This document shows, one piece after another, positions 1 to 42,759 of a stretch of DNA of 42,759 bases. The stretch's first letter is position 1. The number at the start of each line of letters is the position of its first letter. Location: positions 1 through 42,759 of IMG/VR virus record IMGVR_UViG_3300047552_001328; one strand, written 5' to 3'. The translations under genes and the position numbers were made by a program. Under the pieces are notes generated by a model. It was not told the origin of the DNA. It saw only the letters and a list, made by a program, of their open reading frames with translations, and searched no databases. Origin of the DNA: a virus.

Positions 1-134
1 GTTATGAGAATAACAGTCGTGTACATGGTGATGAACAGGTAGATAGTATTTGTAAATCGATTGCTGAGTTTGGTTTTACCAATCCGTTATTGCTGGGTAT
101 AGTCGTTTTATTGTGTCGGTTAAGTTTGGTATAA
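1..134 (+). pseudogene. ParB-like (ParB/sulfiredoxin-fold) gene, 5' fragment truncated by the TnpB element
   Basis: An open frame enters at base 1 (codons in phase with base 3) and encodes YENNSRVHGDEQVDSICKSI followed by AEFGFTNPLLL. This matches the start of ParB-like nuclease domains, often fused to phage DNA methyltransferases, where a motif like NARxHxxxQVxxIxxSIxEFGFxNP is typical. Homology stops after NPLLL (about base 95). The frame then reads a hydrophobic nonsense tail and stops at 132-134, just before tnpB. The rest of a ParB or ParB-methylase gene is absent, because the terminase gene follows tnpB directly. If the window is circular, the gene begins at 42744 (ATG CCT AAA TTT TCA C) and joins in frame. 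The family call is from the motif only; I infer the protein is non-functional. Confidence 0.7.
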
Positions 135-137
135 GCC

Positions 138-1391
138 ATGACAATTCGCGCATATAAACAACAGATTTTTCCGAATGCAGAGCAAAAGGAACTCCTTGAA
201 AGTTATCAAAGCGCATCCCGTTTTGTCTGGAATTTTGGGTTATCCATGATTAGCAAATCTTATGCAAGACGCAAAGATAAAACTAATTGGATGACGGTAT
301 CCAAGCTAATCACCCAGCTAAAGAAAACCAGTCGGTATGAATGGCTTAATGATGTTCCATCCGATGTAGTCGCACAAAAACTCAGAGATTTAGACCGTGC
401 TTATCAAAATTTCTTTGCCAAACGTGCCAAGTATCCAAGATTTAGAAAAAAAGGATCATCCTGGTCAATCCGTTTTTGTTTTGATAATCGGCATACAGGA
501 AAAATCAAGTCGTGGGCAAATGGTGAAATGGTATTACCAAAGATTGGGAAAATAAAACTAAGTCAAAAACTGGCAAATGGAATGCCTAAATTAATCACGA
601 TAAGCAAAGATGGAACAGGGGCTTATTTTGCCAGTTACACAGTAGAACAAAATATTAAACACAAGCCAAAAACAGGTTCAATGGTCGGTATTGATATGGG
701 TATCAAATCATTAGCTACCTTATCGAATGGTCAAGTGATTGAAAACCCACAATTTCTAAAGTCCATGTTAAAGACTTTGCGCAAGCGGCAAAAATCGCTA
801 TCCAGAAAGCACAAAGGCTCAAACAGATGGAAAAAACAGGCACAGCGTGTTGCTAAAACACACGCAAAAGTACGGAACAGTCGGCGTGATTACCTACACA
901 AAGCAACTACGGCAATTGTCGAAAACCAAGACATCATTGTTGTCGAGTCCCTTCGTGTAGCCAACATGGTAAAAAATAGCCGATTGTCCCGTTCCATTAG
1001 CGATACCAGCATGAGCGAATTTATTTCCATGCTGGAATATAAGTGCGAATGGTACGGGAAAGAATTTATCAAGGTAGACACCTGGTTTGCGAGTTCAAAG
1101 ACTTGCTCCTGTTGTGGTCACAAGCTTGATGAACTGGATTTATCAACCCGAAGCTGGGAGTGTCCCAAGTGCAAGACAAGACACGAGCGAGACTTCAATG
1201 CCTCGAAAAATATTCTAGCTGAAGGATTGAGGATAACGGGGAGAACCCGCGAATCCGATAAGGATGTTAAAAATTGCGTGGACTTTTCGGCTCTGGCTTC
1301 CGTGTTGAACGGCAGTGAAACTGAAAAGGAAGAAGCGCGAATCGTAGGCGAACCGAATATTCTGTATGAAACGGGCTTGAGGAGCGCATGA
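138..1391 (+). CDS. tnpB: TnpB-family RNA-guided endonuclease (IS200/IS605-type element, no TnpA)
   Basis: This 417-aa protein has the TnpB architecture: an N-terminal helix-turn-helix (OrfB_IS605 type), a central wedge region, and a split RuvC nuclease with all three acidic residues, D186 (in GIDMG), E270 (in VVESLR) and D352 (in RDFNAS). A zinc ribbon (C323, C326, C342, C345) lies between the last two. TnpB proteins cut DNA guided by an RNA transcribed from the element's right end. The intact triad argues against a dead regulator (TldR-like). No TnpA transposase is present, so movement would need help in trans. The element sits inside a ParB-like gene, and its last codons overlap the terminase small-subunit start; the GGAG ribosome binding site of that gene lies within tnpB codons. 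Alternative: a captured accessory nuclease no longer mobile. Confidence 0.9.
   Translation: MTIRAYKQQIFPNAEQKELLESYQSASRFVWNFGLSMISKSYARRKDKTNWMTVSKLITQLKKTSRYEWLNDVPSDVVAQKLRDLDRAYQNFFAKRAKYPRFRKKGSSWSIRFCFDNRHTGKIKSWANGEMVLPKIGKIKLSQKLANGMPKLITISKDGTGAYFASYTVEQNIKHKPKTGSMVGIDMGIKSLATLSNGQVIENPQFLKSMLKTLRKRQKSLSRKHKGSNRWKKQAQRVAKTHAKVRNSRRDYLHKATTAIVENQDIIVVESLRVANMVKNSRLSRSISDTSMSEFISMLEYKCEWYGKEFIKVDTWFASSKTCSCCGHKLDELDLSTRSWECPKCKTRHERDFNASKNILAEGLRITGRTRESDKDVKNCVDFSALASVLNGSETEKEEARIVGEPNILYETGLRSA
1225..1365 (+). ncRNA. Candidate TnpB guide RNA (omegaRNA/reRNA) scaffold and right end
   Basis: In TnpB-only elements the guide RNA scaffold overlaps the 3' end of tnpB and the element's right end. 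Here the last codons show matching signs: a CGGG/CCCG hairpin near 1237-1251, and a GAAGC...AATCGTAGGCGAACC segment at 1333-1356 that resembles conserved right-end sequence. The protein tail after the RuvC III motif (DFNAS) is also low in recognisable protein conservation. The 3' boundary, and so the guide, cannot be fixed by eye. If it is near 1360-1365, the guide would be read from the terminase leader. Confidence 0.25.
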
Positions 1392-2065
1392 TGAATTCTA
1401 TAGCAGGCATTTTCAACACAACTGAGGTTGAAGTGCAACGCCTGGTAGATGATGGGATTATTCCGCGTCCTGTTAATGGGCAATACGATCTGGTGGCGTG
1501 TGTGCGTAGTTATATTACCTACTTGAGAGAGCCACAGTTTTTAAGTAAAAATGAATTGGCTAAGCGCATGGATTTATCAGAAAGGACGGTTTCGGACGTG
1601 TTGCGAGATTTGGCATTAGACTTCAGAACTACGCCATACACGACCATCATTATTGCCTATATTCGGAAATTAAGAGAAGCGGCGGCGGGTCGCAATACCA
1701 GCGATCACCAGATTGATGCCGCGATTGCCCGAACCCGAAAAGATAATATGGCTGCTGAAATGCTTGAAATGCAGATTAAAGAAAAAGCAGGCACGCTTAT
1801 TCCAGTCTCTAAAGTTGAGCCATTCATAACAAGTTTAATCATCGCCGCCCGTCAACAGTTGATAAACCTACCGCGTAAATGGTCACAAGAGTTACAAGCC
1901 ATTCACAACCTTGATGTGGATGAGCAATATTTTTTAATGGATGTAAATGACGCACTTAACCAATTATCAAACGCTGACGTTTTCAGCGATGACGACAATG
2001 ACGCGTCGAGTGATGAAAGCCTGGGCAGTCCCAGAGAAATTGCCGATTTTGCAATGGTCGATTAA
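1391..2065 (+). CDS. Terminase small subunit (Nu1-like)
   Basis: A DNA-packaging protein that recognises the phage packaging site and recruits the large subunit. The N-terminus carries a Nu1-type winged helix (about residues 1-48: IAGIFNTTEVEVQRLVDDG, then a YDLVACVRSYI segment). A second helix-turn-helix follows (about 50-100, NELAKRMDLSERTVSDVLRD). The rest is helical with an acidic C-terminus (DDDNDASSDES). It lies directly upstream of the large subunit, as in lambda. Two adjacent ATG codons exist at 1388 and 1391. The AGGAG at 1380-1384 is better spaced from 1391, so I chose that. The ribosome binding site lies inside the end of tnpB. The last ~115 bases overlap the longest large-subunit frame. 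Confidence 0.82.
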   Translation: MNSIAGIFNTTEVEVQRLVDDGIIPRPVNGQYDLVACVRSYITYLREPQFLSKNELAKRMDLSERTVSDVLRDLALDFRTTPYTTIIIAYIRKLREAAAGRNTSDHQIDAAIARTRKDNMAAEMLEMQIKEKAGTLIPVSKVEPFITSLIIAARQQLINLPRKWSQELQAIHNLDVDEQYFLMDVNDALNQLSNADVFSDDDNDASSDESLGSPREIADFAMVD

Positions 2066-3959
2066 GTACCGTTATTTTAGTGAGCAAGCCAGCGCATTAC
2101 CTGGGCGTTATTCCACACTGTACACGCCTTGGATACCGTTCATTTTGGATGCGCTTAACGACAAAGATACGCGGGAAGTCTGGATTTTAAAATCCGCTGG
2201 TGTTAGTCATACCGAGGGCGTGTTAAACAACTGGCTGGGCTGGATAATGGACGTAGACCCGTCGGGCGTAATGGGGTTGTTTCCAAAAGACGAACTGTCA
2301 ACAAAATTCATTGATGAAAAATTTGTACCGATGGTGAAATCCACTAAGCGGTTGCAAAGCAAAATTGACGTGATGACGCAACGCAAGGGCAGTCGTCAGC
2401 ACTATAAAAAATTCTTAGGCGGGTTTTTATCGTTAGTCAGTGCCAACGTTATCGCCAATGTTCAATCGACGCATTTGAAACGTGCATTTATTGAAGAGCC
2501 CGACCGTTGTACAGCCAATGCAAGCGGTCAAGGCTCTCCTATAAGTAGCTTGCGCGATAGGATTAAAACCTATCCAGACAGCAAATTATTGGCGGGTGGT
2601 TCGCCTGGTATTTTGGGTTTATCCGTTACCCATGCTGAATATTTGGCAGGCGATCAACGACAGTTTTATGTGCCTTGCCATGATTGCGGTAAATCGCATG
2701 TTTTGCATTGGGATTATGTCACATGGGATGACGATCACAACCAAGTGCCAGACGAAGTGTATGGAACAGCCAAGCCTGAAACCGCGCGGTACGTCTGTCC
2801 GCATTGCGGATCTATGTGGACTAACATTCAGAAAAACCTGAATGTCAGAAATTTAACGTGTGAAGCAACCAAGCCATTCAATGGTATAGCCAGTTTTTAC
2901 ATTAACGCCCTTTATAGCGCGTTCCCTGGCGATACCTTGCAGCGATTAGTTGAACGTTATCTGAAAGCCTTGAAAAAAAGCGAGGAAGGCGATCAATCGG
3001 ACATGATTGTTTTTGTCACAACCGCGTTGGGCTTGCCTTATGAATACAAAGGCGATGCACCCGACGAAGACAAATTGGCAGAACTGGAACTCGATTACAA
3101 GCCGCTCAATGCTCCAAACGGCGTTTTAAAAATAACGGCGGGTGTTGACTTCCAGTCAAGCGGTCGGATAGCGATACAAGTCATCGGCGCGGGGCGTGGT
3201 GAAGAAATCTGGGTTTTGTATTTTGATGAAATCTACGGAAACATCACCGACAAAACGGACCCGATCTGGAACGAACTTGAAAAGTTTTTAACACAACCTA
3301 TTCGACACCAAAGCGGCAAATATTTACATATATCGGCTGCCAGTTTTGACACGTCGGACGGTAACACAGCTGACAACGTTTATGACTTTATTCGTACGTT
3401 TAATCGTAGGCATTCTAGTATTGATGCGATGGCGGTCAAAGGGTCATCAACTGACTACGGTAGCAAGGAAATTTTTAGCAAACCTAAAACGCCGCTGGAT
3501 ACGCGCGGTAAACAAAATACCAAGAGTCAAAAGTACGGACTCCGTGTTTTTATGGTGGGTACGCATAAGGCAAAGGACTTGATTTATTCTCGGTTGAAAC
3601 TGTCAGGTTTTGGAGCAGGGCGTTTGCATTTTTACAAGCATATGCGTTCTGACTATTTCAAACAATTGACCAGTGAGGTCAAAGTGCCACACAAAACCGC
3701 CCGTGGTAAAGAAGAGTACAAGAAAAAATCAGGTGTCAATAATGAAGCACTTGACACTTTGGGCTATGCAATCCATGCGCTACGGTCTACAGGTTTTCAT
3801 TTGTACACCGAGGCAAAATACCAACGCCTTGAAACTGAGTTAATGCAAGCCAGTATTTTTGAAATTGAAAATAATGATAGCGTGGCGATGATTGAATTAC
3901 CGCCGCCACCAGTAAGCAAAACCGCTCCTAGGGTCATATCAATGCGGAACAACACATGA
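1947..3959 (+). CDS. Terminase large subunit (gpA family ATPase-nuclease)
   Basis: The motor and endonuclease that fills the capsid. It has the gpA-family signature: ALPGRYSTLYTP, then the ATPase P-loop region LKSAGVSHTEG (residues 81-91 of the longest frame), then IEEPDR as the Walker B-like acidic box. A zinc-ribbon-like pair (CHDCGKSH and CPHCGSMW) follows, and the nuclease half begins near AGVDFQSSGR. The length of about 650 aa is normal for the family. The start is uncertain: ATGs at 1947, 1989, 1998 and 2013 are all in frame and none has a clear ribosome binding site. The conserved region begins around VPEKLPILQW, so a start at 1989-2013 is as likely as 1947. The P-loop lacks the usual VGKT/VGYS core. 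Confidence 0.93.
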   Translation: MTHLTNYQTLTFSAMTTMTRRVMKAWAVPEKLPILQWSIKYRYFSEQASALPGRYSTLYTPWIPFILDALNDKDTREVWILKSAGVSHTEGVLNNWLGWIMDVDPSGVMGLFPKDELSTKFIDEKFVPMVKSTKRLQSKIDVMTQRKGSRQHYKKFLGGFLSLVSANVIANVQSTHLKRAFIEEPDRCTANASGQGSPISSLRDRIKTYPDSKLLAGGSPGILGLSVTHAEYLAGDQRQFYVPCHDCGKSHVLHWDYVTWDDDHNQVPDEVYGTAKPETARYVCPHCGSMWTNIQKNLNVRNLTCEATKPFNGIASFYINALYSAFPGDTLQRLVERYLKALKKSEEGDQSDMIVFVTTALGLPYEYKGDAPDEDKLAELELDYKPLNAPNGVLKITAGVDFQSSGRIAIQVIGAGRGEEIWVLYFDEIYGNITDKTDPIWNELEKFLTQPIRHQSGKYLHISAASFDTSDGNTADNVYDFIRTFNRRHSSIDAMAVKGSSTDYGSKEIFSKPKTPLDTRGKQNTKSQKYGLRVFMVGTHKAKDLIYSRLKLSGFGAGRLHFYKHMRSDYFKQLTSEVKVPHKTARGKEEYKKKSGVNNEALDTLGYAIHALRSTGFHLYTEAKYQRLETELMQASIFEIENNDSVAMIELPPPPVSKTAPRVISMRNNT

Positions 3960-4186
3960 CAGACATTAGTGTTTTAAGAACTCGATTATCCGAAGCAGAA
4001 GAGGCATATCATCAACTGCAAATGGGAGCAAAAGAGCAAGAAATGCAACTTAACGGGCGGCGGGTGGTTTATACGCCTGCCAATATTACCCAGTTGCGGG
4101 GTTATATCAGTGATTTAAAAGCCCAGATTGCTAAGCTTGATGGTTCGGCAAATGGTCGCAAACATCCCATTTATTTACGCCCATGA
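3956..4186 (+). CDS. Head-tail joining protein, gpW-like
   Basis: A 76-aa protein in the position of lambda gpW (between gpA and gpB), which closes the filled head and prepares tail joining. The N-terminal helix (LRTRLSEAEEAYHQLQMG), the central GRRVVYTPANITQLRGYISDL segment and the short C-terminal tail follow the gpW pattern of helix, beta-hairpin, helix. The start overlaps the large-subunit stop by 4 bases (ATGA), implying coupled translation. The length is close to lambda gpW (68 aa). Confidence 0.85.
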   Translation: MTDISVLRTRLSEAEEAYHQLQMGAKEQEMQLNGRRVVYTPANITQLRGYISDLKAQIAKLDGSANGRKHPIYLRP

Positions 4187-4380
4187 ATTTTATTGAAATA
4201 ACGCCAGTATTAATAAATGCTCCTGAGCAACCATTAAAAATGTTATGTGAACCAGCTAATTGTTGGTTTTTTGAAATGCCAGATGGAAGTTGTAAAGTTG
4301 CTGTTATTGGTGACGAAAGAGCTTATTTAATTCGTGAATCATACAAAGATATAAAAGAAATTTTATCGAGTCATAAATGA
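4183..4380 (+). CDS. Small protein of unknown function between gpW and portal
   Basis: A 65-aa protein that I do not recognise. It overlaps the gpW stop by 4 bases, and its own stop overlaps the portal start by 4 bases, so it belongs to the packaging operon. The order of elements (FIEITPVLIN, then CWFFEMPDGSC, then VAVIGDERAYLIRES and a C-terminal helix KDIKEIL) suggests a small beta-barrel with a terminal helix. Lambda has no gene at this spot. It could be an accessory connector protein or a moron; base composition is like its neighbours. Confidence 0.7.
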   Translation: MNFIEITPVLINAPEQPLKMLCEPANCWFFEMPDGSCKVAVIGDERAYLIRESYKDIKEILSSHK

Positions 4381-5966
4381 ATAATATCCAGCTCCTAGAC
4401 CATCGCGGTCAACCTATGGCATATCAAGACACCGCACACCACGCCGCGTCTTTAACCCGTCAACCAATGCGCGGCTGGAATCCGTCGTTAAATTCTGCTG
4501 ATGCTGACTTGTTAGACGAATTACCCGCGATTGTCGCACGCTCTAATGACATGACGCGCAACAATGGCGTGGCGGCGGGTTATCCGCAAACGCTGGTTGA
4601 TAATGTCATTGGTGCTGAATTACGCCTATCATCAAAACCTGATTATCGTGCGTTAGGACAGACAAAGGAATGGTCTGACGAATGGAGTCAACAAGTTGAG
4701 GCATTATGGCGTGGCTATTCCCAGTCAAAGGAATGTAGCGCGGCGAATGATATGACGTTAGGCGGACAAGCACAGCTCGCATTCCGAACCGCGATTATAG
4801 GTGGCGAGGCGTTGGCATTGCCGTTGTGGTTAGAAAATCGGAAATACAAAACGACCTTGATGTTGATAGACCCAAGCCGTCTATCCAATCCCAACATGCA
4901 AATGAATAGTGTTACCTTGCGCAATGGTATCGAGATAAACGAGTATGGAGAGCCTTTAGCCTACCATATCCAAAAAGACACCACGCCTGGCGTGATGGGG
5001 TTAAATTTTAAAAGTTTCTTATGGGACAAGATACCCGCTCGCACATCATGGGGGAGAAAACGGGTTATCCATGCGCACGATAAAGAGCGCACAGGACAGA
5101 CGCGCGGTAAACCGTTCATTGCATCAGTATTAGGCGATTTTAAACGCGCTGGACAGTTCCAAAATGTCACATTGGATACAGCGGTAGCAAATTCACTGGT
5201 GGCGGCGTTTATTGAAACATCCATGAGCGGCGCGGATTTGGCTGAGCATTTTGGTGATACCTACCAGCCTTATGATGATAGCCGCCGCGATTGGAATGTA
5301 AAAATGGAAGGCGGCGGGGCATTAATACCGCTCGCACCTGGTGACAGAGTTGCACCTTATCTGCCAAACAATCAAGGTGCTGATTTTGGGCAGTTTATGG
5401 AAGCCGCTTATCGCAATATCGCCGCTGGTTTGCACATCCCTTATGAATTACTCCTGAAAGATTTTAGCAAAACGTCCTATTCGTCAGCTCGCGCCGCCAT
5501 GCTGGAAGCGTGGCGTTTTTTTATGGGGCGTAGAAATTGGCTAGCTAATAATTTTTATCAGGAAATATACGAGCTATGGCTTGAGGAAATTGTTAACGAT
5601 GGTTTAATTGATGCACCTGATTTTTACCACGTTCAAAACGGTCGGATAATCGGCATTAACAAAGCCTATTCTAAGGCTAAGTGGATAGGACCGCCGCGCG
5701 GTTGGGTTGACCCTGCAAAAGAAGTCGTCGGGGCAAAACTCAGAATGGAATACCTGCTATCTACTCAAGAAGATGAATGTGCTGAGCAAGGCAAGGATTA
5801 TGAAGAGGTACAGGATCAACGCTTAAGCGAATTACAACGGGCGTTGAAAATGGTCAAAGAAGCTGGATTACCTGAACATGTAGCATACAGCATAGCGGGT
5901 TTTACTACGATTGACCCCATGATTATTCAGAATGCCATGAACCAGCCGCCCGCTGGTCAAATGTAA
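4377..5966 (+). CDS. Portal protein (lambda gpB family)
   Basis: The dodecameric ring at the capsid vertex through which DNA enters and leaves. The 529-aa length and the sequence match the lambda-type portal family: an N-terminal segment with ARSNDMTRNNGVAAGYPQTL, the central crown-wing region, and the conserved GLHIPYELLLKDFSKTSYSS and ARAAMLEAWRFFMGRR block (about residues 350-385). This is followed by the WIGPPRGWVDPAKE segment and an acidic, glutamine-rich tail. It is coupled to the upstream gene by an ATGA overlap. An intrinsic terminator follows 20 bases after the stop. Confidence 0.95.
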   Translation: MNNIQLLDHRGQPMAYQDTAHHAASLTRQPMRGWNPSLNSADADLLDELPAIVARSNDMTRNNGVAAGYPQTLVDNVIGAELRLSSKPDYRALGQTKEWSDEWSQQVEALWRGYSQSKECSAANDMTLGGQAQLAFRTAIIGGEALALPLWLENRKYKTTLMLIDPSRLSNPNMQMNSVTLRNGIEINEYGEPLAYHIQKDTTPGVMGLNFKSFLWDKIPARTSWGRKRVIHAHDKERTGQTRGKPFIASVLGDFKRAGQFQNVTLDTAVANSLVAAFIETSMSGADLAEHFGDTYQPYDDSRRDWNVKMEGGGALIPLAPGDRVAPYLPNNQGADFGQFMEAAYRNIAAGLHIPYELLLKDFSKTSYSSARAAMLEAWRFFMGRRNWLANNFYQEIYELWLEEIVNDGLIDAPDFYHVQNGRIIGINKAYSKAKWIGPPRGWVDPAKEVVGAKLRMEYLLSTQEDECAEQGKDYEEVQDQRLSELQRALKMVKEAGLPEHVAYSIAGFTTIDPMIIQNAMNQPPAGQM

Positions 5967-5985
5967 GATTAACCTAACATTTAAC

Positions 5986-6009
5986 AAACCGCCTAACGGC
6001 GGTTTTTTT
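5986..6009 (+). terminator. Intrinsic terminator between portal and protease genes
   Basis: The arms ACCGCC and GGCGGT pair around a TAAC loop and are followed by seven T. It lies inside the structural operon, so full-length late transcription must pass it; Q-dependent antitermination would allow this. A near twin follows the tail tube gene at 11310. Confidence 0.8.
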
Positions 6010-6032
6010 ATGTCCAAATAAAAAGCGAACCC

Positions 6033-7286
6033 ATGAAAAACAAACACATCAATCATTATTTAACGTCGGGCGATCCGTGGGCTATACAAGACGGCTGGCT
6101 GGAAACAATCCACACGATAGCAAACCGCGATCACGATTATCAAGCCGTTATTGCGCAACGTGGCGAACCGTTAAAAAACACGCGCACGGTTGAAAAACGC
6201 GGTTCTGTTGCTGTTATTCCGTTAACGGGTGTGATTTTTCCACGCGCTAATTTGATGACTGAATTATCAGGGGCAACAAGCCTTGAAATATTCGCATTGG
6301 ATTTTAACGCCGCGTTAAATGACCCAGCTATTACCGCTATTGTCATCAATGCAGACAGCCCAGGCGGCGTGACAACGGGCATTAACGAAATGTCTAACAT
6401 GATTCGTAATGCGTCCAAGCCTGTCACAACCTACGTTTCGGGGGCTGCGGCTTCTGCCATGTATTACATCGCCGCTGGCAGTCATAGCATTGTGATGGAT
6501 GCAATGGCGATGGTGGGTAGTATTGGCGTAGTGACTCAAATACGCGGCAAAAATGATGATGGTTCGTTAGAAATCGTTTCTAGCAACGCACCCGACAAAC
6601 GCCCTGATACAACCACAGCCGAAGGCAAGGCGGTTTATCAAAAAATGATAGATGATTTGGAATCAGTTTTTATTCAATCGGTTGCCAGTTTTAGAAATTT
6701 AACCACTGAACAGGTTACCGCCATTCGCGGCGGTATGTTAGTCGGTCAAAAAGCAGTTGATGCTGGCTTAGCCGATACGCTTGGTAGTCTTGAGGGCGTT
6801 ATCAATCAACTTAACAACAACTCCACACCCACCACAACAAAACGAGGCAATCCGATGGATTTATCCACACTTAAAGCCGAACATCCCGCGCTGTATCAAG
6901 CCGTGCTGGATGAAGGTAAACAATCCATGCAGTCCGATCTGCAATCAACCGCCGCCAGCGCAACCACTACCGAACGCGCTCGCATATCTGCAATCCTGGC
7001 AAGTGACGAAGCAAAAGGGCGTGAAACCTTAGCGCAACACTTAGCATTTAACACTGCCACCACACCCGATGACGCTAAAGCCATGCTAACCGCCGCGCCG
7101 ATAGCGTCACCACAATCACAATCCGCCGCGCCTAATCCATTTGCACAAGCGATGGCAGGCGTTGGCAATCCACAAGTTAAACCTGATGGCACCGCAAATG
7201 CCGAAGGTGATGAGCAAGTTCAGTTGTTGGCAAGTGCAGCCGAAGCCGCCGCGATTGTCAACAAAATGAGGGGAGTAAAAGCATGA
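6033..7286 (+). CDS. Capsid maturation protease, S49/SppA family (gpC-like) with C-terminal scaffold region
   Basis: A serine protease that processes portal and scaffold during head assembly. The N-terminal ~270 residues show the S49 fold: VAVIPLTGVIFPR, INADSPGG, and YVSGAAASAMYYIA with the nucleophile serine in AASA, then MVGSIGVV. The C-terminal ~143 residues are helical and alanine/glutamine-rich, as in lambda C/Nu3. An internal start at 6855 with its own ribosome binding site would make the scaffold separately. The gene follows a terminator and overlaps the next gene by 4 bases. Confidence 0.93.
   Translation: MKNKHINHYLTSGDPWAIQDGWLETIHTIANRDHDYQAVIAQRGEPLKNTRTVEKRGSVAVIPLTGVIFPRANLMTELSGATSLEIFALDFNAALNDPAITAIVINADSPGGVTTGINEMSNMIRNASKPVTTYVSGAAASAMYYIAAGSHSIVMDAMAMVGSIGVVTQIRGKNDDGSLEIVSSNAPDKRPDTTTAEGKAVYQKMIDDLESVFIQSVASFRNLTTEQVTAIRGGMLVGQKAVDAGLADTLGSLEGVINQLNNNSTPTTTKRGNPMDLSTLKAEHPALYQAVLDEGKQSMQSDLQSTAASATTTERARISAILASDEAKGRETLAQHLAFNTATTPDDAKAMLTAAPIASPQSQSAAPNPFAQAMAGVGNPQVKPDGTANAEGDEQVQLLASAAEAAAIVNKMRGVKA
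6855..7286 (+). CDS. Nested scaffold protein (Nu3-like), internal start in the protease gene
   Basis: An in-frame ATG at 6855 (MDLSTLKAEHPALYQAVLDE) is preceded by GAGG at 6844-6847, seven bases upstream, inside the protease gene. Translation from here gives a 143-aa helical protein ending at the protease stop. This mirrors lambda Nu3, which is read from inside gene C and forms the internal scaffold around which gpE assembles. MDLSTLKAEHPALYQA resembles scaffold starts in other lambda-like phages. Internal initiation is inferred; the ribosome binding site and frame are seen. Confidence 0.7.
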   Translation: MDLSTLKAEHPALYQAVLDEGKQSMQSDLQSTAASATTTERARISAILASDEAKGRETLAQHLAFNTATTPDDAKAMLTAAPIASPQSQSAAPNPFAQAMAGVGNPQVKPDGTANAEGDEQVQLLASAAEAAAIVNKMRGVKA

Positions 7287-7651
7287 GCATTGCATCAAGA
7301 GAAGAAAGCACATTCACGCCCGACCGTTTAGTCGTGTGTGACGAAGTGTTAAGCGATCAAATCACGCTGTTGTCAGGTCAAAACCTGGCACGCGGTGCGG
7401 TCGTTGGCAAAATCACCGCGTCGGGTAAATATAAACTGTCGTTATCCGCGTCAACCGACGGGTCTGAAGTACCAAGCCGAATTCTGGCACATGATACGGA
7501 TGCCAGCGGTGGCGATACGCTTACGCCTGCTTATTACAACGGGGATTTTGATGCCAATGCCGTCATTTTGGGTACTGGACATACCGTTGCCAGCGTCTTT
7601 GAGGGCTTGCGCTCACAAGGCATTAATTTAATCAACACAATTAAGGGCTAA
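7283..7651 (+). CDS. Head decoration protein (gpD family)
   Basis: A 122-aa protein that trims the expanded capsid at three-fold sites and stabilises it against DNA pressure. The FTPDRLVVCDEVL start, the central ARGAVVGKITASGKYKL strand region and ILAHDTDASGG are typical of the gpD-like beta-tulip family. The place between protease/scaffold and major capsid gene is as in lambda. It overlaps the protease stop by 4 bases. Confidence 0.9.
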   Translation: MSIASREESTFTPDRLVVCDEVLSDQITLLSGQNLARGAVVGKITASGKYKLSLSASTDGSEVPSRILAHDTDASGGDTLTPAYYNGDFDANAVILGTGHTVASVFEGLRSQGINLINTIKG

Positions 7652-7653
7652 TC

Positions 7654-8682
7654 ATGAATATTTATGCAACCGCCGCGATGATTGCAATTATCAATGATTT
7701 GCGATCAGTAAAACCGTGGGTGCTGAATCGTTATTTTACTTATGAAATTAACGAACAAAGCGAAGAAATCCACTTCGATAAAATCAGCAAAAAACGTCGT
7801 ATTGCACCGTTTGTTTCGCCACTTGTCGAGGGCAAAATTGTACAGTCGCAAGGTTTTAAAACCGAAACGTTTAAACCTGCTTATATCAAGCCCAAAACGC
7901 CAATAGACCCAAACCGTGCAGTAAAACGCGCGGCTGGCGAACGTATTGGCGGCGAATTATCGCCTATGCAACGTATGCAGTTAGCCTTAGCTTTAGAGCT
8001 TGCCGATCACAGAGAAATGATTGACACCCGTTTGGAAGCGATGGCTATTGAAATTCTGCAAACTGGTAAAGTTACCATTACAGGCGAAAAATACCCAACT
8101 GTTGTTGTCGATTTTCAACGTGCGTCCGAATTAACCGTTGCGCTTACAGGCAATAATAAATGGGGCGGTACAACTGAATCACCATTAGATAATCTGCAAG
8201 ACTGGGCTGCCTTAACGCTCAAAGCCAGCGGAGCAGCAACCCGCGATGTTACGATGGATGTCGCGGCGTGGAATAAATTCCGCAAAAATGCCGAAGTCAA
8301 AGACCAGCTTGCACTGTTCAGAGGCACATCAACCCTTGGTCAAGATGCCGTGTTTACTAACGGTGGCATTTTTATGGGAACAATCAACGGCTTTAACATT
8401 TTTGTGTATTCAAACTACTACGATGATGTTGATGGTAGTGGCAATGACATTAGTGTTGATATGTGGGGAACGGGTAAAGTGGTTATGGCTTCACCAGAAG
8501 AGCTGTTTGGTGTTCGTGCGTTTGGTGCTATCCGCGATGAAGATGCAGGTTTTCAAGCCTTGCCATACTTTCCAAAATCCTGGGTAGAAAAAGACCCAAG
8601 CCAACGCATTTTATTAACCCAATCCGCGCCGCTGTTAGTTCCAGAGCGGGTTAACGCGTCTTTGTGCGCTACCGTCTTGTAA
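7654..8682 (+). CDS. Major capsid protein (gpE family)
   Basis: A 342-aa HK97-fold shell protein, almost the same length as lambda gpE (341 aa). Recognisable parts are FVSPLVEGKIVQSQGFKTET, then FKPAYIKPKTPIDPNRAVKR, GELSPMQRMQLALALELADH, the conserved TGKVTITGEKYPTVVVDFQR and the C-terminal QSAPLLVPERVNASL. It lies two bases after the decoration protein, and the order D-E is that of lambda. Confidence 0.95.
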   Translation: MNIYATAAMIAIINDLRSVKPWVLNRYFTYEINEQSEEIHFDKISKKRRIAPFVSPLVEGKIVQSQGFKTETFKPAYIKPKTPIDPNRAVKRAAGERIGGELSPMQRMQLALALELADHREMIDTRLEAMAIEILQTGKVTITGEKYPTVVVDFQRASELTVALTGNNKWGGTTESPLDNLQDWAALTLKASGAATRDVTMDVAAWNKFRKNAEVKDQLALFRGTSTLGQDAVFTNGGIFMGTINGFNIFVYSNYYDDVDGSGNDISVDMWGTGKVVMASPEELFGVRAFGAIRDEDAGFQALPYFPKSWVEKDPSQRILLTQSAPLLVPERVNASLCATVL

Positions 8683-8694
8683 CAGGCATTCATT

Positions 8695-9177
8695 ATGTTT
8701 GACATTATTAGCACAGCACACGCGCAAGCCGATATTACGTTAAGTCATAACCCAATGGAATGGAATCTTGCGCTTTGGGTGTTTATTTTCATCTTTTCGT
8801 TACCTGGTGGTTTTGCCAACTGGGTAACGCATAACGTGCAAAATGGCTGGGCGTGGTCGTGGCGCGGCGTGCTGGCTTTAATGAAAGACATTATGTGCAG
8901 TGCATCGGTGGCGGTCATCTCGTTTATGACGGTAATTACTCAAACCGATGATTTACTGTTTGCGGCGATTGGTAGCGGGGTTTGTGCGCACTTGGCACCG
9001 CGTATTATTTTCAGTGGTAATTCCTTGTTAGAAATTGGCACGAATAAATACATTCGCAAAATTGACCCTGATGCCAAAATCGACCCGATGCCAGACGCGG
9101 TATTTACCCGTGAGCAAGTCGAAGAGTTGATTAAGCAAGCCATTGAAAAAAACAAAAGCGGGTTATTGGACAAATGA
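8695..9177 (+). CDS. Three-helix membrane protein, LydA-like holin candidate
   Basis: A 160-aa protein with three likely membrane segments: WNLALWVFIFIFSLPGGFAN (about 22-41), ASVAVISFMTVI (about 68-80) and FAAIGSGVCAHLAPRIIF (about 87-104). A soluble helical tail with EQVEELIKQAIEKNK follows. The layout recalls phage holins of the LydA type. Its place between capsid and connector genes is unusual for a holin, because the endolysin is 7 kb downstream and a second holin-like gene lies at 18610. It could instead act in membrane targeting or exclusion. It overlaps the next start by 4 bases. Confidence 0.5.
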   Translation: MFDIISTAHAQADITLSHNPMEWNLALWVFIFIFSLPGGFANWVTHNVQNGWAWSWRGVLALMKDIMCSASVAVISFMTVITQTDDLLFAAIGSGVCAHLAPRIIFSGNSLLEIGTNKYIRKIDPDAKIDPMPDAVFTREQVEELIKQAIEKNKSGLLDK

Positions 9178-9458
9178 GCGATTTTAAAACACGGTTTCCA
9201 GACGGTAAATTAGTCACGGCGTTAGGCGATCAAGTCACTTATAAGCGTGGTGATGCTGAGTACACAATCTGGGCAGTTATTGATAGCGTGGGGCAAAACG
9301 ATTCAATTGAAGAGCGTAACAATATAATTTCTATTTTGCGTTCTGATTTGCCGTTTGAACCGCAACGCGGCGATAGTGTTGTTAGTCGTTTTGGTACTTA
9401 TACCATTGATGTGCCAGTCCAAACCGATGATAACTATTATCGGTATGTAGTGAGGTAG
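9174..9458 (+). CDS. Head-tail connector, gpFII-like
   Basis: A 94-aa protein in the position of lambda FII, the adaptor that binds the connector and receives the tail. It has a mostly beta pattern: GKLVTALGDQVTYKRGDAEY, then FEPQRGDSVVSRFGTYTIDV, then a final strand ending in RYVVR. This agrees with the FII/attachment family. The call rests on order, size and secondary-structure pattern, not a diagnostic motif. The stop is two bases before the next start. Confidence 0.65.
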   Translation: MSDFKTRFPDGKLVTALGDQVTYKRGDAEYTIWAVIDSVGQNDSIEERNNIISILRSDLPFEPQRGDSVVSRFGTYTIDVPVQTDDNYYRYVVR

Positions 9459-9460
9459 CG

Positions 9461-9871
9461 ATGATAAATATTGATTTAGAGCTGGGTACAGTACCGTCAT
9501 TATTAGCTGCATTAGCGTCTGATAGTGTCATTCATTCTGCGGTTGCTGCAATAGGTAAAAGTTATGTTGATGATGTCACGTCATACATTGAAAGCGGTCG
9601 CTCATTTACTGAACGTACAGGTCGATTAAAAAACTCAATTCGTTACCATACTACGTCAAATAATGATGTAAAAGTCAGACCATACGCTCATTATGGCTGG
9701 TATGTAGAACATGGTCATAAATTGCGCGGCAAAAATATTCCAAAAGGTTTAAAAGGCAAGATGACGCGTGCTTATCCATTTTTTTTAACCGACCAAGAAA
9801 ATAGAGTGAGTCGCGGTTTATTAGCGGCTTCTTCCGTTTTACAACAGGTAATGAATGAACGTAATTACTAA
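9461..9871 (+). CDS. Tail completion / minor tail protein, HK97 gp10-like
   Basis: A 136-aa protein that resembles the HK97 gp10/lambda gpZ group, which finishes the tail at the head-proximal end. It has an N-terminal helix, FTERTGRLKNSIRYHT (the family's TGxLRxSI element), VRPYAHYGWYVEHG (the YAxxVExG element) and a C-terminal AYPFFLT motif before the last helix. The match of these three elements in order makes the family likely. It overlaps the following gene by 17 bases. Confidence 0.8.
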   Translation: MINIDLELGTVPSLLAALASDSVIHSAVAAIGKSYVDDVTSYIESGRSFTERTGRLKNSIRYHTTSNNDVKVRPYAHYGWYVEHGHKLRGKNIPKGLKGKMTRAYPFFLTDQENRVSRGLLAASSVLQQVMNERNY

Positions 9872-10334
9872 CTTAATAGCCAATATTAGAGCCAATGCGG
9901 AGTTAAACGCTTTTTTTACTGCTCATTATGGCAAAGAACCACGCCATTTGATGGGCTATAAAAACAGTCCAAAACCTGATGAATTGCCCTTGCTTTGTTA
10001 TATTCCAATTAAATCAGAATACAGTAAACGCTACGAAAATCATCGTGAAATATCCATTGTCATCTATTTAAGCGATAGCCGTTTATTAGATGACACGTTA
10101 ACCGTTATCGAACCCGATCAACAAGCCGCCGCTGAAACGCAACTTTTTTCAGGGGCGGTACGTTCTGACCAAGCGCAAGAAATTTTAATTAATGCGTTAA
10201 AAGGGATGCGTTTGGATGATGGTTTTGTGATTGGGTTTGACTTTACCATCAATACCGATTTGACTTTAGGGTTCCCGTTTTTCCAAGCTGAAGTCGTCTT
10301 TAACGTTGGCTCAATGAATTTTAATCCGAGGTAG
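9855..10334 (+). CDS. Tail terminator-like protein
   Basis: A 159-aa protein after the gp10-like gene, where tail terminators (lambda gpU and relatives) normally sit. It has an N-terminal helix (NVITNLIANIRANAELNAFF), a mixed alpha-beta body with EISIVIYLSDSRLLDD, and a C-terminal pair of strands. Size and order fit a tail terminator; no diagnostic motif was seen. Translation is probably coupled through the 17-base overlap with the upstream gene. Confidence 0.6.
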   Translation: MNVITNLIANIRANAELNAFFTAHYGKEPRHLMGYKNSPKPDELPLLCYIPIKSEYSKRYENHREISIVIYLSDSRLLDDTLTVIEPDQQAAAETQLFSGAVRSDQAQEILINALKGMRLDDGFVIGFDFTINTDLTLGFPFFQAEVVFNVGSMNFNPR

Positions 10335-10336
10335 TC

Positions 10337-10537
10337 ATGCCTATAGCACACGAACCATTAAAAAATCCTGCGAAACAACCAAGCATTGCATTAGTCACTG
10401 TCGAACTGCTCGCACCGCACACCCACGAAAACCAACGAAAAAAAGCAGGCGATACCCTCCATGTAAACAAGGCATTAGCCGATTGGTTACTGGCACGCGG
10501 TATCGCCAAAATCATCAACACAGCAACACAGGAATAA
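10337..10537 (+). CDS. Small conserved phage protein before the tail tube gene
   Basis: A 66-aa protein with one recognisable core, VELLAPHTHENQRKKAGDTL followed by HVNKALADWLLARGIAKII. This resembles small phage proteins in which a leading strand (xVxLLxPHTH) is followed by a helix ending in ADWLxxxG (DUF7210-like). Function is unknown; it lies two bases after the tail terminator candidate and five before the tail tube gene. Confidence 0.75.
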   Translation: MPIAHEPLKNPAKQPSIALVTVELLAPHTHENQRKKAGDTLHVNKALADWLLARGIAKIINTATQE

Positions 10538-10541
10538 GATT

Positions 10542-11291
10542 ATGTCAGGTACAAATTCAGGCATGTTAGCCGAAGGTACGCTATTCATGAACCGTTTAGG
10601 TTTGGACGGTCAACCGACAGGCATTAAAAAAGTTTTAGGACTGGCTAAGATGGAAATCAAGGCTAGTGGTGATATTAAAGAACAAATCAGCAAAGACAAA
10701 GGCTTGTATGGCGTTGTTACCGCGTCGGTTGCTATTCCAAAGCCCGTTGAAATCAGTATCGAAATTACCAATTTTGATAAAGATTCGCTGGCAATGGCGG
10801 TTATGGGGGATAGCGTCACGTTAAGTTCTGGCGGTGGTACAGTCACTGCCGAAGACGTTACCGCAAAACTCAACACATTCGTACCATTGGCTCACAAAAA
10901 CATCACTGCTGATTCTGTTGTAGTCACTAACACAGGTGCAACGGTCACTTATGTTGAGGGAACTGATTACGAAATCAATTATTTACTGGGTTTGATTGAA
11001 GCCAAGGCAACCATTACCGACGCGCAAGCAATCAAAGTCACTTATGCGCATGGTGCAATCAGTGGTTATCAAGTTAACGGTTCAACTGTTTCGCAAATCA
11101 AAACATGGTTACAGTTAGACGGTCGTAACCTGGTCGATAACACTGCATTGATTATCACGATTGACCGCGCATTATTAACCTCCGATTCTGCGCTGGATTT
11201 TATGGGGAATGACTTCTCAAAATTCTCTATGAAAGGTCGTGCCGAATTATTGCCTGGTGCAACAACGCCGTTTACTGTTCAAAGTTTCTAA
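10542..11291 (+). CDS. Major tail tube protein
   Basis: A 249-aa beta-rich protein expected to stack as hexamers into the tail tube. Order (terminator, small protein, then this, then chaperone position and tape measure) and composition support the call. It has repeated beta strands such as IPKPVEISIEITNFDKDSLA and SVTLSSGGGTVTAEDVT. A ligand- or Ig-like insertion runs about residues 100-180, including YVEGTDYEINYLLGLIEA, and the end is tube-like with FSKFSMKGRAELL. An intrinsic terminator follows immediately, perhaps to give this abundant protein extra message. Confidence 0.82.
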   Translation: MSGTNSGMLAEGTLFMNRLGLDGQPTGIKKVLGLAKMEIKASGDIKEQISKDKGLYGVVTASVAIPKPVEISIEITNFDKDSLAMAVMGDSVTLSSGGGTVTAEDVTAKLNTFVPLAHKNITADSVVVTNTGATVTYVEGTDYEINYLLGLIEAKATITDAQAIKVTYAHGAISGYQVNGSTVSQIKTWLQLDGRNLVDNTALIITIDRALLTSDSALDFMGNDFSKFSMKGRAELLPGATTPFTVQSF

Positions 11292-11309
11292 CCCTGCCAC
11301 CCACCCATT

Positions 11310-11337
11310 AACCCGCTTAACGGCGGGTTTTTTTTTT
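11310..11337 (+). terminator. Intrinsic terminator after the tail tube gene
   Basis: AACCCGC pairs with GCGGGTT across a TTAACG loop and is followed by a run of about ten T. The hairpin is close in sequence to the one at 5986, and both lie within the late operon. Confidence 0.85.
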
Positions 11338-11379
11338 GAAAAAAAATAATGAAAAATTTTTATTTTAAAATATTGTTTC

Positions 11380-11400
11380 TTGAAATAACTGTTATTTCAA
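11380..11400. repeat. Perfect 21-bp inverted repeat upstream of the tail chaperone position
   Basis: Two 10-base arms (TTGAAATAAC and GTTATTTCAA) flank a single T. It sits in the AT-rich 182-base gap between the tail tube terminator and the next gene. There is no T-run, so an operator or an mRNA 5' hairpin is more likely than a terminator. Confidence 0.7.
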
Positions 11401-11473
11401 ATCGTTGGCTTATAGAAACGCCGTTATTTATTGTTTGCGGTATTGGTTCAAAAATATCTTTTCAAAAAATATA

Positions 11474-11908
11474 ATGCGCTCCGAACTTAACCTCATTCTT
11501 AAAAACAGCGAAGTCTTAATCAAAGAAATCACGCCCGCTGTTTTTAAAAATGCGTTGGTTTATGCAAAGTACCACGCTGGCGATGTCAAATTCATGGAAG
11601 TGCAACAAGAGATTTGGGACAGCTACTGGAAAATAAGCGGCTTACTCATGATTACAGGTGATGTCCTGGATACTGAAATGGACTTGATTCAAAACACGTT
11701 TTTAGAAATCAACAACAGCTTTTTCAAACGTAAAGACCCAAACATAAATACCAACGTCACCAGCATCAACGATCACAAATACTTATCAAGCCAAGAAAGG
11801 GAATTAAACACGACCTGTGCTGCCCTTATCTCACACCATCACATCAATTGCTGGGACTATGGCTGGCAGTTTTTTCAAACCGTGCAAGATTTATTTAAGG
11901 AAAAGTAA
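11474..11908 (+). CDS. Protein in the tail assembly chaperone position
   Basis: A 144-aa, mostly helical protein between tail tube and tape measure, where lambda-like phages place the G/GT chaperones. Motifs are sparse; it contains QQEIWDSYWKISGLLMITGD and a C-terminal HHHINCWDYGWQFF segment. The open frame extends upstream to a TTG at 11405, but ATG 11474 is the first ATG and the upstream codons read as a poor protein. I see no second overlapping frame or clear slippery site, so a G/GT-type frameshift is not shown. The stop overlaps the tape measure start by 1 base. Confidence 0.6.
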   Translation: MRSELNLILKNSEVLIKEITPAVFKNALVYAKYHAGDVKFMEVQQEIWDSYWKISGLLMITGDVLDTEMDLIQNTFLEINNSFFKRKDPNINTNVTSINDHKYLSSQERELNTTCAALISHHHINCWDYGWQFFQTVQDLFKEK

Positions 11909-14900
11909 TGGCTGGTCAAAATAAACTCGAACTTACATTAACCCTTTTAGCCGATGGGTTAAAAGCGGGTATATCTAACGCGCAACAAAGTCTTGAAAAC
12001 TTCAAAAAAACTGCCAGTGGAAAAGTATCTGACGGATTAACTGATGATCTGACCGCTAAGTTAAAACAAGCAGAAGCTGAAATTAAACGCGCTGTTGAAG
12101 AACTACTTAAATTAAAGCAAGCTGCCAGTGGGAAAAGCGGTGCATTAGGAGAAAGTTTAGCTAATGAGATTAAAAAAGCTGAAGATGAAATAAAACGGGC
12201 TTCTGCTGAATTAAACCGCTTAAAATCTAATTTGAATACGCCTGGCGGTAGTGCGTTAACTAATTCTGCTAAAAAAAATATTGAAGATGTTGGTAAAAGT
12301 GCGACGGGTTTGCAAAGTATTATTAACCGAACCTTTGCTGATATTCAAGCCACGATTGCCAGTGTATTTGCTGTGGGTGCTGTTGTCTCATTTGGCAATA
12401 AATTAATAGAAACCACTCAAACCATTCAAGATTTACGAATCAGATTATCGGGTTTAACGACCTCTTCACAAGACTACGCAAATACAGAAGCCTATTTAAC
12501 CGATCTGGCACACCGTCACCATAAAAGTTATATCGATTTAGCAAGCTCTTTAGGGGCTTTTTTATCGTTAGAGCAAAGCGGTATTGTAACCCGTCAGCAG
12601 TCTATCCAATTATTAGAGGGTTTTAGTAACGTAGCGTCTAAAACAGGGGCTTCTAATGTTCAGATGGGGCAGTCTGTTTATGGTTTAAGTCAGGCATTAG
12701 GCACGGGTATAGTCAATATGCAGGATTTTAGGCAGGTCGTTGAACCTATGCCAGGTCTTGCAAACAAAATTGCCGATGCTTTTGGTTTAACAGTTGGGCA
12801 GTTAAGAGAACTAATCGCCACTGGCACGCTAACCAGTGAAGAGTTTGGTAAAAAGTTTGTTGTAGCCTTGCAGAATTATGAGGGTGCTGCACAAAGGGCA
12901 GGCGGTACGATTACAGCAACCTATGCCGATATTGCCAATTCATTTATAGAAATGGCAAAAGCACTAGAAAAGCCGATTGCTTCAGGTGTGATGGGTGCTG
13001 TTGATATTGGCAAATCAACTTATGGCTGGCTGAAAGACAATGGCGATACCATTGTTCAAACTTTAGGTTTAATCGCCGCAACAATGGCAGGCAAAGCCGC
13101 TGCGGGTATCGCTACTTATACAAAGTCTGTGTATGAGGGCATAGTGGCAGAAAAAGCCAGTATTGCTGCAACGGTTGAAGCGGCTGAAAAGCGCGTTGCC
13201 ACAAAAACCGCGTTTCTGGCAACGGCACAAGCCAAGTTAGCCGATGCCGCCGCCAATACTGAATTAATAAAATCCAATCTTGCGCTGGTGCAAGCCGACA
13301 TTAGAGCAGAAGCCGCTACTATAGCCGTTGCTAATGCAACCATTGCCCGAACCCGATCTGAAATCGCGGCAATGAGCGCAACGGTACAAACCACAACAAT
13401 ACAATACCTGCTCGCACAATCCACCCAAGAGCTTGCGGCTGCTGAGCGTGTTAGAGCTGCTTCATTAGCCACAACCGCCGCGTTAGGAAAGCAAGCTGCC
13501 GCCGTCACTGAGCAAGTTACCGCCGCGACCGCTGCGCAAATAAAAACTAATCACCTGGTCGTTAATTCTGCCATTGCACAAACCGCCGCGCAAAATGCAC
13601 TGAACGTCGCATTGAATCAAAGCGGTGTCGCCATGAATCGATTAGGGCAGGCATTTAAGTCTGCAACTGCATTTGTAGGTGGTGGATTTGGTGCATCTGT
13701 GATTGGGCTTTATGCGCTGTATGAAGTGTTAAATAAAGTGACAGATGCAGAAGCCAAAGCCGAAGAAAAAGCAAAGCTCTTAGAACAACGTCTTGGCTTG
13801 ATTAACGATCAAATTAAAGGATTATCAGAAAATGAAGTAAAACTGGGTTTAGATAAAGCCAAACAGGACACTGATGAATTACACGCGAAAATAGCCAAGC
13901 TGGAAGAGTTCAGTTTTTCCAATGTCGCTAATCTTTGGGGTAACGCTGGCAAGCGTCAAGCCTTGCTTGATGATCTTGATTTGACTGGAAAAAAAATTGA
14001 TTTATTAAATCAAAAAGACATTGAGTTAATCAAAAACTTCGATGCTACAAAAGTGCCTATTGAGCAATTAAAAACGGTTTTGTCAGAAACCCAAACTAAT
14101 ATTGTTTTACTGGGCAATAATGCTGAGCGGTTAAAAGCTAAATTACATGCTGGTGAAAAGCTATCACTGTATGAAAGCAAGCAACTAGCAGATGATGAAA
14201 TTCGGTTAAATGCGTATCAAGCTAAACAGTCTGCTGTTGAGCAACAAATAGATATTTCTTCCAGTGCAGCCGTTGAAGCGCGGACTAAAAAAAGTATTGC
14301 GGCGGAAAGGTCAAAATTAAAAGCTATTGAAGATAGTATTAAGGAAGTTGGTGCTATTACTGATGCTGAAACGGCTAGACAAACAGCCGAACAAAAAGCG
14401 GCGTTAGAACAGCGTAAAGCTGATATTTCATTGCTGGCGATTAGTGAGCTTGAAAAAGAATTACTGATAACGCAAGCGGTCAAAGCCAGTAATGATGCGC
14501 AATTGCTGATAATTCAGCAAACGAGTAAAGGAAAGATAGCCGCGATTGATGAAGTATTTTCTTCTGAAATTGCCAAAACTAAAGAAAATTCAATTGCTCG
14601 GAATAATCTTGATAAAGAATCATTGCAAGAAAAGCTAGTTGTTTATAACGCGCAAGCAAAAAACTATGAAGCTGTTATTAATAGCATGATTAGTGAAGAG
14701 GTGAGGCTGGCGGGTAATTCAAAAAAATTAGATGATGAACGGCGCGGGATTGAAACAAGTTATGCCACGTTTAAATTTAATTTAGACCAAGTTGGTAAAG
14801 GTGATTATGAAAAAATTGAAAATGAAAAGGTTCGATTAAATAGCCTTGTTTCTGAACAAAAAAAGGCAATTGCGCTAGGCGATCTTGAAGCTGCTAATCG

Positions 14901-16374
14901 GTTAAATGTTGAAATATTAGAGCAAGGTAAAAATGTTGCAACCCTGCAAAAGAGTTATTTAGTTGAAGAAACAGGAAAGCTAAACGAAATACATAAAAAA
15001 GGCTTAGACAAACGGCATGAACTTTATGTAAAGGTTTCTCAAAGTGATATTGATGAAACATTAAAAATCACTGACAAGGCACAAGGTGAAATATTAAAAG
15101 TTAATGACAAAGCGCGTACTTCTAATGCGCAACGATTAACAGAAGTAAAAAGTACCGCCGAGGATGCTAAAACAGCTTTAGAAAATGTTAAAACAATTAT
15201 TGAAAATCTTAATACCGAACTACAGCAAAAGCATTCCTTAAAAATCAATGCAGATACAAAAGCGGTTGATGACGCAATAGCTCGCATTAAACAACCCACA
15301 TCCAGCGTTCACACCATCCACCAACAAATTGTCAATGATGCACCCGCGCACGCTACAGGCGGTTTAATCAGTGGCAAAGGTACAGGCACATCGGACGAAA
15401 TCCCAGCAATGGTTTCAAACGGTGAATATATTATTAAAGCCGATGTAGTAGCAAAGCACGGGGCGGGTGCATTTGATGCCATCAATTACGGCGGTGTTAA
15501 GCCACAAAATTACTACGCTACGGGTGGTCTGGTCGGTGGTGATGATGATTATGATAAATACAAAATTAATCGGATTACAGTCAAAAAGCCTGATGGTAGT
15601 GTTTATAGTGCTAACTCATATGGCATTTCTGAGTCGTTCGACTCACATGGGGCAGTTACATCCAGAGACGGGTTTGAGTATTTTGGCTACGATCAAATGC
15701 ACAAAAACGATGCTAAAGAATCGCGAAAAGCAGTTAGTACAAGCTATGACGCAGGTGCTGATACCAGAAATAGTCAAAATAGATTGCTAGATAAGATTAA
15801 AGGGTTAAAAGATCAGGCAAAGAAAAAAGCGTTTGATTGGTTTGATGATCCATTAAATCAGGTCGTTATGTCAATGACAGCGGGTATGACAACAATGGGT
15901 AATGATGAAGCTATAGTAAAGCGCAATTTTGCCAATAATGTTGGTGAGTATTTGCGTAAAAATAATTTGCCCATGGAATGGCGTGATGAATACATGTCCA
16001 AATGGAAAAATTTAAAAACCGTCGGTAATGAAAAACTATCGTTTGAAGCTCGTGCGCAAGCGCAAATTGCGCTTGAAGATAGTCAAAATGCAGACACAGT
16101 GTCTCGCACTATACCCACACCCGAAGCACCACGAATTACCCGCGCCGCGCCGCCCGTGTTATCCGCGCCGTCGTTTCCATCACTGACACCACAAAATTTT
16201 TCACCGCCCACACTGTCGGCTCCAACTGCCAGCGCGTCACGACCAGGGCAAATGACTACGGTTAAATTTGTCGCTCCAGATGGCAATAGCGCAATAGCGC
16301 ATTCGTCAGATCCCAATCTTGCAAAACTTTTTGACGCGCTTAACACTGTGAGCGGCGTAACGAGGACAAATTAA
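11908..16374 (+). CDS. Tail tape measure protein
   Basis: A 1488-aa protein that sets tail length and is threaded into the host on ejection. The N-terminal ~130 residues are lysine/glutamate coiled coil. A tape-measure domain follows (about 170-330: LRIRLSGLTTSSQDYANTEA, then the segment with NMQDFRQVVEPMPGLANKIA). Next come a hydrophobic stretch (ALYEVL, near 600), long heptad-rich coiled coil to about 1100, and a glycine-rich membrane-like motif ATGGLISGKGTGTSDEIPAM (near 1150) typical of tape measures. The tail is proline-rich. It is the longest gene, as expected for a long-tailed phage. Confidence 0.95.
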   Translation: MAGQNKLELTLTLLADGLKAGISNAQQSLENFKKTASGKVSDGLTDDLTAKLKQAEAEIKRAVEELLKLKQAASGKSGALGESLANEIKKAEDEIKRASAELNRLKSNLNTPGGSALTNSAKKNIEDVGKSATGLQSIINRTFADIQATIASVFAVGAVVSFGNKLIETTQTIQDLRIRLSGLTTSSQDYANTEAYLTDLAHRHHKSYIDLASSLGAFLSLEQSGIVTRQQSIQLLEGFSNVASKTGASNVQMGQSVYGLSQALGTGIVNMQDFRQVVEPMPGLANKIADAFGLTVGQLRELIATGTLTSEEFGKKFVVALQNYEGAAQRAGGTITATYADIANSFIEMAKALEKPIASGVMGAVDIGKSTYGWLKDNGDTIVQTLGLIAATMAGKAAAGIATYTKSVYEGIVAEKASIAATVEAAEKRVATKTAFLATAQAKLADAAANTELIKSNLALVQADIRAEAATIAVANATIARTRSEIAAMSATVQTTTIQYLLAQSTQELAAAERVRAASLATTAALGKQAAAVTEQVTAATAAQIKTNHLVVNSAIAQTAAQNALNVALNQSGVAMNRLGQAFKSATAFVGGGFGASVIGLYALYEVLNKVTDAEAKAEEKAKLLEQRLGLINDQIKGLSENEVKLGLDKAKQDTDELHAKIAKLEEFSFSNVANLWGNAGKRQALLDDLDLTGKKIDLLNQKDIELIKNFDATKVPIEQLKTVLSETQTNIVLLGNNAERLKAKLHAGEKLSLYESKQLADDEIRLNAYQAKQSAVEQQIDISSSAAVEARTKKSIAAERSKLKAIEDSIKEVGAITDAETARQTAEQKAALEQRKADISLLAISELEKELLITQAVKASNDAQLLIIQQTSKGKIAAIDEVFSSEIAKTKENSIARNNLDKESLQEKLVVYNAQAKNYEAVINSMISEEVRLAGNSKKLDDERRGIETSYATFKFNLDQVGKGDYEKIENEKVRLNSLVSEQKKAIALGDLEAANRLNVEILEQGKNVATLQKSYLVEETGKLNEIHKKGLDKRHELYVKVSQSDIDETLKITDKAQGEILKVNDKARTSNAQRLTEVKSTAEDAKTALENVKTIIENLNTELQQKHSLKINADTKAVDDAIARIKQPTSSVHTIHQQIVNDAPAHATGGLISGKGTGTSDEIPAMVSNGEYIIKADVVAKHGAGAFDAINYGGVKPQNYYATGGLVGGDDDYDKYKINRITVKKPDGSVYSANSYGISESFDSHGAVTSRDGFEYFGYDQMHKNDAKESRKAVSTSYDAGADTRNSQNRLLDKIKGLKDQAKKKAFDWFDDPLNQVVMSMTAGMTTMGNDEAIVKRNFANNVGEYLRKNNLPMEWRDEYMSKWKNLKTVGNEKLSFEARAQAQIALEDSQNADTVSRTIPTPEAPRITRAAPPVLSAPSFPSLTPQNFSPPTLSAPTASASRPGQMTTVKFVAPDGNSAIAHSSDPNLAKLFDALNTVSGVTRTN

Positions 16375-16375
16375 A

Positions 16376-16966
16376 ATGCTAGAAAAAATCAAACACATCA
16401 TCCCCGCCGCGATTCATTTAGAAGTCACTCAGATTATCGCGCGTTACGATCTTAAGCCGCTGGAACTAGCACATTTGTTAGCGCAATGCGATCACGAAAG
16501 CGGCGGCTTTCAGCACACCGTCGAAAACCTGAATTATTCTGCTGAGAATCTCATGAGGATTTTTAGCAAGTATTTTAGAACCGTAAACCCGAATGATTTT
16601 GCCCATAAACCAGAATCCATTGCTAACCGCGTGTATGCCAATCGCCTGGGCAATGGCAACGAATTAACAGGCGATGGCTGGCGTTATCGTGGACGTGGTT
16701 TTATCCAGATTACAGGGCGTGCCAATTACCAACGGTTTTTTAAATCGATTGGCTTAGACGAATTTACCGAACCTGAAGTATTAGCCCATTATCCGCTATC
16801 AAGTGCAGCGTGGTTTTTTGATGATAACCAGCTTTGGAAGTGGTGTTTAGTCGGTAGCAATAAAGACGCGGTTGTGGGTGTTACCCGTCGCGTCAACGCG
16901 GGTTTAATTGGACTTGATAACCGTGTTGAGTGTTTTAACAAATACTGGGCATTGTTAAAACCATGA
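16376..16966 (+). CDS. Endolysin, glycoside hydrolase 19 (chitinase-like) family
   Basis: A 196-aa muralytic enzyme predicted to cut the glycan backbone of peptidoglycan. Family signs are AHLLAQCDHESGGFQHTVEN, with the catalytic glutamate in HES, then ENLNYSAENLMRIF, then NRLGNGNELTGDGWRYRGRG followed by FIQITGRANYQ. The C-terminal ITRRVNAG-like segment reads VTRRVNAGLIGLDNR. There is no signal peptide or SAR helix, so release needs a holin. It begins one base after the tape measure stop. Its own stop overlaps the start of a small membrane peptide by 4 bases. Confidence 0.93.
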   Translation: MLEKIKHIIPAAIHLEVTQIIARYDLKPLELAHLLAQCDHESGGFQHTVENLNYSAENLMRIFSKYFRTVNPNDFAHKPESIANRVYANRLGNGNELTGDGWRYRGRGFIQITGRANYQRFFKSIGLDEFTEPEVLAHYPLSSAAWFFDDNQLWKWCLVGSNKDAVVGVTRRVNAGLIGLDNRVECFNKYWALLKP

Positions 16967-17076
16967 TAACACTCTTGATTTTCATCGGATTTTTAGCGGC
17001 GGTTTGTATTTTTGCTGTCTTGGCACACCGTGAAAAATACTACAAAGAAGTCAAAGCACATCATAGGCATAACTGA
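16963..17076 (+). CDS. 37-aa single-pass membrane peptide of the lysis cassette
   Basis: A short frame whose ATG overlaps the endolysin stop by 4 bases and whose stop overlaps the next start by 1 base. It encodes one N-terminal membrane helix (ITLLIFIGFLAAVCIFAVLA) followed by a short basic, histidine-rich tail. The coupling to the endolysin suggests a lysis role, such as a small holin-like or inner-membrane spanin-like peptide. It is too short for a typical Rz, and no Rz1 lipobox gene was seen next to it. Confidence 0.65.
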   Translation: MITLLIFIGFLAAVCIFAVLAHREKYYKEVKAHHRHN

Positions 17077-17837
17077 TGATAAAAATAGTGGTTCCCGTGT
17101 CTGGTGGAAAAGACAGCCAAGCCTGTTTAAAGCTTGCGTTGCAGTCCTATCAACCTGATGAAATTATTGGTTTGTTTTGTGACACACAATTTGAACACCC
17201 GTTGACTTATGAGCATATTGAAACGATCCGCGATCTTTATCAGGTTTCAATTATGCGCGTGTGTGCGGGTAGTGTGCCTGCCATTGTTAGTCAATTCGGT
17301 CAGTTCCCAACGTCACGATTTAGGATGTGTACTGACAGACTTAAGATTAAACCCAGCAAAGATTTTTACAAAGATTTAGCAGAACGTCAGGGCGGCTTTC
17401 AAGTGTGGCTGGGTATGCGTTCAGGCGAATCGACAGCACGCGCTAAAAACTATGCTGAAAATGTAAGCACTGACATTTATCCACCTCATGAGTTTGGGTC
17501 ATCTTTTCCAAAATATTTGCACAAAATGGGCGTTTATTTTCGATTGCCGATTTTAGACTGGTCGGAATTTGATGTGTTTGATTTTTTGAATGGTGAACAA
17601 AATCCACTTTATAAGATGGGTTCTAAACGCGTAGGTTGTTTTCCATGCTTAGCATCGGCTGACACTAACAAACAACAAAATTTTAATATGGATGCAACAG
17701 GGCGCAAACATTACAAAATCGTTCAAGCTTTGGAAAATGAAACGGGCAAATCTGTTTGGACTTCCAAATCAGGGATTATCCGCCACAACAAAAACCAAGA
17801 CGACCTTTTTAACGGTTGTTCTTTTTGTGCAATTTAA
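17076..17837 (+). CDS. PP-loop phosphoadenosine phosphosulfate reductase-like protein
   Basis: A 253-aa PP-loop ATPase-fold protein with the nucleotide motif SGGKDS at residues 9-14 and the family's WLGMRSGES (111-119). Five cysteines are placed as a likely metal or Fe-S site: C85, C188, C191, C248 and C251 (GCFPC and CSFC). PAPS/APS reductases and the DndC-like sulfur-transfer enzymes of DNA phosphorothioation share this fold. Phage copies in this position are known, but their substrate is not settled. A free-standing gene in the late operon could act on DNA or tRNA sulfur modification; this is inference. Confidence 0.85.
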   Translation: MIKIVVPVSGGKDSQACLKLALQSYQPDEIIGLFCDTQFEHPLTYEHIETIRDLYQVSIMRVCAGSVPAIVSQFGQFPTSRFRMCTDRLKIKPSKDFYKDLAERQGGFQVWLGMRSGESTARAKNYAENVSTDIYPPHEFGSSFPKYLHKMGVYFRLPILDWSEFDVFDFLNGEQNPLYKMGSKRVGCFPCLASADTNKQQNFNMDATGRKHYKIVQALENETGKSVWTSKSGIIRHNKNQDDLFNGCSFCAI

Positions 17838-17852
17838 AAAAAAGTGCAGAAA

Positions 17853-18035
17853 ATGGCAGATTTACAGATTGATGTAGAAAAAATGAAATATGGCAATGCA
17901 CGCGAAAAGGCGGTGCGTGATTATTTCAACGCACGCCCTGGTATTTATAAAAATGCCGATACCATTCAGATTTTTATGGATGGCTTTGAACATGGTTTTA
18001 ACTTAAGAGCGTCACAAGATGTCAAACCAGAATGA
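17853..18035 (+). CDS. Small hypothetical protein
   Basis: A 60-aa soluble protein beginning MADLQIDVEKMKYGNAREK; a GTG three codons upstream is an alternative start. It contains DTIQIFMDGFEHGFNL near the C-terminus, a helix pattern also seen in small phage proteins that carry an FxxGxxxG segment. Function unknown. It overlaps the next gene by 17 bases. Confidence 0.6.
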   Translation: MADLQIDVEKMKYGNAREKAVRDYFNARPGIYKNADTIQIFMDGFEHGFNLRASQDVKPE

Positions 18036-18222
18036 TAAGCCTTTGCATTGCAATAATATGATTTGTCAAAGCCGTGCATTGTGCATTTTTGGCACATTGC
18101 ATAAATATAACGAAAAAATCATATACGGACAGGGTAACAGTGCGAATGAATGCCAAGACTTTGAACCCAAAGATTTAAGCGTAATTGATGATGTATTAGA
18201 AGATTCAGGGGGTATGTGGTGA
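18019..18222 (+). CDS. Small cysteine-containing hypothetical protein
   Basis: A 67-aa protein with four cysteines (CNNMICQSRALC in the N-terminal half and C46), which could bind a metal. The acidic C-terminal half ends in SGGMW. Start and stop overlap both neighbours, which supports a real gene in the operon. No family recognised. Confidence 0.6.
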   Translation: MSNQNDKPLHCNNMICQSRALCIFGTLHKYNEKIIYGQGNSANECQDFEPKDLSVIDDVLEDSGGMW

Positions 18223-18602
18223 CGGTTTTAACGTTAGATAGCGTGAATTTACCGCTCGATTTGGTTTGGGTTGATGAGTTTGACTGGACACCCACAGAAC
18301 AGCATCAAGCGCGTAGTTTGTCGGGTGCGTTGGTTGTCGAAACCGCGCAAAAAACAGGCGGTAGACCGATCACCTTATCCGAAGGTTCTGAGCCTGTATT
18401 TGTTTTAAAGTCGGTTGTTGATGCACTGTTTGCATTGTTGTCAACAACTACTGCAATGACACTCACATTACAAGACGGTCGGACCTTTAGCGTGATTTTT
18501 CGTCATGAGGACAAACCGATTGATGCCAAGCCAGTCGTCGATTATCAAATTATGGATGATTCTGATTATTACCACGCCACCATTAAACTTTTAACGATTT
18601 GA
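18216..18602 (+). CDS. Hypothetical late protein, beta-rich (GTG start)
   Basis: A 128-aa protein with alternating beta-strand pattern: VLTLDSVNLPLDLVWVDEFD, a central ALVVETAQKTGGRPITL, and TLTLQDGRTFSVIFRHEDKP. Such a pattern suits a small tail-associated or adaptor protein, but I recognise no family. Two GTG codons (18216 and 18219) could start it; the frame overlaps the upstream stop. Eight bases separate it from the holin-like gene. Confidence 0.65.
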   Translation: MVTVLTLDSVNLPLDLVWVDEFDWTPTEQHQARSLSGALVVETAQKTGGRPITLSEGSEPVFVLKSVVDALFALLSTTTAMTLTLQDGRTFSVIFRHEDKPIDAKPVVDYQIMDDSDYYHATIKLLTI

Positions 18603-18609
18603 GGTTGCC

Positions 18610-19032
18610 ATGTTTGGAATTGATGACGCAATAGCCGCTGGAAGTAATTTAATTACAACCATTGCCAACAAGATTGCACCCGATGCCAATATTGAAAAGC
18701 AGGGGAAAATAACCGCCGCGCTTACTGAAATGCAGAATCAGTATGCCTTGATTTTTGCTCAATTGAAAATCAATGAAGTTGAAGCCGCTAATCCGCACTG
18801 GTTTGTTGCTGCTGCCCGTCCTGCTGCAATGTGGGTGGGTGTGCGGAGTCTTTTTTACAGCGGATTAGGTATATCGTTATTAAGCTGGATAGCGTCCTGT
18901 TTTGGATTGCCGCCGTTACAGCCTATTGATAGTGGTGTTTCTACAGACATTTTAATGGGCTTGTTAGGCTTAGGTGGTATGAGAACTTATGAAAAAACCA
19001 AAGGCGTAGACACTAAAGGAATGAAAAAATGA
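18610..19032 (+). CDS. Holin of the three-transmembrane (GTA/3TM) family
   Basis: A 140-aa protein with a soluble N-terminal helical part (residues 1-60) ending in a conserved-looking NPHWFVAAARPAAMWVGVRS. Hydrophobic segments follow: LFYSGLGISLLSWIAS, a central hinge, and ILMGLLGLGGMRTYEKTKG. The arrangement of an amphipathic start, xAxRPxxxWVG and a C-terminal GxGGxRTxEKxKG resembles phage 3TM holins. It probably forms the lesion that lets the endolysin out. A GAGG five bases before the ATG supports the start. Confidence 0.8.
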   Translation: MFGIDDAIAAGSNLITTIANKIAPDANIEKQGKITAALTEMQNQYALIFAQLKINEVEAANPHWFVAAARPAAMWVGVRSLFYSGLGISLLSWIASCFGLPPLQPIDSGVSTDILMGLLGLGGMRTYEKTKGVDTKGMKK

Positions 19033-19175
19033 GTATTCAAAAAATTGCTGTTCAATGGAAAAAAATGTACTCGTATTGTTCAAAAAAAGAAGCCTACAGC
19101 GTAGCGCATTTTATTTTTAAAAATAGGGCTTTTTTGAAAGAGGATGAAAAAAAAGAGCTAGGAGTAATTAAATAA
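19029..19175 (+). CDS. 48-aa hypothetical protein
   Basis: The ATG overlaps the holin stop (ATGA), and the stop overlaps the next ATG by one base, so it is embedded in the operon. It encodes a basic, aromatic-rich peptide, beginning MSIQKIAVQWKKMYSYCSKK and ending in an acidic helix (LKEDEKKELGVIK). Unknown function. Confidence 0.6.
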   Translation: MSIQKIAVQWKKMYSYCSKKEAYSVAHFIFKNRAFLKEDEKKELGVIK

Positions 19176-22100
19176 TGAGTATATTAGCTGGCGATTTGGT
19201 GATTCTATCCTCCGAAAACATGAACGATACGGACGAAGGCGGCGGCGCGGCCACTGAAAATATCGTTATTGATGGTCAATCAAATAATATGTTTGATGAT
19301 ATTTCAACGCTGGATAGAACTTATGGAGCGGTCAATTTACGCAAAGTTTTTCCTGCGGTGCGCACGCAAGATGACGCTAAATTTTATGGATCACACGTTA
19401 ATATTGTTAAATTGCCTGGCGATACAAAAATAGGTGTTAATCTTTTTAAAACAGGCGATCACTTTGATAAGCGGGTTGATGCGGCTAATCGGATTGAAAA
19501 CTACCGTGCGCAAGGTGGAAAGTACCCTGCTTATTTATGGGGTACGCAATACGCGGGTGCGCAAGTCATTACCGTTTTTCAAGGTGAAAGCGCACAGATA
19601 CCCTCCGCTGGCGATGTGTTGGTATTGGTTAAATATCCTAGTGAGCTACAGCAATTTATCAGAATTTCAAACGTATCATCAACTCTGCAAACTTTTACCG
19701 ACACCCAAGGGCAATTTACACGGCGTATTGTCGTGTTTGAAATTTCATCGCCTCTTGAAATGGATTTTTCAGGGATTGAAATAACCCGTTTTGATACCAC
19801 TACGCCGCCCACGTCGATTTATAAAACCACGGTTGCCAACGCCGCCCGTTATTATTCCGCGCGTCCGTTAGCGGTAGCTGGTGAAATTGGCGATATAAAC
19901 GTAATGGTTGACACCGTGTATTCGCAAGTCGTGCCAAGTTCCCAAAGTCAAACGCCATTGATTGATCTGAGTGCAGGTAGCAACGCCGCACCGTTAATTC
20001 ATTCTGCCAGCGGTAACGTCACTATTAATATTCAACAGCAACTTTTAGAGTTGTATTTGGGTAGCAGTTGCACGCCTGGCACGCTGGCATTAACCGACCA
20101 TTTTGGTAACGCTTATCATGACGTGGGCGGCTATGTGTTAGATGCCACGACCGCGAAAATTGGCGTGATTGATTACATGAGCGGTGTAATTACTTTTTTA
20201 AGCTCGTTTTATGCGGGTTCAGCAACCTATATGCCTGCTGTCGCTCCTTTAGTCATTGCCGATACCAGCTCGATAAAAGTCACTGACAATAACCGCTCGT
20301 TTGTTTGGACACTGAATATAGACCCACCGCCACAACCTGGGGCGTTGTCCGTGTCATACATGGCGATGGCAAGCTGGTATGAGCTACGCGATAACGGCAC
20401 GGGTGCATTATTGGGACAAGTGGCAGGTATTGGTACAGGTTCAGTTAATTACACAACGGGTTCTGTCAGTGTCACTTTTGCGGCGTTGCCAGATGTTGGC
20501 TCCGAAATTATTTTTGCCTGGGGTAAAAAAGTCGATTACATCAATCGTGCTGTCGATAGCGGCGGCGCGGCGATCACGGGCAAGCACATCATCACTAAAC
20601 AGCTTGCGCATACAGGCATAGACCCTGCGTCATTTGATATTAGCTGGTTTGAAGAAAACGCCGCTGTCACACGTCACATTGGCAGTAATTCTGCGGGTGT
20701 TTTAACAGGTTTTGGCACGGGCAATTTAAACGTGTCTACAGGTCTGGTGACGTTTACGCCGTCCAATATTATCCCAGTTGGGACGGTATTTACGTTTGCT
20801 TATAACTACGGTGCAACGGGTACGGGTGCGGCGGTCGTCACCAAAACGCTCACGGGTTTTGACATGACGGGTAATAACGTCGAGTTAAATTTAGGCGATA
20901 CGGATATAGTTGCGGGTTCGTTATCTGTCGAATGGGCAGTGCCTTGGGGGTCGTCTGTTCCAACTAGTTTGCCTCCAGGGACTTATGCAGAATTACCTGT
21001 AATTGCCAGCGGTACGCAACAACAAGCCGACCGCGATAACGCGGCGGGTGGTTTTGTCGGTGGGCGTAGTGCAACGGTCAACTACACCACGGGTATTGTA
21101 GCGTTTGATTGGTCAATTGATTTGCCGTTAAAAATGCCGTTGTACAATAAATGGAAGCCAAACGGTGTCAGTGTTTTAGCCGCAAATTTTGCAGGTTATA
21201 TCGATAAAAATGCCGATCTGGGCAATCCAACTGCTTTTATCGTGCGTTACCGTATCACCAGCGGCGCGGCGTTAACCGCTGCAACAGAAACCCTGCAATA
21301 CAACGCTGCCATTGTTGATTTAACGCCTGGTAGTAACGACACGATTGTGCCTGGTAGTGTGATGTTTGATTTTGGTAACAAACGTTATGTAGACCGCGCG
21401 GGGTCGTTGTTTTCGGACATTAACCCAACGACAGGGGCAGGTACTTATTCAGGCACGATTGATTATGGCACGGGCATTTGTAACATCACGGGTTATTCAC
21501 TGATAAACAATATCTACACGTTTACGGTGTTATCTGCATTAAGCACAGCCAATTTTAACCCTGTTGACGCGGTTACTTTCAGAACCGCCGTTGCTCCGAT
21601 CAAACCATCGTCTTTCAGTATCCGCGCTGTGCAATTACACGGTGGCGATCAGGTCACCGCCACGGCAAATGAAGCGGGTGTGATTAGCACAAATGAAATG
21701 TTTGGCGAAATCAATCAGGAAACGGGCGTTGTTAAAGTGCGGTTTGGCAAAATGGTCACAGCGGCGGGTAATGAGTCACAGCCTTGGTACGACCCTGATA
21801 ATGTCGTATCAGGTCAAATATTTGAACCAAAGCCTGTACTAGCCAGTACTATCGTTTATAACGCCGTCTCATTTACTTTCATTCCGCTCGATAAAGATAT
21901 TTTAGGGCTGGATTCGGTCCGTTTACCTGTTGACGGTCGCATACCCGTGTATCGAAAAGGTGATGTCGTTGTAGTGTTAAACGATCAAACGCATACAGGC
22001 ACATACACAAGCAGTACAACAACCAACTTGGGGCGGGTACGTTTGGCAAAGGTGACGGTTAAAGATTTGGGCGGTACGCTGTTAAACGCCGCTAAATGGT

Positions 22101-22750
22101 CGGTGGATTTGGATACAGGCGTTATTACATGGGGGGATTTGTCGGGTGTGTCACAACCGCTCACAATCACAGATAGAATTGAGGACATGGCGGTGGTTGC
22201 CGATGTAGAAATCACGGGCAAAGTTAAGTTATCAGAACCGCTATCTCATGACTTTCCAGCCACGTCTACGCTTGTATCAAATGCCGTGGTTTATGGTGAT
22301 TTATTCGCCTACACCTCAACGCCATTCGATCAACAAACCTGGGTTAATACTTGGTTAGATTATGCCTATGGCAACACCGTACCAGCCGAATACAACCATG
22401 CAGTGCATCCGATCACAGTCACAAATCTAGGTGCGATTGAACAACGTTGGGCAATTATTTTTGTTACCAGCTCCACATTTAATGTGGTTGGCGAACACGT
22501 CGGACAAATCGTATCAGGGCATTCAATCGCTACCGATTTAGAACCGATTAATCCAGGCAACAACGACCCATATTTTACGCTAGACGCGGCGGGATGGGGT
22601 GCTGGTTGGAGTGCTGGCAATGTGTTACGTTTTAATACCTACGCCGCAAAAGCTCCGCTTTGGGTGGTGCAATCGATAGGGCAAGGCGACCCGACTGATA
22701 CAGATTATGGGTTTTGCTTAGAGCTGAGGGGCGACGTAGATAGCGTATGA
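19175..22750 (+). CDS. Large structural protein with repeated beta motif (tail tip / baseplate region)
   Basis: A 1191-aa protein rich in T, G, V and N, with few lysines, as expected of a virion beta-protein. A short motif of the form [IV][ND]xxTGx[VI] recurs at least seven times, near residues 332, 423, 517, 634, 761, 845 and 975 (for example VNYTTGSVSVTF and LNVSTGLVTFTP). Each is followed by a strand pair, suggesting tandem beta modules. The N-terminal ~270 residues look unrelated to the repeats. Position between lysis genes and fibre genes suggests a central tail-tip protein. No named family recognised. Confidence 0.75.
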   Translation: MSILAGDLVILSSENMNDTDEGGGAATENIVIDGQSNNMFDDISTLDRTYGAVNLRKVFPAVRTQDDAKFYGSHVNIVKLPGDTKIGVNLFKTGDHFDKRVDAANRIENYRAQGGKYPAYLWGTQYAGAQVITVFQGESAQIPSAGDVLVLVKYPSELQQFIRISNVSSTLQTFTDTQGQFTRRIVVFEISSPLEMDFSGIEITRFDTTTPPTSIYKTTVANAARYYSARPLAVAGEIGDINVMVDTVYSQVVPSSQSQTPLIDLSAGSNAAPLIHSASGNVTINIQQQLLELYLGSSCTPGTLALTDHFGNAYHDVGGYVLDATTAKIGVIDYMSGVITFLSSFYAGSATYMPAVAPLVIADTSSIKVTDNNRSFVWTLNIDPPPQPGALSVSYMAMASWYELRDNGTGALLGQVAGIGTGSVNYTTGSVSVTFAALPDVGSEIIFAWGKKVDYINRAVDSGGAAITGKHIITKQLAHTGIDPASFDISWFEENAAVTRHIGSNSAGVLTGFGTGNLNVSTGLVTFTPSNIIPVGTVFTFAYNYGATGTGAAVVTKTLTGFDMTGNNVELNLGDTDIVAGSLSVEWAVPWGSSVPTSLPPGTYAELPVIASGTQQQADRDNAAGGFVGGRSATVNYTTGIVAFDWSIDLPLKMPLYNKWKPNGVSVLAANFAGYIDKNADLGNPTAFIVRYRITSGAALTAATETLQYNAAIVDLTPGSNDTIVPGSVMFDFGNKRYVDRAGSLFSDINPTTGAGTYSGTIDYGTGICNITGYSLINNIYTFTVLSALSTANFNPVDAVTFRTAVAPIKPSSFSIRAVQLHGGDQVTATANEAGVISTNEMFGEINQETGVVKVRFGKMVTAAGNESQPWYDPDNVVSGQIFEPKPVLASTIVYNAVSFTFIPLDKDILGLDSVRLPVDGRIPVYRKGDVVVVLNDQTHTGTYTSSTTTNLGRVRLAKVTVKDLGGTLLNAAKWSVDLDTGVITWGDLSGVSQPLTITDRIEDMAVVADVEITGKVKLSEPLSHDFPATSTLVSNAVVYGDLFAYTSTPFDQQTWVNTWLDYAYGNTVPAEYNHAVHPITVTNLGAIEQRWAIIFVTSSTFNVVGEHVGQIVSGHSIATDLEPINPGNNDPYFTLDAAGWGAGWSAGNVLRFNTYAAKAPLWVVQSIGQGDPTDTDYGFCLELRGDVDSV

Positions 22751-23166
22751 CTGCAAAACTAACCCTATCAACCGCCGTTCGTAACGCACGCTCCGAAGCA
22801 CTAAAAAACCAGATTGATTCGGCAAGCGATGCGGGTTCAATCCTGTTTTACACGTTACCGTTGCCAGCCACAACAGGGGCGGCGATTACGACGCAAGTTT
22901 TGATTGCTGAATGTCAGTTATCAAAGCCGTGCGGGTCTGTATCGGCTGGAAAACTGACTTTTGCTGTCATTAATCCAGATTTGACGGCGAATAACACGGG
23001 CATTATTGCCTTTGGTCGATTGGTTGATGGCGATGGTAATTTCATCGGCGATGGTAGCGCGGGGCTTGCGGGTAGTAGCGAGTTTTTTAAATTCAATAAA
23101 TTGGACGCGCTGGCGGGTGGTATTGTGCGCATTCTGAGTGCTGAGATTGTTGAGGGGAATGCTTGA
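22747..23166 (+). CDS. Hypothetical virion protein
   Basis: A 139-aa protein that starts inside the stop of the large beta-repeat protein (4-base overlap). An N-terminal helix (STAVRNARSEALKNQIDSAS) precedes a beta-rich body with AGKLTFAVINPDLTANNTGI and a glycine-rich GNFIGDGSAGLAGSSEFFKF. Looks like a small tail-tip component; no family recognised. Confidence 0.7.
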   Translation: MTAKLTLSTAVRNARSEALKNQIDSASDAGSILFYTLPLPATTGAAITTQVLIAECQLSKPCGSVSAGKLTFAVINPDLTANNTGIIAFGRLVDGDGNFIGDGSAGLAGSSEFFKFNKLDALAGGIVRILSAEIVEGNA

Positions 23167-23390
23167 TGACTATTGATAAAATTCTTTGTATCTTTATTGT
23201 TTTGATAGCTTTATTTGCTGTATTCGCACCTATTTTAGGCTTAGTAGAAGCTAGACAACCTGGACAAGATATTAAAATATTCATGGACGGTATTAAGTAC
23301 GGAAAAGACCCACGGCGCGGCGTGTGTTATGCAATCAATCCGAATTACGGGTATGTTTTTACCTATATTCCATGTGAAATTCAAAAATAG
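23166..23390 (+). CDS. Small single-pass membrane protein
   Basis: A 74-aa protein with an N-terminal membrane helix (ILCIFIVLIALFAVFAPILG), then a soluble part with IKIFMDGIKYGKDPRRGVCY and a second cysteine near the end. It overlaps the previous stop by one base. A TTG one codon earlier is a less likely start. Function unknown; it could be a late membrane protein or a moron. Confidence 0.6.
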   Translation: MTIDKILCIFIVLIALFAVFAPILGLVEARQPGQDIKIFMDGIKYGKDPRRGVCYAINPNYGYVFTYIPCEIQK

Positions 23391-23399
23391 GATTAACCG

Positions 23400-23567
23400 A
23401 TGATTAAATTATTAAAGGCAGCTATTGCTACCACATTAACTCCAGTTGCGATTATTGCTGATATTGCAACTTTACCATCGTCCGCATACAACAATAAGCA
23501 TCCTTTTCAAAAAACTAAAGAAATGATTAATATTGTTAATGACAACGTTAAAAAAACCATAATGTAG
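23400..23567 (+). CDS. 55-aa hypothetical phage protein
   Basis: A short frame between two operon genes, beginning MIKLLKAAIATTLTPVAIIA and continuing with ADIATLPSSAYNN and a helix KTKEMINIVNDNVKK. The amphipathic N-terminus followed by PVAIIADIATLP is a layout I associate with small conserved phage proteins of unknown role. It ends one base before the next gene. Confidence 0.6.
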   Translation: MIKLLKAAIATTLTPVAIIADIATLPSSAYNNKHPFQKTKEMINIVNDNVKKTIM

Positions 23568-23568
23568 T

Positions 23569-24048
23569 ATGGTCAATACACTAACCATTATCGATGAAAT
23601 CCCTGCGGTTTCATTTACCTGCCGTGCGCACAGGCTCAGTGATGGCGTGCTGGTAGGTGAAATTATTACCACGTCACCCACTGCCGATATTCCATGCCTT
23701 TCAAACGACCCTGTTTATGTCGTCGTCATACCCAATCAAGGCGAACGCTACCGATCCATGCACGCGTATAGCGTTGGCGATCTGGTTTTTCCTGCTGATG
23801 TGATTACCACGCCTTATTATTACCAGTGCATTAATGCAGTCACCAGCGGATCAAGTGAGCCAACATGGGCAACGGTAGCAGGTAATTATTGCGATGATAA
23901 CGGCGTAACCGACGCTTGGTTATGTGTTGAGTTATCACAGCCTGCTATTCAATGTTATATGACGCTCACACCTGAATCATGGGGCGGCGGCTTGGTGTGG
24001 GATGGTGGCAAGTCGATCTGGGATTCTAAAATAGCAAATTGGACTTAA
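23569..24048 (+). CDS. Hypothetical tail-associated protein
   Basis: A 159-aa beta-rich protein. Its parts are ISFT-like strands at the N-terminus, a middle segment with YRSMHAYSVGDLVFPADVIT followed by YYYQCINAVTSGSSEPTWAT, and an end with WGGGLVWDGGKSIWDSK. The middle segment resembles small carbohydrate-binding-like modules (a YxxGDxV...YxC.....G.SG..EP.W pattern) common in phage tail proteins. Ligand binding is inference. Confidence 0.65.
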   Translation: MVNTLTIIDEIPAVSFTCRAHRLSDGVLVGEIITTSPTADIPCLSNDPVYVVVIPNQGERYRSMHAYSVGDLVFPADVITTPYYYQCINAVTSGSSEPTWATVAGNYCDDNGVTDAWLCVELSQPAIQCYMTLTPESWGGGLVWDGGKSIWDSKIANWT

Positions 24049-24051
24049 AAC

Positions 24052-25035
24052 ATGACTTCAAGTATTGATACATCTCTAATCGATTCATCCAAACCCGAAG
24101 AGGGCAATCCCACAACCGCGTCGGTGCGCTCAAATGTCTTGTATATCAAAGCTGCGTTAAATTCGGCAAAAGCAGAAATTGAAACGCTACAAACTGATGT
24201 TTCATCCCTCAATTCAGCAATGCGCTATATGGGCGGCTGGGATGCAAGCGCGGGTACATTCCCAAGCGGTGCGCAAAAAGGCTATGTGTACTCGGTTTCG
24301 GTAGCGGGTACAGTTGACGGCGTGGCGTTTGATATTACTGACCGTATCAACTGCATTGTCAACAGCGCAAGTACAACCGTTTACGCTGGCAACTGGTTAA
24401 AAGAAGATTATACCGACCGCGTATTGTCTGTATTTGGACGCACGGGGGATATTACTGCCACAACTGATGATATTCCAGAAACCAGTAATAAAAAGTATAT
24501 GACGGCTGCTGAAAAATCACTTTTGGCAGGTACGTCTGGAACAAATACAGGTGATGAAACTAGCACAACGATAAAATCAAAAATTGGTGTTTTGCCAATT
24601 GCCAATGGTGGCACGGGTGTCAGTGCAAAAGCCGCTTGGAGTGCATGGACTCCTACTATTTCTGGGTTTACGCTTGGCAATGGCACAATGGCGGGCAAAT
24701 ATTATGAAGACCCACTTAGTAAAACGGTGTTTTTCTCTCTTGATATAACCTGCGGAACATCGACGGTACTTAGCGGGACTCTAAATATACCCTATCCTAT
24801 CTCGCCACAATCACGAGCGGCATTTTCCCCCGTTGGTAATGGGCATTTTAGGGCTGGGTCTGGTGGTACATCATACCCGCTTATTGTCGTGTATATAGAC
24901 ACAGCTGCAATGCGTGTACAGTATCAGACTATCGTATCGTCAATTGTTACAGCTACAGGTGTGACATCAACAGCTCCAGCAACGCTGGCAAACGGCTACA
25001 CAATCTCTCTCACAGGTTTTTTTGAAGCTGCTTAA
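24052..25035 (+). CDS. Tail fibre-like protein
   Basis: A 327-aa protein with fibre hallmarks. An N-terminal coiled coil (NSAKAEIETLQTDVSSLNSA) is followed by VFGRTGDITATTDDI and SGTNTGDET, short repeats typical of trimeric tail fibres, then PIANGGTGVSAKAAW, the fibre motif seen before receptor-binding heads. The C-terminal ~120 residues form a beta-rich head. It probably contacts the host surface. It lies directly before the hub gene. Confidence 0.8.
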   Translation: MTSSIDTSLIDSSKPEEGNPTTASVRSNVLYIKAALNSAKAEIETLQTDVSSLNSAMRYMGGWDASAGTFPSGAQKGYVYSVSVAGTVDGVAFDITDRINCIVNSASTTVYAGNWLKEDYTDRVLSVFGRTGDITATTDDIPETSNKKYMTAAEKSLLAGTSGTNTGDETSTTIKSKIGVLPIANGGTGVSAKAAWSAWTPTISGFTLGNGTMAGKYYEDPLSKTVFFSLDITCGTSTVLSGTLNIPYPISPQSRAAFSPVGNGHFRAGSGGTSYPLIVVYIDTAAMRVQYQTIVSSIVTATGVTSTAPATLANGYTISLTGFFEAA

Positions 25036-26943
25036 ATGCTCACGTTCACTTTCCAGCCAATCCACTACCGCCCAAGCCTCACATTTGAATTCAGACAACC
25101 TGGGCTATATTGCACTGCCAGCGTCGTTTTAGATGACGCGGTAGGTTCTGCTGAGTGCGAATTTGATGTAAACATTCTGCGAAAATTAACAGCCAGCGCA
25201 CTCATTAACTACGAACAGGGGCAGGCTGTTACTGATAATCTACATATCATCACTCAACAAGCGCAATTCAACAGCGCAAGCGTACTCTGTGAACATCAAA
25301 ACGGGCAGTTAATCATTGTCGATACGGTCTCTGACTTGCAGCAAATGGCATTAACGCGCATTGAGCATCACACAGCGCAACAACAAGCCGCGTTATTAAT
25401 CCAGCGATTCTGTAGCTTGCTGAATATCAGTGTGCTAATCAATCGCCATTTTTGCTTTACTGAGCAAGACGGCGTGCTACTCAGTAACAGCATTCAATCT
25501 GTGCAAGATGTGCTGGAATTTATCACTACACAAACTCACGACAACAAGCAGCAAGCATTACAACAACTGGTCAAACTGTGCATCAATACGCCTTACAGCC
25601 TGTTTTTATCCAAACGGTTTTGCGATCTGAAGCAACAAGCCAAACCGCCGCCGTTTGGGAAAAGCCCACACATTGATAGACCACGTCCACCGCCAGAACC
25701 ACAACCGCCCGATCACGTTACCATCACCATTCCCACAAAAGAGGCATACACCGTGCAACACGTCATTGAGGTTAAAACCGTGATTGGCAATCATCCTGTG
25801 CCACTGTCAAAAATCAGTCTGAATTACGATGTTGATGCGTTCTGTTGGTCATTTAGCGGCGTATTAGCTGATAAAAACGCGCTGTCATTGGTGATTATGA
25901 ATAACGACACGCCTATTCAGCTATCGATCACGATCAATGGTCACAACTGGATTGTTTTAGTCGAAAAAATCCCTGAAACCCGTCGTTTTGCACAAACTGA
26001 CATAACGCTACAAGGGCGGTCATTATCCGCGCTATTAGGTGCGCCTTATCAAATGTTATCCAGTTACACCGCTGGCAGTGATATGACAGTGCAACAAATA
26101 GCCGACTCTTTATTGCCTTTTGGCTGGTCTATCGATTGGCAATGCGCAACGCCCTGGCTTATCCCTGCCAACACTTACAGCTACACCCAACAAACACGCC
26201 TGCAAGCGTTGGCAAAACTTGCGCAAGACATAGGCGCGGTGCTGTTACCCAGTCCAAACGAGCAAGTTTTAACAATCCAGCCACGTTATCCAACCCTGCC
26301 TTGGAATTACTACACGCCTGGCATTGATGCCGATCTGGTCATTCCTGACGATGCTATTGAATCCATCGGCGTAGAATCTCGCACCCAGTCACCTATTAAT
26401 GCCGTGTATGTACATGGCGATCAAAACGGCGTGCTGGCATGGTGTCGATTAAATGGCACGGCTGGCGATGTATTGGCTCCGACAGAAAGCAATGCACTGA
26501 TAACCGATGTGACCGCCGCGCGTGCGTTAGGCGAAAGAATACTGGCAGGGCATAGCACACAGCCTGTAACCACAAGCCTAACAACTTGGCTGGGTGGTGA
26601 TTTTCCACTGGCTAGAATCGGCTGGTTACTGGAAGCCAACAGCGAACGGGCAATCATCAACAGCGTAGCGATAAGCGTCGAACTGGGCAAAGTAAGACAA
26701 ACCATAGGCGTAGGTGAAAACACAACGAACCCCTACTCAAAACTGCTGAATTTATTACCCGCGCAACCTTTGCTAGTTGGCGAATTGGTCTCAAGTTTTG
26801 ATGGCAAATCGATCTTAACTTTGTTAGATGGCGGGGTAATAACAGCGCGGGGTAATGGTACGGTAGGGCTTAAATATTATGTGCGCAACGGATTGATAGA
26901 ATCCGTTGCGCCTGATTTAGCGTTGAGTGAGATTGTTGTTTAA
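25036..26943 (+). CDS. Tail hub / baseplate-like protein
   Basis: A 635-aa protein. Its centre and C-terminal half resemble tail hub proteins of the gpD/late-control type. These parts are SLNYDVDAFCWSFSGVLADK, INGHNWIVLVEKIPETRRFA, the helical DMTVQQIADSLLPFGWSIDW, QTRLQALAKLAQDIGAVLLP (the hub LQALxxLAxxxGA element) and a C-terminal beta barrel with ITARGNGTVGLKYYVRNG. A proline-rich linker (PRPPPEPQPPDH, about residues 217-228) separates a helical N-terminal region. Its stop overlaps the convergent antirepressor stop by 4 bases. Confidence 0.75.
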   Translation: MLTFTFQPIHYRPSLTFEFRQPGLYCTASVVLDDAVGSAECEFDVNILRKLTASALINYEQGQAVTDNLHIITQQAQFNSASVLCEHQNGQLIIVDTVSDLQQMALTRIEHHTAQQQAALLIQRFCSLLNISVLINRHFCFTEQDGVLLSNSIQSVQDVLEFITTQTHDNKQQALQQLVKLCINTPYSLFLSKRFCDLKQQAKPPPFGKSPHIDRPRPPPEPQPPDHVTITIPTKEAYTVQHVIEVKTVIGNHPVPLSKISLNYDVDAFCWSFSGVLADKNALSLVIMNNDTPIQLSITINGHNWIVLVEKIPETRRFAQTDITLQGRSLSALLGAPYQMLSSYTAGSDMTVQQIADSLLPFGWSIDWQCATPWLIPANTYSYTQQTRLQALAKLAQDIGAVLLPSPNEQVLTIQPRYPTLPWNYYTPGIDADLVIPDDAIESIGVESRTQSPINAVYVHGDQNGVLAWCRLNGTAGDVLAPTESNALITDVTAARALGERILAGHSTQPVTTSLTTWLGGDFPLARIGWLLEANSERAIINSVAISVELGKVRQTIGVGENTTNPYSKLLNLLPAQPLLVGELVSSFDGKSILTLLDGGVITARGNGTVGLKYYVRNGLIESVAPDLALSEIVV

Positions 26944-27689
26944 ACAGCTGTGTTTTTTTCGTCGAGTTGTTTAATGATGTCTTGCCAGTCCACTTTACCA
27001 ACTAATTTTAGATTAAAGCGTTCAAAGAATTTGCGTTTTAGTACGCCTGTGAACGGGACGTTATCGCCTAAAACGGTTTTGCAAAACAATTCTTGCACAT
27101 CTATTAGCCCGTCCGTAAAACTAGCTACATCGTCTTTTTTACTTTTGATGTGCAATAACGCCGCGTCAAAGTGTTTGGCTGGCAGGTACTCCAGGCTGTC
27201 AATCTGATAAATGCCACGCAAACCGTTGACTAGCCAGACTATCGCGCTTTGACTGCGTGGCATGAGGAAACATGCGTCTCGACAGGCTTGGTAAAGTTGT
27301 TCTTTTTGTTTGGCTGTGATTAAGTCATGCTTGTCGGTTTTGTGGTAGTAGCCATTTTTACGGATGCTAGGTAATACGTCATTAAAGACCCAATTTTGAA
27401 ACTGCTTGGCTTCAGTTTTGTTACTGCGAAAAATGACGCGGTAAAGGTTGGGTTCGGAGATAAATATCATTTCTTGGTTGCCGCCATTCGAGGGGGTAGC
27501 ATATTTTTCTACCCCTTTGTCATCCATTTGAAAACGGCTAACTGGGCGGTTCTGGTCAAGGTCAAGAATCTTGCAAACATCACGCAGGCAAAACCAAGGC
27601 TCATTGTCGATGATGATAACGCGAACTTGATAATTCTGATTGAATTGAAAAACGGTAGGCGCGGTTGCGCTAGGAATTTGAGTATTCAT
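26940..27689 (-). CDS. Antirepressor with BRO-N domain
   Basis: A 249-aa protein. Residues about 12-115 form a BRO-N domain: QVRVIIIDNEPWFCLRDVCK, then ILDLDQNRPVSRFQMDD, then EMIFISEPNLYRVIFRSNKT, QFQNWVFNDVLPSIRKNGYY. Such proteins bind DNA or repressors and relieve repression. The C-terminal half is helical and unassigned. The frame extends 17 codons upstream, but the ATG at 27689 begins a normal protein (MNTQIP). The start lies within the end of an icd-like leader ORF, so translation is probably coupled. Upstream lies a C4-type antisense RNA with its own promoter, as for phage P1 ant. Since CI lacks an autocleavage domain, this protein is the best candidate inducer. Confidence 0.87.
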   Translation of the reverse strand: MNTQIPSATAPTVFQFNQNYQVRVIIIDNEPWFCLRDVCKILDLDQNRPVSRFQMDDKGVEKYATPSNGGNQEMIFISEPNLYRVIFRSNKTEAKQFQNWVFNDVLPSIRKNGYYHKTDKHDLITAKQKEQLYQACRDACFLMPRSQSAIVWLVNGLRGIYQIDSLEYLPAKHFDAALLHIKSKKDDVASFTDGLIDVQELFCKTVLGDNVPFTGVLKRKFFERFNLKLVGKVDWQDIIKQLDEKNTAV

Positions 27690-27768
27690 GATTGCGACTC
27701 GGATAAAGTTTAAAACCAATCTCCGAACGATGCCAATCATTGGGAGATAGACTGAACGAGGTTGGCAT
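27670..27768 (-). CDS. icd-like leader ORF overlapping the antirepressor start
   Basis: A 32-codon frame starting at ATG 27768 (MPTSFSLSPNDWHRSEIGF) and stopping 20 bases inside the antirepressor gene. In P1, icd precedes and overlaps ant, and ant translation depends on it. The start codon region (ATGCCAACC on the minus strand) is complementary to the C4-like RNA segment GGATTGGCAT. The frame remains open further upstream for about 50 codons, with sequence reminiscent of Ash-family phage ORFs (GRDWHP...), but without a standard start. No strong ribosome binding site is visible at 27768. Confidence 0.5.
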   Translation of the reverse strand: MPTSFSLSPNDWHRSEIGFKLYPSRNHEYSNS

Positions 27769-27842
27769 ACTGGAGTCGCGTCCAGCGAGCGTTTCCGCTC
27801 CCCCGCTCAGCCCATCATAATGAAAGGTAAAGCTATAGGCAC

Positions 27843-27912
27843 AAAAAAACCGCTCGAATGCGGCTATGCCGCGACATTCAGGATGCCAATCCCGACCACC
27901 AATGTTGGCAGT
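27843..27912 (-). ncRNA. c4: C4-type antirepressor antisense RNA
   Basis: Predicted RNA of about 70 nt on the minus strand, starting some 7 bases after a consensus promoter and ending in an intrinsic terminator. Structure: a first stem around CCAACATTGG, then a hairpin GCGGC-ATA-GCCGC extended by GAAT/ATTC, then CCGC-ATTCGA-GCGG followed by seven T. Two unpaired or loop segments match downstream leader sites: GATTGGCAT against ATGCCAACC at the icd-like start, and CGAGCG against CGCTCG at 27786-27791. P1 c4 RNA (77 nt) works in this way by blocking icd and so ant translation. Match to the Rfam C4 family is expected but was not run. Confidence 0.75.
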
Positions 27913-27918
27913 GGTTTA

Positions 27919-27947
27919 ATCATAGGCTCGATGGGCGGCAGTGTCAA
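27919..27947 (-). promoter_or_regulatory. Consensus sigma-70 promoter for the C4 RNA / antirepressor transcript
   Basis: On the minus strand TTGACA (27947-27942) is separated by exactly 17 bases from TATGAT (27924-27919). This is a near-perfect consensus promoter, expected to fire constitutively in the prophage. It overlaps the last codons of the upstream 87-aa gene. Transcription would start near 27912 and give the C4 RNA; read-through past its terminator would give the antirepressor message. Confidence 0.85.
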
Positions 27948-27950
27948 AAT

Positions 27951-28214
27951 TTATTTTTCATCCTCACTGCCAAAAGTTGCAACGTCACGATTACAGGCTT
28001 TGATAACTAAGTCTTCAGTGCGTTTTCCTGTCGTGGTTAAAACAGGATAGCTGCCAAGGTCTATATATTGTTTGATTCCACGACTGATACATTTATCAAT
28101 CATTGCTTGATTTTCCATTTTAAGCCGTTGAATTTCTAATTTATTTTCTTTGCGAACCATTGACACCCAAAAAATAAAAAATAAGCAAAGCACAATAATA
28201 AGTATAGTTTTCAA
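27951..28214 (-). CDS. Small single-pass membrane protein (TTG start)
   Basis: An 87-aa protein with an N-terminal membrane helix (ILIIVLCLFFIFWVSMV), then a charged helix (RKENKLEIQRLKMENQAMID) and a soluble end with two cysteines. The first codon is TTG at 28214; it overlaps the TGA that closes a remnant integrase tail (TTGA), so coupled translation is likely. An ATG within the helix (VSMVRK) would cut off the membrane segment. Function unknown. Confidence 0.6.
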   Translation of the reverse strand: MKTILIIVLCLFFIFWVSMVRKENKLEIQRLKMENQAMIDKCISRGIKQYIDLGSYPVLTTTGKRTEDLVIKACNRDVATFGSEDEK

Positions 28215-28268
28215 ATCTCTAAATCCTCAGGTTTTAAATTCGTGTAACGCCTCAACGTCTGCCAGTTT
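28211..28268 (-). repeat. Remnant copy of the integrase 3' end (copy A)
   Basis: This segment repeats 28503-28560 with five differences in 58 bases, offset by 292 bases. It encodes NWQTLRRYTNLKPEDLEI and stop, identical in protein to the true integrase end; all five base changes are synonymous. It now lies between the 79-aa and 87-aa genes, and its TGA overlaps the TTG start of the latter. Confidence 0.9.
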
Positions 28269-28506
28269 AGATATTTTCGTGCTTCTTTTTTTCGTGGCTC
28301 ATTCCAGCAAGAAAAGCCTCTCTCAATGCCCACCCGTACCATAAATATTCACCTTTATTTTTTATATCGGCTGTTTCTTTTACTGATACAACATATTCAT
28401 AAGCAGTCTCAATATCTGTGTCGTCTTTGTTTCTTCGTTTATCATGCTCGGGTGTAAATTCTTTGGCAGGTATAATAAAATCAAATTTATTATTATTATT
28501 ATTCAT
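28267..28506 (-). CDS. Hypothetical protein inserted downstream of integrase
   Basis: A 79-aa charged, soluble protein beginning MNNNNNKFDFIIPAKEFTPE, with TDIETAYEYVVSVKETADIK and YLWYGWALREAFLAGMSHEK. Its ATG overlaps the integrase stop (ATGA), and its stop falls at the first base of the repeated integrase tail. The gene and the tail therefore look like one inserted unit. Function unknown; the YGWALREAFLAG helix is the most protein-like part. Confidence 0.65.
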   Translation of the reverse strand: MNNNNNKFDFIIPAKEFTPEHDKRRNKDDTDIETAYEYVVSVKETADIKNKGEYLWYGWALREAFLAGMSHEKKKHENI

Positions 28507-28560
28507 ATCTCTAAGTCCTCTGGTTTTAAATTCGTATAACGCCTCAGCGTCTGCCAGTTT
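28503..28560 (-). repeat. Integrase 3' end (copy B, within the intact gene)
   Basis: The true end of the integrase gene, including the catalytic tyrosine codon; it is 58 bases long and matches copy A at 28211-28268 at 53 positions. See that entry. Confidence 0.9.
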
Positions 28561-29525
28561 TCGTGTAAGCTGATTAACTGCACTTGCTCGATTCTCAAGC
28601 CTTTTTCAAATAACCGACTTACTGCCTCATGGCGTAGGTCATGCAGTGTCAATCCTGGAATATCAAGCATCTTGCAGGCATTGGCAAAATAAGTGCTGAT
28701 GGTGCGAGGGTTGTAGGGGAAAATAAGGGTTCCCGTTCTCGGTTGTTTCTGCACAATCTTCCATGCACTGGCAGGGTATTTAAACCGCTTGTGGTTGCCG
28801 TCTTTGTGCGTAGGGTGCTTTAAATCTTTCACCATGCCTGTTTGCTTAGCATCGTTATTATCCGCCCACTCAAGCCGCGTTATCTCGCTGTCACGGCGTG
28901 CCGAATAAATCGCAAACCACATGATATGTAGCATGGGAATCGTGCTTTTTTGTTTGGCAAAATATCGCGATAACTTCCAAAGCTCGGCGGGTGTTGGTCT
29001 ACGATCACGCCGCCGTGATTTGGCTATTAACTTTTCACGCTTCAGCACATCGTTCGCCGCGTCAAAACAATCCAGGCGGTAGCTGTGCGCTTCAACGTCT
29101 CGCATGGTGCGCATAATAGTCCGTAACCAGATTACGTCGTTTAAAACTGTTTGAGGCTTGGCTTGTTGGTTACGCATGATGCAATGCTGAATAATGTCCT
29201 TAGCCTGTAAGTCATAAGCATCCAGTTCAGCAATCGGGTAATTCAACAGCCTGTTAATATCATAATTTTTTGACCGCCCGTAACTGTGGGCGAACTGGTC
29301 AATATACCGCTGGATTAAATCCTTAATCACCACGCGCTTTTGCACGGTGTAAACCTGGGCTTCCTGTAACTCCATTTCACGCTTAGCCGCCCATACCTTG
29401 GCTAACGCTTGCCTGTCAAATGTCTTAGTCTCTTTATAGACAAGCACACCGTTTCGCTTTATCCTGATTCGCGCCGTGTAACCTGTCGAACCGTCTAACC
29501 TCTTTCGTTTAACAAACGTTGCCAT
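28503..29525 (-). CDS. int: Tyrosine-type site-specific integrase
   Basis: A 340-aa phage integrase. An N-terminal arm-binding/core-binding part is followed by the catalytic domain. Numbered from a GTG four codons upstream of the chosen ATG, the active-site residues are R215 (ARRDSEITRLEW), H299 and R302 (LTLHDLRHEAVS), H325 (SLHENWQ) and Y334 (LRRYTNLKPEDLEI). The set appears complete. ATG 29525 (MATFVKRKR) is preferred to the upstream GTG. An AT-rich region with palindrome and repeats (29530-29776) lies directly upstream and is a candidate attP. The stop overlaps the next start (ATGA). The 3' end is duplicated 292 bases downstream. Confidence 0.95.
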   Translation of the reverse strand: MATFVKRKRLDGSTGYTARIRIKRNGVLVYKETKTFDRQALAKVWAAKREMELQEAQVYTVQKRVVIKDLIQRYIDQFAHSYGRSKNYDINRLLNYPIAELDAYDLQAKDIIQHCIMRNQQAKPQTVLNDVIWLRTIMRTMRDVEAHSYRLDCFDAANDVLKREKLIAKSRRRDRRPTPAELWKLSRYFAKQKSTIPMLHIMWFAIYSARRDSEITRLEWADNNDAKQTGMVKDLKHPTHKDGNHKRFKYPASAWKIVQKQPRTGTLIFPYNPRTISTYFANACKMLDIPGLTLHDLRHEAVSRLFEKGLRIEQVQLISLHENWQTLRRYTNLKPEDLEI

Positions 29526-29529
29526 TTCA

Positions 29530-29776
29530 AGTGTCACATTGGTTTTGATGTGACACTATATTACCACTCAGTTATTAAAAATACCCAAAAATAGCCAATA
29601 AATACACAACAATAAATCATGCAAAAAACAGCCAAGTATTTTATCGATAACGCAAAACCAGTAAATGCAACGCTAAATCGATTTAGCGTTGCACCTATGC
29701 TCGATTGGACTAAAAATAATACACAACTTGTTTAAAATCAGTCTGTTAAGAGTTTTTATTGTTGCGATGTGACACG
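29530..29776. other. Candidate attP region upstream of int
   Basis: A gene-free AT-rich stretch of about 245 bases. It begins with an inverted repeat (AGTGTCACA at 29530-29538 and TGTGACACT at 29549-29557) and ends with another GATGTGACAC (29766-29775), a direct repeat of 29547-29556. In the middle is a 28-base perfect palindrome (29666-29693). Repeats at both edges with a dyad core recall integrase arm-type and core-type sites. An uninterrupted attP would agree with an episomal or virion genome. Alternatively the sites are operators for int. Confidence 0.45.
29666..29693. repeat. 28-bp perfect palindrome
   Basis: Arms TGCAACGCTAAATC and GATTTAGCGTTGCA meet without a spacer. There is no T-run, so it is not a terminator. 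It sits midway between int and the next gene and could be the core-type integrase site, an operator or a recombination site. Confidence 0.9.
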
Positions 29777-29783
29777 TTGGTGA

Positions 29784-29954
29784 TTAATATTCGCTTTTGT
29801 TATCATTATTCCAATCGTTTGTTTGCAAAAGTTCATTTTCAGACATTTTGCGCAAAAAATAACGGCAAGCGTCTTGTATGCCTTCCGCGTATCTTTGATC
29901 TTTTAAATCCGCCGCGCCGTTCAAGACGCGTTCAATTTCATTGTCTGTTCTCAT
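29784..29954 (-). CDS. 56-aa hypothetical protein of the leftward operon
   Basis: A small frame that begins six bases after the PrtN-like gene and encodes MRTDNEIERVLNGAADLKDQ, RYAEGIQDACRYFLRKMSEN, then an asparagine-rich end. It is soluble and helical, with plausible codon use and correct operon spacing. Last gene before the candidate attP region. It could be an excisionase-like small regulator by position, but no such motif is seen. Confidence 0.6.
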   Translation of the reverse strand: MRTDNEIERVLNGAADLKDQRYAEGIQDACRYFLRKMSENELLQTNDWNNDNKSEY

Positions 29955-29960
29955 TTTTTT

Positions 29961-30221
29961 TTACCCGTTCATTTTGTCAAATTCGCGTTTTGCTTTATCG
30001 CGTTGCGTGTCGATTAAGTTGGCTAAATCTTCGGCGTGTATCATCCATGGGCTTTTTTGCGCTCCCATTCTAAATGCTGGTATTGGTAATTGTTTCATGT
30101 TGGCTTTCCGCGCGGCTTCCTGTTTACTTAAACCGAAATACTTCTGGCTTACTTTTTCAAGTTCAATCGACGCGCTGTTGAATTCTGCAAGCAGGGCAAA
30201 ATAGGTGCTAGTTTGTATCAT
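29961..30221 (-). CDS. PrtN-like transcription activator (pyocin activator family)
   Basis: An 86-aa protein with the PrtN pattern. An N-terminal strand-helix (TYFALLAEFNSASIELEKVS) is followed by QKYFGLSKQEAARKANMKQL with the KYFGLSxxEA core, then PIPAFRMGAQKSPWMIHAED and a C-terminal LANLIDTQRDKAKREF. PrtN activates pyocin genes in Pseudomonas. Phage members of the family are common, and their targets are mostly unknown. It overlaps the upstream gene by 14 bases. A role in driving int or late genes would be inference. Confidence 0.8.
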   Translation of the reverse strand: MIQTSTYFALLAEFNSASIELEKVSQKYFGLSKQEAARKANMKQLPIPAFRMGAQKSPWMIHAEDLANLIDTQRDKAKREFDKMNG

Positions 30222-30474
30222 GAGTTTTTTCCTCCGAAAAAGCGTCTAAAAATGTCTGTACATCGGACGGTGTGAAGTTGGTTAGCATACTGAAGTAGCG
30301 TTTTAAATCACCTTTTGCAGTCTTTGTGCGCTGGCGTACATGCTTGTGCCAGGTGGTTTCTTTGTGTTCGATACGCAAGCCCAGATTAAGCATTTCTTGG
30401 AAAATTGCGCTTTTTGTGGCGATTGGCAAGCGGTCAAAGATTGCCATTGCACGAATTGCTTGTGATGACTTCAT
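30208..30474 (-). CDS. Hypothetical protein
   Basis: An 88-aa soluble helical protein: SSQAIRAMAIFDRLPIATKS, then AIFQEMLNLGLRIEHKETTW, then KRYFSMLTNFTPSDVQTFLD. It overlaps both neighbours (14 and 4 bases), which supports a real gene. No family recognised; small, basic in the middle, possibly nucleic-acid binding. Confidence 0.65.
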   Translation of the reverse strand: MKSSQAIRAMAIFDRLPIATKSAIFQEMLNLGLRIEHKETTWHKHVRQRTKTAKGDLKRYFSMLTNFTPSDVQTFLDAFSEEKTHDTN

Positions 30475-31412
30475 GGCACGTTCTCAAGCGTTTGGGTGGC
30501 GATGTCTTCGAGCTTTGCGCTTAACATTTTGCCTTCGTTCGATGCTGTGATGATGTGCGAGATGGTTTTTTCATCCAATTGCGCGACCTGCTGTTCGTGG
30601 CGTTCAATCAATGTCCAAAACGCTTGAATCTGGTCAATTAAGATGATGGATGCTGATTTAAACCCGTTGTTGATGTAGTCATGATTTAGCGTGGTTTTTT
30701 GCGCTTCCAGGTTGGCTATGTCGTTTTTTCGTTTGGCTAATTCAGCATCAACGCGCTGTTGTATGGTTTTTTCTTGCTCATTTTTTAAGCGAGAGATTTG
30801 GTCTTTAAGCTGGTCTTGGCGTTGTGCCATTTCGCCAATAATGATCTGCGTTTCGGTTTCTTTTTGTTCAATAATCCGATCTATACCGCCGTCTTTTATC
30901 AAGTCGTCGAGTTGGTTCTCAATGCTGTCGAGTTCTTTTTGTTTGGCGTTGAGGTTTTCAGCTAATTCCGCGTTAATGTCGTTTGCGTTGGCAAGTTGTG
31001 CCGCCTGCTGTTTGAGTTTTTTAATATCGGCAACGGTAACGGTTTCGCCATTCTCCAAGCTGAGCATCACGGTTTGTTTTACGTCATCGGGGGCGGTTAT
31101 TAAGGCGATGGCTTTGGTTACGTTTAAGCCGACTGGCAATTGATTGGTGGTATTGTCATTAAGCAATTGCGAGTATTCTTTCGCCAGCTTCATGTAGTTA
31201 GTGGCGTATTCTGGTGTAATGGTTATGTTTTGCTCTAACCATTTTAAAAAATTGCCATGCCCGACTAATTGCTTAGCTTCAAGCATTTTCGCGCCTGCAC
31301 GGGCGGCGTAGATAAGCGTTTGATTGCGAGATTGGATCACTTGCTCGTTAAGTAAGTTGATCTCAAGAGCGAGTTTATCAGGGGTTGTAGTGGGTGTTTT
31401 GGATGGGGACAT
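30471..31412 (-). CDS. DUF3102-like coiled-coil protein
   Basis: A 313-aa protein. The first ~100 residues contain LIYAARAGAKMLEAKQLVGH and GNFLKWLEQNITITPEYATN followed by YMKLAKEYSQLL, as in DUF3102 phage/plasmid proteins (a helical domain with GxFxxWLxxxxxxSxxTAxxYMxLA). A long coiled coil follows (about 140-270). The first ATG is 31412; the four upstream codons begin with TTG and leave the ribosome binding site GAGA inside the frame. The family is often near replication or partition genes; function is unknown. Confidence 0.75.
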   Translation of the reverse strand: MSPSKTPTTTPDKLALEINLLNEQVIQSRNQTLIYAARAGAKMLEAKQLVGHGNFLKWLEQNITITPEYATNYMKLAKEYSQLLNDNTTNQLPVGLNVTKAIALITAPDDVKQTVMLSLENGETVTVADIKKLKQQAAQLANANDINAELAENLNAKQKELDSIENQLDDLIKDGGIDRIIEQKETETQIIIGEMAQRQDQLKDQISRLKNEQEKTIQQRVDAELAKRKNDIANLEAQKTTLNHDYINNGFKSASIILIDQIQAFWTLIERHEQQVAQLDEKTISHIITASNEGKMLSAKLEDIATQTLENVP

Positions 31413-31424
31413 GGCAGGTCTCAA

Positions 31425-31592
31425 TTAAAATATAGCAACGATGGCGGCGATTAATAACGCGGTGCCCACAATACAGCCAATTACAAAAATACTGTCGTCA
31501 GTAATAGTAAAAATATTCAGGTCGTTTTCATCGTTATACACGTCGTCTAGGCATTCAGGGCTTAGGCTGGTTTCTTTTATATGGTTTGTCAT
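31425..31592 (-). CDS. 55-aa single-pass membrane protein
   Basis: A short frame with a soluble acidic N-terminus (SPECLDDVYNDENDLNIF) and a C-terminal membrane helix (SIFVIGCIVGTALLIAAIVA). AGGA eight bases before the ATG supports translation. Encoded between the DUF3102-like and YfdQ-like genes. C-tail-anchored topology is inferred; function unknown. Confidence 0.65.
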   Translation of the reverse strand: MTNHIKETSLSPECLDDVYNDENDLNIFTITDDSIFVIGCIVGTALLIAAIVAIF

Positions 31593-31652
31593 GGTGGCGT
31601 TCCTGGGTTGTGATGATGTTACCGAAAAACGTTTTCGGTAACATCGGGTAAG

Positions 31653-32480
31653 TTATTGATATTCCATCGTTCCAATGTGCAGTTTAATTTCTGGTGTTTT
31701 TACAGAAATTAATGTTTCAATTCTTTTTCTAAAGTCTAAAGACATTAAGTCTTTGTTTGCGTCTAATTGATTGATGCGGTACGCAAATCTGATGCCTTTA
31801 TCGTCGCTAGTGCTGCGGATTGGGCAGGTAAATTCGACAGGCAAAAAGCCTTCATAGGGCAGGCATTTGAAAGTAAATTCAGTGGGCAATGTGTCGTTGC
31901 CTGATTTAATTTCAACGGCTTCCAGTGCGCTTCTGCTTTGCGCGTGATTGCCTACGGCTTGCTCACGGGTGGATATTGCATCCACTTTTACGCGGCGTAG
32001 GCTTCTGATAATCTTGTCAAAATCAGAGTTAGGACACGCCACGCCGTCAATTGAAAACGTGATGTTTGCTTTCCAATCCTCCAAAAATTCAATGAATTTT
32101 TGCTGAGGAAACTGGCTGTTTTTATTGTCTAGCAATTCGCGGTATTCAGGTGTTTTGCTTAATGTTAAGCGTGCGTGGTGGTTACCCCATTGCGGTTCAT
32201 CATGATTGCCCTGGTCAATAATTGCGGTGGCAGTGGTTTGGATGTTGTCTATATAAACCGCCGTGTACTCTGAACCGTGCATGGTCACATAGTCGCAAAA
32301 CTCGGTTAAAATCGTGGTGAAAAACTTACCGCGAAAGCGTACTGGTGCTTCTTGGAATTTTTCCAGGTCTGCTAAGACGTAATCCTTTGGCAGTATTAAT
32401 GTATCTAGGTCTTGCAAACGGCTAGCGTTGGCTTGCGCAACGGCTAAGCCTGCGATGGTTTCAATGGCTGTTCTGTCCAT
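31653..32480 (-). CDS. YfdQ-like protein (DUF2303 family)
   Basis: A 275-aa protein matching the DUF2303/YfdQ phage family: ILPKDYVLADLEKFQEAPVR, FCDYVTMHGSEYTAVYID, then IIDQGNHDEPQWGNHHARLT followed by LSKTPEYRELLDNKN (the W..H.A...L..T.E...W-type segment of the family) and FIEFLEDW. Family members lie in leftward early operons of lambda-like prophages; their role is not known. It begins two bases after the upstream gene. Confidence 0.88.
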   Translation of the reverse strand: MDRTAIETIAGLAVAQANASRLQDLDTLILPKDYVLADLEKFQEAPVRFRGKFFTTILTEFCDYVTMHGSEYTAVYIDNIQTTATAIIDQGNHDEPQWGNHHARLTLSKTPEYRELLDNKNSQFPQQKFIEFLEDWKANITFSIDGVACPNSDFDKIIRSLRRVKVDAISTREQAVGNHAQSRSALEAVEIKSGNDTLPTEFTFKCLPYEGFLPVEFTCPIRSTSDDKGIRFAYRINQLDANKDLMSLDFRKRIETLISVKTPEIKLHIGTMEYQ

Positions 32481-32482
32481 AA

Positions 32483-32833
32483 TTAAATACCCTTAAGTTT
32501 GGTTATATTGTTGGATTTATCCGCTTCAAACAAATCTTGCTGTAATTGCGGACTTATTGTTAGTACGCCATAGTTGTCAACGTACATGGGTGTGCTGGTG
32601 GTGTTTTCCTCGCTAGTTTTGCCGTTTTTGGTCGGGCTGTTGTATTTCAGTGTGTGCTTAACTTTAACGCTGTGGCTGTCGCCTATTTGTTCTAAGTCAA
32701 GCTGTATAGTGACGCTGCCTTTTTTGCCGTTATTGATAACGCCTAAGGCAACAAGTTTTAAACTTGCCTCAATTTTGCTGTTGAAAATTCCAGCGTCAAA
32801 TTCGCCGAAAATGTCATCTATGGGAGTATCCAT
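32483..32833 (-). CDS. Conserved early protein upstream of the YfdQ-like gene
   Basis: A 116-aa protein with a beta-rich core: KKGSVTIQLDLEQIGDSHSV, then KVKHTLKYNSPTKNGKTSEE, and a C-terminal YVDNYGVLTISPQLQQDLFE. Its partner position with DUF2303 genes is common in related phages, but I do not know a function. The N-terminus contains DDIFGEFDAGIFNSKIEASL. Confidence 0.7.
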   Translation of the reverse strand: MDTPIDDIFGEFDAGIFNSKIEASLKLVALGVINNGKKGSVTIQLDLEQIGDSHSVKVKHTLKYNSPTKNGKTSEENTTSTPMYVDNYGVLTISPQLQQDLFEADKSNNITKLKGI

Positions 32834-32842
32834 TATGTTGTC

Positions 32843-33085
32843 CTATGGTCTTGATAAATAAATAGGCAAAACCTGATGAAAGGTTTTACCCAGTGTTGCG
32901 CGTTGGTAGCCTTTTTCCATATTTTCCATGTATCGGATACCTCGGCTTTTGGGTGCTCTTTTTTCTGCAACTGCAAAAGGCAATTTTTTTAAAAGGGTGC
33001 GGATTGTATTTTCAGCGTAGAATATTTCTCGGCTGTTAAGCGTGCGGATAAATTCGGCTTTGGTCAGTTTTGGATTTATCTGCAA
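32843..33085 (-). CDS. Hypothetical protein (TTG start)
   Basis: An 80-aa basic protein: NPKLTKAEFIRTLNSREIFY, AENTIRTLLKKLPFAVAEKR, APKSRGIRYMENMEKGYQRA. The first codon is TTG, three bases after the stop of the next gene upstream, which suggests reinitiation; no ribosome binding site stands out. The first half looks like a helix-turn-helix, so DNA binding is possible. Confidence 0.55.
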   Translation of the reverse strand: MQINPKLTKAEFIRTLNSREIFYAENTIRTLLKKLPFAVAEKRAPKSRGIRYMENMEKGYQRATLGKTFHQVLPIYLSRP

Positions 33086-33088
33086 GGC

Positions 33089-33211
33089 TTATTTTGCCAG
33101 TTCCATTAATTTTTCATGCTGTCCGTTCAGTTGTTGCGTACCGTGGCAACTGGCACTTTTCTTTTTGGCTTGCTCGCGTTGTTGGGGCGTTAAGTCTTTG
33201 AACGTGGTCAT
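33089..33211 (-). CDS. 40-aa hypothetical basic peptide
   Basis: A short frame, MTTFKDLTPQQREQAKKKSA and on to a C-terminal helix HEKLMELAK. Start and stop overlap or abut neighbours: ATGA with the upstream 38-aa gene, and three bases before the 80-aa gene. The opening TFKDLTPQQREQAKK resembles small phage basic proteins. Function unknown. Confidence 0.5.
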   Translation of the reverse strand: MTTFKDLTPQQREQAKKKSASCHGTQQLNGQHEKLMELAK

Positions 33212-33324
33212 GATTGCGAACCAAAAATAAAGCCATAAAAAACGGCGGTCATCACGATTGAAACGATCACAAACAAGGCAATATCAAGCGGTGTTTGGTC
33301 GGGTGGGTTGGTGTGTTGAATCAT
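33208..33324 (-). CDS. 38-aa single-pass membrane peptide
   Basis: The frame encodes a proline-rich start (QHTNPPDQTP) and one membrane helix (LDIALFVIVSIVMTAVFYGF). GGAG eight bases before the ATG is a strong ribosome binding site, and both ends overlap neighbours by four bases (ATGA). Unknown function. Confidence 0.55.
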   Translation of the reverse strand: MIQHTNPPDQTPLDIALFVIVSIVMTAVFYGFIFGSQS

Positions 33325-33422
33325 GATTGCATCTCCTTAGCTTTGCAGGCTTGCAGTGCGCGGATATTAAAGCGGGTGTTGCGTTGTTTGTGGTGCATGG
33401 GTTTTAGGGCTTTGCGTTTCAT
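33321..33422 (-). CDS. 33-aa highly basic peptide overlapping the DUF3310-like gene
   Basis: MKRKALKPMHHKQRNTRFNI and a short tail; ten K/R and three H in 33 residues. GGAG six bases before the ATG is a good ribosome binding site. It overlaps the end of the DUF3310-like gene by 56 bases in another frame. It could be a nucleic-acid-binding peptide or a coupling ORF. Confidence 0.5.
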   Translation of the reverse strand: MKRKALKPMHHKQRNTRFNIRALQACKAKEMQS

Positions 33423-33819
33423 GGTGTTCTCCAGTTTTTATGACTTCAATCATGTTATGGATGCTTTTGATAGCGGTGGAAAGATAATCAGCCCGTTCGT
33501 CGTGGCTGGTGTTTGCTGATGCAATGCTTAGCAAGGCAAGCTGTTTGTTGGTATCGGGTTCGTGCTTGCTGACTTTGTAAATATTTTCAGCAATGTCTGT
33601 TTTATTCAGGCGTTGGTGGTTATCCAGAAGCGTCTCAACTTCAATAAACCAAAGGGCTTTTTTAAGTTCTTGAACAGGGTCATCCTTTTGACCACACCGC
33701 CACACATATTGAAACGCCTGGGCTAAACAACCGCTCAGGTGTTTGGATATTTCAATGCACTCAATCCCTGATGGATGGTTTTGGTAATGCGCTGGATTGA
33801 TTGGGTCGTTTTTAATCAT
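33367..33819 (-). CDS. DUF3310-like protein
   Basis: A 150-aa protein whose N-terminal ~65 residues match the DUF3310 (SaV-like) family: PINPAHYQNHPSGIECIEIS, then LSGCLAQAFQYVWRCGQKDD, then VQELKKALWFIEVE. This small domain is widespread in phages and has been linked to nucleotide metabolism. The C-terminal 85 residues are low-complexity helical and unassigned. It overlaps the upstream gene by 4 bases. Confidence 0.85.
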   Translation of the reverse strand: MIKNDPINPAHYQNHPSGIECIEISKHLSGCLAQAFQYVWRCGQKDDPVQELKKALWFIEVETLLDNHQRLNKTDIAENIYKVSKHEPDTNKQLALLSIASANTSHDERADYLSTAIKSIHNMIEVIKTGEHHETQSPKTHAPQTTQHPL

Positions 33820-34061
33820 TGTTTTGCTCCAGCGTGAATTTTGTTAAAAAGGCGGCGGATACAATAGCTACGAATCAAGCTGATAAGCGTAAACCAGGCA
33901 CCGATAGCAATGTTGTCGCTCAATGGGATGTGAATATTGAACATTGGGAAAATAGCTAATTGAGAGAGCAACGCAACGCCATAGCCAATTGCTATGTTTA
34001 CAATGCTTTCAATCATGGATTGGGTTCTGTTTTGCACGGTTGCTCCTACGCCATTTGCCAA
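33816..34061 (-). CDS. Two-helix membrane protein (DUF7220-like)
   Basis: An 81-aa protein with the pattern RTQSMIESIVNIAIGYGVAL, LSQLAIFPMFNIHIPLSDNI and AIGAWFTLISLIRSYCIRRL. This layout (SMxExxxNxxIGYGVAxxxQxxxFP...IGxxFTxxSxxRSYxxRRLF) is well known in phages, but its function is not. Two membrane segments are evident. Overlaps the upstream gene by 16 bases. Confidence 0.8.
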   Translation of the reverse strand: MANGVGATVQNRTQSMIESIVNIAIGYGVALLSQLAIFPMFNIHIPLSDNIAIGAWFTLISLIRSYCIRRLFNKIHAGAKQ

Positions 34062-34483
34062 TCAGCAAACAGGTCGATTTGTTGGCTGGTTTGTTGTGGG
34101 CGGGTTTGGGTTGGTTTTTTGCTGGTGAAAAGTTCCCAACAGTCTTGTAATTTGGCTTTAAACAAGCGGTTTACTTTCGCGCTGTCTTTGTACGTTTGTT
34201 CATAGTCCGCGTCGCTCATGTTGGCTATACGGCATTGCGTTTCAAAGTAGTCGGCAGGTAATGGTTGCATCAAACCTTTTTCGATTCGGTCCAATATTTG
34301 CCCGTTGTTTGGATTAGCTCCGATGTAGCAACCCGTGCGACTTTCAAAGTACAGTAGAAAATCACGATCACGGGTATCAAAACTGTACTCAGTGACTTTT
34401 AAGAGGGTGTCGAATAAATACAGGCTCACAGGTGTTGCGCGTTTATCGCCTGTTTGTTCGGCTATGGTTCGGGCTTTGGTCAT
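34046..34483 (-). CDS. Hypothetical early protein
   Basis: A 145-aa soluble protein beginning MTKARTIAEQTGDKRATPVS. AGGAG eight bases upstream of ATG 34483 fixes this start rather than the ATG 15 codons earlier. Contents: LYLFDTLLKVTEYSFDTRDR, GCYIGANPNNGQILDRIEKG, and a C-terminal QQIDLFADWQM. No family recognised. Confidence 0.65.
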   Translation of the reverse strand: MTKARTIAEQTGDKRATPVSLYLFDTLLKVTEYSFDTRDRDFLLYFESRTGCYIGANPNNGQILDRIEKGLMQPLPADYFETQCRIANMSDADYEQTYKDSAKVNRLFKAKLQDCWELFTSKKPTQTRPQQTSQQIDLFADWQMA

Positions 34484-34496
34484 TGGTTTTCTCCTG

Positions 34497-34721
34497 TTAT
34501 GCGATGTTTGATAGTTTTTGACAGTCAAGGCAATCTAGCTTTAAGTAATCGCTTGATTCAGCCCATCCCAGCCCTTTTGGATTGGGTTTATGTCCACATA
34601 ATGCGGGTTTAAAGTCAGGGAAAATGTTGCCAGCTACCAAATGTGTTTTATTGGTTTTATAGCTATTTACTGATGCTGGATATGTAATCCTAAATTTTGG
34701 GGCTTCGGCTGGTGTGGTCAT
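34497..34721 (-). CDS. First gene of the leftward operon, small Cys/His protein
   Basis: A 74-aa protein with FKPALCGHKPNPKGLGWAES and LDCLDCQKL, so three cysteines and a histidine that could form a zinc site. It is the promoter-proximal gene of the leftward transcript, about 50 bases after the PL -10 box, the place of lambda N; no arginine-rich N-type motif is present. Function unknown. Confidence 0.65.
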   Translation of the reverse strand: MTTPAEAPKFRITYPASVNSYKTNKTHLVAGNIFPDFKPALCGHKPNPKGLGWAESSDYLKLDCLDCQKLSNIA

Positions 34722-34773
34722 GGCAATTACCGTTTTTTGTGTTTATTTGTGTGTTTTGTTTTGCGTTGATGTA

Positions 34774-34817
34774 ATGATAGAACTGATTGTTACCTTTTGT
34801 CAAGAACTGTAAGTTAC
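34774..34817 (-). promoter_or_regulatory. Leftward early promoter with two operators (PL/OL)
   Basis: On the minus strand TTGACA (34803-34798) and TATCAT (34779-34774), 18-base spacer. Operator copies GTAACTTACAGTTCT (34817-34803) and GTAACAATCAGTTCT (34793-34779) overlap the -35 and -10 edges, 24 bases apart. The same arrangement and sequence recur at PR (36497-36540). It drives the minus-strand early operon. Confidence 0.85.
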
Positions 34818-34828
34818 TTTTTTACGCA

Positions 34829-34862
34829 ATAAAAAACCCGCTACAGTTGCCCGTGCGGGTTT
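34829..34862 (-). terminator. Intrinsic terminator after the SLATT-like gene
   Basis: On the minus strand AACCCGC pairs with GCGGGTT across a 13-base loop and runs into six T. It closes transcription of the 34890-35354 gene just before PL. The + strand reading has no good T-run. Confidence 0.8.
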
Positions 34863-34889
34863 GGTGGTGATTGGTAATTTTGAGGGTTG

Positions 34890-35354
34890 TTATGCGAGTG
34901 AGGCGAGTAATCGTTGCCAAAAATTAAGTTGAATAGCACAATCCATACGATTGATCTCTTGCATAACATCGTTATAAGCAATGTCACGAATGGATTCTAA
35001 TTCGGGTACGTCGCTCTGGTGGGCTTCTTCAATCGCTATTTCAAGTTGTTCGGCGGTTAGTGATGTGGTTTTAGTCATTAAAATTTGATACCGCTTTACG
35101 TCGCTTTCATTTTGCGCGGCTTTGTCGGCGGGTCTAATGGCAATCAATGCCGCGCCTGCCAGTGCTAACAGTGCGCCACCTGTTAATGCAACCCAATGCG
35201 GCAAGGTGTTGGAAAGGGTTGATAGTGTCGCACTGCCTCCAATGATGGCTAAAAAAGTGCCAGTGGTTTGGATGCGACGATAAAAACGGGCAGTGCGTTG
35301 GCAGAGCCTTATTGCATACCTGATCTCTGCTTTTAACTGTTCTTTGCTTTTCAT
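34890..35354 (-). CDS. SLATT-like two-transmembrane protein (moron in immunity region)
   Basis: A 154-aa protein with an N-terminal helix (EIRYAIRLCQRTARFYRRIQ), two membrane segments (TGTFLAIIGGSATLSTLS and WVALTGGALLALAGAALIAI), and a long C-terminal helical part with ALIAIRPADKAAQNESDVKR and AEQLEIAIEEAHQSDVPELE. This order fits SLATT domains, membrane effectors found in bacterial defence and in phages. GGAG seven bases before the ATG supports the start. It has its own terminator and lies between OL and CI, a site where prophage-expressed genes such as exclusion genes sit. Family call is by layout. Confidence 0.55.
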   Translation of the reverse strand: MKSKEQLKAEIRYAIRLCQRTARFYRRIQTTGTFLAIIGGSATLSTLSNTLPHWVALTGGALLALAGAALIAIRPADKAAQNESDVKRYQILMTKTTSLTAEQLEIAIEEAHQSDVPELESIRDIAYNDVMQEINRMDCAIQLNFWQRLLASLA

Positions 35355-35478
35355 TAAATACTCCTACGGTCTGGGTGGACTCGGAGGTAAGGGTGGAATA
35401 GGCTTGGGTGGAACGTGTGCTTTTACTTGAGTCATTATACTTTTTTAGTCAAGTTAAATATATCAATGATAGATTGCC

Positions 35479-35955
35479 TTAATTTTTAATTAATACCCAT
35501 TTGCTGACTTTTCCAAATTTAGCTGAATTCAAGTAGCTTTTATCAGTCAGTGTTTTTGTAGAGTGGGCAGCTACTTTACCTTTTAAGAATACTTCGGTGA
35601 TTAAAAATCCAGTGGAGTCTACAGCATTAAATCGTGTGAAAATTTCCATTGGATAGTCAGTTTTATTTGTAAAATCAGCTTTGTAAATAAACCACTGGTC
35701 ACCCATGGAATCAATTGGCTCTACTTTTACAGAGAGTGAACCAATTTCAAGACCTTCAATGCCGCTGCTGTTGTTTTCGGCAGCTTTTTTCTCTTCATTT
35801 TTTGACCTTACCTCTTTGACTTCTGATTGCTCCTCTCCATTCAAGCAAGGCGTTGTTTTGTATGCCGCGATGCCATTGGCTCTGCATTTATAGAGTTTTT
35901 GTGCATGTAATGCGCTAGAGGAGCAGCATAGTGTTACGATTAATAAGTATTTCAT
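35479..35955 (-). CDS. Secreted DUF4124-like protein (moron)
   Basis: A 158-aa protein with a signal peptide (MKYLLIVTLCCSSSALHA, cleavage before QK). A short DUF4124-like module follows (KLYKCRANGIAAYKTTPC), then a charged linker and a beta-domain of about 90 residues (EIGSLSVKVEPIDSMGDQWF to the end). Probably periplasmic. DUF4124 is usually chromosomal in proteobacteria, so the gene may have been acquired from a host. It lies in the immunity region on the same strand as CI, and so may be expressed in the lysogen. Role unknown. Confidence 0.7.
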   Translation of the reverse strand: MKYLLIVTLCCSSSALHAQKLYKCRANGIAAYKTTPCLNGEEQSEVKEVRSKNEEKKAAENNSSGIEGLEIGSLSVKVEPIDSMGDQWFIYKADFTNKTDYPMEIFTRFNAVDSTGFLITEVFLKGKVAAHSTKTLTDKSYLNSAKFGKVSKWVLIKN

Positions 35956-36019
35956 GTTTTTTGACTCCTGATAATCTGATAAAAACTTAACCAGCCATAA
36001 AATAATAATTTTTTATAAG

Positions 36020-36472
36020 TCACACTGCCTTATCTTTTTGTTTGCCAGCCGAATGTATAAACGCTTTAGCGGTTGCTGTAAGTACGGCTCGTTGTTCTGG
36101 GCATAATTCCTGCCAAGCTTTTGCAAATTCAATTGCTTCATCTGATAACCCTCCAAACAACTGAGCCGTATATAGCTGTATATCTTCTTTTGTTTCTAAG
36201 TTCTCGTTTCTGTTAGGTGCGTAGCTTTCATTCCCTGTTAAAAGCCATTCTGCGGTAACGCCTGTATATCTAAATCTTTCAACAATAGTCGCTATTTTTG
36301 CCATTGTTGGTATTGATTCTCCCTCTATCCATTTACGCGCACCTTTATCTGACACGTTAAATATTTTGGCAAGCGCACCTTGTCTCCCTTTGCCTTTCGG
36401 TGGAATTCCAGCCTTGTCTAAGATGGCATTTAATCTATTAGAAAATGCCTGTTTTTCTTTATCAGTAACCAT
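36020..36472 (-). CDS. CI-like prophage repressor (XRE family, no autocleavage domain)
   Basis: A 150-aa protein. The N-terminal ~80 residues form a helix-turn-helix domain (RQGALAKIFNVSDKGARKWI, then EGESIPTMAKIATIVERFRY and TAEWLLTGN). The C-terminal part (about 95-140) is a short helical segment, not an S24/LexA-like peptidase. The longest frame starts at 36544, but its first 24 codons cover the operators and PR. ATG 36472 is the real start, and a TATAGT box lies seven bases upstream of it, which would make a near-leaderless message like lambda PRM. It is divergent from Cro. Regulation by the antirepressor is inferred. Confidence 0.85.
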   Translation of the reverse strand: MVTDKEKQAFSNRLNAILDKAGIPPKGKGRQGALAKIFNVSDKGARKWIEGESIPTMAKIATIVERFRYTGVTAEWLLTGNESYAPNRNENLETKEDIQLYTAQLFGGLSDEAIEFAKAWQELCPEQRAVLTATAKAFIHSAGKQKDKAV

Positions 36473-36496
36473 TGGTTCACTATACAGCGTTGTTAA

Positions 36497-36540
36497 GTAA
36501 CAATCAGTTCTTGACAAAAGGTTACAATCGGTTCTATTAT
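36497..36540 (+). promoter_or_regulatory. Rightward early promoter with two operators (PR/OR)
   Basis: TTGACA (36511-36516) and TATTAT (36535-36540), 18-base spacer. Operator copies GTAACAATCAGTTCT (36497-36511) and GTTACAATCGGTTCT (36521-36535), 24 bases apart, touch the -35 and -10 boxes. The layout is the same as at PL. CI transcription goes the other way from this region. Confidence 0.88.
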
Positions 36541-36566
36541 TCATAAAAAAAAATACAGGAATTGAA

Positions 36567-36857
36567 ATGTCAAAAAATATTTATCAAAAAAGTCTTGAAG
36601 AAGCGCGGTTGATTCTTGGCAGTTATGACGCGATAGGAAAAGCGTCAGGTGGATTGTCTGGGAAAGCCGTTATGAGGTGGTACAAAAACGGCAAGCCGCC
36701 GCGTACTGAATACACGGGAGAGACAAATTACGCGCAATTAATTGAATTAGCTTGTGAAGGAAAAGTAAAAGCAGATTCGTTATTGCCAAAAATAGAAAAA
36801 ATTAATGTTTTGAGAGAAATAAAACCTACACAAGCAACCACTAACCCACCGTCCTAA
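36567..36857 (+). CDS. Cro-like regulator
   Basis: A 96-aa protein divergent from CI, the first gene after PR. It contains EEARLILGSYDAIGKASGGL, then SGKAVMRWYKNGKPPRTEYT, which is the helix-turn-helix of YdaS/Cro-type proteins, with the recognition helix around SGKAVMRWYKNG. The C-terminal 35 residues are low-complexity. A CCGTC/GACGG hairpin followed by CGGTTTT at 36849-36870 overlaps its end and may be a weak terminator (tR1-like). Confidence 0.82.
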   Translation: MSKNIYQKSLEEARLILGSYDAIGKASGGLSGKAVMRWYKNGKPPRTEYTGETNYAQLIELACEGKVKADSLLPKIEKINVLREIKPTQATTNPPS

Positions 36858-36876
36858 CTGACGGCGGTTTTCTGGG

Positions 36877-37035
36877 TTATGGACTTATCACTTTTTTACG
36901 CAATTGCAACATATACCGCCGCAATGCGTTTTGCGCTTGATGGAATGGCAGTGGCACGGTGGCGGGGAGTGGTTTCTCTGATAGGGCAATGGCTGCATCC
37001 AGTTCGATTAGTAGTTTGCTTTTTTGGGTTTTCAT
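36877..37035 (-). CDS. Possible 52-aa antisense gene downstream of Cro
   Basis: A minus-strand frame, MKTQKSKLLIELDAAIALSE, then a proline-rich stretch and a basic helix (QNALRRYMLQLRKK). AGGA seven bases before the ATG is a good ribosome binding site. A + strand frame of 80 codons (36879-37121) covers the same bases but has no clear ribosome binding site. Neither is certain. The rest of the 311-base gap between cro and the next + gene holds the double dyad at 37115. Confidence 0.35.
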   Translation of the reverse strand: MKTQKSKLLIELDAAIALSEKPLPATVPLPFHQAQNALRRYMLQLRKKVISP

Positions 37036-37114
37036 CACGGTTCCTGGTTTTGTTTAAAAAGTCAGGCTCAGTATTACAAACAATCTTGCATCGGTTAATT
37101 GATGCAATCACTAG

Positions 37115-37146
37115 CTATTAGCCCTAATAACTATTAGGGCTAATAG
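37115..37146. repeat. 32-bp palindrome made of two adjacent 14-bp dyads
   Basis: Arms CTATTAGCCCTAATA and TATTAGGGCTAATAG flank AC. Each arm itself holds a dyad, TATTAG-CC-CTAATA and TATTAG-GG-CTAATA, 16 bases apart centre to centre, which suits two dimers of a regulator. It lies 22 bases before the ATG of the 90-aa gene and has no T-run. Confidence 0.85.
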
Positions 37147-37168
37147 GGGAAGTTTAGAGGGTAAGGCA

Positions 37169-37441
37169 ATGAAATTCATCATGACAGAAGATTCGGGCGG
37201 TATTACCGCTTCTTTATCTTTAGAAGTTTCTGCTGGTGCGTTAGTAGAGCTTCGTGAAGACGAGCTAGTCGCGCGCGTAGATTCGCATGAATTCGAAGAG
37301 TTTGCGGGGGAAGCGATGGCTCAGGTGTCTCCCGCATTAATTCAGTTACTTCGGCAAGCAAGGCTAATGCTTTCGACAAGTTTGAGTAATAAGTATGCCG
37401 ATCTGATTGAGTCGCAGATTGATAGGGATCTGTCTGTTTAG
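37169..37441 (+). CDS. Hypothetical early protein
   Basis: A 90-aa acidic protein: MKFIMTEDSGGITASLSLEV, SAGALVELREDELVARVDSH, then helices with VSPALIQLLRQARLMLSTSL. GAGGG seven bases before the ATG, in a context (GGGTAAGGCAATG) shared with the next gene, supports it. An 84-codon frame on the opposite strand (37203-37457) also has a plausible ribosome binding site, so strand is not beyond doubt. No family recognised. Confidence 0.6.
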   Translation: MKFIMTEDSGGITASLSLEVSAGALVELREDELVARVDSHEFEEFAGEAMAQVSPALIQLLRQARLMLSTSLSNKYADLIESQIDRDLSV

Positions 37442-37541
37442 TTTCGGTTTCGTTCATGGGGATTGTCCTGTGTTTGGGTTGTGTTGTGAGAATTCACAGT
37501 TTAACACGGGTTAATTCCCGCCAGTTTATAGGGGTAAGGCA

Positions 37542-37829
37542 ATGTTGTTAGAGACGATGGATATAAAAATTACCGCGAAAGGTGCTGAAAAACTGACGAT
37601 GCGTGAACAGCAGGTTTTGTTGTTGATTGCGTCGGGTGTCGAGAATAAGCAAATCGTCCGAATCCTGGGCATATCAATGGGAACGGTATTGGCGTATGTG
37701 CAACAGGTGTATGAAAAGTTGGACGTATCCAATCGTGATATTAACCCACGCCCTGCGGCGGTCACTGTGTCGATCTGCAAAGGGTTGTTATTGATTGGCG
37801 ATAAGTGTGGCTGCCATGCGGCCGTCTGA
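37542..37829 (+). CDS. LuxR/GerE-type helix-turn-helix protein
   Basis: A 95-aa protein with a LuxR-type DNA-binding domain: EKLTMREQQVLLLIASGVEN followed by KQIVRILGISMGTVLAYVQQ and VYEKLDVSNR (about residues 16-65). The core LTxREQxVLxLIAxGxxNKQI is close to the family pattern, but the usual T-V-K-x-H recognition part reads T-V-L-A-Y. There is no receiver or ligand domain. It could control early or lysogenic genes; the 32-bp dyad at 37115 is a possible target. The end overlaps the next gene by 14 bases. Confidence 0.8.
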   Translation: MLLETMDIKITAKGAEKLTMREQQVLLLIASGVENKQIVRILGISMGTVLAYVQQVYEKLDVSNRDINPRPAAVTVSICKGLLLIGDKCGCHAAV

Positions 37830-37959
37830 TTATTGGGTGGCATTGCGCTTGTTGGTCAAGCTGTCTGTTATCGCGGCGGGTTTAACCGTTTGGTTTTATC
37901 TGTATCAGGTCGGCAACTGGTTTGTCGGTTGGTGGGGTCGGGTTCGGAGGGTGATGTGA
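37816..37959 (+). CDS. 47-aa single-pass membrane peptide
   Basis: A frame that overlaps the LuxR-like gene end and whose stop overlaps the next GTG start (GTGA). It encodes MRPSDYWVALRLLVKLSVIA, then AGLTVWFYLYQVGNWFVGWW and a basic end (GRVRRVM). The tryptophan-rich membrane helix is convincing as protein, and the alternative frame over the same bases (from 37833) is not. Function unknown. Confidence 0.6.
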   Translation: MRPSDYWVALRLLVKLSVIAAGLTVWFYLYQVGNWFVGWWGRVRRVM

Positions 37960-38171
37960 TAGAGCAACAAAAAGTCAACGTGAAAATCAGTGAGTGTTGT
38001 CCAGTTTGTCGATCAGCTTTTGACATGCAGATTGATGTGGTTATGGATGGCGATGATACGCATGTGCCATTGATTTGTAGCGAGTGTGGTGAGCAATTTA
38101 TGTTGGGCGTGTATCTGGAATTTACATGTTTTACGTTTAAAAAGGTAGAACCCGTTGAGAATTCGTTATGA
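37956..38171 (+). CDS. Zinc-ribbon protein (GTG start)
   Basis: A 71-aa protein with two CxxC pairs, CPVC and CSEC, separated by 28 residues, forming a zinc ribbon (KISECCPVCRSAFDMQ and LICSECGEQFMLGV). The frame is open further upstream to 37833, but GTG 37956 follows GGAGG by five bases and overlaps the stop of the membrane peptide, so I chose it. DNA or protein binding is likely; target unknown. Confidence 0.7.
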   Translation: MIEQQKVNVKISECCPVCRSAFDMQIDVVMDGDDTHVPLICSECGEQFMLGVYLEFTCFTFKKVEPVENSL

Positions 38172-38329
38172 ATCAAGCTGACAAAAGAGCGCGGCGGTTG
38201 TCGCTTCGGGTGTATCGGAAACCTAAAAAGTCGGCGGGTTGCGCTATTGCACCGCGTCGGACGGATATTGAAATCATTGAAGCCGAACGCGGCTTTTATA
38301 TCAAAAAAGGTGGTCGTTATGGACGCTAA
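38168..38329 (+). CDS. 53-aa basic hypothetical protein
   Basis: The ATG overlaps the zinc-ribbon stop (ATGA). It encodes MNQADKRARRLSLRVYRKPK, then KSAGCAIAPRRTDIEIIEAE and an end with FYIKKGGRYGR. It is strongly basic at both ends, and overlaps the next gene by 11 bases. Unknown function. Confidence 0.6.
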   Translation: MNQADKRARRLSLRVYRKPKKSAGCAIAPRRTDIEIIEAERGFYIKKGGRYGR

Positions 38330-38576
38330 TCAAGAGCTGTTATCGCTCGATATTGCTATCAAAGTGAATGATTGCCGTGAAACGGCTAAGAACGTTTTAC
38401 TGGGCAACTACGAGAAAAGCATTAAGCCATATCGCCACGCAATCAAATCATTTAGTGAACAGGGTCGTTGTAGTGTCACGGATGCCACGCTACAGATTGC
38501 AACTCAGCTTAATAAAACAGGGCATACAACGTTGTTGGTATTTGCGGCGTTAGCCGATGTGGTGGATGGGTTATGA
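38319..38576 (+). CDS. Hypothetical early protein
   Basis: An 85-aa protein from ATG 38319 (MDANQELLSLDIAIKVNDCR), chosen because GGTGG lies five to nine bases upstream and the earlier in-frame codons overlap the 53-aa gene. It contains SIKPYRHAIKSFSEQGRCSV and ATLQIATQLNKTGHTTLLVF, mostly helical. Overlaps the next start by 4 bases. No family recognised. Confidence 0.62.
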   Translation: MDANQELLSLDIAIKVNDCRETAKNVLLGNYEKSIKPYRHAIKSFSEQGRCSVTDATLQIATQLNKTGHTTLLVFAALADVVDGL

Positions 38577-38758
38577 GTAAGAAAAATAGATTGAAAAGGG
38601 AAGAAAACAAAAAGAGTAAGCAAGTGGTTAAGAAATTAGAAGACTTTAACGAAGAGCTTAATCGTGATTTACAAAATGAATTGCTTGAGGGTATCGGTCT
38701 CAAGATTCAGTCTGTTTGGATGCTTGAGGAAGATATGACAATTGTGGAGTTCAAATGA
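38573..38758 (+). CDS. Small basic hypothetical protein upstream of the primase-helicase
   Basis: A 61-aa protein with a lysine-rich start (MSKKNRLKREENKKSKQVVK), a charged helix (KLEDFNEELNRDLQNELLEG) and a short C-terminal strand region. Both ends overlap neighbours by 4 bases. It could assist replication by position; no motif supports this directly. Confidence 0.6.
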   Translation: MSKKNRLKREENKKSKQVVKKLEDFNEELNRDLQNELLEGIGLKIQSVWMLEEDMTIVEFK

Positions 38759-41700
38759 GTGCGCAAAACATTAGTTTTTATGATTGGCTTATTGATAACG
38801 GTTTTGATGAGCCGCGCCGTGTTTATGAGTATTTATTTAATCAGGTAAAAGACGCTGCGGCGGTTGCTGGGATTGATTTAGGTTTTCATGATCTTGATGT
38901 ATCCAGGTCATCAAAAGTTAAAAAGCTAACGCCTATTGTGCAAAAAGATAAAGGCAAGGTTGTTGCTTTTGTCAGTTTGCTAAAAAAAGAATTCAAAACA
39001 GGCGGTACTACAAAAGAACTGGTTTTGCCGCACTTCAATTTTTACACGAATAAAGGTGACTTTAGTAACCCTTATTCACCGTTTTCTGCCTTGCGAGATA
39101 TTTGGAAACGTCAAAATCCCGTTAGTTTCAGCGACAAGCCAAAATCAAACCCTGCCGATACGAAACCCAAAGCCACACCCAAAGCCGATTATTTTAAAGA
39201 AATTGCCTGGAAGGAAAAGCAGGTTGATCTATGGGATGCTGAATATAACGCCGCGTCTGATTTGGTGGCTGAATCTTTGTATTTGCAGCGCAAGTTTCGC
39301 AAGTTTAAGGCTGCACAGCCGTTTTTTCAGCATGGCGGGGCGTTTGGTGGTGATGCTGATTATTCGGTTGACTGTGTTGAGTTGGCTGCTAATGCGGCTA
39401 AAGAATCGGGCGTGCGCTTTGGTTCGGATAAGCACGGTAATTTTTTGATTATCAAGGCACAGAATATTCGTAATCAGTTGATGGGTTTTCAAAAAATCTA
39501 TGATTTTCAGGTGAATTTTAGCCGTGATGATGAGCCCGATTATAGGGATAAGGATCAACGATTTTTTCATGGGCAAAAGAACGGCTCTTTTGTGCGTTTG
39601 GGTAAGGGTGCTAAGTTTGATGATTATGTTTTTGTTGTTGAAGGTTTTGCCACAGGCTTAAGTGTGCATATTGCCACTGGCAATAATGTGTTGATTGCTG
39701 GTGATGCGGGTAATTTGGTGCATGTTTTAAAAGCCGCTAAAGATTATGGTTACAAACGCCTGGTTATTTCTGCTGATAATGATATTGGCGATAAGGGTAA
39801 TACAGGCGTTTTTTCTGCGTTGAAAGCGGCTAAAGCACACGGGGCGCGGATTTTTGTGCCACAAAATGACGGTCATAAATGCGATTTTAACGATGTATTG
39901 CTGGATAAGGGCTTGTCTGTTGTTAAAAAACAGCTTGCTACTCGACTTAATAAAAATGAATTTGTTATTGATAAAAATGTTTTTGAGGGATCAATACAGC
40001 TTTTGAGTGTTTGCCGTGTTGAAACACTGAAAAAACATATCTGGTTTTCCTGTGCCAATGCCGTCTCTAATTATTTCAACATGGATATGGATACTGCTGA
40101 GCGTCGTATTATTGATGCGTTGGTTGCGCGTGGCGTGGATGTTGAAACCGCGCGTGCAGATGTTAAAGACAAGATTAAAAAAGCAGAATACAGCGCGGTC
40201 AAGCGTTGCAAGTTTCGGAATACGGGCGATACCGTCGGTTTTCAGAAGGTTGTTGAATGCACGGGGCGTACTAATGAATCGATTGCTGCTGAAATTTTAG
40301 AGAATCCTGGGATATGGTTAGATAACCGTCCAATGGGAACGGGTAAGACTGAATTGATTGGAGCGATAACGGGTCTTGGCGTGATGAAAGGATTAACATC
40401 AACTTATATCTGCCATCGGCAATCGCTGGTAGCGAATTCTAGCGAACGGATACGCGCTATCAGTTACAAAACCGTTAATTCGGCTAAAGAATTAGCGCAT
40501 GAGCAATCAATGGCGTTGTGTATCAATTCCATTATTAACCCGCGTTTTTCTGCGTATGTTACGCAACATTCCAGCATTATTTCTTGTGATGAAATTCGCC
40601 AAACATTGGAGCATTTGGCAATTGGTTCGATAGCCGCGAGTGAGCGCAAGTTAGTTTATGACGCATTTGTTCAGGCTATCCGCAACTGTGAGTATTTTAT
40701 AGGCAGTGATGCGGATTTAAACCAGGTGACCATTGACTGGTTAAAAAATACTTTCCCTGAAAAGAAATTTTATGGCTTACGTTGTGACCCAAAGCCGCCT
40801 AAAGCCATGATTGAATATAGCCATTATGAACCTGCTTTTAATGCTGCGGTTGAAAGCGCGTTATCTGGCACATCTACGCTGATACAGTGCGACAGTATCA
40901 AAGCCTCCAAAGCCGTTTTTGAAGCGGTCAACCGTCCACACCTTAAGGTGTTGGTGGTGCATTCTGAAAACAAAGCCGATCTTGCGCAAGCGCAATTCTT
41001 AATAAATCCCAATGAAGAAATCAAAAAATATGACTGTGTGATTCATTCGCCTGTTATTGGGTCGGGTGTGTCTATTACTTGCGATCACATTAAAGCTCAT
41101 TACGCCTTGTTTCGTGGCGTGCTGACTGAAAATGAAGTGTTGCAAATGATAGGACGTAACCGTAACAGCTCGATTATTAGAGTGGGATTTAATGATAAAC
41201 ACATTAAAAATAGGGTTAATTCACCTAAGATTTTGTATGAAGGGGAGCTGGTAGCCAGGCAACGGCTGGTAGATGGCGAACATGACGTGGATTCGCTGGG
41301 TAAGTTAATGCTCAAGATAAGAGCGCGTAGTAATGACTCGCTTAATGATGTGGCTGTGCAATCGCTGTTATTGATGCGTTTGAAAGGCTATCAGGTTAGA
41401 CGGTTTGAAGGTGATGCCAGCAAAGAACAGTTAGTTGCTGCGAGAAAGTGCGCCCGAAAGGTGCATTGTGAGGGCGTGCTGGGCAGTGATGACATAACGG
41501 CGTTAGACGCTTACAAGCTCGAAAAAGCTGAATCTGTTACGCAGGAAGAAAGTTATCGCTTGGAAAAGTACAACGCCGTTTATGAGCTTGCTTTGCCCAG
41601 CAAACCTGATGGTAAACCCGATATAACCGCTGATGACGTGGTGTTTTATGACAGTGGTCGGGTGGTTAGGACTATCCATAACCGCGAAATTGCGAACGCT

Positions 41701-42108
41701 ACACCTTATCAGAGAGAGGTGGTCGATAAGAATACAGGCGGGTTTAAGTCGGTGGCTAAGGGGTATCACATAGATATTTTGCTAATGATTATGACTGACA
41801 AGGTTATGGATCAATACCATGCGGCGGTCATCATGGGGCATTTGAATAAGCATCATGCCGAACTGGCGGCGTTGGGGCTTGGGAATTATTCCACGCCGTC
41901 AAAGTATCCGATACGAACGGTTAATCAATTTCTTGAGCAGTTTGGGTACAAGTTGGTCGGTAAGAAAATTTCTTTTGGCGAACGAAAAGGGGACAGGGTT
42001 TATCGCTTGGTAAGTGATGAACGGATTGAGGGTATTTGTGAGCGTAGGACGGTGCAAAATAATTATCTGTCGGTGGCAGATGGGGCTATAGATAACAATA
42101 CAAATTAA
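38755..42108 (+). CDS. Primase-helicase replication protein (Toprim plus CyRepA1/origin-binding-like helicase)
   Basis: An 1117-aa replication protein. A Toprim domain (about 285-395) has the catalytic glutamate E296 in VVEGFATGLS and the acidic pair D341/D343 in SADND. After a linker comes a superfamily 2-like helicase: Walker A PMGTGKTEL (526-534), a DExx box CDEI (611-614), and motif VI MIGRNRNSS. The combination resembles the CyRepA1/Herpes origin-binding-like proteins of plasmids and phages, which prime and unwind at the origin. The N-terminal ~280 residues contain a DUF5906/archaeal-primase-like region that I cannot name surely. The C-terminal 200 residues are unassigned. Confidence 0.88.
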   Translation: MSAQNISFYDWLIDNGFDEPRRVYEYLFNQVKDAAAVAGIDLGFHDLDVSRSSKVKKLTPIVQKDKGKVVAFVSLLKKEFKTGGTTKELVLPHFNFYTNKGDFSNPYSPFSALRDIWKRQNPVSFSDKPKSNPADTKPKATPKADYFKEIAWKEKQVDLWDAEYNAASDLVAESLYLQRKFRKFKAAQPFFQHGGAFGGDADYSVDCVELAANAAKESGVRFGSDKHGNFLIIKAQNIRNQLMGFQKIYDFQVNFSRDDEPDYRDKDQRFFHGQKNGSFVRLGKGAKFDDYVFVVEGFATGLSVHIATGNNVLIAGDAGNLVHVLKAAKDYGYKRLVISADNDIGDKGNTGVFSALKAAKAHGARIFVPQNDGHKCDFNDVLLDKGLSVVKKQLATRLNKNEFVIDKNVFEGSIQLLSVCRVETLKKHIWFSCANAVSNYFNMDMDTAERRIIDALVARGVDVETARADVKDKIKKAEYSAVKRCKFRNTGDTVGFQKVVECTGRTNESIAAEILENPGIWLDNRPMGTGKTELIGAITGLGVMKGLTSTYICHRQSLVANSSERIRAISYKTVNSAKELAHEQSMALCINSIINPRFSAYVTQHSSIISCDEIRQTLEHLAIGSIAASERKLVYDAFVQAIRNCEYFIGSDADLNQVTIDWLKNTFPEKKFYGLRCDPKPPKAMIEYSHYEPAFNAAVESALSGTSTLIQCDSIKASKAVFEAVNRPHLKVLVVHSENKADLAQAQFLINPNEEIKKYDCVIHSPVIGSGVSITCDHIKAHYALFRGVLTENEVLQMIGRNRNSSIIRVGFNDKHIKNRVNSPKILYEGELVARQRLVDGEHDVDSLGKLMLKIRARSNDSLNDVAVQSLLLMRLKGYQVRRFEGDASKEQLVAARKCARKVHCEGVLGSDDITALDAYKLEKAESVTQEESYRLEKYNAVYELALPSKPDGKPDITADDVVFYDSGRVVRTIHNREIANATPYQREVVDKNTGGFKSVAKGYHIDILLMIMTDKVMDQYHAAVIMGHLNKHHAELAALGLGNYSTPSKYPIRTVNQFLEQFGYKLVGKKISFGERKGDRVYRLVSDERIEGICERRTVQNNYLSVADGAIDNNTN

Positions 42109-42118
42109 GGTGACGGTG

Positions 42119-42658
42119 ATGAGTAGTGTTGAGTTGATTGGTAAATTGATGGCAGGGGTTGCCAGTGTGGGTACAGTGAGAGGCACGGCGGGTGCTGTGT
42201 TAAGTAAGTCTGAATTGGCGGGGTTGTTGGCTGGATTATCGCAAGCTGAGACCGATCTGGCTATTGCTAAGTATGGCTGTGATGATGGGGCAAAGCGTAG
42301 GCTGTTGGTGCATGTGCAAGCCTACGTTACCGCGTTGGCTGTTAAAGAGGCGTGGAATCCGCGCAATAGGGAATTGCTGGGCATGTTGGCGTTGCTGTCT
42401 GTCAGTGAGGTTGTCAGTGATAATCTGTGTCCTCATTGTCATGGTACGGGCATGGTTAGAGTTAAGGTGTGCAACGTGTGTAATGGCACACGTCATAAGC
42501 CGTTAAGCGGTCGCAAGATTGCTGAATCAATCGGTGTGTCTAATACGCAATGGCTTAGGGATTGGAAGCCAAGATATAACCGTATTTATGATTATGTGCA
42601 TGGTTTGGATGTAAATGTTAAATGGCGTTTGATTAGTGCTGATAAAGTAAAAACTTGA
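42119..42658 (+). CDS. Q-type late antiterminator
   Basis: A 179-aa protein (ATG 42119, AAGGTGA upstream) with a DnaJ-like zinc finger, CPHCHGTG followed by CNVCNGTR. A helix-turn-helix-like C-terminus follows (SGRKIAESIGVSNTQWLRDW and YNRIYDYVHGLDVNVKWRL). This is the layout of the Q antiterminator family of phage 82/933W type. It binds DNA at the late promoter and loads on paused RNA polymerase so that it passes terminators. It is the last gene before a late promoter and terminator pair at 42655-42743, as expected. Confidence 0.85.
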   Translation: MSSVELIGKLMAGVASVGTVRGTAGAVLSKSELAGLLAGLSQAETDLAIAKYGCDDGAKRRLLVHVQAYVTALAVKEAWNPRNRELLGMLALLSVSEVVSDNLCPHCHGTGMVRVKVCNVCNGTRHKPLSGRKIAESIGVSNTQWLRDWKPRYNRIYDYVHGLDVNVKWRLISADKVKT

Positions 42659-42683
42659 CAACGTACCAATAATCGTTTATTTT
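42655..42683 (+). promoter_or_regulatory. Candidate late promoter PR'
   Basis: TTGACA at 42655-42660 (overlapping the Q stop codon), 17-base spacer, then TATTTT at 42678-42683. A short leader of about 20 bases leads to a strong terminator. The order Q gene, promoter, leader, terminator, late genes is that of lambda PR'/tR'. Confidence 0.65.
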
Positions 42684-42708
42684 TTCCCACAATAGAGGTA
42701 TCGCATAT

Positions 42709-42743
42709 AAGCCTGTTTTGTGAACGCAAAACGGGCTTTTTTT
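42709..42743 (+). terminator. Intrinsic terminator tR' downstream of the late promoter
   Basis: AAGCCTGTTTTG pairs with CAAAACGGGCTT (one U-G pair) around a TGAACG loop, followed by seven T. It would stop late transcription until Q is made. The ParB-like start follows directly. Confidence 0.88.
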
Positions 42744-42759
42744 ATGCCTAAATTTTCAC
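42744..42759 (+). pseudogene. First codons of the ParB-like gene, continuing at base 1
   Basis: ATG CCT AAA TTT TCA C (MPKFS and one base of the next codon) joins to GT TAT GAG at base 1 to give MPKFSRYENNSRVHGDEQVD in frame. This is the natural place for the start of the ParB-like protein. There is no ribosome binding site in the poly-T stretch before the ATG, so the exact start is uncertain. The joined gene is truncated after about 36 codons by the TnpB element. Confidence 0.55.

Follow-up and report, generated by a model that had tools for sequence, protein, structure and literature searches.

The minus-strand region 26940-27947 of the virus contig IMGVR_UViG_3300047552_001328, analysed here over 42,759 nucleotides (the window), constitutes with high confidence a C4-type antirepressor module, and its C4 RNA probably represses a BRO-N antirepressor through the target sites a2-b2; both statements taken jointly are given the same probability as the second. 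In the C4 family, RNase P releases the antisense RNA from a longer precursor and the RNA represses antirepressor synthesis, and the immI operon of P1/P7 comprises the genes c4, icd and ant. C4-controlled antirepressor operons are already known, and the same order of elements is annotated in the APSE-2 record. New in the present work are (i) a corrected anatomy of the module, (ii) a formal test of the covariation between targets and C4, (iii) the strict linkage of isrK with C4, and (iv) a testable re-reading of isrK, in which isrK-type leaders are C4 targets and, possibly, attenuators or decoys.

Anatomy of the module

The features are collected in Table 1. Sites are named after the P1 record: a is the conserved and b the variable target, and a' and b' are their complements in C4.

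Table 1. Features of the antirepressor module (positions in the window).
Feature	Position	Strand	Evidence and remarks
Putative sigma-70-type promoter, TTGACA-N17-TATGAT	27919..27947	-	11/12 consensus positions
isrK-like leader RNA with first C4 target and terminator	27843..27915	-	RF01394 42.3 bits, RF03163 22.0 bits, both below cut-off
Target a1, GATTGGCAT	27883..27891	-	7 bp with C4 a'; a1/a' covary in relatives
Target b1, GTCGCG	27870..27875	-	6 bp with C4 b'; covaries in relatives
Possible antiterminator hairpin, GCGGC-ATA-GCCGC	27860..27872	-	Predicted fold, -7.1 kcal/mol
Intrinsic terminator of leader	27842..27865	-	-7.9 kcal/mol
C4 antisense RNA	27740..27822	-	RF01695 62.9 bits, cut-off 45; fold z-score -5.5
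C4 b' loop, ACGCGACTC (variable, sets specificity)	27773..27781	-	
C4 a' arm, ATGCCAACC	27760..27768	-	
Target a2, GATTGGCAT	27730..27738	-	a2/a' covary in relatives
Target b2, GAGTCGC	27694..27700	-	7 bp with C4 b'; covaries in relatives
BRO-N antirepressor gene, 249 codons from ATG at 27689	26940..27689	-	PF02498 78.9 bits; PHROG anti-repressor families
32-codon ORF ('icd-like')	27670..27768	-	Starts on C4 a' arm; probably incidental

A preliminary description, made from the letters of this DNA, had recognised the promoter, the two-stem segment with its intrinsic terminator, the complementarity of GATTGGCAT to ATGCCAACC and the BRO-N antirepressor, and all four are borne out. It had, however, taken the segment 27843-27915 to be C4. 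The Rfam covariance search that it proposed returns a C4 match above the cut-off, located just downstream of that segment, which is instead the leader carrying the first C4 target. The minimum-energy fold of the matched RNA is the family structure, i.e., a long stem around a tetraloop hairpin and the b' hairpin with a' alongside, and its z-score refers to shuffled sequences. The layout of the C4 family is likewise present, with a1-b1 upstream and a2-b2 downstream in one predicted transcript that would start at ∼27912 (-). Promoter-like sites are not rare in shuffles, and the position of the promoter weighs more than its score. Together, the C4 match above cut-off and the paired target sites support the idea that RNA controls a BRO-N antirepressor in the manner of P1 immI. 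The protein itself exceeds the PF02498 profile cut-off (25.6) by a wide margin.

The leader can be called no more than 'isrK-like', its match to the isrK model having an E-value of 2.4e-7 at a score under the cut-off of 50; the c4-a1b1 model matches at 27875-27925, under its cut-off of 46.7. Only 20 nt separate the end of the leader from C4, so that a terminated leader lies directly upstream of C4, as with isrK. A blastn comparison of the bare RNA region with phages gave no matches, and a search for a shared repressor operator at the promoter yielded nothing convincing.

Within the window, the seven base pairs of a1/a' (TTGGCAT/ATGCCAA) involve GATTGGCAT and part of ATGCCAACC, and GATTGGCAT occurs three times in 42.8 kb, two of these within the module as a1 and a2. 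Site b2 ends 4 nt upstream of the antirepressor ATG, where there is only a weak Shine-Dalgarno-like GAG. The match of b2 with b' is unexpected by chance (shuffle P 0.00085); that of b1 with b' is not significant alone in the window (shuffle P 0.07), and the case for b1 rests therefore on the relatives. Sites b1 and b2 as well as the second copy of GATTGGCAT had previously been overlooked. The noted match of CGAGCG to CGCTCG is not confirmed as part of the control: it relates a word of the terminator hairpin to an arm of the internal tetraloop hairpin of C4, lies outside the a/b pairing, and involves a word found 11 times in the window when both strands are counted.

A second metagenome virus contig, IMGVR_UViG_3300042988_001454 (L002 / L071 / L296), carries an antirepressor, an integrase and a C4 module all identical to those of the window, and the integrase relatives of this phage are virus contigs. 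A PrtN/pyocin-activator-like protein that also belongs to a PHROG excisionase family (29961-30221, minus strand) adjoins the integrase, and the left end of the window encodes an OrfB_IS605/TnpB-like transposase with a Cas12f1-like domain (138-1391, plus strand).

Covariation of target sites with C4

Most matches to the initial wide DNA pattern were due to chance, and the search therefore moved to stricter patterns and finally to loci selected with Rfam. The pattern-selected modules (45 distinct b' loops) had been selected on their a sites, and the test was for this reason rerun on 53 loci picked in genomes by the C4 model alone. Loci are partly non-independent, several of them sharing a genome, and loops with identical cores were dropped. 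In the first set, b' matches its own leader over 6.6 nt on average, compared with 4.0 nt for the leaders of other loci, and its own gene start over 7.2 nt, compared with 4.7 nt; none of 20,000 permutations was as good in either case. In the second set, the corresponding values are 7.28 (own) versus 5.22 (other loci) upstream and 7.91 versus 5.11 downstream, again with 0/20,000 permutations each. The a' arm likewise matches its own sites better across relatives, and in most loci of the second set b2 is found ∼30-40 nt past C4, where it contains or borders a Shine-Dalgarno sequence and precedes an ATG. At the level of sequence, both target sites are thus seen to covary with C4 across relatives, and it is the formal test of this relation that is new here.

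One locus (L349; G275:C9:1700-3092) contains four consecutive C4 cassettes, each with leader, C4, a2-b2 and ATG. The letters of a differ in all four cassettes and change together with their targets, while b differs in one; the locus is a tandem array of C4 specificities.

A possible attenuator in the leader

In the predicted fold of the window's leader, antiterminator and terminator share an arm: b1 overlaps the 5' arm of the antiterminator, the 3' arm of which overlaps the terminator stem. When b1 is barred from pairing, predicted terminator pairing rises to 0.57 from 0.02-0.25, a range reflecting dependence on the 5' end that is folded. Among 36 relatives, the terminator probability is lower in natural leaders (0.425) than in leaders with shuffled b1 (0.584; P 0.005), and it reaches 0.688 when b1 is blocked. 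The leaders of P1 (L136 8250-8340) and PAJU2 (L132) share the predicted overlap of b1, antiterminator and terminator. A universal attenuator was considered and rejected, five of eight reference phages (Gifsy-1, APSE-2, Mcat4, L003 and NAR688) showing no switch. We consider C4-driven attenuation of the leader a plausible proposal in this phage, if somewhat less probable than not, and do not extend it into a general rule.

In the proposed mechanism, a single promoter would serve the isrK-like leader (a1-b1 and terminator), C4, a2-b2 and the BRO-N antirepressor. By analogy with P1/P7, C4 would be cut from the readthrough transcript, and pairing of a' and b' with a2 and b2 would block ribosomes at the antirepressor. 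Folding suggests in addition that C4 bound to a1/b1 could break the antiterminator hairpin and cause the leader to terminate. The resulting short RNA would resemble isrK and could act as a decoy by binding C4. When free C4 is lacking, as in a new infection or after C4 has been soaked up, the antirepressor would be made and the phage repressor inactivated, favouring lysis.

Linkage of isrK with C4 and the Gifsy-1 system

Every one of the 30 isrK matches above cut-off in the genomes covered has a C4 match downstream on its strand, within 8-69 nt, two of these partners scoring under the C4 cut-off. Of the 30, 24 come from genomes picked because they contain such modules, and 6 from 274 evenly sampled genomes of a single class. 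The isrK-orf45-anrP region of Gifsy-1 consists of an isrK match of 79.3 bits, a C4 match of 69.0 bits and the antirepressor, in this order; its C4 covers orf45/STnc1160, and its b2 adjoins the Shine-Dalgarno sequence of anrP. The IsrK paper does not mention C4, and likens IsrK to P4 SeqA and STnc1160 to P4 CI (PMC4825925). A search of the open-licence literature retrieved no paper on a mechanistic link between isrK and C4.

The published experiments on Gifsy-1 can be re-read accordingly, although this reading is ours and not that of the authors: IsrK supplied in trans would work by titrating C4. IsrK in trans activates anrP >100-fold, a1 mutants are inactive, and a' mutants are derepressed (PMC4825925), which supports titration; the key residues G28/G31 and C159/C162 fall, by position, in a1 and a'. 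Double mutants regain repression in part (224 and 327 units versus 4 for wild type; PMC4825925), as expected if a2 is left unmatched. Counting against this reading, the IsrK growth arrest became worse rather than better when orf45 RNA, of which C4 is a part, was made constitutively, and a C18/G173 pairing outside a/b also matters (PMC4825925). On balance we lean slightly towards the view that the isrK family represents target-bearing leaders of C4 operons rather than an independent sRNA, that C4 controls termination in some phages, that the terminated leader titrates C4, and that in Gifsy-1 IsrK is the decoy and orf45/STnc1160 is C4.

The same data bear on an alternative to attenuation, namely that the leader RNA mainly titrates C4, or refolds the long mRNA in the way suggested for IsrK of Gifsy-1 (PMC4825925), so that the short RNA would be an activator of the antirepressor and not an attenuation product. 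The activation in trans and its loss in a1 mutants, the match of leader a1-b1 to C4 in relatives and the linkage in 30/30 cases all agree with it. It is, however, compatible with attenuation rather than exclusive of it, and the free leader of the window is predicted to read through instead of terminating, which would limit its use as a decoy; we consider this alternative credible but less probable than not.

It is improbable that the C4 module has decayed and is inactive in this phage. The C4 score is under that of many relatives, b1 is short, the Shine-Dalgarno sequence is weak and the leader stays under the cut-offs, but the C4 fold is fully paired, promoter, terminator, b2 and antirepressor frame are intact, and the same module is found on a second contig (L002).

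The 32-codon ORF

The 'icd-like' ORF of the preliminary description exists, and yet its supposed icd start is the a' arm of C4 itself. Neither this ORF nor the open frame that spans leader and C4, which had been compared to Ash proteins, has any match in Pfam or NCBIfam at E up to 1, be it to Icd, Ash or another family; P1 Icd itself lacks a Pfam family match, which makes the negative result for Icd weak evidence. A conserved small ORF across C4 was also considered and discarded: frames vary among relatives, some frame being open in 36/43, which favours conservation of RNA and not of protein. A P1-type icd with b2 at its start is likewise not found, and since b2 is located at the antirepressor's own start, coupling via the icd-like ORF, though possible, is not needed for control. 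We regard as very improbable the scheme in which the short terminated RNA (27843-27912) is the antisense and the icd-like ORF start its target, with translation coupled to the antirepressor: the complementarity of GATTGGCAT to ATGCCAA is real and orf45 is coupled to anrP in Gifsy-1 (PMC4825925), but the C4 model matches the downstream segment, ATGCCAACC sits inside the C4 fold, Icd is not recognised, the frame that orf45 uses in Gifsy-1 ends after only three codons in the window, and b2 lies at the antirepressor ATG.

Among 5426 complete E. coli genomes, 2381 contain DNA similar to the isrK-C4 module of a Klebsiella phage (hits H56-H75). The usual annotation of this DNA is an 'Icd-like' or 'ash family' protein, and some of these annotations may be misread RNA.

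Comparison with known systems

The module resembles P1/P7 immI in its promoter, leader a1-b1, C4, a2-b2 and antirepressor on a single transcript (P1 record), and in that b2 overlaps a ribosome site. In P1, b2 is placed at the start of icd, whereas b2 of the window is placed at the start of the antirepressor, which is of BRO-N type and not preceded by a recognisable Icd. As in Gifsy-1, an isrK-type leader is followed by C4 and then by b2 near the antirepressor start; Gifsy-1 differs in its antirepressor, in lacking a predicted attenuator switch and in its orf45 frame. The order isrK, C4, BRO-N is that of APSE-2, the BRO-N protein of which is 60% identical to the window's over the N-terminal part; the letters of a and b and the scores differ, and APSE-2 has no predicted switch. 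The order leader, C4, antirepressor also occurs in Gifsy-1, Mcat4, NAR688, PAJU2 and L003.

In its mode of action, the attenuator proposed here resembles P4 CI, an antisense RNA which, according to the summary in PMC4825925, is cut from a leader, pairs with seqA and seqC on both sides and favours termination. In contrast to the module in the window, P4 CI controls replication genes and not an antirepressor.

A further RNA, sRNA-Xcc1 (RF02221; L126 1380-1465, L127, L128, L129 1134-1220 and 1368-1451; L302-L331), is regarded in the literature as an sRNA linked to virulence. In phages of Moraxella and Aggregatibacter it lies upstream of BRO-N antirepressors. Over 31 loci, its 3' part matches the own leader better than that of others (8.1 versus 5.9 nt) and likewise the own downstream start (6.8 versus 5.7 nt), with 0/20,000 permutations in both cases; judged from these sequences, sRNA-Xcc1 may be a second C4-like antisense RNA.

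The present analysis thus provides a predicted RNA-based immunity circuit for this phage, with its specificity letters (a' and b') defined. It ties together Rfam families that have been curated apart, isrK being placed outside the C4 clan, and allows a Salmonella prophage system described in the literature to be re-read in a testable way. It further suggests that a single transcript may unite attenuator, decoy and translational block in C4 immunity.
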